A stretch of DNA of 47,756 bases from an uncultured Phascolarctobacterium sp. GTDB taxonomy: Bacteria > Bacillota > Negativicutes > Acidaminococcales > Acidaminococcaceae. The position numbers and the translations under genes are program-made. Below the pieces are notes generated by a model. That model was not told where the DNA came from, did not search any database, and worked only from the letters and a program-made list of their open reading frames with translations. The stretch spans positions 1-47,756 of the forward strand of contig CANREP010000015.1 of assembly GCA_947629685.1 (NCBI GenBank), written 5' to 3'. Numbering within the stretch: position 1 is the stretch's first letter; the number at the start of each line of letters is the position of its first letter. This document shows, in pieces, positions 1 to 47,756 of the stretch.

Positions 1-335
1 CAGTTAGTCTCGCCGCAGCGGCAGTGTCTGATAAGACCTTCCAGCGCGTTAAAAATAAAGAACAGTGTTATAAACATCGTAGAAAAGGCCAGCAGAAACA
101 GCGGGTCCACACCGGAATAATATCCCAGCGCCGCCACGCCTACAGTCAGCACAGTACCGATTCCAGAAGTAAGGTAGTAAACATTATAACCTTTCTGAGC
201 CGCCATATTATGCAGCTCATACCAGCCGACCGCCGCCAAGAAAAGCACTGCCGCTGAAAACAGCAGTCCGCCCTCAGTGATAATGCCTATGGCGATAATT
301 ATACCGATTACGCCAGTAATGATTCGCGTTAACAT
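1..335 (-). CDS. cdsA: Phosphatidate cytidylyltransferase, N-terminal part (partial)
   Basis: CdsA makes CDP-diacylglycerol from phosphatidic acid and CTP in the inner membrane. About 111 codons are visible before the gene runs off the left edge. The product begins MLTRIITGVIG and continues with hydrophobic segments separated by a short loop containing GWYELHNMAA, which is typical of CdsA N-termini. The ATG lies 16 bases after the uppS stop codon. A GTG three codons upstream is in frame and could also start the protein. Its place directly downstream of uppS matches the widespread frr-uppS-cdsA order. The C-terminal signature region is outside the window, so the call rests on the N-terminus and synteny. 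Confidence 0.85.
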   Translation of the reverse strand, partial: MLTRIITGVIGIIIAIGIITEGGLLFSAAVLFLAAVGWYELHNMAAQKGYNVYYLTSGIGTVLTVGVAALGYYSGVDPLFLLAFSTMFITLFFIFNALEGLIRHCRCGETN

Positions 336-351
336 TTCATACACCCGTCCG

Positions 352-1134
352 TCATTTATTCACCAGGCCGCCAAATCTCCGTTCCCGTCCCTGGAAGGCT
401 CTGATGGCCTGCAGCAGATGTTCTTCCGAAAAATCAGGCCAGTACACATCGGTAGTCCAGATTTCCGCATAGGCTATCTGCCACAGTAAAAAGTTGCTTA
501 TCCTCAAGTCTCCGCCGGGCCTTATAAGCAGGTCCGGTGCCGGCAGCCCGTCAGTATACAGGTACCGCTCAAATACTTCGTTAGTTATCTCATCTACGGC
601 AATACTCCCGGCAGCAGTATCGCGGGCAATACGTTTTACTGCCTGCAGAATCTCTGCCTGTCCGCCGTAGTTTATAGCCAAATTCAAAATTATCCCGGTA
701 TTATCCTTGGTTTCGGCGACGGCATGAGCCATCTTCTGCCGCACAATCTCCGGCAGACCCTCCTGAGAACCAATAAAACGTACCTGGACATTATTTTCTT
801 TAAACTCATCTATCTCGTTTGTCAGATACCGGCTCAGAAGTTCCATGATAAAATTAACTTCTGTCACCGGGCGCTTCCAGTTCTCTGTCGAGAATGCGTA
901 AGCGCTTATAACTTTAATGCCGATTTTATCGGCAGCTCTAACTATTTTTTTCAAGGTTTCCGCGCCGGCCTGATGTCCGTAGGTGCGGATCTTGCCTTGA
1001 GCCTTGGCCCAGCGACCGTTGCCATCCATGATAATGGCAATATGCTGCGGAATATTATTCAGGTCGATCCCGCTTAAATCCAAAGCTGTATCAGGCATGG
1101 TATTCTTTCTGGTTTGAAACAGGCCTTTAAACAC
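352..1134 (-). CDS. uppS: Isoprenyl transferase (undecaprenyl diphosphate synthase)
   Basis: Cis-prenyltransferase that adds isopentenyl units to farnesyl diphosphate to make undecaprenyl diphosphate, the lipid carrier for peptidoglycan and LPS. The signature IAIIMDGNGRWAK is near residue 32, with the catalytic Asp at 37. The later motifs SAYAFSTENWKRP and LLIRPGGDLRISNFLLWQ are also present. The 260-residue length is close to the family norm of about 250. The first codon is GTG; an ATG 12 codons later is a plausible alternative, and neither has a strong Shine-Dalgarno sequence. The gene follows a terminator with little room for a promoter of its own, so some read-through from the ferredoxin operon is likely. 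Confidence 0.97.
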   Translation of the reverse strand: MFKGLFQTRKNTMPDTALDLSGIDLNNIPQHIAIIMDGNGRWAKAQGKIRTYGHQAGAETLKKIVRAADKIGIKVISAYAFSTENWKRPVTEVNFIMELLSRYLTNEIDEFKENNVQVRFIGSQEGLPEIVRQKMAHAVAETKDNTGIILNLAINYGGQAEILQAVKRIARDTAAGSIAVDEITNEVFERYLYTDGLPAPDLLIRPGGDLRISNFLLWQIAYAEIWTTDVYWPDFSEEHLLQAIRAFQGRERRFGGLVNK

Positions 1135-1167
1135 CGTAACTCAACCTTTCGCAAAAAGTTATGGATA

Positions 1168-1205
1168 ATAAAAAATGGGCAGACCTCCATAAAGGAGGCC
1201 GCCGT
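1168..1205 (-). terminator. Rho-independent terminator after the ferredoxin gene
   Basis: On the minus strand a stem of 7 plus 3 base pairs (GGC-GGCCTCC with GGAGGTC-T-GCC, one bulged base) is followed by CATTTTTTATT. It separates the pyrH-frr-ferredoxin unit from uppS-cdsA, which read in the same direction. Confidence 0.8.
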
Positions 1206-1210
1206 CTTTA

Positions 1211-1375
1211 TTATTGAATAGCGCCTACCGGGCAAGCAGCTGCACAAGCACCGCATTCAACACATTCTTCAGAAATCTCATATTTGCCGTCAGCTTCATG
1301 AATAGCGCCTACCGGGCAGGTAGCAGCACAGGTACCGCAACCAACACAAGTTTCTTTATCGATTTTCAATGCCAT
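1211..1375 (-). CDS. Small 2[4Fe-4S] ferredoxin
   Basis: A 54-residue clostridial-type ferredoxin, a soluble cytoplasmic electron carrier. Two cluster-binding motifs are complete: [12 protein letters not shown] at residues 10-21 and [12 protein letters not shown] at 38-49. Both are followed by VGAI, which shows the internal duplication of this family. The start is fixed by an excellent Shine-Dalgarno sequence (AGGAGGTG) seven bases upstream. The gene is the last before the terminator and lies 19 bases after the PASTA-like gene. Its redox partner is not evident here, and the neighbouring genes (frr, pyrH, uppS) do not suggest one. Confidence 0.95.
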
Positions 1376-1394
1376 ATCTTTGCACCTCCTCTCT

Positions 1395-1598
1395 TTATCT
1401 GTACACTATGGTAAGAACTAATTTATCATCAGACAGAACCTGCTGTCTAACTACATATTTACGCACATCACGTGAAGTATAATCAGCAATATCTTCACGC
1501 GGCGGCACTAAAGGCTGAATTTCATATTTTATCTGCCGTTCCGCCAGTCTACGCTCAGCTTCCTCTAAAGGCAGAGCCAGTACATTAGGAAATTCCAT
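1395..1598 (-). CDS. Small PASTA-like protein, unknown function
   Basis: A 67-residue protein whose ATG overlaps the frr stop codon (TGATG), which points to translational coupling and a real gene. The pattern around residues 5-27 ([21 protein letters not shown]) looks like the first half of a PASTA domain, and the C-terminal [13 protein letters not shown] resembles the last strand. PASTA domains usually lie outside the cell on penicillin-binding proteins or Ser/Thr kinases, yet no signal peptide or membrane segment is visible here. The PASTA assignment is my reading of the pattern. The role is unknown, and the gene could be a lineage-specific addition to the frr operon. Confidence 0.7.
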
Positions 1599-2161
1599 CA
1601 GATTTCCATAACTTCTTTCTCTTTATTAGCAGTAACAGCGTCGATGTCTTTCATAATCTTATCGGTGATTTTCTGCACATCGTCAGTACCTTTTTTAGCT
1701 TCGTCTTCAGTAATTTCCTTGGCCTTTTCCGCTTTCTTGATTGCTTCATTTGCATCACGGCGCAGATTGCGGACTACGACGCGGAAATCTTCTGCTTTTT
1801 TGTGCACCACTTTAACCAGATCCTTACGGCGTTCTTCGGTCAGCTGCGGCAGATTCAGACGGATGCAGACGCCGTCGCTGTTAGGATTGAGGCCGAGATC
1901 GGATTTCATGATAGCCTTCTCAATATCTTTGATAAGATTCTTTTCCCAGGGCTGAATCACAATCATTCTGGGCTCCGGCACAGTTACGCTCGCCACTTGG
2001 GTAACAGGCGTCGGAGTACCGTAATATTCTACCATAACCTTTTCCAAAAGAGAAGGAGTAGCACGGCCGGCACGCAGGCTGGCAAGGTCTACACGCAGAG
2101 CGTCAACGGATTTGTGCATTTTTTCTTCGATACCCGTAGTTATTTCTTTTACAGTTGCCAT
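1598..2161 (-). CDS. frr: Ribosome recycling factor
   Basis: RRF splits post-termination ribosomes together with EF-G in the cytoplasm. The 187-residue length matches the family (about 185). Family landmarks are the N-terminal helix with LRAGRATPSLLEKVMVEYYG, the domain II stretch PEPRMIVIQPWEKN, and the C-terminal helix with RRDANEAIKKAEK. An AGGAGGT ribosome binding site precedes the ATG. The gene starts three bases after the pyrH stop codon, the usual pyrH-frr pairing. Confidence 0.98.
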   Translation of the reverse strand: MATVKEITTGIEEKMHKSVDALRVDLASLRAGRATPSLLEKVMVEYYGTPTPVTQVASVTVPEPRMIVIQPWEKNLIKDIEKAIMKSDLGLNPNSDGVCIRLNLPQLTEERRKDLVKVVHKKAEDFRVVVRNLRRDANEAIKKAEKAKEITEDEAKKGTDDVQKITDKIMKDIDAVTANKEKEVMEI

Positions 2162-2164
2162 AAA

Positions 2165-2926
<762 letters not shown>

Positions 2927-3021
2927 TTAATTTCTACACGTATTGAATTTTTCCTCTTTTATTTTTGAACTTTGCGTGAGAAAAACGCAAAATAAAATCT
3001 CCATACATATACTTACCACCA

Positions 3022-3053
3022 AAAAAATAACTGCGCCGTGAATCTGCCGCAGA
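3022..3053 (-). terminator. Weak terminator candidate after tctA
   Basis: On the minus strand CTGCG pairs with CGCAG across a 12-base loop and is followed by TTATTTTTTT. The five-pair stem is short, so this is tentative. It lies in the 199-base gap between tctA and pyrH, where no clear promoter for pyrH could be picked out. Confidence 0.4.
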
Positions 3054-3089
3054 CAGCAAATCCAGGCACAGTATGCTATTACGATAACC

Positions 3090-4580
3090 CTATTTCCGCT
3101 GCATTCTGCGGATGACAGACCCGATAAACGGCGACAGCAGAGAAAGACAGGCAATTACCAGGAAGAACAGACACAACGGACGCGTATAGAAGATGCTGAA
3201 AGAGCCGTCGCTCATAATCAGCGAGCCGACAAAGTTCTGTTCTGCCATACTGCCCAAGATAATACCGATGATGATGGCCGACATGGAAAATCCCAGTTTA
3301 TTAAGGAAATAACCGATAAACCCGGAAGCAACCATCAGATACACATCATTGATAGAATTATTATAAGAATAAGTGCCGACAAAAGTCATCATAATGATAA
3401 TCGGCAATAAAATATGGATGGGGACATTAACTACTTTTACAAACAGCTTAATCAGTGAAAAGCCTAAAATACCCATGACGATATTAGCCAGCAAAAGGCC
3501 GATAAAAATAGCGTAAACATCAGGCGCTTTCTCAATAAAAAGCAGCGGCCCCGGCTGCAATCCCTGTACCATGAGAGCACCCATCATTATAGCCGTTGCC
3601 CCGTCGCCTGGGATACCGAGCGTAAGTACAGGGATAAAAGCGCCGCCGGACACGGCGTTATTGCCTGATTCAGACGCGACAATCCCCTCCGGCTCACCGT
3701 TGCCAAAATTGTCCTTATGCTTGGACCAGCGTTTAGCCTGATCGTAGGAAACAAAAGAAGCAATATCGCCGCCCGTACCAGGAACACAGCCGATAAAGGT
3801 TCCGATGCAGGAAGACCGCAGCAGCGTAGCAAAAACGCGCTTCATATCCGCCATGGACGGCAGCACTTTATCAATAGTCATATGCTGCTCACTGCGTTCA
3901 TTATGATAATACTCTTCAATACTGCCCAACACCTGCGCAAAAGCAAAAACACCTATCAAGATGGGGATAAAAGACACACCGCCCAGAAAATAGGTCGTAT
4001 CCATCGTAAAACGTATCTTACCGCTCATATCGTCAATACCGACAGTGGCCAAGAAAAGGCCGATCAGACCGCCCATTATCCCTTTGATAACGCTGCCGGA
4101 AGAAACGCTGGTAATGATGCTGAGGCCGAAAATCGCCAAAGCAAAATATTCAGGTTTGGAAAACTGCAGCGCCAGCTTCGCCAGCTGCGGCGCTAACAGG
4201 ATCAGACATACGGTGCTGAAAATACCGCCAAAAGTACTGGCCATAGTAGAAAGTCCCAGCGCACGGCCCGGCTGCTTCAGTTTGGCGGCCATCGGATAGC
4301 CGTCCAGCGTAGTAGCCACTGAAGCCGGCGTACCCGGTGTTTTGAGCAGGATGGCAGAAATACTGCCGCCGTAAATAGCGCCGCAGTAAATGCCAAGCAG
4401 CATCAGGATACCACCGATGCCGTCGAAACTGAACGCCAACGGAAACAACAGCGCCAGCCCCATATTAACGCTCAGCCCCGGCATACAGCCAAAAGCAATA
4501 CCTACAGCAACGCCAAACACCAGTCCCAGCAGATTGGCAGGAATAAAGATCATACTTAACGCGCTTGCTATATCACCCAT
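3090..4580 (-). CDS. tctA: Tripartite tricarboxylate transporter, large membrane subunit TctA
   Basis: Large (about 12-helix) subunit of a secondary transporter that takes up citrate or other carboxylates delivered by a periplasmic binding protein. The 496-residue length is typical. Conserved TctA stretches are visible: FGCMPGLSVNMGLALLFPL near the N-terminus, the GAIYGGSISAILLKTPGTPAS loop, and the repeat-related CVPGTGGDIASFVSYDQAKR. It starts seven bases after AGGAGGT and 12 bases after the tctB stop codon. The substrate cannot be read from the sequence. No tctC binding-protein gene lies next to it. Confidence 0.93.
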   Translation of the reverse strand: MGDIASALSMIFIPANLLGLVFGVAVGIAFGCMPGLSVNMGLALLFPLAFSFDGIGGILMLLGIYCGAIYGGSISAILLKTPGTPASVATTLDGYPMAAKLKQPGRALGLSTMASTFGGIFSTVCLILLAPQLAKLALQFSKPEYFALAIFGLSIITSVSSGSVIKGIMGGLIGLFLATVGIDDMSGKIRFTMDTTYFLGGVSFIPILIGVFAFAQVLGSIEEYYHNERSEQHMTIDKVLPSMADMKRVFATLLRSSCIGTFIGCVPGTGGDIASFVSYDQAKRWSKHKDNFGNGEPEGIVASESGNNAVSGGAFIPVLTLGIPGDGATAIMMGALMVQGLQPGPLLFIEKAPDVYAIFIGLLLANIVMGILGFSLIKLFVKVVNVPIHILLPIIIMMTFVGTYSYNNSINDVYLMVASGFIGYFLNKLGFSMSAIIIGIILGSMAEQNFVGSLIMSDGSFSIFYTRPLCLFFLVIACLSLLSPFIGSVIRRMQRK

Positions 4581-4592
4581 TGTTATGACCTC

Positions 4593-5063
4593 CTATTCCC
4601 AAAATACAGACTGCGGCATCTGCGTATGCAGCAGTTCGCCAAAGACGAGATAAATAAAAATAATAGTGCAGACTGTAGTAATAGCCATTACTTTCTTATT
4701 ATGATAATCCATCAGACGCATGACTATGGGTATCAGTACTGCTGAAGCCGGATAAAAACCTAACAGGCTGATCAGCAGGCAGTACACGGCGATGACCGCC
4801 ATCATCAGATAAACGCGCCTGTTAGCAGGCAGCGTCAGCGCCACACGCGTCTGCGATAAATCTTCCTTATGCAGGAAAGTATAGACGAATAAAATCAAGG
4901 CCGCTGCCGACAGAGCAACGCCGAGACTGAACGGCCAAAAGCCCGGACCGGGTCCGTTAACCGTAAACTCCAAAGGGAACTCGCTGGCTGCGTTCATAAT
5001 GCCGCCGCCAATCAGCAGGCCCAATATACTGATAACATAATTACATACTGCCATATTCTTCAT
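4593..5063 (-). CDS. tctB: Tripartite tricarboxylate transporter, small membrane subunit TctB
   Basis: Small four-helix subunit that accompanies TctA, about 156 residues. Hydrophobic segments lie near residues 5-25, 45-65, 80-110 and 125-145; PGPGFWPFSLGVALSAAALILF is a typical TctB second-helix region. I chose the ATG at 5063 because GGAG lies nine bases upstream; an in-frame TTG at 5084 has no such support. A near-consensus promoter sits about 45 bases upstream. The gene is first in a two-gene unit with tctA. Confidence 0.88.
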   Translation of the reverse strand: MKNMAVCNYVISILGLLIGGGIMNAASEFPLEFTVNGPGPGFWPFSLGVALSAAALILFVYTFLHKEDLSQTRVALTLPANRRVYLMMAVIAVYCLLISLLGFYPASAVLIPIVMRLMDYHNKKVMAITTVCTIIFIYLVFGELLHTQMPQSVFWE

Positions 5064-5105
5064 CGTCGCTAACTCCAATGCCAAATAGTTAAAATAAACA
5101 GTATT

Positions 5106-5134
5106 ATTTTATCAGATTTTAAAAATAATGTCAT
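5106..5134 (-). promoter_or_regulatory. Sigma-70-type promoter for tctBA
   Basis: On the minus strand ATGACA (5 of 6 to the -35 consensus) is separated by 17 bases from TAAAAT (5 of 6 to the -10 consensus). It lies just past the secF terminator and about 45 bases before the tctB start. Confidence 0.7.
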
Positions 5135-5165
5135 TATTTCTTCACAAATTACCCGTTCTTTTCCA

Positions 5166-5199
5166 TAAAAAAACAAGCCGGTAAATACCGGCTTGTTTT
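5166..5199 (-). terminator. Rho-independent terminator at the end of the ruvC-secF operon
   Basis: A near-perfect 12-bp stem (AACAAGCCGGTA with TACCGGCTTGTT) is followed by a run of seven T on the minus strand, right after secF. Confidence 0.93.
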
Positions 5200-5216
5200 C
5201 AATATAGCTGTTAAAA

Positions 5217-6092
5217 TTATTCTCCTGCTTTCTTACCGCGCAGGAAGAGCCACAACGGACCAGCCAGGAAAATGGAAGTATAGGCACCGCTGCCAAAGCC
5301 CACCAACATAGCGAAGGAGAAATTACGGATAGTTTCGCCGCCCCACAGGAAGATAGACACAACGGCAAACAAAGAAGTACCGACAGTATAACAGGTACGC
5401 GTCATCGTCTGCCAGATACTGTTATCGATCATATCGCTGAGGCTTTCGCTGCGACGATGAATTTTCAGATTTTCGCGGATACGGTCAAAAATAACGATCG
5501 TGCCGTTGATAGAATAACCTACTACCGTCAGAAGAGCCGCAACAAAGGAAGAATCCATCTCCATATGGAAAAGAGAGAAATAACTGAGCGTAACAAGTAC
5601 GTCTATAATCAGCGCAATAATAGCCGCTATCGCAAACTTAAATTCAAAACGCATGGTAATATAGCCAATCATCAGTACCCAGGAAAGAACGATTGCCATA
5701 ACAGCCTGCTGAATCAGTTCGCCGCCGATAGTTGCGCCTACCTGCTCGACACGCTGGATCTGAAATTCACCCAGTTTGTTTTTCAAATCATCCATCACAG
5801 CACGGCGGACGCCATCATCAATAACGACTGTCCTGATCAGTACGCCCTGAGCACTCTGTGCTCCATCCGTGCTTTCCAGCTGGATGATGCTGTTGCCAAG
5901 GTCATGTTCTTTCAACACGTCACGCACTTCGGCAACGGTTACAGGTTTATTAAAGGACAAATCCATAATACTGCCGCCGGTAAAATCAATGCCCAAGTTA
6001 AAGCCACGCACCAACATAGACCCGATACCAATCAGCAGGAAAATAATGGTTATAGAAAAGAAGATTTTATAATTCTTTACGATAGAAAACAT
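5217..6092 (-). CDS. secF: Protein translocase subunit SecF
   Basis: With SecD, SecF uses the proton-motive force to help pull exported proteins through SecYEG. The 291-residue product has a first membrane helix at about 10-28, then GFNLGIDFTGGSIMDLSF, the conserved start of its periplasmic domain. The membrane motif SINGTIVIFDRIRENLK and the final helices follow. Its start codon overlaps the secD stop codon (TAATG), so translation is coupled. It is the last gene of the long operon. Confidence 0.97.
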   Translation of the reverse strand: MFSIVKNYKIFFSITIIFLLIGIGSMLVRGFNLGIDFTGGSIMDLSFNKPVTVAEVRDVLKEHDLGNSIIQLESTDGAQSAQGVLIRTVVIDDGVRRAVMDDLKNKLGEFQIQRVEQVGATIGGELIQQAVMAIVLSWVLMIGYITMRFEFKFAIAAIIALIIDVLVTLSYFSLFHMEMDSSFVAALLTVVGYSINGTIVIFDRIRENLKIHRRSESLSDMIDNSIWQTMTRTCYTVGTSLFAVVSIFLWGGETIRNFSFAMLVGFGSGAYTSIFLAGPLWLFLRGKKAGE

Positions 6093-7336
6093 TATTTCTT
6101 CACCTCCTTAGTATCTGCAGGCTTGCCTGCACCGACACCAAAGAAGGCCGGATTGCTTGTCAGATTACTGTAAATCAAAAACCGCAGCATAAATTTAGTT
6201 ACGGTTACAGCCGTGAACATACTTAATACAACACCTAAGGCCAGCGTAACAGCAAAGCCTTTGACCGGGCCGGTACCAAGATAGAACAGTACAGCCGCAG
6301 CCATCAGCGTAGTGATATTGGAGTCAAAAATAGTTACCAACGCTCTGCCGAAGCCGGCATCCATAGCGCTGCGCAGCGTCTTGCCGCGCCGTAGTTCTTC
6401 CTTGAATCTCTCAAAAATAAGCACGTTAGCGTCTACCGCCATACCTATTGACAAGATGATACCTGCAATACCCGGCAAAGTCAGCGTTGCATTCAAATAA
6501 CGCATAGCCAGCAGCAGCAGCATTACATAAAGCAGCAGGGCAATATCGGCTACCAGGCCGGAAAGTCTGTAGAAAAGCAACATGAAGACAAAGACACCGA
6601 TAATACCTATACTGAAAGCCTTAATGCTCTTTTCTTTGGAATCCTGACCCAAGGTAGGACCAACCGTCCTGTTTTCCATTACTTCGATTTTCACCGGCAG
6701 AGAACCGCTGCGCAAAAGAATAGCCAATCTTTCAGCTTCTTCCATAGTACGCGAGCCGGAAATCTGTGCACGCCCGCCGGTAATAGCCTCCTGTACCACA
6801 GGAGCCGTCAGCACATCGCCGTCCAGGACGATTGCAATCTGTTTGCCGATATTTCTTGCAGTAAGGTCAGCAAATTTTTTGCCGCCTTCATCATTAAATT
6901 CCAGTCCTACAACTGCCTGATTGCCGTTGCTGATCTGTGCTTTAGCGTCTTTCAGGTCTTTACCTGTCAGGACTACATTGCCGTCCTGATCCTTAAACTG
7001 CAGCATAGCGGTACGTCCCAGCATAGCAATAGCCTTTTCAGGATCTTTAACACCAGGCAGTTCTACAATGATACGGTCCTTGCCCTGTCTTTGAATAACA
7101 GGTTCCGTAAGGCCCAATTCATTGACGCGGCGCTCGATAATCTTAACGCTGCGGTTGACCGCATCGTCATCAACCTTCAGTTCCGGCGTATCCACCGCCT
7201 GCAATACGACATGGGTGCCGCCCTGCAGATCAAGGCCTTGTTTGATTGAATTGGTCAAAGGCGAGATATAAACGCAGAAACCTCCGACGATTGCCAATGC
7301 AATAATCAGAAACTTCCCTAATTCATTCCATCGCAA
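6092..7336 (-). CDS. secD: Protein translocase subunit SecD
   Basis: Six-helix export motor subunit. The N-terminal helix is followed by NSIKQGLDLQGGTHVVLQ, the characteristic SecD motif. A periplasmic P1 region with RIIVELPGVKDPEKAIAMLG comes next, and GMAVDANVLIFERFKEELRRG lies in the membrane domain. At 414 residues it is the short Firmicutes/Negativicutes type, not the 600-residue E. coli type. It precedes secF with a one-base overlap and follows the folate gene by about 20 bases. Confidence 0.97.
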   Translation of the reverse strand: MRWNELGKFLIIALAIVGGFCVYISPLTNSIKQGLDLQGGTHVVLQAVDTPELKVDDDAVNRSVKIIERRVNELGLTEPVIQRQGKDRIIVELPGVKDPEKAIAMLGRTAMLQFKDQDGNVVLTGKDLKDAKAQISNGNQAVVGLEFNDEGGKKFADLTARNIGKQIAIVLDGDVLTAPVVQEAITGGRAQISGSRTMEEAERLAILLRSGSLPVKIEVMENRTVGPTLGQDSKEKSIKAFSIGIIGVFVFMLLFYRLSGLVADIALLLYVMLLLLAMRYLNATLTLPGIAGIILSIGMAVDANVLIFERFKEELRRGKTLRSAMDAGFGRALVTIFDSNITTLMAAAVLFYLGTGPVKGFAVTLALGVVLSMFTAVTVTKFMLRFLIYSNLTSNPAFFGVGAGKPADTKEVKK

Positions 7337-7357
7337 AATTATTCCCCCTTAAATTAG

Positions 7358-7924
7358 TTAATCGTTAATGATGTGCCTGATGCCATTTTCATCAACTAAA
7401 GCAGCAACAGGCACATCATTAACATCATATGGCAGCTTTTCCTGTAACAACGCAGCACAGGCAATACCACAGGTAACTTCTTTACGCGCCTTGGCCAGGA
7501 ATCTGTCATAATAACCTGCTCCCATACCCAGGCGGTTGCCTTCCCTGTCATATGCCACAGCAGGTACCAGTATCAGCTCGAGCAAATCCGGCGCGCTTAT
7601 TTCTGCCGGCTCCGCCACCGTTCTGATACCGTACCTGTCGCTGACAAAATCCGTCATCGTCCAAATACGTGCGGCAGCCATCTCTGTGGCGGACAACACC
7701 CAAGGTACATAAACCTTTTTCTTATCTGCCAGCGCTTGCCGCAATATTTGATCCACAGAAATCTCGTTACCGAAAGCAAGATAACCCATAATGCTTCCGG
7801 CGCGCTTATATTCCTCACTCTGCAAAATATATCCGGCAATCCTGTCGCTGCAGACGCGGATATATTCCGATGTCAGACTGCTGCGCAGCTTTTTCAGCTG
7901 TCGGCGCAGCTGCAGTTTATCCAT
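7358..7924 (-). CDS. 5-formyltetrahydrofolate cyclo-ligase family protein
   Basis: Converts 5-formyl-THF to 5,10-methenyl-THF with ATP, which recycles a dead-end folate. The 188-residue length fits. Near the C-terminus the substrate/ATP loop LILVPAVAYDREGNRLGMG-AGYYDRFL is intact, and the N-terminus MDKLQLRRQLKKLRSSL is typical of the family. It sits between yajC and secD with spacings of 3 and 21 bases, so it is carried in the operon without an obvious functional link to secretion. Confidence 0.93.
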   Translation of the reverse strand: MDKLQLRRQLKKLRSSLTSEYIRVCSDRIAGYILQSEEYKRAGSIMGYLAFGNEISVDQILRQALADKKKVYVPWVLSATEMAAARIWTMTDFVSDRYGIRTVAEPAEISAPDLLELILVPAVAYDREGNRLGMGAGYYDRFLAKARKEVTCGIACAALLQEKLPYDVNDVPVAALVDENGIRHIIND

Positions 7925-7927
7925 AAA

Positions 7928-8227
7928 TCAGTTTTCCCCTGTATTTTTGGAAGAATCCTGAAAACCGCTGATAGCGGAACGTACAAAGTTTATTTCCACA
8001 TTTTCCGCCACTTCGACAGTAACTTTCTTTTCGGATATGTTGGTAATAGTACCGTACATACCGCCGATAGTAATAATTTTGTCACCCTTTTTCAGAGATT
8101 CCAACATGTTCTGACGTTTTTGCTGCTCTTTTTTCTGCGGACGCCACAGCATAAAATAAAAAATACCGCCCATCAGTATAAACGGCCATATGGCATTGAG
8201 CATTGCCATCATATCTCCACCTGCCAT
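7928..8227 (-). CDS. yajC: Preprotein translocase accessory subunit YajC
   Basis: A single-span membrane protein that associates with SecDF. The 99-residue product has a helix at about residues 12-27, then the signature FYFMLWRPQKKEQQKRQNMLESL and a small beta domain with GDKIITIGGMYGTI. It has a GGAGGTG ribosome binding site and lies between tgt and the folate gene. The tgt-yajC-secD order is widespread, although here one gene is inserted. Confidence 0.96.
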   Translation of the reverse strand: MAGGDMMAMLNAIWPFILMGGIFYFMLWRPQKKEQQKRQNMLESLKKGDKIITIGGMYGTITNISEKKVTVEVAENVEINFVRSAISGFQDSSKNTGEN

Positions 8228-8299
8228 TATTACACCTCCATGTTTGTAAATATTGAGTTTAATCTTAATTATATTCTACAAAGACTTAAAAATACCTGT

Positions 8300-10452
<2,153 letters not shown>

Positions 10453-10465
10453 TCTTCCGCTTCTT

Positions 10466-11758
10466 TCATCTTGTAATATTTCTAAGAGTTGTTCCCTTAT
10501 AATAATGCTTCAAAATCTTTATATAGTCGTTAGCAGGACTAAGGTCAGCCATGCCTTTAGCTCCCCAGACGCTTAACCCGACGCCGCTGCCTTTACCAAA
10601 GCCGTAAAACACGACTTTTTCGTCCTTGCCGCTACTGAACAGATGGTAACTGCTGTACACATTCTTCCAGACAGCTTCCTCCTGGTCATCTACATGGATT
10701 TTAATATCCTTCCGACCGATTTCCATACCGAAATAATTTTCAATAGGCACTTCCAGATTATCCGGCAGCGGCGTTGTAATCACCAGGTCAAAAAAAGTAC
10801 TGTTCAAAGAAAGCAGCTTCATCAGTTCCTGCCCGCTAAGGCTCACCGTGCCGGTTTCGCCCGAAATAACGATATTTCTGACACGTCCCGTTGCCGTCCT
10901 GTCATGGCCGCTGCTTTTCAAAGGCGACAACCTGATGCTGACCAGCTTGCCCACGCCATGTCCGGCCTGTTCCAGCAGCGTCTGCAGCAGTATCGGGCTT
11001 ATCTGGTATTCCCATTTATAATCCGGGCAATCCTGGTCGTAATCCTCTACCGACTGCAAATAACTGACGTCGTATCCCCAGGCTCCCAGCGCCGATTCAG
11101 TACGGCCGCCGCTGCCGGAAGTAGTTACGGCTTGAATTACATTACCGGCTGCATCCGTCAATACCTGCCCGGAAGTGGCTTTGACCAGGCTGCTGACAGC
11201 TTCCTTTTTCGCTGTGTTACCGGCATATGCCAGTTCTTCGTCATTAGCGCTGATATCATAAGCTTTTTGACGATTCTGGCGCATCATATAAACTGCATAA
11301 CTGCGGGCAGCTACAGCCTGCGCTTTGATAGCTTCATCCGGCCAGATTACCATCGTCTTGGATGCTACCACACTGCACAGATAATCCTCCAGCTCCAGCA
11401 CATTAGTAACTAAAAGCCTGCCGTCCTGCACGGTCGCCTGCAGCACTCCGTCATAACTTTTCTTATTTACCAGCGGCAGCTTGCCTTCGGCGGAGGCCAG
11501 CAAACGAATAGGATTGACAAACAACTGATCATCAAGTTTCAACGCTTTTCCAGAAACGCTCAGAAAATATTTTCCCTTCGCCATAGCGGCAGATTTCCCC
11601 GTAACAGTATCTACCACGCTAAAATCATCATCACAGCTTATTTCCGCGGTATACTGCCCGCTGACGACAGCAGCCCTGATATCAGCCGCAGACGCCGGAA
11701 CGCTGATTCCAGCATACAGTGCCACCGCTAAACATATGATAATAATTCTTTGCAGCAT
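10466..11758 (-). CDS. SpoIID/LytB-domain protein, probably catalytically inactive
   Basis: A 430-residue exported protein with a signal peptide (residues 1 to about 24, ending PASA-A). SpoIID enzymes are peptidoglycan lytic transglycosylases. The fold markers [29 protein letters not shown] and GVGLS-WGAKGMA are recognisable. However, the Glu of the usual ...SEMP... motif is Lys134 here, the His of the usual GHG motif is Ser391, and the Gln of SQWG is Val397. These positions include the residue described as the general acid of SpoIID, so hydrolytic activity is doubtful. The setting between queH and queA is not a sporulation context. It may bind glycan or be a structural protein. Confidence 0.85.
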
Positions 11759-11762
11759 CTAT

Positions 11763-12329
11763 TTACTCCCCGGCTTCTGCAGCCGCTTTTTTCTTTTTCT
11801 TGACCCTTTCATACCGGTCGCGCTCACTGAAAACGCAGCCGCAATAAGGCTGTCTGTACAGCTCCATTTCCAGGCTGATATCCACGCCGCGCTGATATCC
11901 TTCACGGAAGTCCTCGTAATAAAACGGTATACCAAACTCTGCCGCCGCTTCCTCAGCTATCTGCTTTATCAGCTCGTGCTTCTGATAGGGGCTTACTAAA
12001 AGCGTGGTACTGAAAGCGTCATAACCGTTTTCTTTAGCATACTTAGCCGCATAGCGCATCCGTACCCGATAACAGTAGGCACAGCGTACTACCGGCTCAT
12101 CAAGCATACCGCGTAAGCACTCTTCCAGCGGATAGCTTTTATCTACAATCAGATTATATTTTTTCTTCTCACAAAATTCCCTTAAAGTATTCAGGCGGCG
12201 TTTGAATTCCTTGTAGGGGTGGATATTCGGATTAAAATACAAAATATCGAATTTTTTCCCATCTGCGGTAAGCTTTTCTGTCGGATAACAGGAACACGGC
12301 CCGCAGCAGGCGTGCAATAATAAATTCAT
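11763..12329 (-). CDS. queH: Epoxyqueuosine reductase QueH
   Basis: QueH (formerly DUF208) reduces epoxyqueuosine to queuosine in tRNA and replaces the unrelated, B12-dependent QueG. The N-terminus LLLHACCGPCSCYP, the middle VVRCAYCYRVRM, and the C-terminal RQPYCGCVFSERDRY supply the cysteines for the iron-sulfur cluster and metal site. The 188-residue length matches QueH. With tgt and queA it gives all the tRNA-bound steps of the pathway in one operon. No preQ1 synthesis genes (queC, D, E, F) are visible here. Confidence 0.95.
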   Translation of the reverse strand: MNLLLHACCGPCSCYPTEKLTADGKKFDILYFNPNIHPYKEFKRRLNTLREFCEKKKYNLIVDKSYPLEECLRGMLDEPVVRCAYCYRVRMRYAAKYAKENGYDAFSTTLLVSPYQKHELIKQIAEEAAAEFGIPFYYEDFREGYQRGVDISLEMELYRQPYCGCVFSERDRYERVKKKKKAAAEAGE

Positions 12330-12332
12330 AGT

Positions 12333-13340
12333 CTATCCTTTCTCCGGGAAAGGCACTCCCAGATAACGATATGTTTCACGGGTAGCAATACGGCCGCGTG
12401 GAGTACGCTGCAGCATCCCCTGCTGCAGCAAGTAAGGCTCGATAACGTCCTCGATGGTCGTCGCTTCTTCGCTGATGGCGGCAGCAATAGTTTCGATACC
12501 GACCGGCCCGCCGCCAAAAGTCTTCACTATCGTCGTCAGTATCCTGCGGTCGTTGCGGTCAAAACCATGTGCGTCAACCTCCAGCTTGGCCAAAGCTTCT
12601 GCTGCTACCTGTTTGGTAATTGTTTCACAGCCCAGTACCTGGGCAAAATCACGCACGCGCTTCAGCAGCCTGTTGGCTATACGAGGTGTGCCACGGCTGC
12701 GTCTGGCTATTTCCTCGGCGCCCTCCCGGTCTATCTGTACGTCTAATATCTCTGCAGCTCTGGAAACGATAAACTGCAGCTCGGACGGTTTATAAAATTC
12801 CAGACGGCACTGAACCCCGAAACGGTCGCGCAAAGGCGCGGCAATAGCGCCAAGCCGCGTCGTCGCGCCTATCAGAGTAAATTTAGGCAGATCAAGCCGC
12901 ACGCTGCGCGCGCTTGGCCCCTTGCCGATAATGATATCCAGTGCAAAGTCCTCCATGGCCGAATACAGTATTTCCTCTACCGTTTTGGAGAGGCGGTGTA
13001 TTTCGTCAATAAAAAGCACGTCGTTATCGCCAAGATTAGTTAAAATTGCCGCCAGATCTCCCTGCCTCTCTATAGCGGGCCCGGAAGTAACGCGGATATT
13101 TACGTTCAGTTCATTAGCTATAATATTAGCCAGCGTCGTCTTGCCAAGTCCGGGAGGCCCGAACAGCAGCACATGATCCAGAGCTTCCTTTCTTGCCGCT
13201 GCAGCCTTGATAAATACCGACAGGTTGTCTTTGATCTGCTCCTGACCGATGTATTCTTTCAGAACCCTGGGACGCAGGCTGTACTGCCAGCCGTCGGCTT
13301 CCTGTTCCTGCCCGGCAATGATTCTATCATCAAAATCCAT
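12333..13340 (-). CDS. ruvB: Holliday junction branch migration ATPase RuvB
   Basis: Hexameric AAA+ motor that moves Holliday junctions together with RuvA. The Walker A motif is [12 protein letters not shown], Walker B is LFIDEIHRL, sensor 1 is TLIGATTR, and the arginine-finger region is RDRFG. The 335-residue length is standard, and the C-terminal winged helix carries [12 protein letters not shown]. It starts two bases after the ruvA stop codon. Confidence 0.99.
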
Positions 13341-13342
13341 TT

Positions 13343-13945
13343 TTATCTCCTTGCAAACAATTTAAGCGCCTGCCGCAGTATGGCTTCGCCGCTCAGATTA
13401 GCGCAGTCCGGTATTTCTTTCAGCACCGGCATGATTTCGCTGTTGCTGTACCCAAGGGACACCAGTGCTTCAATAGCTTCGGCAACGGCGCCGCTGCCGC
13501 CGGCAGCCGCCGCTTCCTGCACGACGTCTTCACTGTCACTGCTGCCGCTGACCTTATCTTTCAATTCCAGCAGCATCCTTTCGGCAGTCTTCTTGCCTAC
13601 TCCCGGCAACTTGACCAGCAGCTTTACATCTTTATTGCTTACAGCTGTGTAAAAAGCGTCCGGCTTCGTCGCCGACAGGATGCCCAGAGCCATTTTCGGC
13701 CCCACGCCGCTGACCGTAAGCAGGATTTCAAATAAATCATAGTACTCTCTGCTCAAAAAGCCGTACAGCAGGATGGCATCTTCACGTACCGCCGTATGCA
13801 CATGTATCCGTATCTCTTTACCCAATACCAGCTGTGCCAGGTGGGCAGAAGGCATAAAGACCCTGTATCCCACGCCGCCTGCAGTATCTATAATGCAGTA
13901 TTCAGCTTCCAGTTGAGCAACAGTTCCTCTCAACGAACCTATCAT
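13343..13945 (-). CDS. ruvA: Holliday junction DNA-binding protein RuvA
   Basis: Tetrameric junction-binding protein. The 200-residue product begins [10 protein letters not shown], has paired helix-hairpin-helix motifs ([17 protein letters not shown] and [19 protein letters not shown]), and ends with the domain III helix bundle that contacts RuvB ([13 protein letters not shown]). It abuts ruvC with no intergenic bases. Confidence 0.98.
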
Positions 13946-14440
13946 TTATTTCAACTCCTGCCATCTTCGTGTAGCCGCCGTATGCAGCCCGCAAACTGCT
14001 ACTGCCAAAGCGTCGGCAACGTCATCCGGCTTCGGCTTCTGCCTGATATTCAAAAGATGCTGCACCATATAAGTTACCTGCTCCTTATTGGCGCTGCCAG
14101 TGCCTACTACCGCCAGTTTAATCTGCATGGGAGTAAATTCCAGTACGGGCAGCTTCCTGTTGGCCGCAGTCAGCAGCACCACGCCTCTGGCCTGCCCTAC
14201 AGCGATAGCAGTAGTAACATTACGGTTGAAAAAAAGCTGTTCCACACTCATAATATCAGGTCTGTACGTTTCTATCAACGCCGATATCTCGTCATAAATC
14301 TTTTTCAGGCGCATTTCCGGCTGCATATCTTTATCGGTAAAAACCGCTCCATAATGGACTGGACGCAGCCTATTGCCTGTCATATCCACCAGCCCATAGC
14401 CGCAGATGGCCGTACCCGGATCTATTCCTAATGCCAGCAA
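13946..14440 (-). CDS. ruvC: Holliday junction resolvase RuvC
   Basis: Dimeric endonuclease of the RNase H fold that cuts Holliday junctions. The acidic active site can be followed in [23 protein letters not shown] and [14 protein letters not shown]. Translation begins at TTG, supported by AGGAGGT seven bases upstream; no in-frame ATG would keep the first Asp. It is the first gene of the long operon. A TATAAT at 14466-14471 (minus strand) is a possible -10, but no good -35 lies upstream, so read-through from yebC may also contribute. Confidence 0.97.
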
Positions 14441-14471
14441 GACAAACCTCCTGTGATTATCAACGATTATA

Positions 14472-14503
14472 GAAAAAAGCAGGCCGGACAGCCTGCTTTT
14501 TTA
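14472..14503 (-). terminator. Terminator between yebC and ruvC
   Basis: GCAGGC pairs with GCCTGC across a short loop, flanked by A6 and T6, giving a symmetrical hairpin that can act on either strand. It follows the yebC stop codon directly. Confidence 0.88.
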
Positions 14504-15244
14504 TTATTCCTCGTCTTCTTCCGGCAGGTCGGCATTGGTATATACGTCCTGCACGTCATCCAGATCGTCGAGCGCGTCCAGCATTCTCTGCACTTTTTCA
14601 GCATCTTCCGCACTCAGTTCAGCCATAGTATCAGGCACCATGGTTATTTCGGACATTTCTACTTCAATGTTGTTGTCAGCCAGAGCTTTTTCAACAGCTT
14701 CAAAATCATCGGGCTGAGTTACAATCTCAAAGCCGTCTTCGTCACCTTTGATATCTTCAGCGCCTGCTTCCAGGGTCATCATCATCAGGTCGTCTTCGCT
14801 TACGCCAGCTTCGCTGCTGATAGCAAAAATACCTTTGCGTTTGAACATCCAGTTTACGCAGCCGGTTTCACCCATGTTGCCGCCGTATTTAGAGAAGACG
14901 TGACGCACATCTGCCGCAGTACGGTTACGGTTGTCAGTCAGTGCGCTGACCATGATGGCAACGCCTGCCGGACCATAGCCTTCATAAGTGATTTCTTCGT
15001 AGTTGCTGCCTTCCAGAGCGCCCTGGCCTTTCTGGATAGCTCTTTGGATATTATCTTTGGGAATATTGTTTGCCTTAGCCTTGGACAAAGCCAGTTTCAG
15101 CTTCATGTTGCCGGTAGGGTCAGCGCCGCCCATACGCACGGCGATAGTAATCTCCCTGCTGATTTTAGTAGTAATTTTGCCGCGCAGAGCGTCAGCTTTA
15201 CCTTTTTTATGTTTAATATTGGCCCATTTAGAATGTCCTGACAT
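14504..15244 (-). CDS. yebC: YebC/PmpR family protein (TACO1-like)
   Basis: A 246-residue cytoplasmic protein of the YebC family. Members have been described as DNA-binding regulators and, more recently, as factors that help ribosomes on difficult sequences. The N-terminus MSGHSKWANIKHKKGKADA is a near-invariant family signature, and DNRNRTAADVRHVFSKYGGN is the conserved middle. Its neighbour ruvC is a classic synteny partner. It has a good promoter and a GGAGG-type ribosome binding site. Confidence 0.97.
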   Translation of the reverse strand: MSGHSKWANIKHKKGKADALRGKITTKISREITIAVRMGGADPTGNMKLKLALSKAKANNIPKDNIQRAIQKGQGALEGSNYEEITYEGYGPAGVAIMVSALTDNRNRTAADVRHVFSKYGGNMGETGCVNWMFKRKGIFAISSEAGVSEDDLMMMTLEAGAEDIKGDEDGFEIVTQPDDFEAVEKALADNNIEVEMSEITMVPDTMAELSAEDAEKVQRMLDALDDLDDVQDVYTNADLPEEDEE

Positions 15245-15298
15245 ACTTAAATTCCTCCAAACTTCACTGTTTCTAAAATTTTAAATAATTACCATAAT

Positions 15299-15327
15299 AT
15301 TATACTACGCCGCTACTATTTTTACAA
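15299..15327 (-). promoter_or_regulatory. Sigma-70-type promoter for yebC
   Basis: On the minus strand TTGTAA is separated by 17 bases from a perfect TATAAT. The transcript would start about 45 bases before the yebC ATG. Confidence 0.75.
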
Positions 15328-15353
15328 GCAATCAGTCTTCTATTCTCTGACGC

Positions 15354-15563
15354 TTATAACAGCCGCGGCAGATATTTAAAAATAAAATAAAAGCCTAAGG
15401 TCAAAGCCAGAGCCAAACTGCCGCTGTCGTAGTCGATATGCCCCAGCGCGATACTATTAAGCCCGGCAATAAAAATCATATTCAGCCACAAAAAGCCATA
15501 TGCCCAGAGAAAAATCCTTATGAGGAAAGGCGGTCTTTTATATCCATTATTGTTGGCCGTCAT
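15354..15563 (-). CDS. Small membrane protein, unknown function
   Basis: A 69-residue product with two hydrophobic segments, at about 14-38 (IFLWAYGFLWLNMIFIAGL) and 46-66, joined by a short acidic loop. I place the start at the ATG at 15563, which has AGGAG eight bases upstream and overlaps the end of rmuC by 17 bases, a coupling arrangement. I do not recognise a family. It is probably co-transcribed with rmuC. Confidence 0.7.
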   Translation of the reverse strand: MTANNNGYKRPPFLIRIFLWAYGFLWLNMIFIAGLNSIALGHIDYDSGSLALALTLGFYFIFKYLPRLL

Positions 15564-16701
15564 TTTCTGCACTCCTTGTTTCTGCATCGCCGGCTTCTTC
15601 TGCGGCTTTTAATCTTCTGCTGATAATATTGACTTTCTTGCGCGCATTTTCCAGACCTGTTTCCGCTTCAGAAAGTTTCTTGCCGCTTTTTTCCAAAATC
15701 TCTAAAAGCTGTTCCATATCATGTTTTACAGCCGCCAGAAGCTGCCACACCTGTTCCGTCTGCTGCTGGATAGCTACAGTACGCAGGCCTGCCTGCAGAC
15801 TGCTCAGCAAAGCCGCCAAAGTAGTAGGCCCGGCCAGGCACACTCTGTAACTTCGCTGCAGTTCATCCATCAGTCCGTCGATATTTACCGCTTCGGTAAA
15901 AAGGCCTTCGCTTGGCAGATACATAACCGCAAAATCAGTTGAATACGGCGGCTGGATATATTTATCGCGGATATCTTTCGCTTCGCTTTTCAGCCTGCGT
16001 TCCAACTGCTTTAACGCCGCCTCCGCATCATTGGGGCTGCCGTTTTCCCTGGCAGATTGCAGTCTTTGGTAATCTTCCTGCGGAAATTTTGCGTCTATCG
16101 GCAAGAGGATTTCACCTTCTGCATGAGGTATACGCAGGGCAAATTCCACCCGGCAGTTACTGCGCGGACGTACCTCTGCGTTCTCTGCTACCCGCGACTT
16201 CGGCAAGATATCATACAGCAACGTCGCCAGCTGCATCTCGCCCCAGATGCCTCTCGTCTTGACATTGGTCAGGATGCGGCGCAGCTCATCTACCCCGCCT
16301 GCCAGGCTCTGCATTTCTCCCAGTCCGCGGTGCATCTCCTCCAGTCTGCTGCTGACCAGGGAAAATTTCTGTTCCAACGAAGCGCTGAGCCTTTCGTCTA
16401 CAGTAAAACGTATCTGCTCCAGATTCCTGTTGGTCAGGTCAGCCAAACGCGCCACCCTTTTATCTATCTGCTCGCTGATACGGTCTGAAGACTGCTGGCT
16501 TTCCATCCTGGCAGTCCGCGCCAGCGAAGTCTGTTCCGACCTCAGATCGCGCATGGCCTCATAAAAAGCCCGTTCCAATACTTCCAGCCGCTGCAGGCTT
16601 GCCGCGTTATCCTGCTGCCTGTCTCTTTTCAGCAGCATTATTACTAAGACAATCAATAAAAGCAGGCCGAAAAGCACTGCCATATACATCATATTCTCCA
16701 T
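15547..16701 (-). CDS. rmuC: DNA recombination protein RmuC
   Basis: RmuC-family protein, linked to limiting inversions and other rearrangements and predicted to have a nuclease-like core. The 384-residue product has one N-terminal membrane helix (about 4-24), a coiled-coil region to about 140, then the RmuC domain with GIWGEMQLATLLYDILPKS, LPIDAKFPQEDYQRL and FAVMYLPSEGLFTEAV. The start at 16701 is preferred over an upstream in-frame codon because GGGAG lies six bases before it. Confidence 0.95.
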   Translation of the reverse strand: MENMMYMAVLFGLLLLIVLVIMLLKRDRQQDNAASLQRLEVLERAFYEAMRDLRSEQTSLARTARMESQQSSDRISEQIDKRVARLADLTNRNLEQIRFTVDERLSASLEQKFSLVSSRLEEMHRGLGEMQSLAGGVDELRRILTNVKTRGIWGEMQLATLLYDILPKSRVAENAEVRPRSNCRVEFALRIPHAEGEILLPIDAKFPQEDYQRLQSARENGSPNDAEAALKQLERRLKSEAKDIRDKYIQPPYSTDFAVMYLPSEGLFTEAVNIDGLMDELQRSYRVCLAGPTTLAALLSSLQAGLRTVAIQQQTEQVWQLLAAVKHDMEQLLEILEKSGKKLSEAETGLENARKKVNIISRRLKAAEEAGDAETRSAENDGQQ

Positions 16702-16735
16702 TGCTTGCTCCCGTCTTTTTCTTGTTGTAACACAG

Positions 16736-16765
16736 ATTATACCAAATACAGGTCTCCTTTGGCAA
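16736..16765 (-). promoter_or_regulatory. Sigma-70-type promoter for rmuC
   Basis: On the minus strand TTGCCA (5 of 6) is separated by 18 bases from a perfect TATAAT. It lies back to back with the tetR promoter in a 153-base divergent intergenic region. Confidence 0.7.
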
Positions 16766-16778
16766 AGAAACAATTTAG

Positions 16779-16807
16779 ATTACAGCGCCACACTTTTAGT
16801 GTATAAT
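16779..16807 (+). promoter_or_regulatory. Promoter for the tetR-RND operon
   Basis: ATTACA (4 of 6) is separated by 17 bases from a perfect TATAAT. The predicted start site falls just before or within the palindrome that follows. Confidence 0.6.
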
Positions 16808-16815
16808 AAAATCAG

Positions 16816-16831
16816 TTAATCAAGCGATTAA
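16816..16831 (+). promoter_or_regulatory. Palindromic operator candidate
   Basis: TTAATC-AAGC-GATTAA is a perfect inverted repeat that begins nine bases after the -10 box and ends 24 bases before the tetR start codon. Its position suggests autorepression by the TetR-family product. That is inferred from location only. Confidence 0.5.
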
Positions 16832-16854
16832 ATTTTATTTTTGAGGTATCCATC

Positions 16855-17460
16855 ATGTCAGAACATACCAATAATATGAGCCAGAGCGCCGCCAGGATTC
16901 TCAGCGCAGCTATCGACCTGTTTGCATCGGATAATTTCAACGCCGTATCCATCAAACAGATTGCTGTTGCCAGCGGCGTCAACAGCGCTTTGATATCCTA
17001 TTATTTCGGCGGTAAAAAAAATCTTTATCAGGAAGTACTCAACAGCCAGTCGGAAATCTTCTTCCAGCTGATAGAAAGTATCCGTACCATGGAAATATCT
17101 CCTCTCAGCAAGCTGCATCACTATGTTCATTCTATCGTCAGCCTGCAAAAAGAGCATCCCCACTGCATCCACCTTATTTACCGTGAGCTGCTTTCACCGC
17201 AGCCCATGTTTGAAAACTTTGTCAAAAACAGACTTTACAGGATTCATCAGTTTATGACAGAGCTGGTTGCTGAGGCCATTGAACGCAGAGAAATCAGCAG
17301 CCGCATCCAGCCTACCCATGTAGCCTTTACGCTGGAGAGTATCATTATGTTTTTCTTCCTTACTCATAATCAGATCCGTGATCTGGGAAATTTCCTGCCC
17401 GGCAGCGAAATAGACTATCTTACCCAGGCGCTGAATACCTACCTTGCATCTCTGAGCTAA
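16855..17460 (+). CDS. TetR/AcrR family transcriptional regulator
   Basis: A 201-residue regulator. The N-terminal helix-turn-helix reads ARILSAAIDLFASDNFNAVSI-KQIAVASGVNSALISYYFGGKKNLYQEV, a clear TetR pattern ending in the YYFGGK signature. The C-terminal half is a helical ligand-binding domain. It has GAGGT seven bases before the ATG. It is the first gene of a plus-strand operon with an adaptor and an RND pump, so it most likely represses that pump and responds to one of its substrates. Confidence 0.95.
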   Translation: MSEHTNNMSQSAARILSAAIDLFASDNFNAVSIKQIAVASGVNSALISYYFGGKKNLYQEVLNSQSEIFFQLIESIRTMEISPLSKLHHYVHSIVSLQKEHPHCIHLIYRELLSPQPMFENFVKNRLYRIHQFMTELVAEAIERREISSRIQPTHVAFTLESIIMFFFLTHNQIRDLGNFLPGSEIDYLTQALNTYLASLS

Positions 17461-17479
17461 ACGACAGGAGGATTTTCTC

Positions 17480-18601
17480 ATGCTGCAAAATATTCTGACT
17501 GATCCCCGTAAGAAAAAATTAGCAGCAGCGCTTGCCGCTGCCGTTATCGTCGCCGGCGGCTGGTATTGTTACAGCCACTCCGGCAATGATACCGCTCCTG
17601 CAAAAAACATCCCGCTGGTACGAATCCTGACCATCGGCGCCAGTACTGCAGCGTCTGACAGCGTTTATCCAGGCGAGGTACGCGGACGCTATGAAAGCAA
17701 TCTTGCTTTCCAGGTAGCCGGCAAAATCAACGCCCGCTACGTAGATATCGGCGATACCGTACATGCAGGACAAGTACTGATGACCATCGACCCTAAAGAT
17801 GTCTTGCAGGCCGTGGAAAACAGTAACGCCCAACTTGCCTCTGCAGCCGCTAACCAAAAGCTTGCCGCTGATAACGCAGCCCGTTATGCCAAACTGTATG
17901 CCAGCGGAGCTGTCAGCCAGGCCGTGCTTGACCAGTACAACAATCAGCTGGAAGCGGCCAATGCCGTACTGCGGCAGGCTCAGGCTCAGGTCAACACATC
18001 GGCTAACCAGCTGGAATATACTAATCTTCGCAGTGATGCAGACGGCGTAGTCGCCAATATCACCGGCGAAGTAGGTCAGATTGCGGCAGCAGGCTCTCCC
18101 TTGGTTACCGTTATTCAAAACGGAGAAAGAGAAATCCAGATCGTCGTCCCGGAAAACAAGCTTTCTTCCGTCACTGTAGGTGAAAAAGCGCAGGTAACTT
18201 TCTGGGCGCTGGAAAATCTCCAGGCTGAAGGCAGAATACGCGAGATTTCGCCTATCGCCGACCAGGTAACCAAAACTTACAAAGTACGTGTAGCTGTAGA
18301 CAATTTCCCGGCTGAAGCCCAGCTCGGTATGACCGCCAAGGTCATCCTGGCAGGTACTGCCGATGAAGCGATCATGCTGCCCATAGGCGCAATTTATCAA
18401 ATAACCGGCCAGCCGCAGGTATGGCTGGTAGGCGACGATAACAGGGCGCGTCTGGCGGCTATCACGCTCGGCACCTACAGCGGCAACGAAGTGACAGTTA
18501 CTGCCGGACTGAAAAAAGGCGACCGCGTTATTACCGCCGGCATCAATAAACTGACAGAAAATCAGGAAGTACGCATACTGGAAAGCGGTGACCAGCCATG
18601 A
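17480..18601 (+). CDS. RND efflux periplasmic adaptor subunit
   Basis: Membrane-fusion protein of the HlyD/AcrA type that links an RND pump to an outer-membrane channel. The 373-residue product has an N-terminal membrane anchor (about 14-31), a lipoyl half motif FQVAGKINARYVDIGDTVHAGQVLMTIDPKD, an alpha-helical hairpin (about 105-165), and the second lipoyl half NLRSDADGVVANITGEVGQIAAAGSPLV. It starts eight bases after AGGAGG and ends overlapping the pump gene by four bases. Confidence 0.96.
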   Translation: MLQNILTDPRKKKLAAALAAAVIVAGGWYCYSHSGNDTAPAKNIPLVRILTIGASTAASDSVYPGEVRGRYESNLAFQVAGKINARYVDIGDTVHAGQVLMTIDPKDVLQAVENSNAQLASAAANQKLAADNAARYAKLYASGAVSQAVLDQYNNQLEAANAVLRQAQAQVNTSANQLEYTNLRSDADGVVANITGEVGQIAAAGSPLVTVIQNGEREIQIVVPENKLSSVTVGEKAQVTFWALENLQAEGRIREISPIADQVTKTYKVRVAVDNFPAEAQLGMTAKVILAGTADEAIMLPIGAIYQITGQPQVWLVGDDNRARLAAITLGTYSGNEVTVTAGLKKGDRVITAGINKLTENQEVRILESGDQP

Positions 18602-21600
18602 GGCATATCAACTGGGCCGAATGGTCCATCAAACATAAACAGACAGTATACTTCTTTGCTTTTTTAATCCTGGTCATGGGCATCTATTCTTTTAAATCAC
18701 TTGGACGCAGTGAGGACCCCAGCTTTACCGTCAAGCAGATGGTCGTCTACGCATCCTGGCCCGGAGCCAGCGCCAAAGAAGTAGAAATGCATCTGACCGA
18801 CGAGCTGGAAAAACAGATTCAAAACGTTCCCAATATCGACAAGATTACCAGCTATTCCCGCCCCGGCACCTCCGTCATCACGGTCTATCTCAAAGACGAG
18901 GTACCCAGCTCGCAAGTGCGCCAACGCTGGCTGGAACTGCGCAATATGGTAAACGATATTAAAGCCAACCTGCCGGAAGGCGTATACGGTCCCTATTTCA
19001 ACGACCGTTTCGACGATGTTTACGGCAACATTTATGCCCTTACCGGCGACGGTTATTCTTATGAAGATATGCGCCGTTACGCAGAAAAAATCAGACTTGA
19101 TTTTACCTCTGTGCCAGACGTACAGAAAGTAGAACTTGTCGGCGTACAGCCTGAGAAAATCTTCGTTTTGATGGATACGGATAAACTCGCCCAGCTGGGT
19201 CTTGATATCAACAGCCTTGCCTCCGTAATCAAGGCGCAGACCGTAGTTACCCCTTCAGGGATGATAGAAGCCGAGGTAAATAATACTTATCTGCGCCTTA
19301 CCGGGGCGCCGGAAAGTTTAGCAAACATCAAAAATATACCCATCAACGCTAACGGCAAAGTTTTCCGTCTGGGCGACATCGCTACCATCACCAGAGATTA
19401 TGCCGACCCGCCTGAAAGCAAGATGTATTTTAACGGCCGTCCTGCCGTCGGAATAGCTATTTCTATGGAAGACGGCGGCGATAATATCAAACTGGGGCAA
19501 AATTTAGCTAACCAGATCAAGCTGATTGAAAAAGAACTGCCGTTAGGACTGGAGCTGAACCAGGTAGCAAACCAGCCGGAAGTAGTCAAAAATTCTATCA
19601 GCGAATTTTCACAAAGTCTTTATGAAGCAATCTTCATCGTTCTGGCGGTAAGCCTTTTCTCTCTGGGACGCCGCAGCGGCTATGTCATTTCCTGCTGCAT
19701 CCCGCTGATCCTTTTGGGAACTTTTTCCGCCATGTTCGCGCTCGGCATTGATTTGCACAAAATCTCGCTTGGCGCGCTGGTAATTTCTCTGGGTATGCTG
19801 GTCGATGACGCTATCGTAGTAGTAGAACTGATGGAAGTAAAGATGTCGGAAGGCTGGGAGCGTATGAAAGCGGCGTCCTACGCCTTCAAGACCTGCGCCT
19901 GGCCGCTGCTGACCGGCACCGTCATTACCTGCCTGGGCTTTATGCCCATCGCTTTTTCCCAGGCCAGCGCCTCGGAATTTGCTTTCAGCCTTTTCCCCGT
20001 TATGAGCATTACCCTGCTGTTTTCCTGGGTAGTATCAGCTACGTTGGCTCCTGTACTGGGCTACGAATGGATCAAACCCACAGTCATCAAGCAGGAAAAT
20101 TTCAACACTCCTTTCTATAAAAAATTCCGCAGTTTTTTAACCTTTTCATTGCAGCATCGTTTTCTCATCCTCGGTATTACCGTAGCGCTGTTCTGTTCTT
20201 CCCTGTTTATGCTGCGCTTTATCAAGCAGGAATTTTTCCCCGCTTCGGTTCGTCCCGAGCTGCTGGTAGAACTTAACCTGCCGGAAGGCTCATCAGTCAA
20301 GACGACGGATGCTGCGGCGCAAAAACTCACTGCTCTGATTAAGGACGACCCTGATTTGCAGAGCGTAGCCACTTATGTAGGCGAAAGCGCGCCCCGTTTC
20401 GTCCTCGTCATCGACCCGGTCCAGCCCCGTGATAACTACGCCCAGCTGGTCATCGTCGCCAAAGACGTAGAAGCCCGCAAACGACTGGAAAAGAAGCTGC
20501 ACCAGCTGGCCAATGTCAATCTGCCCGAGGTAACGGCGTTTTCCCGTACCATCCCCCTTGGTCCTCCAGCTCCTTATCCGGTCATGATCCGTGTCAGCGC
20601 CTCTACTGACGAACAGGCCAAAGAATATGCCTGGAAAGTACGCAACGTCATGGCAGCCGATCCTGATATCACCATGACCCGTTTCGACTGGATGGAACAG
20701 ACTCGCGTAGCCAAACTGACTATCGACAACGATAAACTGCTGCAGATGGGGCTGACCCGCCAAACTGTAGCTACGGCTTTGCAGGCTCAGCTTTCCGGCT
20801 ACACTGTGGGCAGCTATCTGGAAAACGATCAGGAAATCGGTATCGTCTTCCGTCTGGAGCCTCAGGAAAGGGCCGCAATCACCCAGCTGGAAACTGTCAG
20901 CATCCCTACCTCTAACGGCGCTGTACCGCTAGCGCAGGTTGCACGCATAGAATACGGCAGCGAAGACAATATGATCTGGCGGCGTAACCTTCGGCCTACC
21001 ATTACGGTCAGCGGCAGTATTACAGATGATGTTACCGGCAACGACGTAACGTCCCGCGTATATGATAATCTCGCCTCTATACGGCAGGAACTGCCTGCGG
21101 GCGTCACTATCGAAATCGACGGTTCCCTGGAAGACAGCGAAGACACCCTCAATCAGCTTTTGAAGCCTATCCCGATTATGCTTGTCCTAATGGCCGTACT
21201 GCTCATGCTGCAAATGCAGGATATCCGCAAGCTGTTCGTTATCCTGTGCACGGCTCCGCTGGGCGTTATCGGCGTTATCTTCGGACTGCTCATCTTCCAT
21301 TCTACCCTCGGCTTTATGGCTGAACTTGGCATCCTGGCGCTGACAGGCATCATCATCCGCAACAGCGTAGTACTTATAGATCAGATTCAGCAGCACCTTG
21401 ACGCAGGTATGCAGCCTTTGGATGCTGTTATCGAATCGGCAATCGTCCGTTTCCGTCCTATCATGCTGGCTGCCTTTACGACAGTGCTGGGTCTGATACC
21501 GCTTTTTGCCAGCGTTTTCTGGAATGCAATCGCCGTCTCCATCGCCGCAGGCCTGACAGGCGCCACCTTACTGACCCTGATCGTCCTGCCGGTAATCTAT

Positions 21601-21627
21601 TCACTGGTTTTCCGCATCAAAACATGA
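18598..21627 (+). CDS. RND efflux transporter permease (AcrB/MexF family)
   Basis: Proton-driven inner-membrane pump, 1009 residues, with the duplicated layout of 12 membrane helices and two large periplasmic loops. Visible marks include the first helix at about 14-31, SWPGASAKEVEMHLTDELE, the helix 4 proton-relay stretch LGMLVDDAIVVVELMEVKMSEG with paired Asp, and the second-half equivalent ELGILALTGIIIRNSVVLIDQI. It is coupled to the adaptor gene by an ATGA overlap. No TolC-like outer-membrane gene follows; the operon ends at a terminator. Confidence 0.97.
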   Translation: MRHINWAEWSIKHKQTVYFFAFLILVMGIYSFKSLGRSEDPSFTVKQMVVYASWPGASAKEVEMHLTDELEKQIQNVPNIDKITSYSRPGTSVITVYLKDEVPSSQVRQRWLELRNMVNDIKANLPEGVYGPYFNDRFDDVYGNIYALTGDGYSYEDMRRYAEKIRLDFTSVPDVQKVELVGVQPEKIFVLMDTDKLAQLGLDINSLASVIKAQTVVTPSGMIEAEVNNTYLRLTGAPESLANIKNIPINANGKVFRLGDIATITRDYADPPESKMYFNGRPAVGIAISMEDGGDNIKLGQNLANQIKLIEKELPLGLELNQVANQPEVVKNSISEFSQSLYEAIFIVLAVSLFSLGRRSGYVISCCIPLILLGTFSAMFALGIDLHKISLGALVISLGMLVDDAIVVVELMEVKMSEGWERMKAASYAFKTCAWPLLTGTVITCLGFMPIAFSQASASEFAFSLFPVMSITLLFSWVVSATLAPVLGYEWIKPTVIKQENFNTPFYKKFRSFLTFSLQHRFLILGITVALFCSSLFMLRFIKQEFFPASVRPELLVELNLPEGSSVKTTDAAAQKLTALIKDDPDLQSVATYVGESAPRFVLVIDPVQPRDNYAQLVIVAKDVEARKRLEKKLHQLANVNLPEVTAFSRTIPLGPPAPYPVMIRVSASTDEQAKEYAWKVRNVMAADPDITMTRFDWMEQTRVAKLTIDNDKLLQMGLTRQTVATALQAQLSGYTVGSYLENDQEIGIVFRLEPQERAAITQLETVSIPTSNGAVPLAQVARIEYGSEDNMIWRRNLRPTITVSGSITDDVTGNDVTSRVYDNLASIRQELPAGVTIEIDGSLEDSEDTLNQLLKPIPIMLVLMAVLLMLQMQDIRKLFVILCTAPLGVIGVIFGLLIFHSTLGFMAELGILALTGIIIRNSVVLIDQIQQHLDAGMQPLDAVIESAIVRFRPIMLAAFTTVLGLIPLFASVFWNAIAVSIAAGLTGATLLTLIVLPVIYSLVFRIKT

Positions 21628-21630
21628 TAA

Positions 21631-21660
21631 AAGGCAGACACAAAAGTGTCTGCCTTTTTT
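21631..21660 (+). terminator. Terminator of the tetR-RND operon
   Basis: GGCAGACAC pairs with GTGTCTGCC around an AAAA loop and is followed by TTTTTT. It probably also stops transcription from the convergent racemase gene on the minus strand. Confidence 0.95.
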
Positions 21661-21674
21661 ACCGTCATCATTAT

Positions 21675-22382
21675 TTATTTTTCATCATACAGTCTCTTTA
21701 CGACTGCTGCTGCCAGCGCGTCAATACTGGACACCGATTTTTCTTCCGGCAGCCCTGAAGCCGTGTATCCCAACGGCAGCTCCGTGCAGGCAGTCATAAT
21801 CGGCAGGTCATGCTCCTGCCACAGCTCAGCAGCCAGCTTGCGCATCAGCTCGCCTGCCTGCTGCATCTTGTTGGCTTTAACATAAGTAATGATTTCCTGT
21901 GAAACATCACTCTGCTTTTCGTTGGGAATATATAATTTCAGTCCATGCATTTCAGCATATTGCTGGTAAATACCTGTAGCCCTGGTCGCCTTGGTAGACA
22001 GCATCCAGGCTCCCTCCGGCGAAAGTTTTTGCGCGGCCAACACCGTTTCGTCAATGATATGTACCAGCGGTACCGGCAGCTCATCTTTAAAGCGGTCAAT
22101 AAAGCAATGCGCAGTATTGCACGGCACAGCCAGTACATCAGCACCCATCTCGCACAAACGCAGGAGATCAGCTTTCAATTTAGGCAGCGGCGAAGCGCCT
22201 CCGTGCAGGATTGCCTGAGTCCTGTCAGGAATCTCACAATCGCCTATCATATATATAACAGGGTGTTCCTGATCTGTGGCAGCCGGACATTTTGCAGCCA
22301 GCACACGCAGAAATTCTGCCGCTGCCGCAGGTCCCATGCCGCCAAGTACGCCCAGCTTCTTACCGTTTTTTACAAAGGTCAT
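21675..22382 (-). CDS. Aspartate/glutamate racemase family protein
   Basis: Cofactor-independent racemase fold with the two catalytic cysteines in VPCNTAHCF and MTACTELPLG. The N-terminus KKLGVLGGMGPAAAAEFL is typical of aspartate racemases and their relatives. The product is about 235 residues. The ATG at 22382 is chosen; an in-frame GTG three codons upstream is possible. D-Asp or D-Glu formation is the family's activity, but the exact substrate cannot be told from sequence alone. It is a single-gene unit convergent with the RND operon. Confidence 0.88.
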   Translation of the reverse strand: MTFVKNGKKLGVLGGMGPAAAAEFLRVLAAKCPAATDQEHPVIYMIGDCEIPDRTQAILHGGASPLPKLKADLLRLCEMGADVLAVPCNTAHCFIDRFKDELPVPLVHIIDETVLAAQKLSPEGAWMLSTKATRATGIYQQYAEMHGLKLYIPNEKQSDVSQEIITYVKANKMQQAGELMRKLAAELWQEHDLPIMTACTELPLGYTASGLPEEKSVSSIDALAAAVVKRLYDEK

Positions 22383-22477
22383 ACCAATCACTTCTTTCCA
22401 TTGAACTTGCCTGTTTAGTTTACCACAAAATTATGCTTTGTGCCATATGCTCTCCTGCCTTTCGAGCCAGGCAATAA

Positions 22478-22506
22478 TTGACAGCAGCAGCATACGGAAG
22501 TAAAAT
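22478..22506 (+). promoter_or_regulatory. Strong sigma-70-type promoter for the YbaK-family gene
   Basis: A perfect TTGACA is separated by 17 bases from TAAAAT (5 of 6), about 30 bases before the start codon. Confidence 0.82.
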
Positions 22507-22537
22507 AAATTGTATCTACACCAAAGGAGCGATTGTG

Positions 22538-23023
22538 ATGTCTATTGAAAAAGTACGTGATTATTTTAAAAATCTGCATATAGATGACAGAATTATCGAA
22601 TTTCCCACTTCCAGCGCTACCGTAGAGCTGGCTGCTCAGGCTGCCGGCTGCGAACCGGCGCGTATCGCCAAAACTCTTTCCTTTAAAGTTAATGACGTTT
22701 GTATCCTCATCGTCACCGCCGGCGATACTAAAATAGACAACGCTAAATACAAGCACTTTTTCGGTACCAAAGCGAAAATGCTTACCGCAGAGGAAGTGGA
22801 GCCGCTTATCGGTCACGCTGTCGGCGGCGTCTGCCCTTTCGCTGTCAACGAAAGCGTAAAAGTTTATCTCGACGTTTCTCTGAAACGCTTCCAGACCTTC
22901 TTTCCCGCCTGCGGCAGCCATAACAGCGCTATCGAACTGACTCCCGAAGAGTTAGAGCGTTATTCCTGTAATTTCCAGTCCTGGGTAGATTTGTGCAAGG
23001 GCTGGCAGACTGACGAACAATAA
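22538..23023 (+). CDS. YbaK/ProX-family aminoacyl-tRNA deacylase
   Basis: A 161-residue protein with the YbaK/INS domain, which in characterised members clears wrongly charged tRNAs in trans. The sequence RIAKTLSFKVNDVCILIVTAGDTKIDNAKYK carries the conserved lysine of the active pocket, and GHAVGGVCPFAV is the glycine-rich loop that defines the family. The ATG was chosen for its AAAGGAG site eight bases upstream. Which mischarged tRNA it edits cannot be read here. Confidence 0.92.
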   Translation: MSIEKVRDYFKNLHIDDRIIEFPTSSATVELAAQAAGCEPARIAKTLSFKVNDVCILIVTAGDTKIDNAKYKHFFGTKAKMLTAEEVEPLIGHAVGGVCPFAVNESVKVYLDVSLKRFQTFFPACGSHNSAIELTPEELERYSCNFQSWVDLCKGWQTDEQ

Positions 23024-23042
23024 ATCTAATATAAGCATAAAC

Positions 23043-23075
23043 AAAAATCCGCTGAAAATTCAGCGGATTTTTTTC
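23043..23075. terminator. Bidirectional terminator between convergent genes
   Basis: AAAAATCCGCTGA pairs with TCAGCGGATTTTT around an AAAT loop, with A and T runs on both flanks. It serves the YbaK-family gene on the plus strand and the P-type ATPase gene on the minus strand. Confidence 0.93.
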
Positions 23076-23082
23076 TTATCAG

Positions 23083-25251
23083 TTAAATTCTGCAAGCATT
23101 GGCAAGCATCACCAGCCCTCCTGCCAGCACTACCAGCAGGATATAAACCGGCTGAGCCAACAGACCCTGATACACGAAATAAAATGCACCTGCGGCAAAA
23201 GGCAGCAGCAATATCGTCATAATATAAAACAGCCTTACTCCCTGCCTGTTTACTTTAAACAGCTGCCTGCTGAGCCTGATGGCCTGCAACAGTCCATCAA
23301 GCCTGCCTTCCTGCAGTACGATATCTGCCACATCCTTTCTGCCTGACATACGCTGTCTGCAGCCTATGGCGATACGCAGGTCTGCCCGGCATTCCTCCAG
23401 ACAGTCGTTATGGCAGCTGCTGACAACAGCCACTTTTTCTCCGCCCAGGCTGATACTGCTGACCAGTTCTAATTTCTCCTTGGGCGACAGCGCACCCATG
23501 TACTTTTCGATGCCAGCCAGAGACGCTGCTCTCAGCGCCGCTTCCTTTGTATCGCCGGTCATCAGGATCGTCCTGATTCCTTCAGCCTGTAAACCTGCGA
23601 TTACGTCTTTTCCTGACTGCGGTACTTCTTCTGCTATGGCCAGTACAGCGCATAAAGTCCTGCCAGCAGCCAGAAACAAAGGCGTTTTGCCTTCCTGTCG
23701 CCATCTTTCCGCCTGTTTTACAGCAGCTTCTGGGATACGGCAGCTGCGCCGTACATAGTCTTCCAGTCCAAAGCACACCTTCGCTTTCTGACAAACAGCG
23801 GAAATACCCTCGCCCGGAAAATATTGCGGTTTCTCACAGATAAGCAGATCTGCTTCAGCCACATTTTCCTTAAGCGCTCCTGCCGCGGGATGCAGGCTGC
23901 TGTTTTCCAAAGAAGCGGCCAAAATAAGGGCGGCTTCTTTTTTAACGCCATTATAGGTAACAATATCTGTCAAAACTATTTTTCTGTCCGTCACCGTGCC
24001 GGTCTTACCGAATATTACTACGGAAATCTCCCTAAAAAGCAGCAACGGCCGTACACTGCTGCAGCGTATCCCCCGCTCCGCCGCCTGCCGCAAGGCCCGC
24101 AGCAACGCAGCAGACTGAGATAATTTTAAAGCGCAGGGGCAGGTAACCAGCATAATGGCGGTAAATACCTTGCCAGCCAATCCGATGCTGCCGGAATAAA
24201 ACAGCCAGTTGAGAGATACCGCCACTGCAACAATCAAAATCAGCGGCAAAAACAGCGCAGCTCTTTTGTCGGCAGCATTTTCCCTGCTGCCTGCCAACTC
24301 AGTCATGCTGCCGTTCTCATCCGTCTGCAGCTGCGCCGCTTGGCGTACTTTTACAGTCAGTTCGCCGCCCAAAACATAGCTGCCAGCCATAACCTCCATG
24401 CCTTTGTCTTTCAGTACGGGTATGCTGCTGCCTGTAAAATCGCTTTCATCCACTGCCGCGTGTCCCGCTTCTATAACGCCGTCTGCCGGAATTATCTCGC
24501 CTTTTTGAACGGCTATAAGATCGCCGTCCAGCAGCATATCTGCCGTCACCTGATGCTTTGTTTCGCCCCGCAGCAGCACCGCCTGCTGAATGGTATCTTC
24601 CGCCTCTGTTGCCCGCTGCAAAGTTTTGTCCGTCAGATATTCTCCCCACAACGACCATAACAAAACCACAGATGCTGCAGCCGCATAAATATTGTTTGCT
24701 GCCAGCTCATTACCGGCACTCAGGTCATATAAACTGAAAATGCTGTACAGCAGCGCCGCACAGACGCCGACTGCCGTCAACGATTCCATGCAGGGCTTGC
24801 CGGCAAAAAGATTACCGAAGCCAGTCAGGATAATCTTCCTGCCCACATATAAAGCGGCTAATCCGCAGATACATTCCACCCAGGCAAGTGCCAGAAGCTG
24901 GCTAAAGCTCAAAGCCAGCAGCAGACGCAAATAAAGCACAATAGCAGACACTGAGGCTATCAGCGTCAGCGCAACAATAAGATAACACCCGCGCCGCAGC
25001 CCGTCTTCCTGCTCCGCCGGCGACGCAGGCTCGGTTTCTTGCTGCCTTTCCGCCGTATATCCCGCTGCCATAATCGTATTTATTATCGTTTCTTCTGTAA
25101 CGCCGTCATCCAGGCAGCGTATTTTAACCGTACCGGCAGCCAAATCGACATATACTGCATCGATACCGGCAAGACTTCGCACCGCCAGCTCTACGCTGCG
25201 CACGCACAGTACTGATTTCATCCCATGTATTTTTAATGTAAATAATTTCAT
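23083..25251 (-). CDS. P1B-type ATPase homologue lacking catalytic residues (pseudoenzyme)
   Basis: A 722-residue protein with the whole layout of a heavy-metal P-type ATPase: an HMA-like N-terminal domain (1-70), membrane helices, an actuator domain (about 225-310), the CPC membrane motif (TCPCALKLSQ), P and N domains (about 405-625), and final helices. The key residues are missing. The phosphorylated Asp of DKTGT is Gly415 (FGKTGTVT), the Glu of TGES is Ser275 (TGSS), and GDGxND reads SSCHND at 611-616. The HMA motif has Ser13 in place of its first cysteine. The reading frame is intact, with a strong promoter and a GGAGG ribosome site, which argues against simple decay. It cannot be expected to pump metal by ATP hydrolysis. 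It may be a binder, a regulator or a partner subunit. Confidence 0.9.
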   Translation of the reverse strand: MKLFTLKIHGMKSVLCVRSVELAVRSLAGIDAVYVDLAAGTVKIRCLDDGVTEETIINTIMAAGYTAERQQETEPASPAEQEDGLRRGCYLIVALTLIASVSAIVLYLRLLLALSFSQLLALAWVECICGLAALYVGRKIILTGFGNLFAGKPCMESLTAVGVCAALLYSIFSLYDLSAGNELAANNIYAAAASVVLLWSLWGEYLTDKTLQRATEAEDTIQQAVLLRGETKHQVTADMLLDGDLIAVQKGEIIPADGVIEAGHAAVDESDFTGSSIPVLKDKGMEVMAGSYVLGGELTVKVRQAAQLQTDENGSMTELAGSRENAADKRAALFLPLILIVAVAVSLNWLFYSGSIGLAGKVFTAIMLVTCPCALKLSQSAALLRALRQAAERGIRCSSVRPLLLFREISVVIFGKTGTVTDRKIVLTDIVTYNGVKKEAALILAASLENSSLHPAAGALKENVAEADLLICEKPQYFPGEGISAVCQKAKVCFGLEDYVRRSCRIPEAAVKQAERWRQEGKTPLFLAAGRTLCAVLAIAEEVPQSGKDVIAGLQAEGIRTILMTGDTKEAALRAASLAGIEKYMGALSPKEKLELVSSISLGGEKVAVVSSCHNDCLEECRADLRIAIGCRQRMSGRKDVADIVLQEGRLDGLLQAIRLSRQLFKVNRQGVRLFYIMTILLLPFAAGAFYFVYQGLLAQPVYILLVVLAGGLVMLANACRI

Positions 25252-25277
25252 GACAAAGCCTCCAGCTTAGTATCTCA

Positions 25278-25306
25278 ATCTTAGCAATACGGCTGTATTT
25301 TGTCAA
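25278..25306 (-). promoter_or_regulatory. Strong promoter of the P-type ATPase homologue
   Basis: On the minus strand a perfect TTGACA is separated by 17 bases from TAAGAT (5 of 6). The spacer contains a near-palindrome, AATACAGCCGTATT, at 25286-25299, a possible repressor site. Confidence 0.8.
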
Positions 25307-25307
25307 T

Positions 25308-25347
25308 AAAAGTAAATCAGGCCCGACAGCTTGAGCGTCAGGCCTGA
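25308..25347 (-). terminator. Terminator after the metallophosphoesterase gene
   Basis: An 11-bp stem with one G-U pair (TCAGGCCTGAC with GTCGGGCCTGA) lies directly after the stop codon. The T-rich tail is broken (TTTACTTTTATT). Confidence 0.75.
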
Positions 25348-25350
25348 TTA

Positions 25351-26595
25351 TTATTCATGCTTAGTTATTGTTACCTCGTCGAAACAAGTTCCGTCCTGTA
25401 AAAAAGCCTTGATAACCAGCTCTTTCTCCGAACTCTGCAGCGTCAGATAATTGTCTTTTTCCGGCCGCGGCGCATGAGCTGCATCCAGCCGGCTGTCTTG
25501 CCACAAATCAGCATAACGCACGCTGCCGGCAACCCCGGCCAGGATATAGACGATTCCCTGGCTGTCCGGCATAAAATTTTTCAACGGCTTCCGCCGGCGG
25601 TAAGTATGCAGATGCGCACTAATCACCGCATCCGGCTGATATTTGTCAAAAATCGGCATCAGCGCCAGTCCGGCATCGGTAAAATGCTCCATCGTACCGG
25701 GTCGATTGTTGAATCCGTACAGCATGATATCTTTATGCATCAAGACGACCTTCCAACGTGCCTTGCTGGCAGCTAAATCTCTTTCCAGCCAGTTGACTTC
25801 CTCTGCCAGCAGTTCGGGCTGGCTGGCCTGCATTTCCTGAAAATTGGTATCCAGCACTGTAAAATGCACGTCGCCGTAATCAAAGCTGTAAAACTGCCCC
25901 GGATATTTTCCGCTGCCGTTATCCGGCACAGCAAAAAGTTTGACGTAGGCGGACGGATACCGCAGTTTCCAGTCCAGCGTATAGGTCTCATGGTTGCCAA
26001 TAACCGGCGCCAGCGGCAGCTCACTGCTGAATGCAGCAACACTCTGCAGCCAGTCCTGCCATTGCCGTCCGTCCTGACCGTTATCGACCAAGTCGCCCAG
26101 ATTGATAAATAAATCAGCCTGCGGATTACGTTTTACAGCATTGCCAGCTAAACTTCCCCAGCCGGAATAATCCGTACTCTGGGAATCGGGAAAAATAACA
26201 GCCGATACAAAACGTCCGTCATCAGTGCGCAGCGTATGCCATGCGCCAGCCTCCTCAGCCGTCCTGATGCGGTATGAGTAGACCCCGCCAGGTTCCAGCC
26301 CCTGCAGCATGGCCTGATACTGATAATATAGCCTGCCATTATCCGTAAAGGAAACATCCGTTGCCTTGAGCTGTTTGCTGTCTGCTCCCTGTTTTTTATA
26401 TTCTACGGTATATTGCTTACCGCTGCCGCCGCTCCACATAAGCATCCGGCAGCGCATATTATCGGCAGTTACCAGCTGCCGTATATTGCTGACCCCAACA
26501 GCTGCATCTGAGCCTGCTTCCTCTTGCGCGTCCATACAGCCGCCCAGCAGCAGGACGGATAGACATATCAGCATTATCAGCTTGAACTTTTGCAT
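25351..26595 (-). CDS. Lipoprotein metallophosphoesterase, purple-acid-phosphatase-like
   Basis: A 414-residue exported phosphoesterase. The N-terminus MQKFKLIMLICLSVLLLGGCMD is a lipoprotein signal with lipobox LLGGC. An N-terminal beta domain like that of purple acid phosphatases (about 30-130, with YSYRIRTAEEAGAWHTLRT) precedes the calcineurin-like core. Metal ligands are visible in INLGDLVDNG, PVIGNHETY, LMHKDIM and SAHLHTYRRR. The start is set by AAGGAGGG five bases before the ATG. The natural substrate is unknown. It stands as a single gene between two terminators. Confidence 0.9.
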   Translation of the reverse strand: MQKFKLIMLICLSVLLLGGCMDAQEEAGSDAAVGVSNIRQLVTADNMRCRMLMWSGGSGKQYTVEYKKQGADSKQLKATDVSFTDNGRLYYQYQAMLQGLEPGGVYSYRIRTAEEAGAWHTLRTDDGRFVSAVIFPDSQSTDYSGWGSLAGNAVKRNPQADLFINLGDLVDNGQDGRQWQDWLQSVAAFSSELPLAPVIGNHETYTLDWKLRYPSAYVKLFAVPDNGSGKYPGQFYSFDYGDVHFTVLDTNFQEMQASQPELLAEEVNWLERDLAASKARWKVVLMHKDIMLYGFNNRPGTMEHFTDAGLALMPIFDKYQPDAVISAHLHTYRRRKPLKNFMPDSQGIVYILAGVAGSVRYADLWQDSRLDAAHAPRPEKDNYLTLQSSEKELVIKAFLQDGTCFDEVTITKHE

Positions 26596-26649
26596 AAAAT
26601 CCCTCCTTATACACAGCATACAACTTAAAGCTAACTGTAAGTCAAGGAT

Positions 26650-26680
26650 AAAAAAACAAGCTGCCTAAGCAGCCTGTTTT
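26650..26680 (-). terminator. Terminator after the nucleoside-kinase-like gene
   Basis: AAACAGGCTGC pairs with GCAGCTTGTTT (one G-U pair) around a TTAG loop and is followed by a T run on the minus strand. Confidence 0.9.
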
Positions 26681-26683
26681 CTA

Positions 26684-28348
26684 CTATAGTGCGGCAGCAA
26701 AAGCAGACCCGCCGATGAATTCACGCAAAATGGAATTATTGGGGATAGCCTCGTCGTCGATTTCCTTCACATGCGCCAAAAGCCCTAAAAGCCTCCTGGC
26801 AGAATAATATGCCGCGCCAGCCTGAGGAGAAACATCTTGCAGACGGGGCTGCGCATATTTTTTCAGCACTGCGAATTCATAAATCAGCGTAGTGTTGAAA
26901 ATAACATCGGCGCTGCACTGGAACGGGAAGATATACTGTTCTTCGCCATAGCGCACACTGTCCCACAGATTCAGCGTCGCCGTAGCATCATGGGAGCGGA
27001 ACTGGGCATCACGCACGATACGGCGCAAAAGCCGCATATCCGTAGTATTGATACGGTTATATTCATCCATCGACATCGGCGTCAGCGCGCTGACATAAAT
27101 CTTCATCTTGTTTTCTGCCGGTATAGAAGCCGTCAGCTTATCATTCAGGCCATGTATCCCTTCGACTATCAGCACCGAGCCTTCATGCATCTGCAGCTCT
27201 TTGCCGCGATATTCACGCACACCGCTGCGGAAATTATACTTAGGCATCTTGACACATTCGCCCTGCAGCAGTCTGGCCAGGTGGTCATTAAAAAGCTCCA
27301 GGTCGATAGCGTCGATACACTCAAAATCATAGCTGCCGTCAGGCTTTCTTGGCGTATCCACCCTGTTGCGGTAGTAATCATCCATAGATATCGGCATGGG
27401 CCGGATACCGTTTACAGCCAGCTGGATACTCAAGCGCTGCGCAAAGGAAGTCTTGCCGGAAGAAGACGGCCCGGCAATCAGGATAAGCTTGAGTTTATCT
27501 TTCCGTAATGCTATTTCGTCAGCAATACCGGCAATCTTCTTTTCATGCAATGCTTCCGCTACCTGGACAATCTTGTCGGCATAACCAAGCTCGATAATCT
27601 TATTCAGCTTGCCGACAGTATTACAGTGAATCATTTCCGACCACACTTCAGCCTCGTGGAAAGCCTCATTAAGCCGCGGCTGGTCTTTAAAAGGCGGCAC
27701 TACCTGCCAGTTGCCAGTATCAGGATAATTGATGACAACGCCCTTATCGTATTTTATCAGCTCAAAATTAGGCACATACCCGACATCGGGACACATAGGC
27801 CCAAAGAAATATCCAGGCTCTCCGCACAGATAATAGATGGAAATCTCGACATCGTCATTTACTTCGCAAAGCAAGGATCTCCTATCTTCGCTGCACAGAC
27901 AGCCATATTCCCTCATCACATCATCCTTGCGGCATCTTGTAAGATTGATTCTTTCCTTTGCGGCAATGAGCTTATGCATCTCTGCTTCTATTTGGCGGAT
28001 ATCTTCTTCCGTCAGCTTTTTTTCACTGTTATCTATACAATAAAGCGCACTGCCAAGAGTATTACGGACTTCCATCCGTACATCTGGATAAAGGCGCTTT
28101 ACTGCCACCAGGAACAGGAAAAGCAGCGAGCGTACATAAACACGCATCCCCTCGCTCTGGTTGGCGTCAATAAAATCTACGGTGCCGTCAGTTTTCAGCG
28201 GAAACTGCAAATCACAGGCTTCGCCGTTGAAAACGCCTACGACTATAGGAGCCTTATAGGCAGCGGCAAACTCCGGCACCACATCCAGCAAGGTACTGCC
28301 TTCTGCCACCATCTTGGTTTCGCCATTTTTAAACGTAAGCTTTAACAT
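26684..28348 (-). CDS. Nucleoside kinase with TGS and threonyl-tRNA-synthetase-like domains
   Basis: A 554-residue protein of the uridine-kinase-like group found in Firmicutes. Residues 1 to about 65 form a TGS-like domain. The next region, to about 260, resembles the editing-associated domain of threonyl-tRNA synthetase. The C-terminal half is a P-loop kinase with Walker A LIAGPSSSGKTSFAQRL, PMPISMDDYYRNR, and VLIVEGIHGLND. The family's substrate is usually annotated as uridine/cytidine, but the fused RNA-related domains leave the true role open. It starts after GAGGTG, 25 bases downstream of the aminotransferase terminator. Confidence 0.88.
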   Translation of the reverse strand: MLKLTFKNGETKMVAEGSTLLDVVPEFAAAYKAPIVVGVFNGEACDLQFPLKTDGTVDFIDANQSEGMRVYVRSLLFLFLVAVKRLYPDVRMEVRNTLGSALYCIDNSEKKLTEEDIRQIEAEMHKLIAAKERINLTRCRKDDVMREYGCLCSEDRRSLLCEVNDDVEISIYYLCGEPGYFFGPMCPDVGYVPNFELIKYDKGVVINYPDTGNWQVVPPFKDQPRLNEAFHEAEVWSEMIHCNTVGKLNKIIELGYADKIVQVAEALHEKKIAGIADEIALRKDKLKLILIAGPSSSGKTSFAQRLSIQLAVNGIRPMPISMDDYYRNRVDTPRKPDGSYDFECIDAIDLELFNDHLARLLQGECVKMPKYNFRSGVREYRGKELQMHEGSVLIVEGIHGLNDKLTASIPAENKMKIYVSALTPMSMDEYNRINTTDMRLLRRIVRDAQFRSHDATATLNLWDSVRYGEEQYIFPFQCSADVIFNTTLIYEFAVLKKYAQPRLQDVSPQAGAAYYSARRLLGLLAHVKEIDDEAIPNNSILREFIGGSAFAAAL

Positions 28349-28373
28349 TTTACACCTCGGTGATATTCAGCTG

Positions 28374-28406
28374 CAAAAAAAGCCGGAACTATGAAGCTCC
28401 GGCTAA
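28374..28406 (-). terminator. Terminator after the aminotransferase gene
   Basis: AGCCGGAGCT pairs with AGTTCCGGCT (one G-U pair) around TCAT and is followed by TTTTTTT on the minus strand. The next gene on the same strand has no clear separate promoter, so partial read-through is likely. Confidence 0.88.
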
Positions 28407-28418
28407 ATAATGCAAAAA

Positions 28419-29663
28419 TTATTTTTCGACTTCCTTCATTGCTGCATACACCTTTGCTGCCATACCTTTGATTTTTTTCAGAGGCACGGCGCATACGGCA
28501 ATACGCACGCCCGCAGCCAGAGGAACGGCAAAGATATTATCTTCGTGCAGTTTATTGCAGATTGCGTCAGGATTATTGGCAGGAATGGAAAGGAAGAAGC
28601 CTGCCACATAAGGCAGCATGGGCAGTCCACATGCTTTTGCTTCCTCAGTAAAGAGATCGGCGCGCGCCTTAATCATCTTATAATAGTAATCACGTTCTGC
28701 TTCGGTAGCTTTCAAAAGTTCAGGATCGCTGTAAATTGCTGCCAGAGTACGCATAGCCGGACGGTTGATATTAGACCAGGTTGCGCGGCTGGTATATTGG
28801 TTGATAGCAGCAAATTCTTCAATAACCTCTTTACTGGAAGATACGCCAATCATTGCGCCGGTACGCTGTCCGTACATGGTAAAGCCTTTGGACATACTGT
28901 AGCCTACAATCGCCAGGATATTTGCCGGCAGGCCGGAAAGTTTTTTGAAGATTTTGCGTACTTCCTCTTTTTCACCGGCATAATCAAGGTAAGCGACATC
29001 CAGGAACAGGATAATATTTTTACCGTCGACAGCAGCAGCTTTCAGAATATCCAGCACGCCGTCCATATCGCTTTCAGACAAGCTGTAGCCGGTAGGGTTG
29101 TGAGCAGGGGTGTTGAGGATGTATAACAGGTTGTCCTGTTTGCTCAAAAGTTCCGTAACTTTTTCTTTCAGGGCCGGCAGATTGAATTTATTATTTTCAT
29201 CCAGCATCTTGTAGGTGGTAAAGTTACGGCCCATATCGCTGCATAACACTTTATAAGCGCCCCAGTACCAGTCAGAGCACAAAGCGGTTTCGCCCTCGTC
29301 CATATAGTTCCAGATTGCGTGATGAATAGCGCCGGTACCGCCTGCGGTGGCAACAGCTGCCAGATAACCGTCAGGGCGGGAGCTGCCGAAAGCAGCAGTC
29401 AGTACACATTCCAGATATTCCGGCAGGCCGGAAATAGGAGCATAAGCGATAAGTTCGTTGGTTTCCAGACTGCGGAATACTTTTTCTACAGTCGGCAGGC
29501 ACACCAACTTTTCATCTTCGTCTAAAATAGCGCCGATAGTGGCGTTAGTAACATTTTCCTTGCCGTATTTAGCCGCAGCGGCAACAGCAGCGGCATTAGC
29601 TGCAAAAATCTTATCCTGAGCAGCTTTTCCTTTAGCATGTTTAGCAGCAATACTCGTAAGCAT
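28419..29663 (-). CDS. Pyridoxal-phosphate aminotransferase, class I/II (aromatic/aspartate type)
   Basis: A 414-residue fold-type I aminotransferase. The PLP lysine lies in GYSMSKGFTMYGQRTGAMIG, the spacing and GQRTGA motif of the aspartate/tyrosine aminotransferase subgroup. NTPAHNPTGYSLSES is the cofactor-contacting Asn-Pro-Thr-Gly motif, and FLDVAYLDYAGE carries the Asp that pairs with the pyridine nitrogen. The amino-acid preference cannot be settled from sequence. A promoter and an AAAGGGG ribosome site precede it, and it is probably transcribed alone or with partial read-through into the kinase-like gene. Confidence 0.92.
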   Translation of the reverse strand: MLTSIAAKHAKGKAAQDKIFAANAAAVAAAAKYGKENVTNATIGAILDEDEKLVCLPTVEKVFRSLETNELIAYAPISGLPEYLECVLTAAFGSSRPDGYLAAVATAGGTGAIHHAIWNYMDEGETALCSDWYWGAYKVLCSDMGRNFTTYKMLDENNKFNLPALKEKVTELLSKQDNLLYILNTPAHNPTGYSLSESDMDGVLDILKAAAVDGKNIILFLDVAYLDYAGEKEEVRKIFKKLSGLPANILAIVGYSMSKGFTMYGQRTGAMIGVSSSKEVIEEFAAINQYTSRATWSNINRPAMRTLAAIYSDPELLKATEAERDYYYKMIKARADLFTEEAKACGLPMLPYVAGFFLSIPANNPDAICNKLHEDNIFAVPLAAGVRIAVCAVPLKKIKGMAAKVYAAMKEVEK

Positions 29664-29716
29664 GTATAAAGACCCCTTTCAACACTGAAAAATCAGCGGT
29701 AATATCGTATGTAATT

Positions 29717-29745
29717 ATTATCACATCAAAAAATAAAACGGTCAA
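29717..29745 (-). promoter_or_regulatory. Sigma-70-type promoter for the aminotransferase gene
   Basis: On the minus strand TTGACC (5 of 6) is separated by 17 bases from GATAAT (5 of 6). Confidence 0.72.
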
Positions 29746-29750
29746 CTTAT

Positions 29751-32117
29751 TTATAAATCAATGACGGTAGCGCCGCTGCCGCCAGTCTCCAGCGAAGCCA
29801 TTTCCATCTTCTTCACAAAACGGTTAGTCTGCAGATAAGCAGTGAGCCCTGCTCGCAAAGCCCCTGTACCCTTGCCATGAATCAGGCGCAGCTGATTGAT
29901 ACCTGCCAGCAGCGCGTCGTCGATAGCCTTATCCACAACAGGGATAGCTTCATTAAGCGTCATGCCGCGCAGGTCAACTTCCTGGCGGGCGCTGCTGCTT
30001 TTGGCAACAAACATCTGATGAGCGTAGCCTGCTTTTTTACGTTTTTTAGCGCTTTCCGGCTCGCTGCTGACAGGCTGAGCCTTGGTCAGCAGGCATTTGG
30101 ATGCAGGCACGTTCATTTTCAGGATGCCCACCTGTACGGTCACTTCATCACCTTTGACATCGGTAATAATACCGTTTTTGCCTAATGACACCACAAAGAC
30201 GTTGAGACCTTTTTTGGCTGTCTGCGCTGTGAGCGGCGCGCCTTCCGGCAACGGCGCATCCTCGCTGAGCTGTTTATTCAGCTTCTTGCGCGCTTCCTCT
30301 GCCGCCTGTTCCAGACGTTTGGTATCAAAATCTGCTTTAAGAGCACGCAGCTCTTTGAGCACAGCCTCAGACTCCCTGCGGCTGCGGCGGTAAATATCGT
30401 CCGCCTGCTCGCGCGCCTTACGCAGCATCTCGTTACGGCGGCGTTCAAATTCCTGTTTGGCATGTGCCAGTTCATTGCGCAGATGTTCGCTTTCCAGCCG
30501 CAGCTGTTCGATTTCCCTGCTGCCGCTTTCATAACGGCGGCGCTCGCCTTCCAGTTCCTGCAAGACATTCTCCATGTGCGCGTGCTCCTGATTCAGCAGC
30601 ATTCCGGCCTGTTCTACGATGCTTTCGCTGAGCCCCAGCCGCCTGCTGATATTGAAAGCATTACTGCTGCCTGGTACGCCCATCAGCAGACGATAAGTAG
30701 GCTTGAGCGATTCTGCGTCAAATTCTACGCTGGCATTTTCCATCCCCTCACGTTCATAGGCAAAAGTTTTCAGCTCGCTGTAGTGAGTGGTAACAATAGC
30801 CAGCGCCTGCTGCCCCTTCATATGCTCAATGATGGACATCGCCAGCGCCGCGCCCTCGTTAGGGTCAGTACCGGCGCAGATTTCATCTATCAAGACCAGG
30901 TCACCCGGCCTGATTTCGTTAAGGATACCGATGATATTTTTCATATGGCCGGAAAAAGTACTCAGACTCTGCTCGATGCTTTGTTCGTCGCCGATATCGG
31001 CATAAACGGCTCTGAATACCGGCAGCTTAGCGCTTACCGCCGGAATGAACATACCCGACTGAGCCATGAGGGCAAAAACGCCTACCGCTTTTAGAGCAAC
31101 CGTTTTACCGCCCGTATTCGGGCCGGTAATCAGAAGGATGTTAAATTTTTCTCCCAGCTGGATATCCAGCGGCACTACTTTATCCTGCTGCAGCAGCGGA
31201 TGCCTTCCTTTAACTATCTCAATCTTGCCGCCGGAAAGCATCATCGGACGCACGCAATGCAGTTCCTGCGCCAGATAAGCCTTACAGCAGATAACGTCCA
31301 GCTCGGTCAGTATATCAAGAGATCCCAACAACGCAGCAGCATCGCTGCCTACATTTGCGGAAAGCTGTCTTAAGATTCTCTCGATTTCTTCTTTTTCCTC
31401 AGCAGCATAACGCTTGATATCGTTGTTGAGATTTACCACCGCCAGCGGCTCGATAAACAGGGTAGCCCCCGTACCCGACTGGTCGTGGACGATGCCGGGA
31501 AAATTCATCTTGTATTCCTGCTTGATAGGAATTACATAGCGGTCTCCGCGCATAGTAACAAGATTATCCTGAAAATACTTTTGATTATTCGGGTCATGCA
31601 GTATGGCGTCAAGTTTTTCCTTGACACGATTTTTCGCTATCTGGATTACGCTGCGCAGTCCGTTCAGCTTCGGCGAAGCGCTGTCTTTGATTTCTCCATG
31701 CTCATCTATAGAAGCTTCAATTTGCTTTTCCAGCTTGGTAAAAATCATCATACCATCGGCATATTCTTTCAACACAGGCGCCAGTTCAGCCTCGTCAAGC
31801 AGGAAATATTTCATCTGCCTGATTGCTGCAGCCGTAGTCATAATATGCAGCAGCGCTTCCGGGTCAAGCACGCCGCCAATTTCCGCGCGTTTAACATCTG
31901 CCACGATATTATAAGCGCCGCCAAAAGGAAATCTTTTACCGCTGTCTAAAATAAACAGCGCCTCAGCCGTCTCCTCCTGCAGGCGGGTAACGGCGGCAAA
32001 ATCGCTTTCTATCTGCAGGGCCAGCGCAGACTGTCTGCCTAAAGCAGTTGCAGCTTTACCTGCCAGCATATTTTTAACTTTATCAAATTCTAAGGTTTTA
32101 ATAGCAAAACGCGCCAT
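29751..32117 (-). CDS. mutS2: Endonuclease MutS2 (ribosome-rescue/anti-recombination ATPase)
   Basis: A 788-residue MutS-family protein without the mismatch-recognition domain. Described roles are suppression of homologous recombination and, in Bacillus, splitting of collided ribosomes. Walker A is LITGPNTGGKTVALK, and Walker B is LVLIDEICAGTDPNEGAALA. A coiled-coil/KOW-like linker follows (about 510-690). The C-terminal Smr nuclease domain has VDLRGMTLNEAIPVVDKAI and LRLIHGKGTGALRAGL. It is last in the operon gltX-chagasin-zapA-U32-mutS2, and zapA-mutS2 proximity is common in Firmicutes. Confidence 0.97.
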   Translation of the reverse strand: MARFAIKTLEFDKVKNMLAGKAATALGRQSALALQIESDFAAVTRLQEETAEALFILDSGKRFPFGGAYNIVADVKRAEIGGVLDPEALLHIMTTAAAIRQMKYFLLDEAELAPVLKEYADGMMIFTKLEKQIEASIDEHGEIKDSASPKLNGLRSVIQIAKNRVKEKLDAILHDPNNQKYFQDNLVTMRGDRYVIPIKQEYKMNFPGIVHDQSGTGATLFIEPLAVVNLNNDIKRYAAEEKEEIERILRQLSANVGSDAAALLGSLDILTELDVICCKAYLAQELHCVRPMMLSGGKIEIVKGRHPLLQQDKVVPLDIQLGEKFNILLITGPNTGGKTVALKAVGVFALMAQSGMFIPAVSAKLPVFRAVYADIGDEQSIEQSLSTFSGHMKNIIGILNEIRPGDLVLIDEICAGTDPNEGAALAMSIIEHMKGQQALAIVTTHYSELKTFAYEREGMENASVEFDAESLKPTYRLLMGVPGSSNAFNISRRLGLSESIVEQAGMLLNQEHAHMENVLQELEGERRRYESGSREIEQLRLESEHLRNELAHAKQEFERRRNEMLRKAREQADDIYRRSRRESEAVLKELRALKADFDTKRLEQAAEEARKKLNKQLSEDAPLPEGAPLTAQTAKKGLNVFVVSLGKNGIITDVKGDEVTVQVGILKMNVPASKCLLTKAQPVSSEPESAKKRKKAGYAHQMFVAKSSSARQEVDLRGMTLNEAIPVVDKAIDDALLAGINQLRLIHGKGTGALRAGLTAYLQTNRFVKKMEMASLETGGSGATVIDL

Positions 32118-32133
32118 CTATACTCCTTCTTTT

Positions 32134-34602
32134 TTACAAAACTCCCCGGAAATAATGTCCGCGGGTAGTCTGCGGCATATTCTCCTTAACTTCCAGCTCG
32201 CCGCGCAGCACGCTCTTATACATAAATACCAGCTTTGCTGTTTCTTCCTCGTTATAACTGCGGGCATCGATACGCAGGCTCCTCACGCCGATGCTTTCCA
32301 TGTGTTTGACGTTAGTCAGCATGGAAAGGTCGTGAGCGTTAAGGATATGCATCCGGCAATACTGGTCCGTAGCAATCGGGAATTTAGCGTCTTTCCTATC
32401 GCTCAGGAAAAGCTGCTCACGACAGTTAAAGCTGCAGACGCCTTTATCCAAGCCACCCAGGAAGCTGCCGCCCACGCAGTATTCAGATACCATCATCTCT
32501 ATTCTGCCCTGCACCAGGCATTCTACCGGCACCGGCGCTACTGCGGCCAGGTGCTCTACCTGTCCCATGGTCAGCTCGGCTGACAATACGCCGCCTTCCG
32601 CACCCTGTTCACGCCAGAACTCAAGGCACTGCACATTATAGATATTCAAACTGCTGTCCGCCCACAACGGCAAATGCTCATACTTGCGCGCCAGCAGCCA
32701 CAATCCGTTATTATTAATATATACGCATTCCGGGCGCAGCTCATCCCATACAGCCAGCAGTCTGTCAAAATATCCCAACTGGCTTTCTTTGACGATACGC
32801 GGGGTAGCGAAAGCAAATTCTTTACCCGCCTTACGCGCCAGCTGCGCCACTTGGCGGTAATCATCTTCTCTGATAAACTTGCTGCTGAAGCTGTCGCCGC
32901 CGAATAATATTCTGTCAGCACCGGCGTTCAGCGCCGCCTCTGCTTTAGCCACCGTATCACAATGCACGGTCAGCAGGCTGTGCCTGCTGCGGCTGCCTTT
33001 TTCTTCCGGTACCAGCTTCACCCCAGACAGATGCCGCTGTGCGCGCGCTGGTGCAAAAACTTCCAGTCGCGCCGCATCCAGCATTTCAGCCGCTTTGCGT
33101 CTTGCTTCGTTCATCTCGCTCATGGGTACCATGACATTTTCATCATGTTCAAAAGTCAGACTGTTTAAAAAATATTCCGTCGTACCCAGTCTATCAATCT
33201 GCTTGCACACAGTATCTTCCGTCAAAGCGCGTTTCATAGCCGGCTCAACAATAAATTCCGTCTCTCCGTAACCTACATTGCCCTCATCGTCCGTCAGGAT
33301 GACCTTCATAGGCTCACCCAATTTTGCCGTCACAACAGCGTCAACGGGAATCCTGCGTTTGGCGTCATTGCCGAAAAACTGCTGCGCATAACTCATCAGC
33401 GCACTGTCTAAAGTTCTGAATACCCTGTCGTTGAACCGTACTCCATTGGGAATATCAATAGTAACCTGCTCACCGGGATAACCGACAGCCGCTTCCTGCC
33501 CGTTTTTGCGCATCTCACTGACGGTCGTACCCACACGCCCGCCGACGGATACCCAAAATTCCAGTCCGTCACCCAGATGCAGCTCTTTTTCCAGCTTGAC
33601 GATAGCTTTATTTTTGGCTTTATCCAGCTTAGTCACACGTCCAATTAAGACGCCGCGGTTATTTGGACGCCTGTCGCTCATCATTTTCCTGCCGGGACGT
33701 TCAGTAAGATAGGCCGTAGTAAAATCACGGTTAAAAATCTGTTCGATATTTGCGTAATCCTGCTGCGGTACCTTATATTCGCCGGCCAAATATGAATCAA
33801 TAGCGCGGCGGTAAGCATCTACCACCACAGCTACATATTCAGGGCGCTTCATCCTGCCTTCAATCTTATAAGAAACTACGCCTGTTTCAATCAGCTGAGG
33901 CAGGATGCTCAAAGTATTCATGTCTTTCGGGCTTAAAAGGTACTGCCCAGCGTCTTTGCCTGCCAGCATATCTTCACCGGCAGCATTGACCAGCTTATAG
34001 GGCAGCCTGCAGGGCTGCGCGCAGCGGCCACGGTTGCCGCTGCGTCCGCCGATCAGACTGCTCATCAGACATTGGCCTGAATAGCAGACGCACAGAGCTC
34101 CGTGGATAAAGGTTTCTATTTCCGTACCAACAGCACAGGCAGCCTTGATTTCTTCCAAACTCAGCTCGCGCGCCAGCACGGTACGTTCAAAACCGGCCTG
34201 AACGGCAAATTCTACCCCGCTGCTGTTGGTCACCGTCATCTGCGTGCTGGCGTGCAGCGGCAGCTCCGGCACAATCTTTCTTGCCAGACGGATAACTCCC
34301 ATATCCTGTACTATGATTCCGTCCACACCTACATTATTTAAAAACAGCAGATAGTCTACCAGCTCTTTCAGCTCACTGTCGTCTACCAAAGTATTGACCG
34401 TAATATACAGGCGTACCCGGTGCATATGGGCAAAATAAACTGCCCGGGCCATCTCCTCCCGGTCAAAATTACTGGCATACTGACGGGCGCCGAAAGCCTT
34501 GCCGCCCATATAGACAGCGTCGGCTCCGGCATTGACCGCTGCTTCCAACGCTTCCCAACTGCCAGCCGGAGCCAGCAGTTCTATTTTTTTTGTTCTTTCC
34601 AT
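32134..34602 (-). CDS. U32 family peptidase, RlhA/YdcP-like with DUF3656
   Basis: An 822-residue U32 protein. The best-studied relative, RlhA, hydroxylates a cytidine in 23S rRNA, so 'peptidase' is a historical label. The N-terminal barrel begins with IELLAPAGSWEALEAAVNAGADAVY. The Cys-rich signature ETFIHGALCVCYSGQCLMSSLIGGRSGNRGRCAQPCR is intact. A DUF3656-like middle and a second partial U32 unit (about 590-800, with a CSFNCREQLF motif) follow. The start was moved to the ATG at 34602 because GAGGAT lies upstream. It sits between zapA and mutS2. Confidence 0.93.
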   Translation of the reverse strand: MERTKKIELLAPAGSWEALEAAVNAGADAVYMGGKAFGARQYASNFDREEMARAVYFAHMHRVRLYITVNTLVDDSELKELVDYLLFLNNVGVDGIIVQDMGVIRLARKIVPELPLHASTQMTVTNSSGVEFAVQAGFERTVLARELSLEEIKAACAVGTEIETFIHGALCVCYSGQCLMSSLIGGRSGNRGRCAQPCRLPYKLVNAAGEDMLAGKDAGQYLLSPKDMNTLSILPQLIETGVVSYKIEGRMKRPEYVAVVVDAYRRAIDSYLAGEYKVPQQDYANIEQIFNRDFTTAYLTERPGRKMMSDRRPNNRGVLIGRVTKLDKAKNKAIVKLEKELHLGDGLEFWVSVGGRVGTTVSEMRKNGQEAAVGYPGEQVTIDIPNGVRFNDRVFRTLDSALMSYAQQFFGNDAKRRIPVDAVVTAKLGEPMKVILTDDEGNVGYGETEFIVEPAMKRALTEDTVCKQIDRLGTTEYFLNSLTFEHDENVMVPMSEMNEARRKAAEMLDAARLEVFAPARAQRHLSGVKLVPEEKGSRSRHSLLTVHCDTVAKAEAALNAGADRILFGGDSFSSKFIREDDYRQVAQLARKAGKEFAFATPRIVKESQLGYFDRLLAVWDELRPECVYINNNGLWLLARKYEHLPLWADSSLNIYNVQCLEFWREQGAEGGVLSAELTMGQVEHLAAVAPVPVECLVQGRIEMMVSEYCVGGSFLGGLDKGVCSFNCREQLFLSDRKDAKFPIATDQYCRMHILNAHDLSMLTNVKHMESIGVRSLRIDARSYNEEETAKLVFMYKSVLRGELEVKENMPQTTRGHYFRGVL

Positions 34603-34616
34603 ACAAATATCCTCTG

Positions 34617-34862
34617 TCAACGTTCTTTGGCTGCTGCAAGCAGTTTTGCGTAATCCTGCCGCAGCTTGTACAGCTCGCCTGCAAGGTCGAGCGCCGCCCA
34701 TACAGCCAGCCTGCCGGTATCGCTGATCTGCTTCTGCTCTGCCAGCCGCTGCATCTTCTTGTCCACCAGCTCCGCCACTGCCAGAACGTCGCCCTGGGAC
34801 GCTTCCGTCCGCAGCACATATGTTTCGTTGTAAATCTTTACTGAAACGGCAGTCTTTTCCAT
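34617..34862 (-). CDS. zapA: Cell division protein ZapA
   Basis: An 81-residue protein that cross-links FtsZ filaments. The N-terminal VSVKIYNETYVLRTEASQGDVLAVAELVDKKM matches the ZapA fold, followed by a helix with DTGRLAVWAALDLAGELYKL. The ATG at 34862 has AAGGAG five bases upstream and overlaps nothing. The longer open frame extends into the upstream gene and is not needed. It ends 14 bases before the U32 gene. Confidence 0.93.
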   Translation of the reverse strand: MEKTAVSVKIYNETYVLRTEASQGDVLAVAELVDKKMQRLAEQKQISDTGRLAVWAALDLAGELYKLRQDYAKLLAAAKER

Positions 34863-34864
34863 AA

Positions 34865-35719
34865 TTACTCCTTGATTACCACCTTGAAAGAAAAGCTGTT
34901 GACAGCCTGTTTCTCCCAAGGACGTTTATATTCCAGCGTTACCGTACATTCGCCAGGTGCCTGCGCGGTTAATACCAGTATTTCCGTACCCGGCGTACCG
35001 ACGCGGTCATCATTGCTGTGGGGCATGATAAACGAGCTGCCCACTTTCTGAATCCGTCCTTCAGCCGCTTTATCCAGCTTGACTTCCCAACGGTAGCCGC
35101 TGGAAGGATTGGAGTCCAGCTTTAAAGCCATCAGGCTGCCGGATTGTACAGTCAATACCTTATCCGCAGCATTCTGCGTCAGACGGGCGATCTGCAGCAG
35201 TCTTCCGGCATCGCCAATACGCATATAGGGCATCAGGCGTCCGTAACCTACAAAAGAATCATAGTTTCCCTGTCCGCCTGCACGCAGGTACAGACCTCTT
35301 TCAGCAAACAGGATTTCGCTGCTGTTATTGAGCAGCGCTTTAAATTCGTCACTATCCGTATAAAAATCACTGACAGAGAATTCTCTGCCGCTGGTCAAAT
35401 CAATATTGACTCCCTGATAAGCCACACGGCCGTTATTTTCAGCTTTCAACAGCACGCCTACCAGACTGGGACGGTTGAGTTTGACCTCATATGATATACT
35501 TCCCTGCCCCCCAACATCCTGCAGCAGTTTTTTTGCTTTATCCTGCAGGATATTGTTAGCCTGTTTTTCCAGGACGGCGTCGTTGCTGCCGTCAATATAA
35601 GGAAGTGTTCCGTCCGCTTTACTGAAAGTTACCGGCGCAGATAACACGGTAGTCTGCTGGTCAGCAAAAACAGGCACACACATCATCATACAAAGCAAAG
35701 CTGTTAAAATAAATTTCAT
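34865..35719 (-). CDS. Secreted protein with C-terminal chagasin-like (I42) inhibitor domain
   Basis: A 284-residue protein with a signal peptide (1-19, PVFA-D). The middle (about 25-180) looks like the DUF4163/DUF3298 pair seen in RsiV- and PdaC-like proteins (GVNIDLTSGREFSVSDFY). The C-terminus carries all three loops of the chagasin family of cysteine-protease inhibitors: NPSSGYRW (204-211), GTPG (241-244) and RPW (266-268). It presumably acts in the periplasm or on the outside. The target protease is unknown. It lies between gltX and zapA in the operon, with gaps of 22 and 2 bases. Confidence 0.82.
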   Translation of the reverse strand: MKFILTALLCMMMCVPVFADQQTTVLSAPVTFSKADGTLPYIDGSNDAVLEKQANNILQDKAKKLLQDVGGQGSISYEVKLNRPSLVGVLLKAENNGRVAYQGVNIDLTSGREFSVSDFYTDSDEFKALLNNSSEILFAERGLYLRAGGQGNYDSFVGYGRLMPYMRIGDAGRLLQIARLTQNAADKVLTVQSGSLMALKLDSNPSSGYRWEVKLDKAAEGRIQKVGSSFIMPHSNDDRVGTPGTEILVLTAQAPGECTVTLEYKRPWEKQAVNSFSFKVVIKE

Positions 35720-35741
35720 AACCGGCCTCCTTATCGCTATC

Positions 35742-37205
35742 TTACAGAGATTTTATATATTCCACTGCCTTGCGCATTCTCGCTAAAGTTTTTTCTTTGC
35801 CTAAAAGCACCATCACGTCGAACATACCCGGGCTGACAGTACGTCCTGTAAGCGCCAGACGGGTAGGATGGATAACCTTGCCCAAAGCCAGTCCGTTATC
35901 GGCAGCAATCTTGTTATAAGCCGCCTCGGTGCTGGACAGGTCAAATACTTCATCAGCTTCCAACGCTGCAATGCATTTTTCAAGAAGTTCTGCAGCTTCA
36001 GGTTTAAAATGCTTAGCCACGCCTTTTTCATCATAGGCTTCCACGTCTTTGAAGAAATAAGCTGCCGCATCTGCAACTTCCTGCAGCGTCTTAACGCGCA
36101 CGCGCACCGTATCAACCAGTTTAGCAAAATACTCTTTATTTTCTGCCAGCCATTCTTTGGTTACCAGTCCGTCTTTCAGGAAGAAGGTTTCTGCTTCCGG
36201 CAGGATTTTTGCCAGCGGCAGCTCGGACAAATACTGGCCGTTCATCCAGGTCAGTTTCTTGGTATCGTATACGGCTGCTTTTTTGGACATCTGCTCCAGT
36301 TCAAACAGTTTTACAGTTTCTTCCAGGGTAAAGATTTCCCTTTCATCGCCAGGCCCCCAGCCAAGCAGGGTAAGATAGTTGACGATAGCTTCCGGCAAAT
36401 AGCCCTGAGCACGGAATTCTTCCACAGAAGTTGCGCCATGACGTTTGCTGAGCTTAGAACGGTCAGGAGCCAAAATCATCGGCATATGGCCGAATTTAGG
36501 CGGTTCAAAACCCAGCGCTTCATAAATAAGCAGCTGTTTAGGCGTATTGGAAAGATGTTCCTCTGCACGCAGTACATGGGTCATGCCCATCAGATGGTCG
36601 TCTACTACAACGGCAAAGTTATAAGTAGGCATACCATTGCTCTTAACAATGACAAAATCATCAAACTGATCCATATTGAAAGTAACGTCGCCGTGAATCA
36701 GGTCATGTACGGTAATGCTGCCTTCTGTCGGAATCTTAATACGCACGGAATACGGCTCGCCGGCAGCAGCTCTTGCCTTGGCTTCTTCCGGGTCAAGGTC
36801 ACGGCAGGTACGCGCATAACGGAAAGGCTGTTTTGCCGCACGCTGTTTTTCACGCTCAGCTTCCAAATCGGTCGGCGTGCAGAAGCAATAATAAGCCTTG
36901 CCTTCATCCAGCAGCTGTTGGGCATATTTACTGTACAGCTCACGTCTTTCAGACTGATAATAAGGGCCGCAGGCGCCGCCTGCTTCCGGGCCTTCATCCC
37001 AGTTCAGCCCCAGCCATTTCAGACTGGTCAGGATCTGACTGACGGAATCTTCTTTCAAACGCTCCGTATCGGTATCTTCAATACGCAAAATCAGCTTGCC
37101 GCCCATCTTACGGGCAAACAGCCAGTTAAACAGCGCCGTGCGCGCTCCGCCAATATGTAAATACCCAGTAGGGCTGGGCGCAAATCTTACTCTGATTTCT
37201 GACAT
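35742..37205 (-). CDS. gltX: Glutamate--tRNA ligase
   Basis: Class I synthetase, 487 residues. The N-terminus is RVRFAPSPTGYLHIGGARTALFNWLFAR (HIGH-type motif), and the KMSKS-type loop is DRSKLSKRHGATSV. The WNEGP-equivalent reads GLNWDEGPEAGG. The ATG has AAGGAG upstream. As the first gene of a five-gene operon ending in mutS2, it has a recognisable promoter. Confidence 0.98.
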   Translation of the reverse strand: MSEIRVRFAPSPTGYLHIGGARTALFNWLFARKMGGKLILRIEDTDTERLKEDSVSQILTSLKWLGLNWDEGPEAGGACGPYYQSERRELYSKYAQQLLDEGKAYYCFCTPTDLEAEREKQRAAKQPFRYARTCRDLDPEEAKARAAAGEPYSVRIKIPTEGSITVHDLIHGDVTFNMDQFDDFVIVKSNGMPTYNFAVVVDDHLMGMTHVLRAEEHLSNTPKQLLIYEALGFEPPKFGHMPMILAPDRSKLSKRHGATSVEEFRAQGYLPEAIVNYLTLLGWGPGDEREIFTLEETVKLFELEQMSKKAAVYDTKKLTWMNGQYLSELPLAKILPEAETFFLKDGLVTKEWLAENKEYFAKLVDTVRVRVKTLQEVADAAAYFFKDVEAYDEKGVAKHFKPEAAELLEKCIAALEADEVFDLSSTEAAYNKIAADNGLALGKVIHPTRLALTGRTVSPGMFDVMVLLGKEKTLARMRKAVEYIKSL

Positions 37206-37253
37206 TTTCTCGTCTCCTTAGTTATCTAAAAATAAAAATTGTATATCAGAATA

Positions 37254-37282
37254 ATTATACCCCCTAATAAAACAAACTGCAA
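37254..37282 (-). promoter_or_regulatory. Promoter for the gltX operon
   Basis: On the minus strand TTGCAG is separated by 17 bases from a perfect TATAAT, about 50 bases before the gltX ATG. Confidence 0.65.
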
Positions 37283-37301
37283 ACGAACACGGCTAAAAAG
37301 C

Positions 37302-37345
37302 GAAAAAAAACACCGATAAATCACAAAGATTCATCGGTGTAAAAA
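37302..37345 (-). terminator. Terminator after the DEAD-box helicase gene
   Basis: ACACCGAT pairs with ATCGGTGT, with an inner AATC/GATT extension, followed by eight T on the minus strand. Confidence 0.9.
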
Positions 37346-38602
37346 TCATTTCATTTTATTCTGTCTTCTGTTGCTGCCGGTCTTGGGGGCTTTACGCTTA
37401 TCGGCCACTGCGTTGCGTCCGCGTTTAGGGCCGCTTGTTTTTTTCTTTTTAGTATTGGTGGCGGCAGTCATTCTCCTGGCAACAGTTTTGCCTTCCAGAT
37501 TCTGCCTTTCCATAACGATGTTCAGTTTGGTTTCGATATTGCGCAGCCATTTTACTTCCTCGGCTGTATAGAAAGTAACAGCAATACCGTCGTTGCCGGC
37601 ACGCCCCGTCCTGCCGATGCGGTGCACATACCAGTCTACGTCGTGAGGTATGTCGTAGTTAAGAACGTGGGTTACGCCCTCCACATCCAGCCCTCTGGCC
37701 GCCAAGTCGCTGGCTACCAGTATCTGTATTCTTGCCTCGCGGAAAGCCTTCATAACCGTCTTGCGTTTAACGGCAGACATTTCTCCGTGCAGTACGTCTA
37801 CATTATAGCCCTGGGTGCCCAGCCATTCGCCTACTTCTTTAGCCCGTTCCTTGCTCATACAGAAGACAATCATCAGATAAGGATTGTAACGGTCGATAAG
37901 GGCGGCTGCCGCTCTGTTCTTATATTCTTCCGTAGTCTTAATGCATATCTGCTGAATCTTTTCTACTACGGCTTCTTCTGGGTTAACATCTATCAAAGCG
38001 CAGTTTTTAGTCAGCTTTTTGCCCAGTTTACGCACTTCTTCGGAAAGGGTTGCGGAACACAGCATGGTCTGATGCTCAGGCGCAGTCATGGAGATAAGCT
38101 CGGCAGCCTCGTCGATAAAGCCCTGCTTGAGCATCTCGTCCACTTCGTCCAGCACCAGATATTTGACGCCGCCTAAAGACGTGTTGCCCTTTCTGATATG
38201 GTCTAACAGGCGTCCCGGCGTGCCAATCAGCACGTGGCTTTTGCCTTCCAGCTTGCTTTTCTGCAGTTCAAAATCGCGTCCGCCGGTAACTGCCAGCACT
38301 TTAATCTGACTTTCGCCGGTAATTTTTTTAAATTCACTGGCAATCTGCTGGGCCAGCTCGCGGGTAGGCGTAATTACCAGCGCCTGGACGTAAGGTTTCT
38401 TCACATCTATTTTTTCCGCCAGAGGTATCAGAAAAGCCAGCGTCTTGCCCGTACCTGTCTGCGCTCTGGCAATAACGTCCCTGCCTGCAAACAAGGCGGG
38501 AATGGCCTGTTCCTGCACAGGCATAGGCTTTCTGATACCCATCTTACTGAGCTGCTCTACCGTCTGAGCACAGACATGCAGCGCTGCAAAACCATTAGTC
38601 AT
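37346..38602 (-). CDS. DEAD-box ATP-dependent RNA helicase
   Basis: A 418-residue helicase of the RhlE/CshA type. The motifs occur in order: Q motif with PMPVQEQAIPAL, motif I RAQTGTGKT, Ia PTRELAQQ, motif II VLDEVDEM, motif III CSATL, motif V ASDLAARGLDVEGV, and motif VI HRIGRTGRAG. The last 45 residues form a Lys/Arg-rich tail (KKKKTSGPKRGRN) that probably binds RNA. The ATG at 38602 is preferred because GAGGT lies six bases upstream; ATG at 38608 and TTG-type upstream starts are less likely. Function in ribosome assembly or mRNA turnover is inferred from the family. Confidence 0.95.
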   Translation of the reverse strand: MTNGFAALHVCAQTVEQLSKMGIRKPMPVQEQAIPALFAGRDVIARAQTGTGKTLAFLIPLAEKIDVKKPYVQALVITPTRELAQQIASEFKKITGESQIKVLAVTGGRDFELQKSKLEGKSHVLIGTPGRLLDHIRKGNTSLGGVKYLVLDEVDEMLKQGFIDEAAELISMTAPEHQTMLCSATLSEEVRKLGKKLTKNCALIDVNPEEAVVEKIQQICIKTTEEYKNRAAAALIDRYNPYLMIVFCMSKERAKEVGEWLGTQGYNVDVLHGEMSAVKRKTVMKAFREARIQILVASDLAARGLDVEGVTHVLNYDIPHDVDWYVHRIGRTGRAGNDGIAVTFYTAEEVKWLRNIETKLNIVMERQNLEGKTVARRMTAATNTKKKKTSGPKRGRNAVADKRKAPKTGSNRRQNKMK

Positions 38603-38644
38603 CTTCATACCTCTTTTCTCTGTTAACATTACTTTTCCCTAAAA

Positions 38645-38676
38645 TGAAAAAATCTCAATGCCGCATAGCATTGAGA
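38645..38676 (-). terminator. Hairpin terminator or leader attenuator before the helicase gene
   Basis: CTCAATGC pairs perfectly with GCATTGAG around a six-base loop and is followed by ATTTTTTCATTTT on the minus strand. It lies 90 bases beyond the sigma-like gene and 45 bases before the helicase start. It may end the former or attenuate a helicase leader. Confidence 0.75.
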
Positions 38677-38764
38677 ACAATTATTGTCTGTAATAATGGT
38701 GCCGCGGACACGCACCCTTCCCAGCATACACAAAAAATATTGTTATCATATCAGGCGTGCAGAA

Positions 38765-39049
38765 TTAGCAATTTAAGTACCTTATTATATATTGCAATTC
38801 CGCAGGCAAAAGATGTTCCTGTTCTTCAGTTACAGCAAACAGCCTGCGCCGCGCCGCTGATAATTGATTGTAGGCACTCTCCCGCTGTACTGATAAAACT
38901 GCAGCAATTTGGTTGATGTCCTTTTCGTCAACATACCACCATTTTAATATTTGTTCGTCCCTTCGCTTTAACCCAGTACCGGCAATAAGCGCCGCCAGCG
39001 ACACTTTATTCAGGCTGTCCAATTTCTTGCGGAACGCCTGATAATCCAT
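38765..39049 (-). CDS. Sigma-70 region 4-like small HTH protein
   Basis: A 94-residue protein. The stretch LKRRDEQILKWWYVDEKDINQI-AAVLSVQRESAYNQLSAARRRL follows the sigma region 4 pattern (helix, turn, recognition helix, RARRRL-type end). No region 2 is present. Stand-alone region 4 proteins occur in phages as late-gene regulators, which fits its place beside the lysis genes; a host origin is also possible. The ATG at 39049 lies only nine bases after a TATAAT, so the mRNA may be leaderless. No Shine-Dalgarno sequence is visible. Confidence 0.65.
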   Translation of the reverse strand: MDYQAFRKKLDSLNKVSLAALIAGTGLKRRDEQILKWWYVDEKDINQIAAVLSVQRESAYNQLSAARRRLFAVTEEQEHLLPAELQYIIRYLNC

Positions 39050-39058
39050 AACACAGTC

Positions 39059-39088
39059 ATTATAACACAAAAGCCCTGCTGTTATCAA
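39059..39088 (-). promoter_or_regulatory. Promoter of the sigma-like gene, inside a terminator hairpin
   Basis: On the minus strand TTGATA (5 of 6) is separated by 18 bases from a perfect TATAAT. The -35 box forms the loop of the terminator that follows the preceding gene. Confidence 0.6.
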
Positions 39089-39106
39089 AACAGCGGGGCT
39101 TTCTTT
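39068..39106. terminator. Bidirectional terminator after the dual-frame lysis genes
   Basis: A 14-bp stem (AAAGCCCTGCTGTT with AACAGCGGGGCTTT, one G-U pair) has T-rich tails on both strands: TTTCTTTTT on plus, TTTTGTGTT on minus. Confidence 0.88.
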
Positions 39107-39625
39107 TTATGCTAAAACAGACACCCATAATCCGAACTGGCTTTCATCCCAATTATAAGAAGCACGCGCACCGATATAACGGCTGCTCTCGCCGATGCGG
39201 AAGTATCTGCCGTAAGCAACGCCTGCAATACCGTTAAAATCATCTATTAGTACCGCGTATTCGCTCAGCGCTTTCTTCGCCTGCGTCTTTTCCAACGCTT
39301 TTGAGGATTTCTCTGCATTCTGCAATAAGGCTTCCTGATTCTGCGAGGTAACTTTCAAGGCGGCCAGCTGCGCTTGTAGCTGTTCCGATTGCTTCCTGGC
39401 TTCGGTCAATGCTTGTTGTGACGCTGCCAGCTGTGCCTTCAGCGTCTGCAATTCCGCCAGTGATAGCCTGTTGATTTCGTCCAGCCTGTTCAATCTGCTT
39501 TCCAACGCTGTCAGCTGTTCCGGCGTTATCTCCGCCGCGCCACAAGGCAACGGAAATAAGCACAGCGGCAATAACAGCAGCAATAATAAAATAACGTTTT
39601 TTACTGCTTTTTTGTTCAGGCACAA
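39107..39625 (-). CDS. Secreted coiled-coil protein, outer-spanin-like (frame A of a dual-frame pair)
   Basis: A 172-residue product that starts at TTG, eight bases after GGAG. Residues 8-31 form a signal peptide (leucine-rich core, then LPCGAAE, with Cys28 as a weak lipobox candidate). A coiled coil follows (about 38-115, LESRLNRLDEINRL and onward). The tail of about 50 residues is aromatic-rich and amphipathic (YGRYF, YIGARASYNW, FGLWVSVLA), like beta strands for the outer membrane. Most of the gene is overlapped by a second frame (frame B) that codes for a different membrane protein. Position after amidase and holin candidates suggests a lysis role. No family was recognised; the spanin idea is inference. 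Confidence 0.65.
   Translation of the reverse strand: MCLNKKAVKNVILLLLLLLPLCLFPLPCGAAEITPEQLTALESRLNRLDEINRLSLAELQTLKAQLAASQQALTEARKQSEQLQAQLAALKVTSQNQEALLQNAEKSSKALEKTQAKKALSEYAVLIDDFNGIAGVAYGRYFRIGESSRYIGARASYNWDESQFGLWVSVLA
39240..39623 (-). CDS. Membrane-anchored helical protein, inner-spanin-like (frame B, nested in frame A)
   Basis: A 127-residue product starting at GTG, which shares its G with the TTG of frame A. The N-terminus is PEQKSSKKRYFIIAAVIAAVLISVAL: a positively charged leader and one membrane helix (about 9-26), giving N-in, C-out topology. The rest (about 35-127) is predicted helical, rich in Ala, Ser and Glu, and ends RIRGTNR. This is the shape of a phage Rz-type inner spanin. 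It lies entirely inside frame A and has no separate ribosome site. An in-frame TTG at 39647 could give an eight-residue longer form. Confidence 0.65.
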   Translation of the reverse strand: MPEQKSSKKRYFIIAAVIAAVLISVALWRGGDNAGTADSVGKQIEQAGRNQQAITGGIADAEGTAGSVTTSIDRSQEAIGTATSAAGRLESYLAESGSLIAECREILKSVGKDAGEESAERIRGTNR

Positions 39626-39633
39626 CGTCAGCA

Positions 39634-39641
39634 CTCCTTTC
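39634..39641 (-). promoter_or_regulatory. Single Shine-Dalgarno sequence serving two overlapping start codons
   Basis: GAAAGGAG on the minus strand lies 8 bases before TTG (frame A) and 10 bases before GTG (frame B). The two start codons overlap as TTGTG. Confidence 0.65.
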
Positions 39642-39713
39642 TTGCAACTTGTGCCAAAATGGAACAAGTTCAAAAGGCTGCCGCCGGTATCAGCAGCAGC
39701 CTTGCAAATAAGA

Positions 39714-39797
39714 TTAGTTAAATACGCCGCCAGCAATGCAGCCGACAATTACGCACAGCACAATACCGGCAATAATGGCCATTTTAGTTTTGTTCAT
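39714..39797 (-). CDS. 27-residue membrane peptide in the phage lysis region
   Basis: The tiny product reads MNKTKMAIIAGIVLCVIVGC followed by IAGGVFN. It has a charged start, one hydrophobic helix and two cysteines. A very strong GGGGGTG ribosome site lies five bases before the ATG, which is the main reason to believe it. It lies between the amidase and the dual-frame gene pair. It may be a small holin-like or regulatory membrane peptide. No homologue is known to me. Confidence 0.6.
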   Translation of the reverse strand: MNKTKMAIIAGIVLCVIVGCIAGGVFN

Positions 39798-39816
39798 GGT
39801 TTCACCCCCTTCAACA

Positions 39817-40152
39817 GCTCGAATTTTTCGAATGGTTAAACTGGTCGATTTCGACCGGTTTAAACCTTTCGCGATAAAATACACGAGATTTCTCGTATAT
39901 CAAACGTTTTTTAGAACTAAAACAAGCTAATTTTACTTGCAAAAGTAATTGGTTTTTAGTCCTAAAATTCTGCAAAGCCGCATAAACACTGAATATTTTA
40001 ACTTGACGGTAATTTGCAAATTGGTTCAGTTTAGTCTTATGTTGGCACCAAAACCGAACCAATCTTGTACCAATTCTTATACCAACTCGTACCAGTTTTA
40101 CTCGTTAGTTACTCGTTACCTACTCGTTACCTGCTCTACTGTACTCTACTTG
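39817..40152. repeat. Gene-free phage region with many palindromes and 11-bp tandem repeats
   Basis: About 350 bases without a credible gene. Inverted repeats, in order: TCGAA-TTT-TTCGA (39819-39831), GGTCGA-TT-TCGACC (39843-39856), ACGAGA-TT-TCTCGT (39883-39896), TTTTAG-AA-CTAAAA (39909-39922), TTACTT-GCAA-AAGTAA (39933-39948), TTTTAG-TC-CTAAAA (39954-39967), AATTTGCAAATT (40011-40022), and the long-spaced pair ATTGGTTC (40020-40027) / GAACCAAT (40056-40063). ACCAA/ACCAG units then repeat about every 11 bases to 40094. Three 11-mers sharing TACTCGTTA stand in tandem at 40098-40130, with two weaker copies to 40152. It could be an attachment, origin or regulatory region. Confidence 0.75.
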
Positions 40153-40712
40153 CTGAGATAATCTGTAACACCTCTTGCAATAGCTCTGGCCATTTCATCC
40201 TTATTGGCAAGTAAAAATTCAAGGTCGGTATCGTTGTCAATGAAAATCATCTCGTACAGCACAGCAGGCATATTGGTTGCGTTAAGAACTACGTAGCCTG
40301 CTTCTCGGTCAACATCTCCGTCCAGCCATTCGGAACGCACATACAGTTTTGCACCGAAAGTATTTTCCACCCGGGACATAATGCAGGTGGCCAGTTCGTC
40401 AGCCGCTGTCTGCCCTCTGCTTGTAAAAATTTCCGTACCTTCTGCCATGCCATTAAAAGCATTACAATGAAGGCTTACAAAAACATCCGCAGGCCAGTTG
40501 TTTGCTGCTTCGCAGACGCACTCTCCAACGCCGTCATAATTAAGGTTATCTGATTGCAACAGCTTCACCTCGCAGCCAGCCGCTTCCAAATACTTTTTAA
40601 CCATGGTGCCAATTTCAAGTGCAATATCTGCTTCGGTAATGCCACTGCGTTTATTGATTGCCCCAGGGTCGATACCGGGACAATGCCCAGGATTCAAAAA
40701 GACTCTTGCCAT
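40146..40712 (-). CDS. Phage endolysin, N-acetylmuramoyl-L-alanine amidase (Amidase_3)
   Basis: A 188-residue zinc amidase that cuts between MurNAc and the stem peptide. It starts MARVFLNPGHCPGIDPGAINKRSG, with the first zinc His in the PGH motif. VFVSLHCNAF holds the second His, and MPAVLYEMIFIDN holds the catalytic Glu. No signal peptide or binding domain is present, so it needs a holin to reach the wall. It lies 14 bases after the holin candidate, in a lysis cassette. Confidence 0.93.
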   Translation of the reverse strand: MARVFLNPGHCPGIDPGAINKRSGITEADIALEIGTMVKKYLEAAGCEVKLLQSDNLNYDGVGECVCEAANNWPADVFVSLHCNAFNGMAEGTEIFTSRGQTAADELATCIMSRVENTFGAKLYVRSEWLDGDVDREAGYVVLNATNMPAVLYEMIFIDNDTDLEFLLANKDEMARAIARGVTDYLSK

Positions 40713-40726
40713 TTTAACAGCCCCCT

Positions 40727-40975
40727 TTATTTGTTACTTCCTTTAAATACGGTTGTTACTTTGTTGGCGATATTTACGCCGGCCACGGCCGCAACCAAAG
40801 TTTGGAACACCAACACAATGTTATCGCTAATATCGCCGTCAACCTGGTACTTGACCAATACAAAAATAAAACAGATTACAAGGCAAAGTATCAGCGCGCT
40901 TACTTTTGCTTCGTCAATACTCAACCCGTCTTTAAGATTAAAATTTGAGATGGTTTCTTTTACTTCGTCTGCCAT
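40727..40975 (-). CDS. Phage holin candidate
   Basis: An 82-residue protein with two hydrophobic segments (about 26-43, VSALILCLVICFIFVLVKY, and 53-73, NIVLVFQTLVAAVAGVNIAN), an acidic N-terminus and a Lys-containing C-terminus. This class II holin topology and the position just before the amidase support the call. The ATG at 40975 is preferred over one three codons upstream, which lies too close to the GGGG ribosome site. Confidence 0.72.
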   Translation of the reverse strand: MADEVKETISNFNLKDGLSIDEAKVSALILCLVICFIFVLVKYQVDGDISDNIVLVFQTLVAAVAGVNIANKVTTVFKGSNK

Positions 40976-40991
40976 TATTTGCATATCCCCT

Positions 40992-41264
40992 TTACTGTAA
41001 AACCAACTGCGCTACCGCAACAACAGTACCTATTACTGTTAAAATGGTGGCAGTCATCCAGACAAGCAAACCTTTAAGCGTCAGTGCCTGATGCTGCGTT
41101 TTTTCCAAAGCGTCCAGCCTTTCACTATGCTTGTCAAGTCTGCGGTCTTGCCTTTCCTGCGTTTTCAAAATACCATTTGATAACATGGATTCAATAACGC
41201 TTACTTGTGCCACCAATTTTTGGATATTTTTTCCCATGTTTTCTAAACGGTCGTTTTCTTCCAC
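40992..41264 (-). CDS. XhlA-like membrane protein (hemolysin/holin accessory)
   Basis: A 90-residue product starting at GTG. It has an N-terminal coiled coil (about 5-60, RQDRRLDKHSERLDALEKTQ) and one C-terminal membrane helix (about 66-87). This is the layout of XhlA, which works with a holin in PBSX-like lysis. It is the first gene of the lysis cassette and is divergent from the integrase. Confidence 0.7.
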   Translation of the reverse strand: MEENDRLENMGKNIQKLVAQVSVIESMLSNGILKTQERQDRRLDKHSERLDALEKTQHQALTLKGLLVWMTATILTVIGTVVAVAQLVLQ

Positions 41265-41280
41265 CGCACCACCCCCGTAT

Positions 41281-41306
41281 TGTTATAATGAACTCCGAAA
41301 GGAGTT
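41281..41306 (+). promoter_or_regulatory. Extended -10 promoter and hairpin/operator before the integrase
   Basis: TGTTATAAT is a perfect extended -10 element (TG-n-TATAAT) with no matching -35. Immediately after it comes AACTCC-GAAA-GGAGTT, a perfect inverted repeat with a GNRA loop that contains the integrase Shine-Dalgarno sequence (AAAGGAG). Confidence 0.6.
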
Positions 41307-41313
41307 GTTAAAA

Positions 41314-42420
41314 ATGTTAAGAAGCCAAATTATTAAAAAGCCCAAACGTATCCGACGAAAGAAAGGTGCACAAGATAAATTGCCTAATGGCTTTGGCAGC
41401 GTTACACATTATAATGACGGCAACCGTTCAAAGCCTTATATTGTCCGGGGCCCACGTGACCCAGCCACCGGTAAGCAACCATTTATTGCTGCCGTGTCCA
41501 CCGAGGAAGAAGCCTATGAGATTTTAGTTAAACGCCGCAACAATCCTTACTTGTTTGCCAAAAACGCCACTACATTTGCCGAAGCACACCAGCTGTTCTT
41601 AATATCGCACTATCTCGAACTTGATAAACCAACCCAAAATAACTGCCGCAGCGCCTGGAAACACTGCGAAATGCTTGCGAATTATAAATTTAGGGCAGTC
41701 AAAACCAGCGACTTGCAGCGTGTCATCGAAACTATGCACGATAAAGGCATTGGCTACGACATGCAGCGTAAAGTCAGGCAGCTTATGCACTATATTTATA
41801 ATGCCGCTGTAAAATACGAACTTATCAAAAAAGATGACGATAAAAGCATCGGCGTTGACATTGACCCCAAACTTACAGACCCCGATAAACAGCCTTTTAA
41901 CCGCAGACAGCTAAACCGAGTTAAGGCTTTAATAACAACCGCTTCGCCGGAAATAGCGGAACTTGCAATGATAGTAGTAATGATGTGCTACGCAGGAACA
42001 AGGCCGGGTGAATTTTGCCGCGTTCTGAAAAAGGATGTGCATTTAAAGCAGCGCTGGTTTTGGATAGGCAAAAGTAAAACCAAAAGCAGCAGCAACCGCA
42101 TTGTTCCGATAAGTAAAATTACACTGCCTTACTACGAACACTGGATGCAAAAGCCCGGTGCAACGCTCATAACTCGTGATAACGGCATCCCACTTTCCTA
42201 CGCCGCCCTGCGTGACAGATTCAAACTAATAATGAAGCTATCGCGCTGCAAACATACACCAGGCGAATGTCGCCATACCTGCGCGACTATGCTTGATAAC
42301 GCCGGAGCTAACGAAACGGCCGTAAAACGTATTCTTGGTCATGCTTCACAGGGCGTTACCAAAGGTGTTTATACCCATAAATCCCTCCACGAGTTAAAGC
42401 GCGCTATAGACCTGCTTTGA
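41314..42420 (+). CDS. Phage tyrosine-type integrase
   Basis: A 368-residue site-specific recombinase. The N-terminal part has an arm-binding-like domain (about 18-65, with GFGSVTHYNDGNRSKPYIV and TGKQPFIAAVSTEEEAYEIL), followed by a SAM-like core-binding domain (about 85-175). The catalytic domain shows MMCYAGTRPGEFCRVL (Arg I), TPGECRHTCATML (His-x-x-Arg region), GHAS, and GVYTHKSL (tyrosine). The ATG has AAAGGAG nine bases upstream. It reads opposite to all surrounding phage genes. Confidence 0.95.
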   Translation: MLRSQIIKKPKRIRRKKGAQDKLPNGFGSVTHYNDGNRSKPYIVRGPRDPATGKQPFIAAVSTEEEAYEILVKRRNNPYLFAKNATTFAEAHQLFLISHYLELDKPTQNNCRSAWKHCEMLANYKFRAVKTSDLQRVIETMHDKGIGYDMQRKVRQLMHYIYNAAVKYELIKKDDDKSIGVDIDPKLTDPDKQPFNRRQLNRVKALITTASPEIAELAMIVVMMCYAGTRPGEFCRVLKKDVHLKQRWFWIGKSKTKSSSNRIVPISKITLPYYEHWMQKPGATLITRDNGIPLSYAALRDRFKLIMKLSRCKHTPGECRHTCATMLDNAGANETAVKRILGHASQGVTKGVYTHKSLHELKRAIDLL

Positions 42421-42550
42421 CGGGTTTTCGTGTTGCTAACTGGTTATTATTTTTCTTCCTGGTATTTTCTGAAACGTGCTTGTAGACTACGTTTCCGGCG
42501 TTGCTAATCTGTTGCTTGTATATTCATTTATTTATAACAGCGAAAAGCCG
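42421..42550. other. Candidate attachment (attP-type) region after the integrase
   Basis: GAAACGT (42471-42477) and ACGTTTC (42489-42495) form an inverted repeat around GTAGACTAC. Direct copies of GTTGCTAA flank it at 42432-42439 and 42500-42507. Position beside the integrase and the repeat layout are suggestive only. Confidence 0.35.
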
Positions 42551-42712
42551 CTATTTTCCTTGAGTTTCGGTGTTTTCGGCTTCTTTTTCTGCAGCTAAAG
42601 CTTCAGCAACAGCAGTGCCAGGAACGGTTGTGCTGCGAATACACTCCACATTAGAGCACAAGCCGTTTTCCAGCATTTTATGACCACACAAAAAACATCT
42701 TTTTGCCAGCAT
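42551..42712 (-). CDS. Small phage zinc-ribbon protein
   Basis: A 53-residue product whose ATG overlaps the stop codon of the preceding phage gene (TAATG), so translation is probably coupled. Residues 6-24 (CFLCGHKMLENGLCSNVEC) form a Cys-x2-Cys...Cys-x4-Cys knuckle that likely binds zinc. The rest is Ala/Glu-rich. No function recognised. It ends just after the 3' side of the convergent integrase gene. Confidence 0.7.
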   Translation of the reverse strand: MLAKRCFLCGHKMLENGLCSNVECIRSTTVPGTAVAEALAAEKEAENTETQGK

Positions 42713-43203
42713 TACAATTCACTCCTTTTTTGTTCGTATTCAGACTTTAAAACAGCCTTTTCAGCAACTAATTCTGTCTGTAATTCAGTATCGCCCTCAG
42801 CAGCAGCAATCAATATTGCATTGTTAACTTCGCTGATTTTTGCAGCGTATTCAGCATCAAGCGCTGCCAATTTTTCTTCAGCTGTGGGAACGTGCGGCGG
42901 TTTAGGAATGTATTCTCCGGTTTCCGGGTCGCGGATGAATGGCCCATCACCTACATTACCGACCAGCATCTGATATTGTTCATAAGTGACTTCTTCGTAT
43001 TCAGAACCAAGTTCCGGGTCGAACATTTCTTTCTGATCCACAACAATCGGCTCTTCCTGCCCTTCTTCTAACGGAGCATAAACAGGAATATATTTAATAT
43101 TAAGATTAGCACCTTCAATATAGGCACCGCCGAAGCTACCATCGGCTTCGAACTTTACAAATATACGGCTCTCGGCCGCAGATTTTGCAGGAGTATCATT
43201 CAT
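42712..43203 (-). CDS. Phage tail-associated protein (tail-fibre assembly type)
   Basis: A 163-residue protein. The N-terminal half is beta-rich and acidic (IFVKFEADGSFGGAYIEGANLN), the middle has DPETGEYIPKPPHVPTAEEKLAALDAEYAAKI, and the C-terminus is a helical coiled coil. This arrangement of a small domain, an RDPETGEYIPKP-like linker and a terminal helix is common downstream of tail fibre genes, but I cannot assign a precise family. The ATG at 43203 has AAAGGATG six bases upstream. Confidence 0.65.
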   Translation of the reverse strand: MNDTPAKSAAESRIFVKFEADGSFGGAYIEGANLNIKYIPVYAPLEEGQEEPIVVDQKEMFDPELGSEYEEVTYEQYQMLVGNVGDGPFIRDPETGEYIPKPPHVPTAEEKLAALDAEYAAKISEVNNAILIAAAEGDTELQTELVAEKAVLKSEYEQKRSEL

Positions 43204-43212
43204 CTTTGTCAT

Positions 43213-43325
43213 CCTTTCTTTTCAACAATTCCAATACCGATGTTAATCCATGGTGTAGCTGTAAATGTTATTGGGAAATTGGTACTTGTAGTATAATTGC
43301 TGGGCTGTGGAGCAGTTCCCCATTG
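43213..43325 (-). pseudogene. Orphan tail-fibre C-terminal fragment, in frame after the fibre stop codon
   Basis: Translation continued past the TAA at 43326-43328 gives QWGTAPQPSNYTTSTNFPIT and, further on, FTATPWINIGIG before a TGA. This 38-residue piece resembles the QWG...CPIAF segment of the upstream tail fibre's own C-terminal domain. It has no start of its own. It is a remnant of an alternative fibre tip. Confidence 0.7.
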
Positions 43326-43326
43326 T
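43316..43326. repeat. Right-hand member in reading order of an 11-bp direct repeat flanking a fibre cassette
   Basis: TTCCCCATTGT, identical to 43565-43575. The two copies are 249 bases (83 codons) apart and both encode the CAA-TGG-GGA of a QWG motif in the same frame. Confidence 0.75.
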
Positions 43327-44222
43327 TACCTGAAAACTCCAAACCAGGCAAAACTATCCGCAGCGACCGGCGCAGAATTAACAATGTAACGAATTGTAGT
43401 AGTTGTTGACGCCAGTATATTCCAAGAGGCATATGTATACCCAATACTTGCATTTCCATCTGTTTTTTCATATAAAACATCCGTGCAGACAGCGCATAGA
43501 CATGAATTAAATGCAATAGGGCATTTTACATCTGCATAATATTGGCTTACTGGCCATACAAAATTTCCCCATTGTAGAATTAAGCCGATATCCCATTTCA
43601 CATACCCGTTTTGTGCAAGATTATAAGCAACAATCTTACCTTGACTGGATATAGCAGCAATAGCATTTGCAACAAACGCAGTAGTAGCAATCTGAGTATT
43701 CTTCGTACCTGCAGTCGCCGTAGGTGCTTTCGGCACGCCGGTAAAAGTAGGGTTGGCAATATTGGCTTTCAAGGCAAGGTTTGCCGCTGTTGCATAATAA
43801 CTCGGCAACTGCCCGCCAAGTTTATTTGCATTTGCTGCCGTGTCCGCAGTACCACCGTCAGCAGGCAAAGCCGACGGTGCTATTTCAACCATTTTGTAAG
43901 TTACACTGCCATCCGTCGTGCTGCCACCAACGACAGTGTTCCATGTTGGCTCATTTGCCCCGGTTGTACCTGCCGTTGTAACAATCGCCTGCATGTTCTG
44001 CGGCATACCAGGCGACCAAACAATCTGATTAAGCGCATATTTTTTTTGCGGCTGCCATAAAATTTGTACAAAACATTTTAAGACATCGCTGTTATTGCGC
44101 ATAAATTCCTGTATCATTGCCATTGTGGTTGCGCCCTGCTGCGCAACGCCACCGGCCTGACCATAAACAAATAAATCGTCCGTTGCTTCAATAAATTTTG
44201 GAATTTCTATTGCCTGCGGCAT
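43326..44222 (-). CDS. Phage tail fibre protein with gp53-like C-terminal domain
   Basis: A 298-residue fibre. The N-terminus MPQAIEIPKFIEATDDLFVY links to the tail. The middle has a collar-type repeat PTFTGVPKAPTATAGTKNTQIATTAFVANAI, seen in many fibres. The C-terminal domain begins GYVKWDIGLILQWGNF and ends DSFAWFGVFR, matching the gp53-like putative receptor-binding tip. It starts one base after the tail tip gene's stop codon. The last 83 codons lie between 11-bp direct repeats, which suggests a recently exchanged tip. Confidence 0.85.
   Translation of the reverse strand: MPQAIEIPKFIEATDDLFVYGQAGGVAQQGATTMAMIQEFMRNNSDVLKCFVQILWQPQKKYALNQIVWSPGMPQNMQAIVTTAGTTGANEPTWNTVVGGSTTDGSVTYKMVEIAPSALPADGGTADTAANANKLGGQLPSYYATAANLALKANIANPTFTGVPKAPTATAGTKNTQIATTAFVANAIAAISSQGKIVAYNLAQNGYVKWDIGLILQWGNFVWPVSQYYADVKCPIAFNSCLCAVCTDVLYEKTDGNASIGYTYASWNILASTTTTIRYIVNSAPVAADSFAWFGVFR
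43565..43575. repeat. Internal member of the 11-bp direct repeat in the tail-fibre gene
   Basis: TTCCCCATTGT inside the tail-fibre gene, at the QWG of its C-terminal domain. It pairs with the copy at 43316-43326. Confidence 0.75.
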
Positions 44223-44223
44223 T

Positions 44224-47200
44224 TTAAATCACTTCCTTTACAAATCCCTGCCATGTCACGTCCACCGTGGCCGTAACAGCATTGCCGTTAATATCAAGTA
44301 TTTGTATTCTGCAAGGATTACGGCTAATTACCGCACCCCTGCTTATACCTGCTTCTGCCGTTGTATCTTGAATGGCGTCAATTCTTACCGCCGTTGTGTA
44401 ATAATTCGGAGTAACTACCGGCAGTTCTATGCCCGTTGCCGGTACCGTAATATTTTCAAAGTGTTCTTCCCTGTCCGGCACGTCTATAATCGCCATAAGG
44501 CTTTTTAAAAGCGTTTCTTCTTCAACGTTATCCGGAGCACGGAAGCGTACCTGTATTATGTCACCTGCTTTGACGTTTACTTTGCATGTATACGGTTTGA
44601 ACAGGTTAGCTTCGTCCGGCCACATTGCCCAGTTTTCAGCATCCCAAAATACAGTATCCTCTGTTCCATCCCAAAACGGTTGTGTTCCGGTAATACGGTA
44701 TTCCACCGCCGCCGGTCCTTCGATTTCATATCTAAGCCAAAACTGGCCGCTGGCAAGCGCTTTGAACTGCATGTTTAAATAAAAAGCACTGTAACGTTCA
44801 TACCAAAAAGCATAATCCGGCTGTACCCAAATATGGCTATTGGCACTGGACCAGAAATAACTATTTTGCGGAGCATGGATATAATTATCCGTATAATACT
44901 GCTCGCCATTGGTAACAGCATGTTCCCAGTTATTTACTGTAAAGTCATTTTTGTAAAGAACGTTATCTTCAAGTGGGTCGCCGAGATTAAGAATTGTATA
45001 AGCAATGTGCTCACTCTCCTGCCCAGCGTTATCCACGGCTTTAATCATAACTGTATGCGAGCCCTGCCTGAGCGCTTTCGTTTCAAACGGCTGCTGGGTA
45101 ATAAGCCCACTGTGCAGTTCATAAGCAACATTCCAGTTAAGGCTGTTGCCTTGCAGGTATTTAATTTTAAAACCTGCAATATCATCAGGGTTTGGATATT
45201 CAAACTGCCACCAAAAACGTCTTGTTTCCGCAGCGCCCTCGCCTACGACTTCGACATTAATAACACTTACATCAGGCGGCAAAACATCTTCACCGGCGGC
45301 AATCGGCCCAATAATAACACCGCTTGACTGCCGCATTTGATAAACGGTAATTACCCGAACCATATATTCGGTAAACGGCTGCGTGTCAAGTTCACAGTCA
45401 AAACCATAAACCGTACCGGCAATAGTCCATGAAGAACCATAATTTGTCGAAAGCTGCACACTGAAATAATCTGCAAGCGCACCTTCCGGCAGGCTCCATG
45501 AAACGAACATTTTGCAACGCAGCGTGCCCTGCTTATCTTTATAAGCAACCTGATTTGCCTGCAAATTAATAACATTCTGCACGTCCGTCGCTTCGTCGAA
45601 GCTATAATCCGGCATCGGTATGTCGTAGTTTTCTTCAAAAACAGCGGCGTTATACTCAATGGCTTCTATCTTGCGGGTGTAGTCATCGGCTCGCGTTATG
45701 CTTGTAACCGTAAAAGGTTTACTGGTCGCGTTGCGCGGGCCTAACGCAAAAATGTCGTTTTTCTGCGGCAAATCACTTTCATCAAAACCGGTAACTTCAA
45801 TCAACAACATATCGCCGCTGGTGGTAATATTCGTTACCTCAATCGTATGAATTACATCATTTTGGCTTCGGTATTGGAATGAATATTCATCCGTCCATTC
45901 GCGCCCATCCGGGTCTATCGGAACCGTTACCGCATACAATCCGTTTACTTCGTAAATCCTTCCGGAGTAACTCCACTGCGGCACATCATGCGCAACAAGT
46001 ATTACATCTCCAACCATGCAGCTGATAGCGTCAATCTGCGCCGTAAAGCTTACGCTGCGTTTTAACAGTGCATTGCAATACAGCTGATACTTTGCTTCGC
46101 GATAAGCCTGGTTATAATCGGTAATACCGTCCATGCTTATTTGCGTCGGGTTATTTACGATTTCCGTTTTATCGTAATCGGGCCCATAAGCAACAATGGT
46201 ATCGCGGGTATAATCCTTGTCCCTGTTGTTAAATGTAAGTTCCACGCAGTCGGCACGGTCTTTTAACGCCAGGTAGGTTTCCGTAAAGCTGCCGCTTACA
46301 ATATTGCCCATGGTAAACATCTGCACCGGCTCCTGCACATGGTCCCAAATACAGCCAAAGCGCGTGCCGAATTGCAAAACTTTGCCGCGTCCTACCGGCG
46401 CAATGTCGGTGTTTACCTTGTTCCAGTATTCGCCAGTAGTTGCAATCTCGATGTTAATATGCAGGTCCATATCGTCGCAGTACGCCGCCCATTCAGCAAA
46501 GCGGTCATACATGATAAGTTCAGCCGGAGCGCCGTTAACAACAATCTTTTGCGTACCGTCGCGCGGGTCGTCCAAAAGGCGGGCAAGGTGCGTAAAATCA
46601 TACGCGGCCCACGCCGGGTTTGTTGCGTCCTTTTCTTCATAGCCTGGCAGGTTCGGATTATAAACCAAAACCGTGCTGCGCGTTTTTAAAAAGGTCAGTG
46701 TCGGCGTGTTTCCGGAAAGCTGATTGCTGGCCAGTGCTTTTAAACCGATAAGCGCTTTGTTGGGGTAGATAAAATCATCATAAATAATGGCAGATAAGCC
46801 GCTCCAATAACAGCGCACCCCGTCACGCGTGCTATTAGTTGCTGCACTGCGTGCATTAGCTTTCACTCGTACCTGGTATTCTCCGGCAGGTATGTTGTCA
46901 AAGCGGAACTGCCGCCGCACTGCTGTTGTTTGCGCAGCACTTATTCGGCTATCGTTAACAACGTTAATGCTAATCTGCGTACCGCTGCCGAGATTACGCA
47001 GGAGCGCCTTATCCGGAAAATTAAACGGGCCGCAATTTACGCCGCCGCTGCCTTCGATACTTGCACGGCTCCCGCCCATAAGTCCACTTAAGCCTGTTGT
47101 TTTTTGCACAGGCGCCCAAACACGCACTTGCCACTGATATTCCGGGTCTTCGTCACTGCCGCTAACATCATAACGTCCTATTTTTACCGTCCAGCTTCCG

Positions 47201-47756
47201 AGCGCCGCATCGGTGTTAATAAGCGTTGCATTTGCCTGGTTTGATTTTGCATAAGGCGTTGATGATACAAGGGTCTGCCATCCGTCATCATCCCCTTGCC
47301 CTTCTACTTTAAGCCGGTACTGTGCGGTAATTTGCACCCATGCTGTACTCAGGCTTCCGTCATCGTTTGCATGGTATAGGCCTTGTGTAAATTCAATGTC
47401 AATAATCAAGCCTTCGGCACTATTACCTGCAACTTCGTCAAGGCGCCATTCGTCATCTAAAATCTCATAGCCCAACTGTTTTGTTTCGATAGTGTCATTA
47501 AAGTTGCTGATGATTTCCTGGTTATTTGTACCGGGCCGGATTTCCACCGATACATCTTTGTAATTTTCGATAGGATTATCATTAAGCCGTATATCTTCAA
47601 TTTCAAGCGGGCCTTCGCCGGCGCAAACAAGCCAGTTAAGTACCTGGTCATTTTCATTGTTGCTTACATACTTTGCAATCGACTGTCCGCCGGATTTTAC
47701 TGTGCCGTAGGTTAAGGCAATAGCATTGCCCTGCCCTTCCATTGTTGTTACTCCGT
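44224..47756 (-). CDS. Phage tail tip protein J, 5' end outside the window (partial)
   Basis: At least 1176 residues of a large tail tip/host-specificity protein; the frame is open to the right edge, so the Met at 47742 is probably internal. NDQVLNWLVCAGEGPLEIEDIRLNDNPIENYKDVSVEIRPGTNNQEI is the J-like core pattern. The central region (about 480-720) resembles the tail-protein hub fold (GKVLQFGTRFGC, YTRDTIVAYGPDYD). Two fibronectin-type-III-like units follow at about 775-960 (WSLPEGALADYFSVQLSTNYG, DIAGFKIKYLQG). The C-terminal 200 residues look like a carbohydrate-binding beta domain. It is the first visible gene of the late operon. Confidence 0.85.
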   Translation of the reverse strand, partial: GVTTMEGQGNAIALTYGTVKSGGQSIAKYVSNNENDQVLNWLVCAGEGPLEIEDIRLNDNPIENYKDVSVEIRPGTNNQEIISNFNDTIETKQLGYEILDDEWRLDEVAGNSAEGLIIDIEFTQGLYHANDDGSLSTAWVQITAQYRLKVEGQGDDDGWQTLVSSTPYAKSNQANATLINTDAALGSWTVKIGRYDVSGSDEDPEYQWQVRVWAPVQKTTGLSGLMGGSRASIEGSGGVNCGPFNFPDKALLRNLGSGTQISINVVNDSRISAAQTTAVRRQFRFDNIPAGEYQVRVKANARSAATNSTRDGVRCYWSGLSAIIYDDFIYPNKALIGLKALASNQLSGNTPTLTFLKTRSTVLVYNPNLPGYEEKDATNPAWAAYDFTHLARLLDDPRDGTQKIVVNGAPAELIMYDRFAEWAAYCDDMDLHINIEIATTGEYWNKVNTDIAPVGRGKVLQFGTRFGCIWDHVQEPVQMFTMGNIVSGSFTETYLALKDRADCVELTFNNRDKDYTRDTIVAYGPDYDKTEIVNNPTQISMDGITDYNQAYREAKYQLYCNALLKRSVSFTAQIDAISCMVGDVILVAHDVPQWSYSGRIYEVNGLYAVTVPIDPDGREWTDEYSFQYRSQNDVIHTIEVTNITTSGDMLLIEVTGFDESDLPQKNDIFALGPRNATSKPFTVTSITRADDYTRKIEAIEYNAAVFEENYDIPMPDYSFDEATDVQNVINLQANQVAYKDKQGTLRCKMFVSWSLPEGALADYFSVQLSTNYGSSWTIAGTVYGFDCELDTQPFTEYMVRVITVYQMRQSSGVIIGPIAAGEDVLPPDVSVINVEVVGEGAAETRRFWWQFEYPNPDDIAGFKIKYLQGNSLNWNVAYELHSGLITQQPFETKALRQGSHTVMIKAVDNAGQESEHIAYTILNLGDPLEDNVLYKNDFTVNNWEHAVTNGEQYYTDNYIHAPQNSYFWSSANSHIWVQPDYAFWYERYSAFYLNMQFKALASGQFWLRYEIEGPAAVEYRITGTQPFWDGTEDTVFWDAENWAMWPDEANLFKPYTCKVNVKAGDIIQVRFRAPDNVEEETLLKSLMAIIDVPDREEHFENITVPATGIELPVVTPNYYTTAVRIDAIQDTTAEAGISRGAVISRNPCRIQILDINGNAVTATVDVTWQGFVKEVI

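Follow-up and report, generated by a model that had tools for sequence, protein, structure and literature searches.

The closest described systems are the spanins of phages. In lambda Rz/Rz1 the genes of the two subunits overlap in different frames and follow the endolysin gene, the i-subunit has an N-terminal inner-membrane anchor with periplasmic helices, and the o-subunit gene is in frame +1 relative to the i-gene. Rz1-type genes usually begin at 0.4-0.5 of the length of the i-gene and do not extend beyond it (PMC6139136). In the overlapped spanins of the P2 and Jersey types, the second gene begins inside the first and extends past its end, and T1 gp11 is a unimolecular spanin with an N-terminal lipid anchor and a C-terminal transmembrane domain (TMD). 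The known o- and u-spanins are lipoproteins, and the spanin survey requires a lipoprotein partner, naming type I inner-membrane proteins and OMP-like o-spanins as untested alternatives (PMC6139136). Our literature search found no spanin described for Negativicutes.

The locus analyzed here lies in a window of 47,756 nucleotides, which is the whole stretch of DNA from an uncultured Phascolarctobacterium sp. that was studied. It contains two ORFs in frames offset by one base, the GTG ORF (nested) lying entirely within the TTG ORF (container), with the following features:

39107..39625, minus strand: container ORF, 172 aa, TTG start, stop included; relatives in all 93 loci read
39240..39623, minus strand: nested ORF, 127 aa, GTG start; class-wide relatives, putative family phrog_18860
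39634..39640, minus strand: Shine-Dalgarno sequence AAAGGAG common to both ORFs, 8 nt to TTG and 10 nt to GTG
39621..39625, minus strand: overlapping starts TTGTG (container TTG 39625-39623, nested GTG 39623-39621), one base in common
39110..39235, minus strand: C-terminal beta-like module of the container, residues 131-172, a single-coded tail just 3' of the nested stop codon

An earlier note on this DNA had described a single Shine-Dalgarno sequence upstream of TTGTG, a TTG frame of 172 residues with a signal peptide, coiled coil and aromatic tail, and a GTG frame of 127 residues with a positively charged leader, a single membrane helix and an extended helical part. All of these elements were recovered, with AAAGGAG-8 nt-TTGTG located on the minus strand. 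Its central claim, that a lysis cassette encodes two proteins in two frames behind one ribosome site, is strongly supported by the open frames, selection, the relatives and the neighbouring genes.

When each frame was searched singly, 15-16 of the family's 59 genomes gave relatives, and the sites found with the two frames mostly coincided. A profile of the nested protein recovered relatives from 108 of the 380 Negativicutes genomes. Named carriers include Pectinatus cerevisiiphilus and Anaerovibrio, from which the class was recognized as Negativicutes, diderm Firmicutes, by way of identical sequences (L053 and L131) that link them to the window's class; outside the class, nothing scored above 47 bits among ~385 genomes of the phylum, and a phylum-wide search with a broad profile caught mostly unrelated long coiled-coil ORFs. 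A same-strand +1 ORF matching the container profile was present in every one of the 93 loci read, the distant ones among which had been picked by the nested profile alone and not by the container. Both frames also occur on IMG/VR contigs and in the human-gut phage record MT836582. Scans of genome and viral contigs with the single window proteins gave no matches, and contig scans succeeded with a compact sub-alignment instead. Protein searches of phage databases returned either no match or one at E 0.7, which profiles later verified as a true pair.

The nested protein matches phrog_18860 in 39 of 87 loci (E ≤ 0.01; best 2e-56), the window's own copy weakly (E 0.03), and would on these matches belong to this family, which is annotated without a function. 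The overlapping container is absent from any protein family found. Searches of Pfam and NCBIfam gave generic coiled-coil matches only, and no protein family model produced a strong spanin match; the many weak matches of nested proteins to Rz-like spanin PHROGs reflect in part generic coiled-coil character.

AlphaFold2 single-chain models of the nested protein predict a TM helix (residues 8-29) and a second helix (37-125), which would form a periplasmic helix of ~89 residues. The TM segment and basic leader are kept across the nested family, together with a conserved IAECxxIL...VR region, and the predicted N-terminal TMD and periplasmic helical domain are those of an i-subunit. For the container, a helix spanning residues 35-141 is predicted (a coiled coil of ~107 residues), followed by a tail of low model confidence. 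Its signal peptide has SPase I-type cleavage sites and no lipobox. Strict lipobox matches were found in two of 86 containers, both inside the hydrophobic core, which rules out the identification of the container as a lipoprotein o-spanin; the N-terminal lipobox that accompanies the C-terminal TMD of a unimolecular spanin is likewise missing from the containers. The pair does have features of the non-lipoprotein alternatives named in the survey, type I inner-membrane proteins and OMPs. Of 87 nested proteins, 47 have a cysteine in their C-terminal part, and the mature container is mostly without one. In about 96% of known two-component spanin systems there is a periplasmic cysteine near the interaction site.

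The container tail is coded just 3' of the nested stop codon and is the sole single-coded part of the ORF. In most members it consists of QRN followed by a run of ~14 hydrophobic residues and ends in Lys/Arg, whereas the window container has a beta-like segment with aromatic residues. The aromatic tail noted earlier is present in the window, but as a local beta module where most relatives carry a hydrophobic helix with Lys/Arg. In L085 (G135) a beta-like tail ending in F replaces the hydrophobic helix, a second case of this kind. These variants suggest that the container tail is a swappable module. We consider the window container a candidate outer-membrane-side subunit and the nested protein a candidate inner-membrane subunit.

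The placement of the pair downstream of a holin candidate and an amidase, also proposed in the earlier note, was borne out, with the amidase, the holin candidate and an XhlA-like ORF all upstream on the same strand:

40146..40712, minus strand: endolysin, N-acetylmuramoyl-L-alanine amidase (Amidase_3, E 3.4e-34)
40727..40984, minus strand: holin candidate, 85 aa, with a counterpart in the sister genome G058
40992..41264, minus strand: XhlA/hemolysin-like lysis accessory, 90 aa (phrog_937, E 4e-5)
39714..39797, minus strand: 27-aa single-helix peptide with a strong Shine-Dalgarno sequence (MNKTKMAIIAGIVLCVIVGCIAGGVFN), between the amidase and the pair

A prophage is marked by an integrase on the plus strand plus a large tail gene. 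Among 85 loci, the upstream neighbours of the pair include 22 Amidase_3, 17 Amidase_2 and 13 GH25 proteins, a few other wall hydrolases and seven holins. An endolysin lies upstream in ~57 of the 85 (about two thirds), and the pair occupies the lysis-cassette position of a two-component spanin. The 27-aa peptide carries an IVGC lipobox-like motif and was considered as the missing lipoprotein; it was rejected, as no similar lipobox peptide lies upstream of the pair in the relatives checked. Different membrane peptides of 29-80 aa stand in its place in L011, L013, L017 and L030. Directly 3' of the lysis genes there is a small sigma-70 region 4-like ORF (window 38765-39088, minus strand; L151 3663-4019), which is conserved in the sister genome and is a possible late-gene regulator.

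The cassette recurs at the corresponding site of the sister genome G058, beside gltX and a DEAD helicase, but there a single chain of 190 residues replaces the pair; this chain has a TM segment at its N-terminus and, at its C-terminus, a beta module related to the tail of the window container. Cassettes of two species of one genus thus differ at the gltX/DEAD-helicase site in having either the pair or the single-chain gene. The single-chain type was found in 28 of 380 Negativicutes genomes; 13 of its loci were inspected, and most of them have it directly 3' of a recognizable endolysin. None of these 13 loci holds a pair, and the pair loci hold no full single-chain copy. ORFs of ~200 aa following the endolysin (L151 3998-4570, L152-L163) have an N-terminal TM segment and a C-terminal beta segment ending in W, F or Y, with a weak match to phrog_10797. 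Like T1 gp11, the G058-type chain would bridge the envelope by one polypeptide and has the same cassette position. Unlike T1 gp11, with its N-terminal lipid anchor and C-terminal TMD, it is anchored in the inner membrane by its N-terminus and carries the beta module at its C-terminal end, and the ~200-aa family is a candidate for a one-protein spanin of a new, inverted-polarity type. Since the single-chain protein is itself anchored in the inner membrane, the beta tails of this protein and of the window container probably face the outer membrane.

Taken with the position of the pair after wall hydrolases, the predicted topology of both proteins and the restriction to a diderm class, this replacement makes it likely that the pair is a dual-coded two-component spanin-like system for outer-membrane disruption in Negativicutes phages. 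The nested product is predicted to reside in the inner membrane (N-in/C-out) with its long helix extending into the periplasm, and the container would be exported by its cleavable signal peptide to make a matching coiled coil. The window beta module and the single-chain protein suggest that the C-terminal module of the container interacts with a membrane, which is most likely the outer membrane. By analogy with Rz/Rz1, holin and endolysin would act first, after which the two helices may pair, contact the outer membrane and draw the membranes together for fusion. The spanin reading proposed in the earlier note therefore stands as the best functional explanation, but with no strong spanin family match and a secreted partner that has no lipobox. 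Because the pair would work like spanins but has no lipobox, we do not file it as a spanin member. The broader proposal, that phages of diderm Firmicutes use their own lipoprotein-free class of outer-membrane disruption proteins, with one subunit in the inner membrane and one engaging the outer membrane, both near-wholly dual-coded, overlapping starts served by one ribosome site, a swappable tail (hydrophobic helix or beta module) in the single-coded end and an inverted-polarity single-chain version in other phages, is in our estimate evenly balanced. The genes are candidates for phage passage of the outer membrane in diderm Firmicutes and would allow a direct test of non-lipoprotein spanin anchors.

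Both frames might instead encode real lysis-cassette proteins with another role, such as antiholin/holin regulation, release of the tether between outer membrane and peptidoglycan, or superinfection exclusion. In Negativicutes the outer membrane is tethered to peptidoglycan by the OmpM/SLH system. The absence of a lipobox is compatible with such roles, and the C-terminal hydrophobic helix with Lys/Arg found in most containers could be the anchor of a type I inner-membrane protein, which would leave no outer-membrane partner. Lysis operons contain accessory genes, and this position can hold antiholins or superinfection-exclusion genes; the best PHROG of the nested protein is of unassigned function. 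However, the post-endolysin position, the diderm-only distribution and two periplasmic coiled coils fit envelope bridging better, as does replacement by a single chain that is anchored in the inner membrane and has a beta tail, and we regard a non-spanin role as rather unlikely.

The coding evidence comes from both frames. Across 78 non-redundant loci there are zero stops in either frame, compared with expected averages of 7.3 in the nested and 5.9 in the container frame when one protein was fixed, its synonymous codons were redrawn from local usage and the other frame was scored; the openness of the nested frame is partly selected by the search, and that of the container frame is not. For the window, the nested frame remains open with P = 0.002 when the container protein is fixed, and the container frame was open in none of 2000 draws with the nested protein fixed. 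The comparison of synonymous sites in the two frames, which the earlier note had called for, gave purifying selection in both, with a dNN/dNS of 0.33 [0.27-0.41] for the container and a dNN/dSN of 0.56 [0.46-0.68] for the nested protein (13 close pairs, each substitution classified by its consequences in the two frames; neither confidence interval reaches 1). Past the first 30 codons the ratios are 0.30 and 0.51, respectively, so the hydrophobic leader is not the source of the selection signal. The earlier caution, that a hydrophobic stretch often stays hydrophobic by chance in a shifted frame, is countered by this two-frame selection, the first 30 codons included. In a control set from the same loci, 21 of 241 ordinary ORFs (~9%) have a +1 frame open for at least 105 codons, so that one locus proves little and it is conservation that carries the proof. 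The frame offset between the ORFs is constant in 87 of 87 loci. With open frames and purifying selection across homologues, as expected of a genuine overlapping pair, dual coding of the locus is essentially certain; a chance ORF is ruled out by the stop counts, the selection in both frames and the 241-ORF control. From the selection we infer that both frames are translated.

The tighter constraint on the container (0.33 versus 0.56) and the existence of single-chain types at the same cassette position are what might be expected if the container acted alone as a single-chain spanin-like protein, with the nested frame encoding an independent small holin-like membrane protein that overlaps it fortuitously. 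But the partners always occur together in the same register, the container has no second anchor besides its cleavable signal, and the periplasmic helix of the nested protein is conserved over its full length, beyond the needs of a holin, making such an arrangement very improbable.

Translation of one frame alone, the other being a by-product of codon composition (hydrophobic codons remaining hydrophobic when the frame shifts, long open +1 frames in ordinary ORFs of these loci, and three loci with a container stop and an intact nested frame could be cited in its favour), is already contradicted by the absence of stops from 78 loci that should each have 6-7, by purifying selection in both frames outside the hydrophobic part too, and by the clustering of both starts at +4 or -2 nt behind one Shine-Dalgarno sequence, and we give it almost no credence. 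The breakage of one frame with the other intact, which the earlier note had named as evidence against dual coding, was seen in only three of 93 loci (L015, L091 and L120, each with a stop in the container and the nested frame intact); these, and a few other loci without a clear 5' end, look like decaying copies.

Of 87 loci, 41 have the two starts at a spacing of +4 nt (ATGNATG) and 16 at -2 nt (ATGTG, as in the window), and a Shine-Dalgarno sequence precedes the start pair in 79. As this count used a distance penalty, it was repeated with each start picked on its own, and the spacing was again +4 or -2 in 44 of 75 non-redundant loci. Containment of one ORF in the other, as described in the earlier note, holds for the window and for 24 of 87 loci but not as a family-wide rule: the membrane-anchored ORF more often begins 4 nt ahead of the secreted one, and the general rule is therefore nearly coincident starts. 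For the same reason the arrangement is the reverse of lambda in the window, with the secreted protein as container, but not usually so in the family.

As in lambda, the container (the candidate o-subunit) is in the +1 frame of the nested gene. Unlike the lambda genes, it runs from 0.01 to 1.17 of the nested gene length (medians), the starts use one ribosome site, and the secreted partner is not a lipoprotein. The pair resembles the overlapped spanins in that the second gene begins inside the first and extends past its end, but ~99% of the nested gene is overlapped, compared with the partial overlap of the P2 and Jersey types, and there is no lipobox. One ribosome-binding site would serve two starts, overlapping or 4 nt apart, in different frames, and this sharing would keep the subunits near a fixed ratio. 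The loci form a class-wide conserved dual-coding pair with both frames beginning at nearly one base, and provide a natural test of ribosome choice between starts 2-4 nt apart. In seven loci (L003, L013, L017, L077, L109, L121 and L125) the nested frame has no ATG, GTG or TTG near the Shine-Dalgarno sequence, and its start would be ATT (ATTG, with the container TTG one base on).
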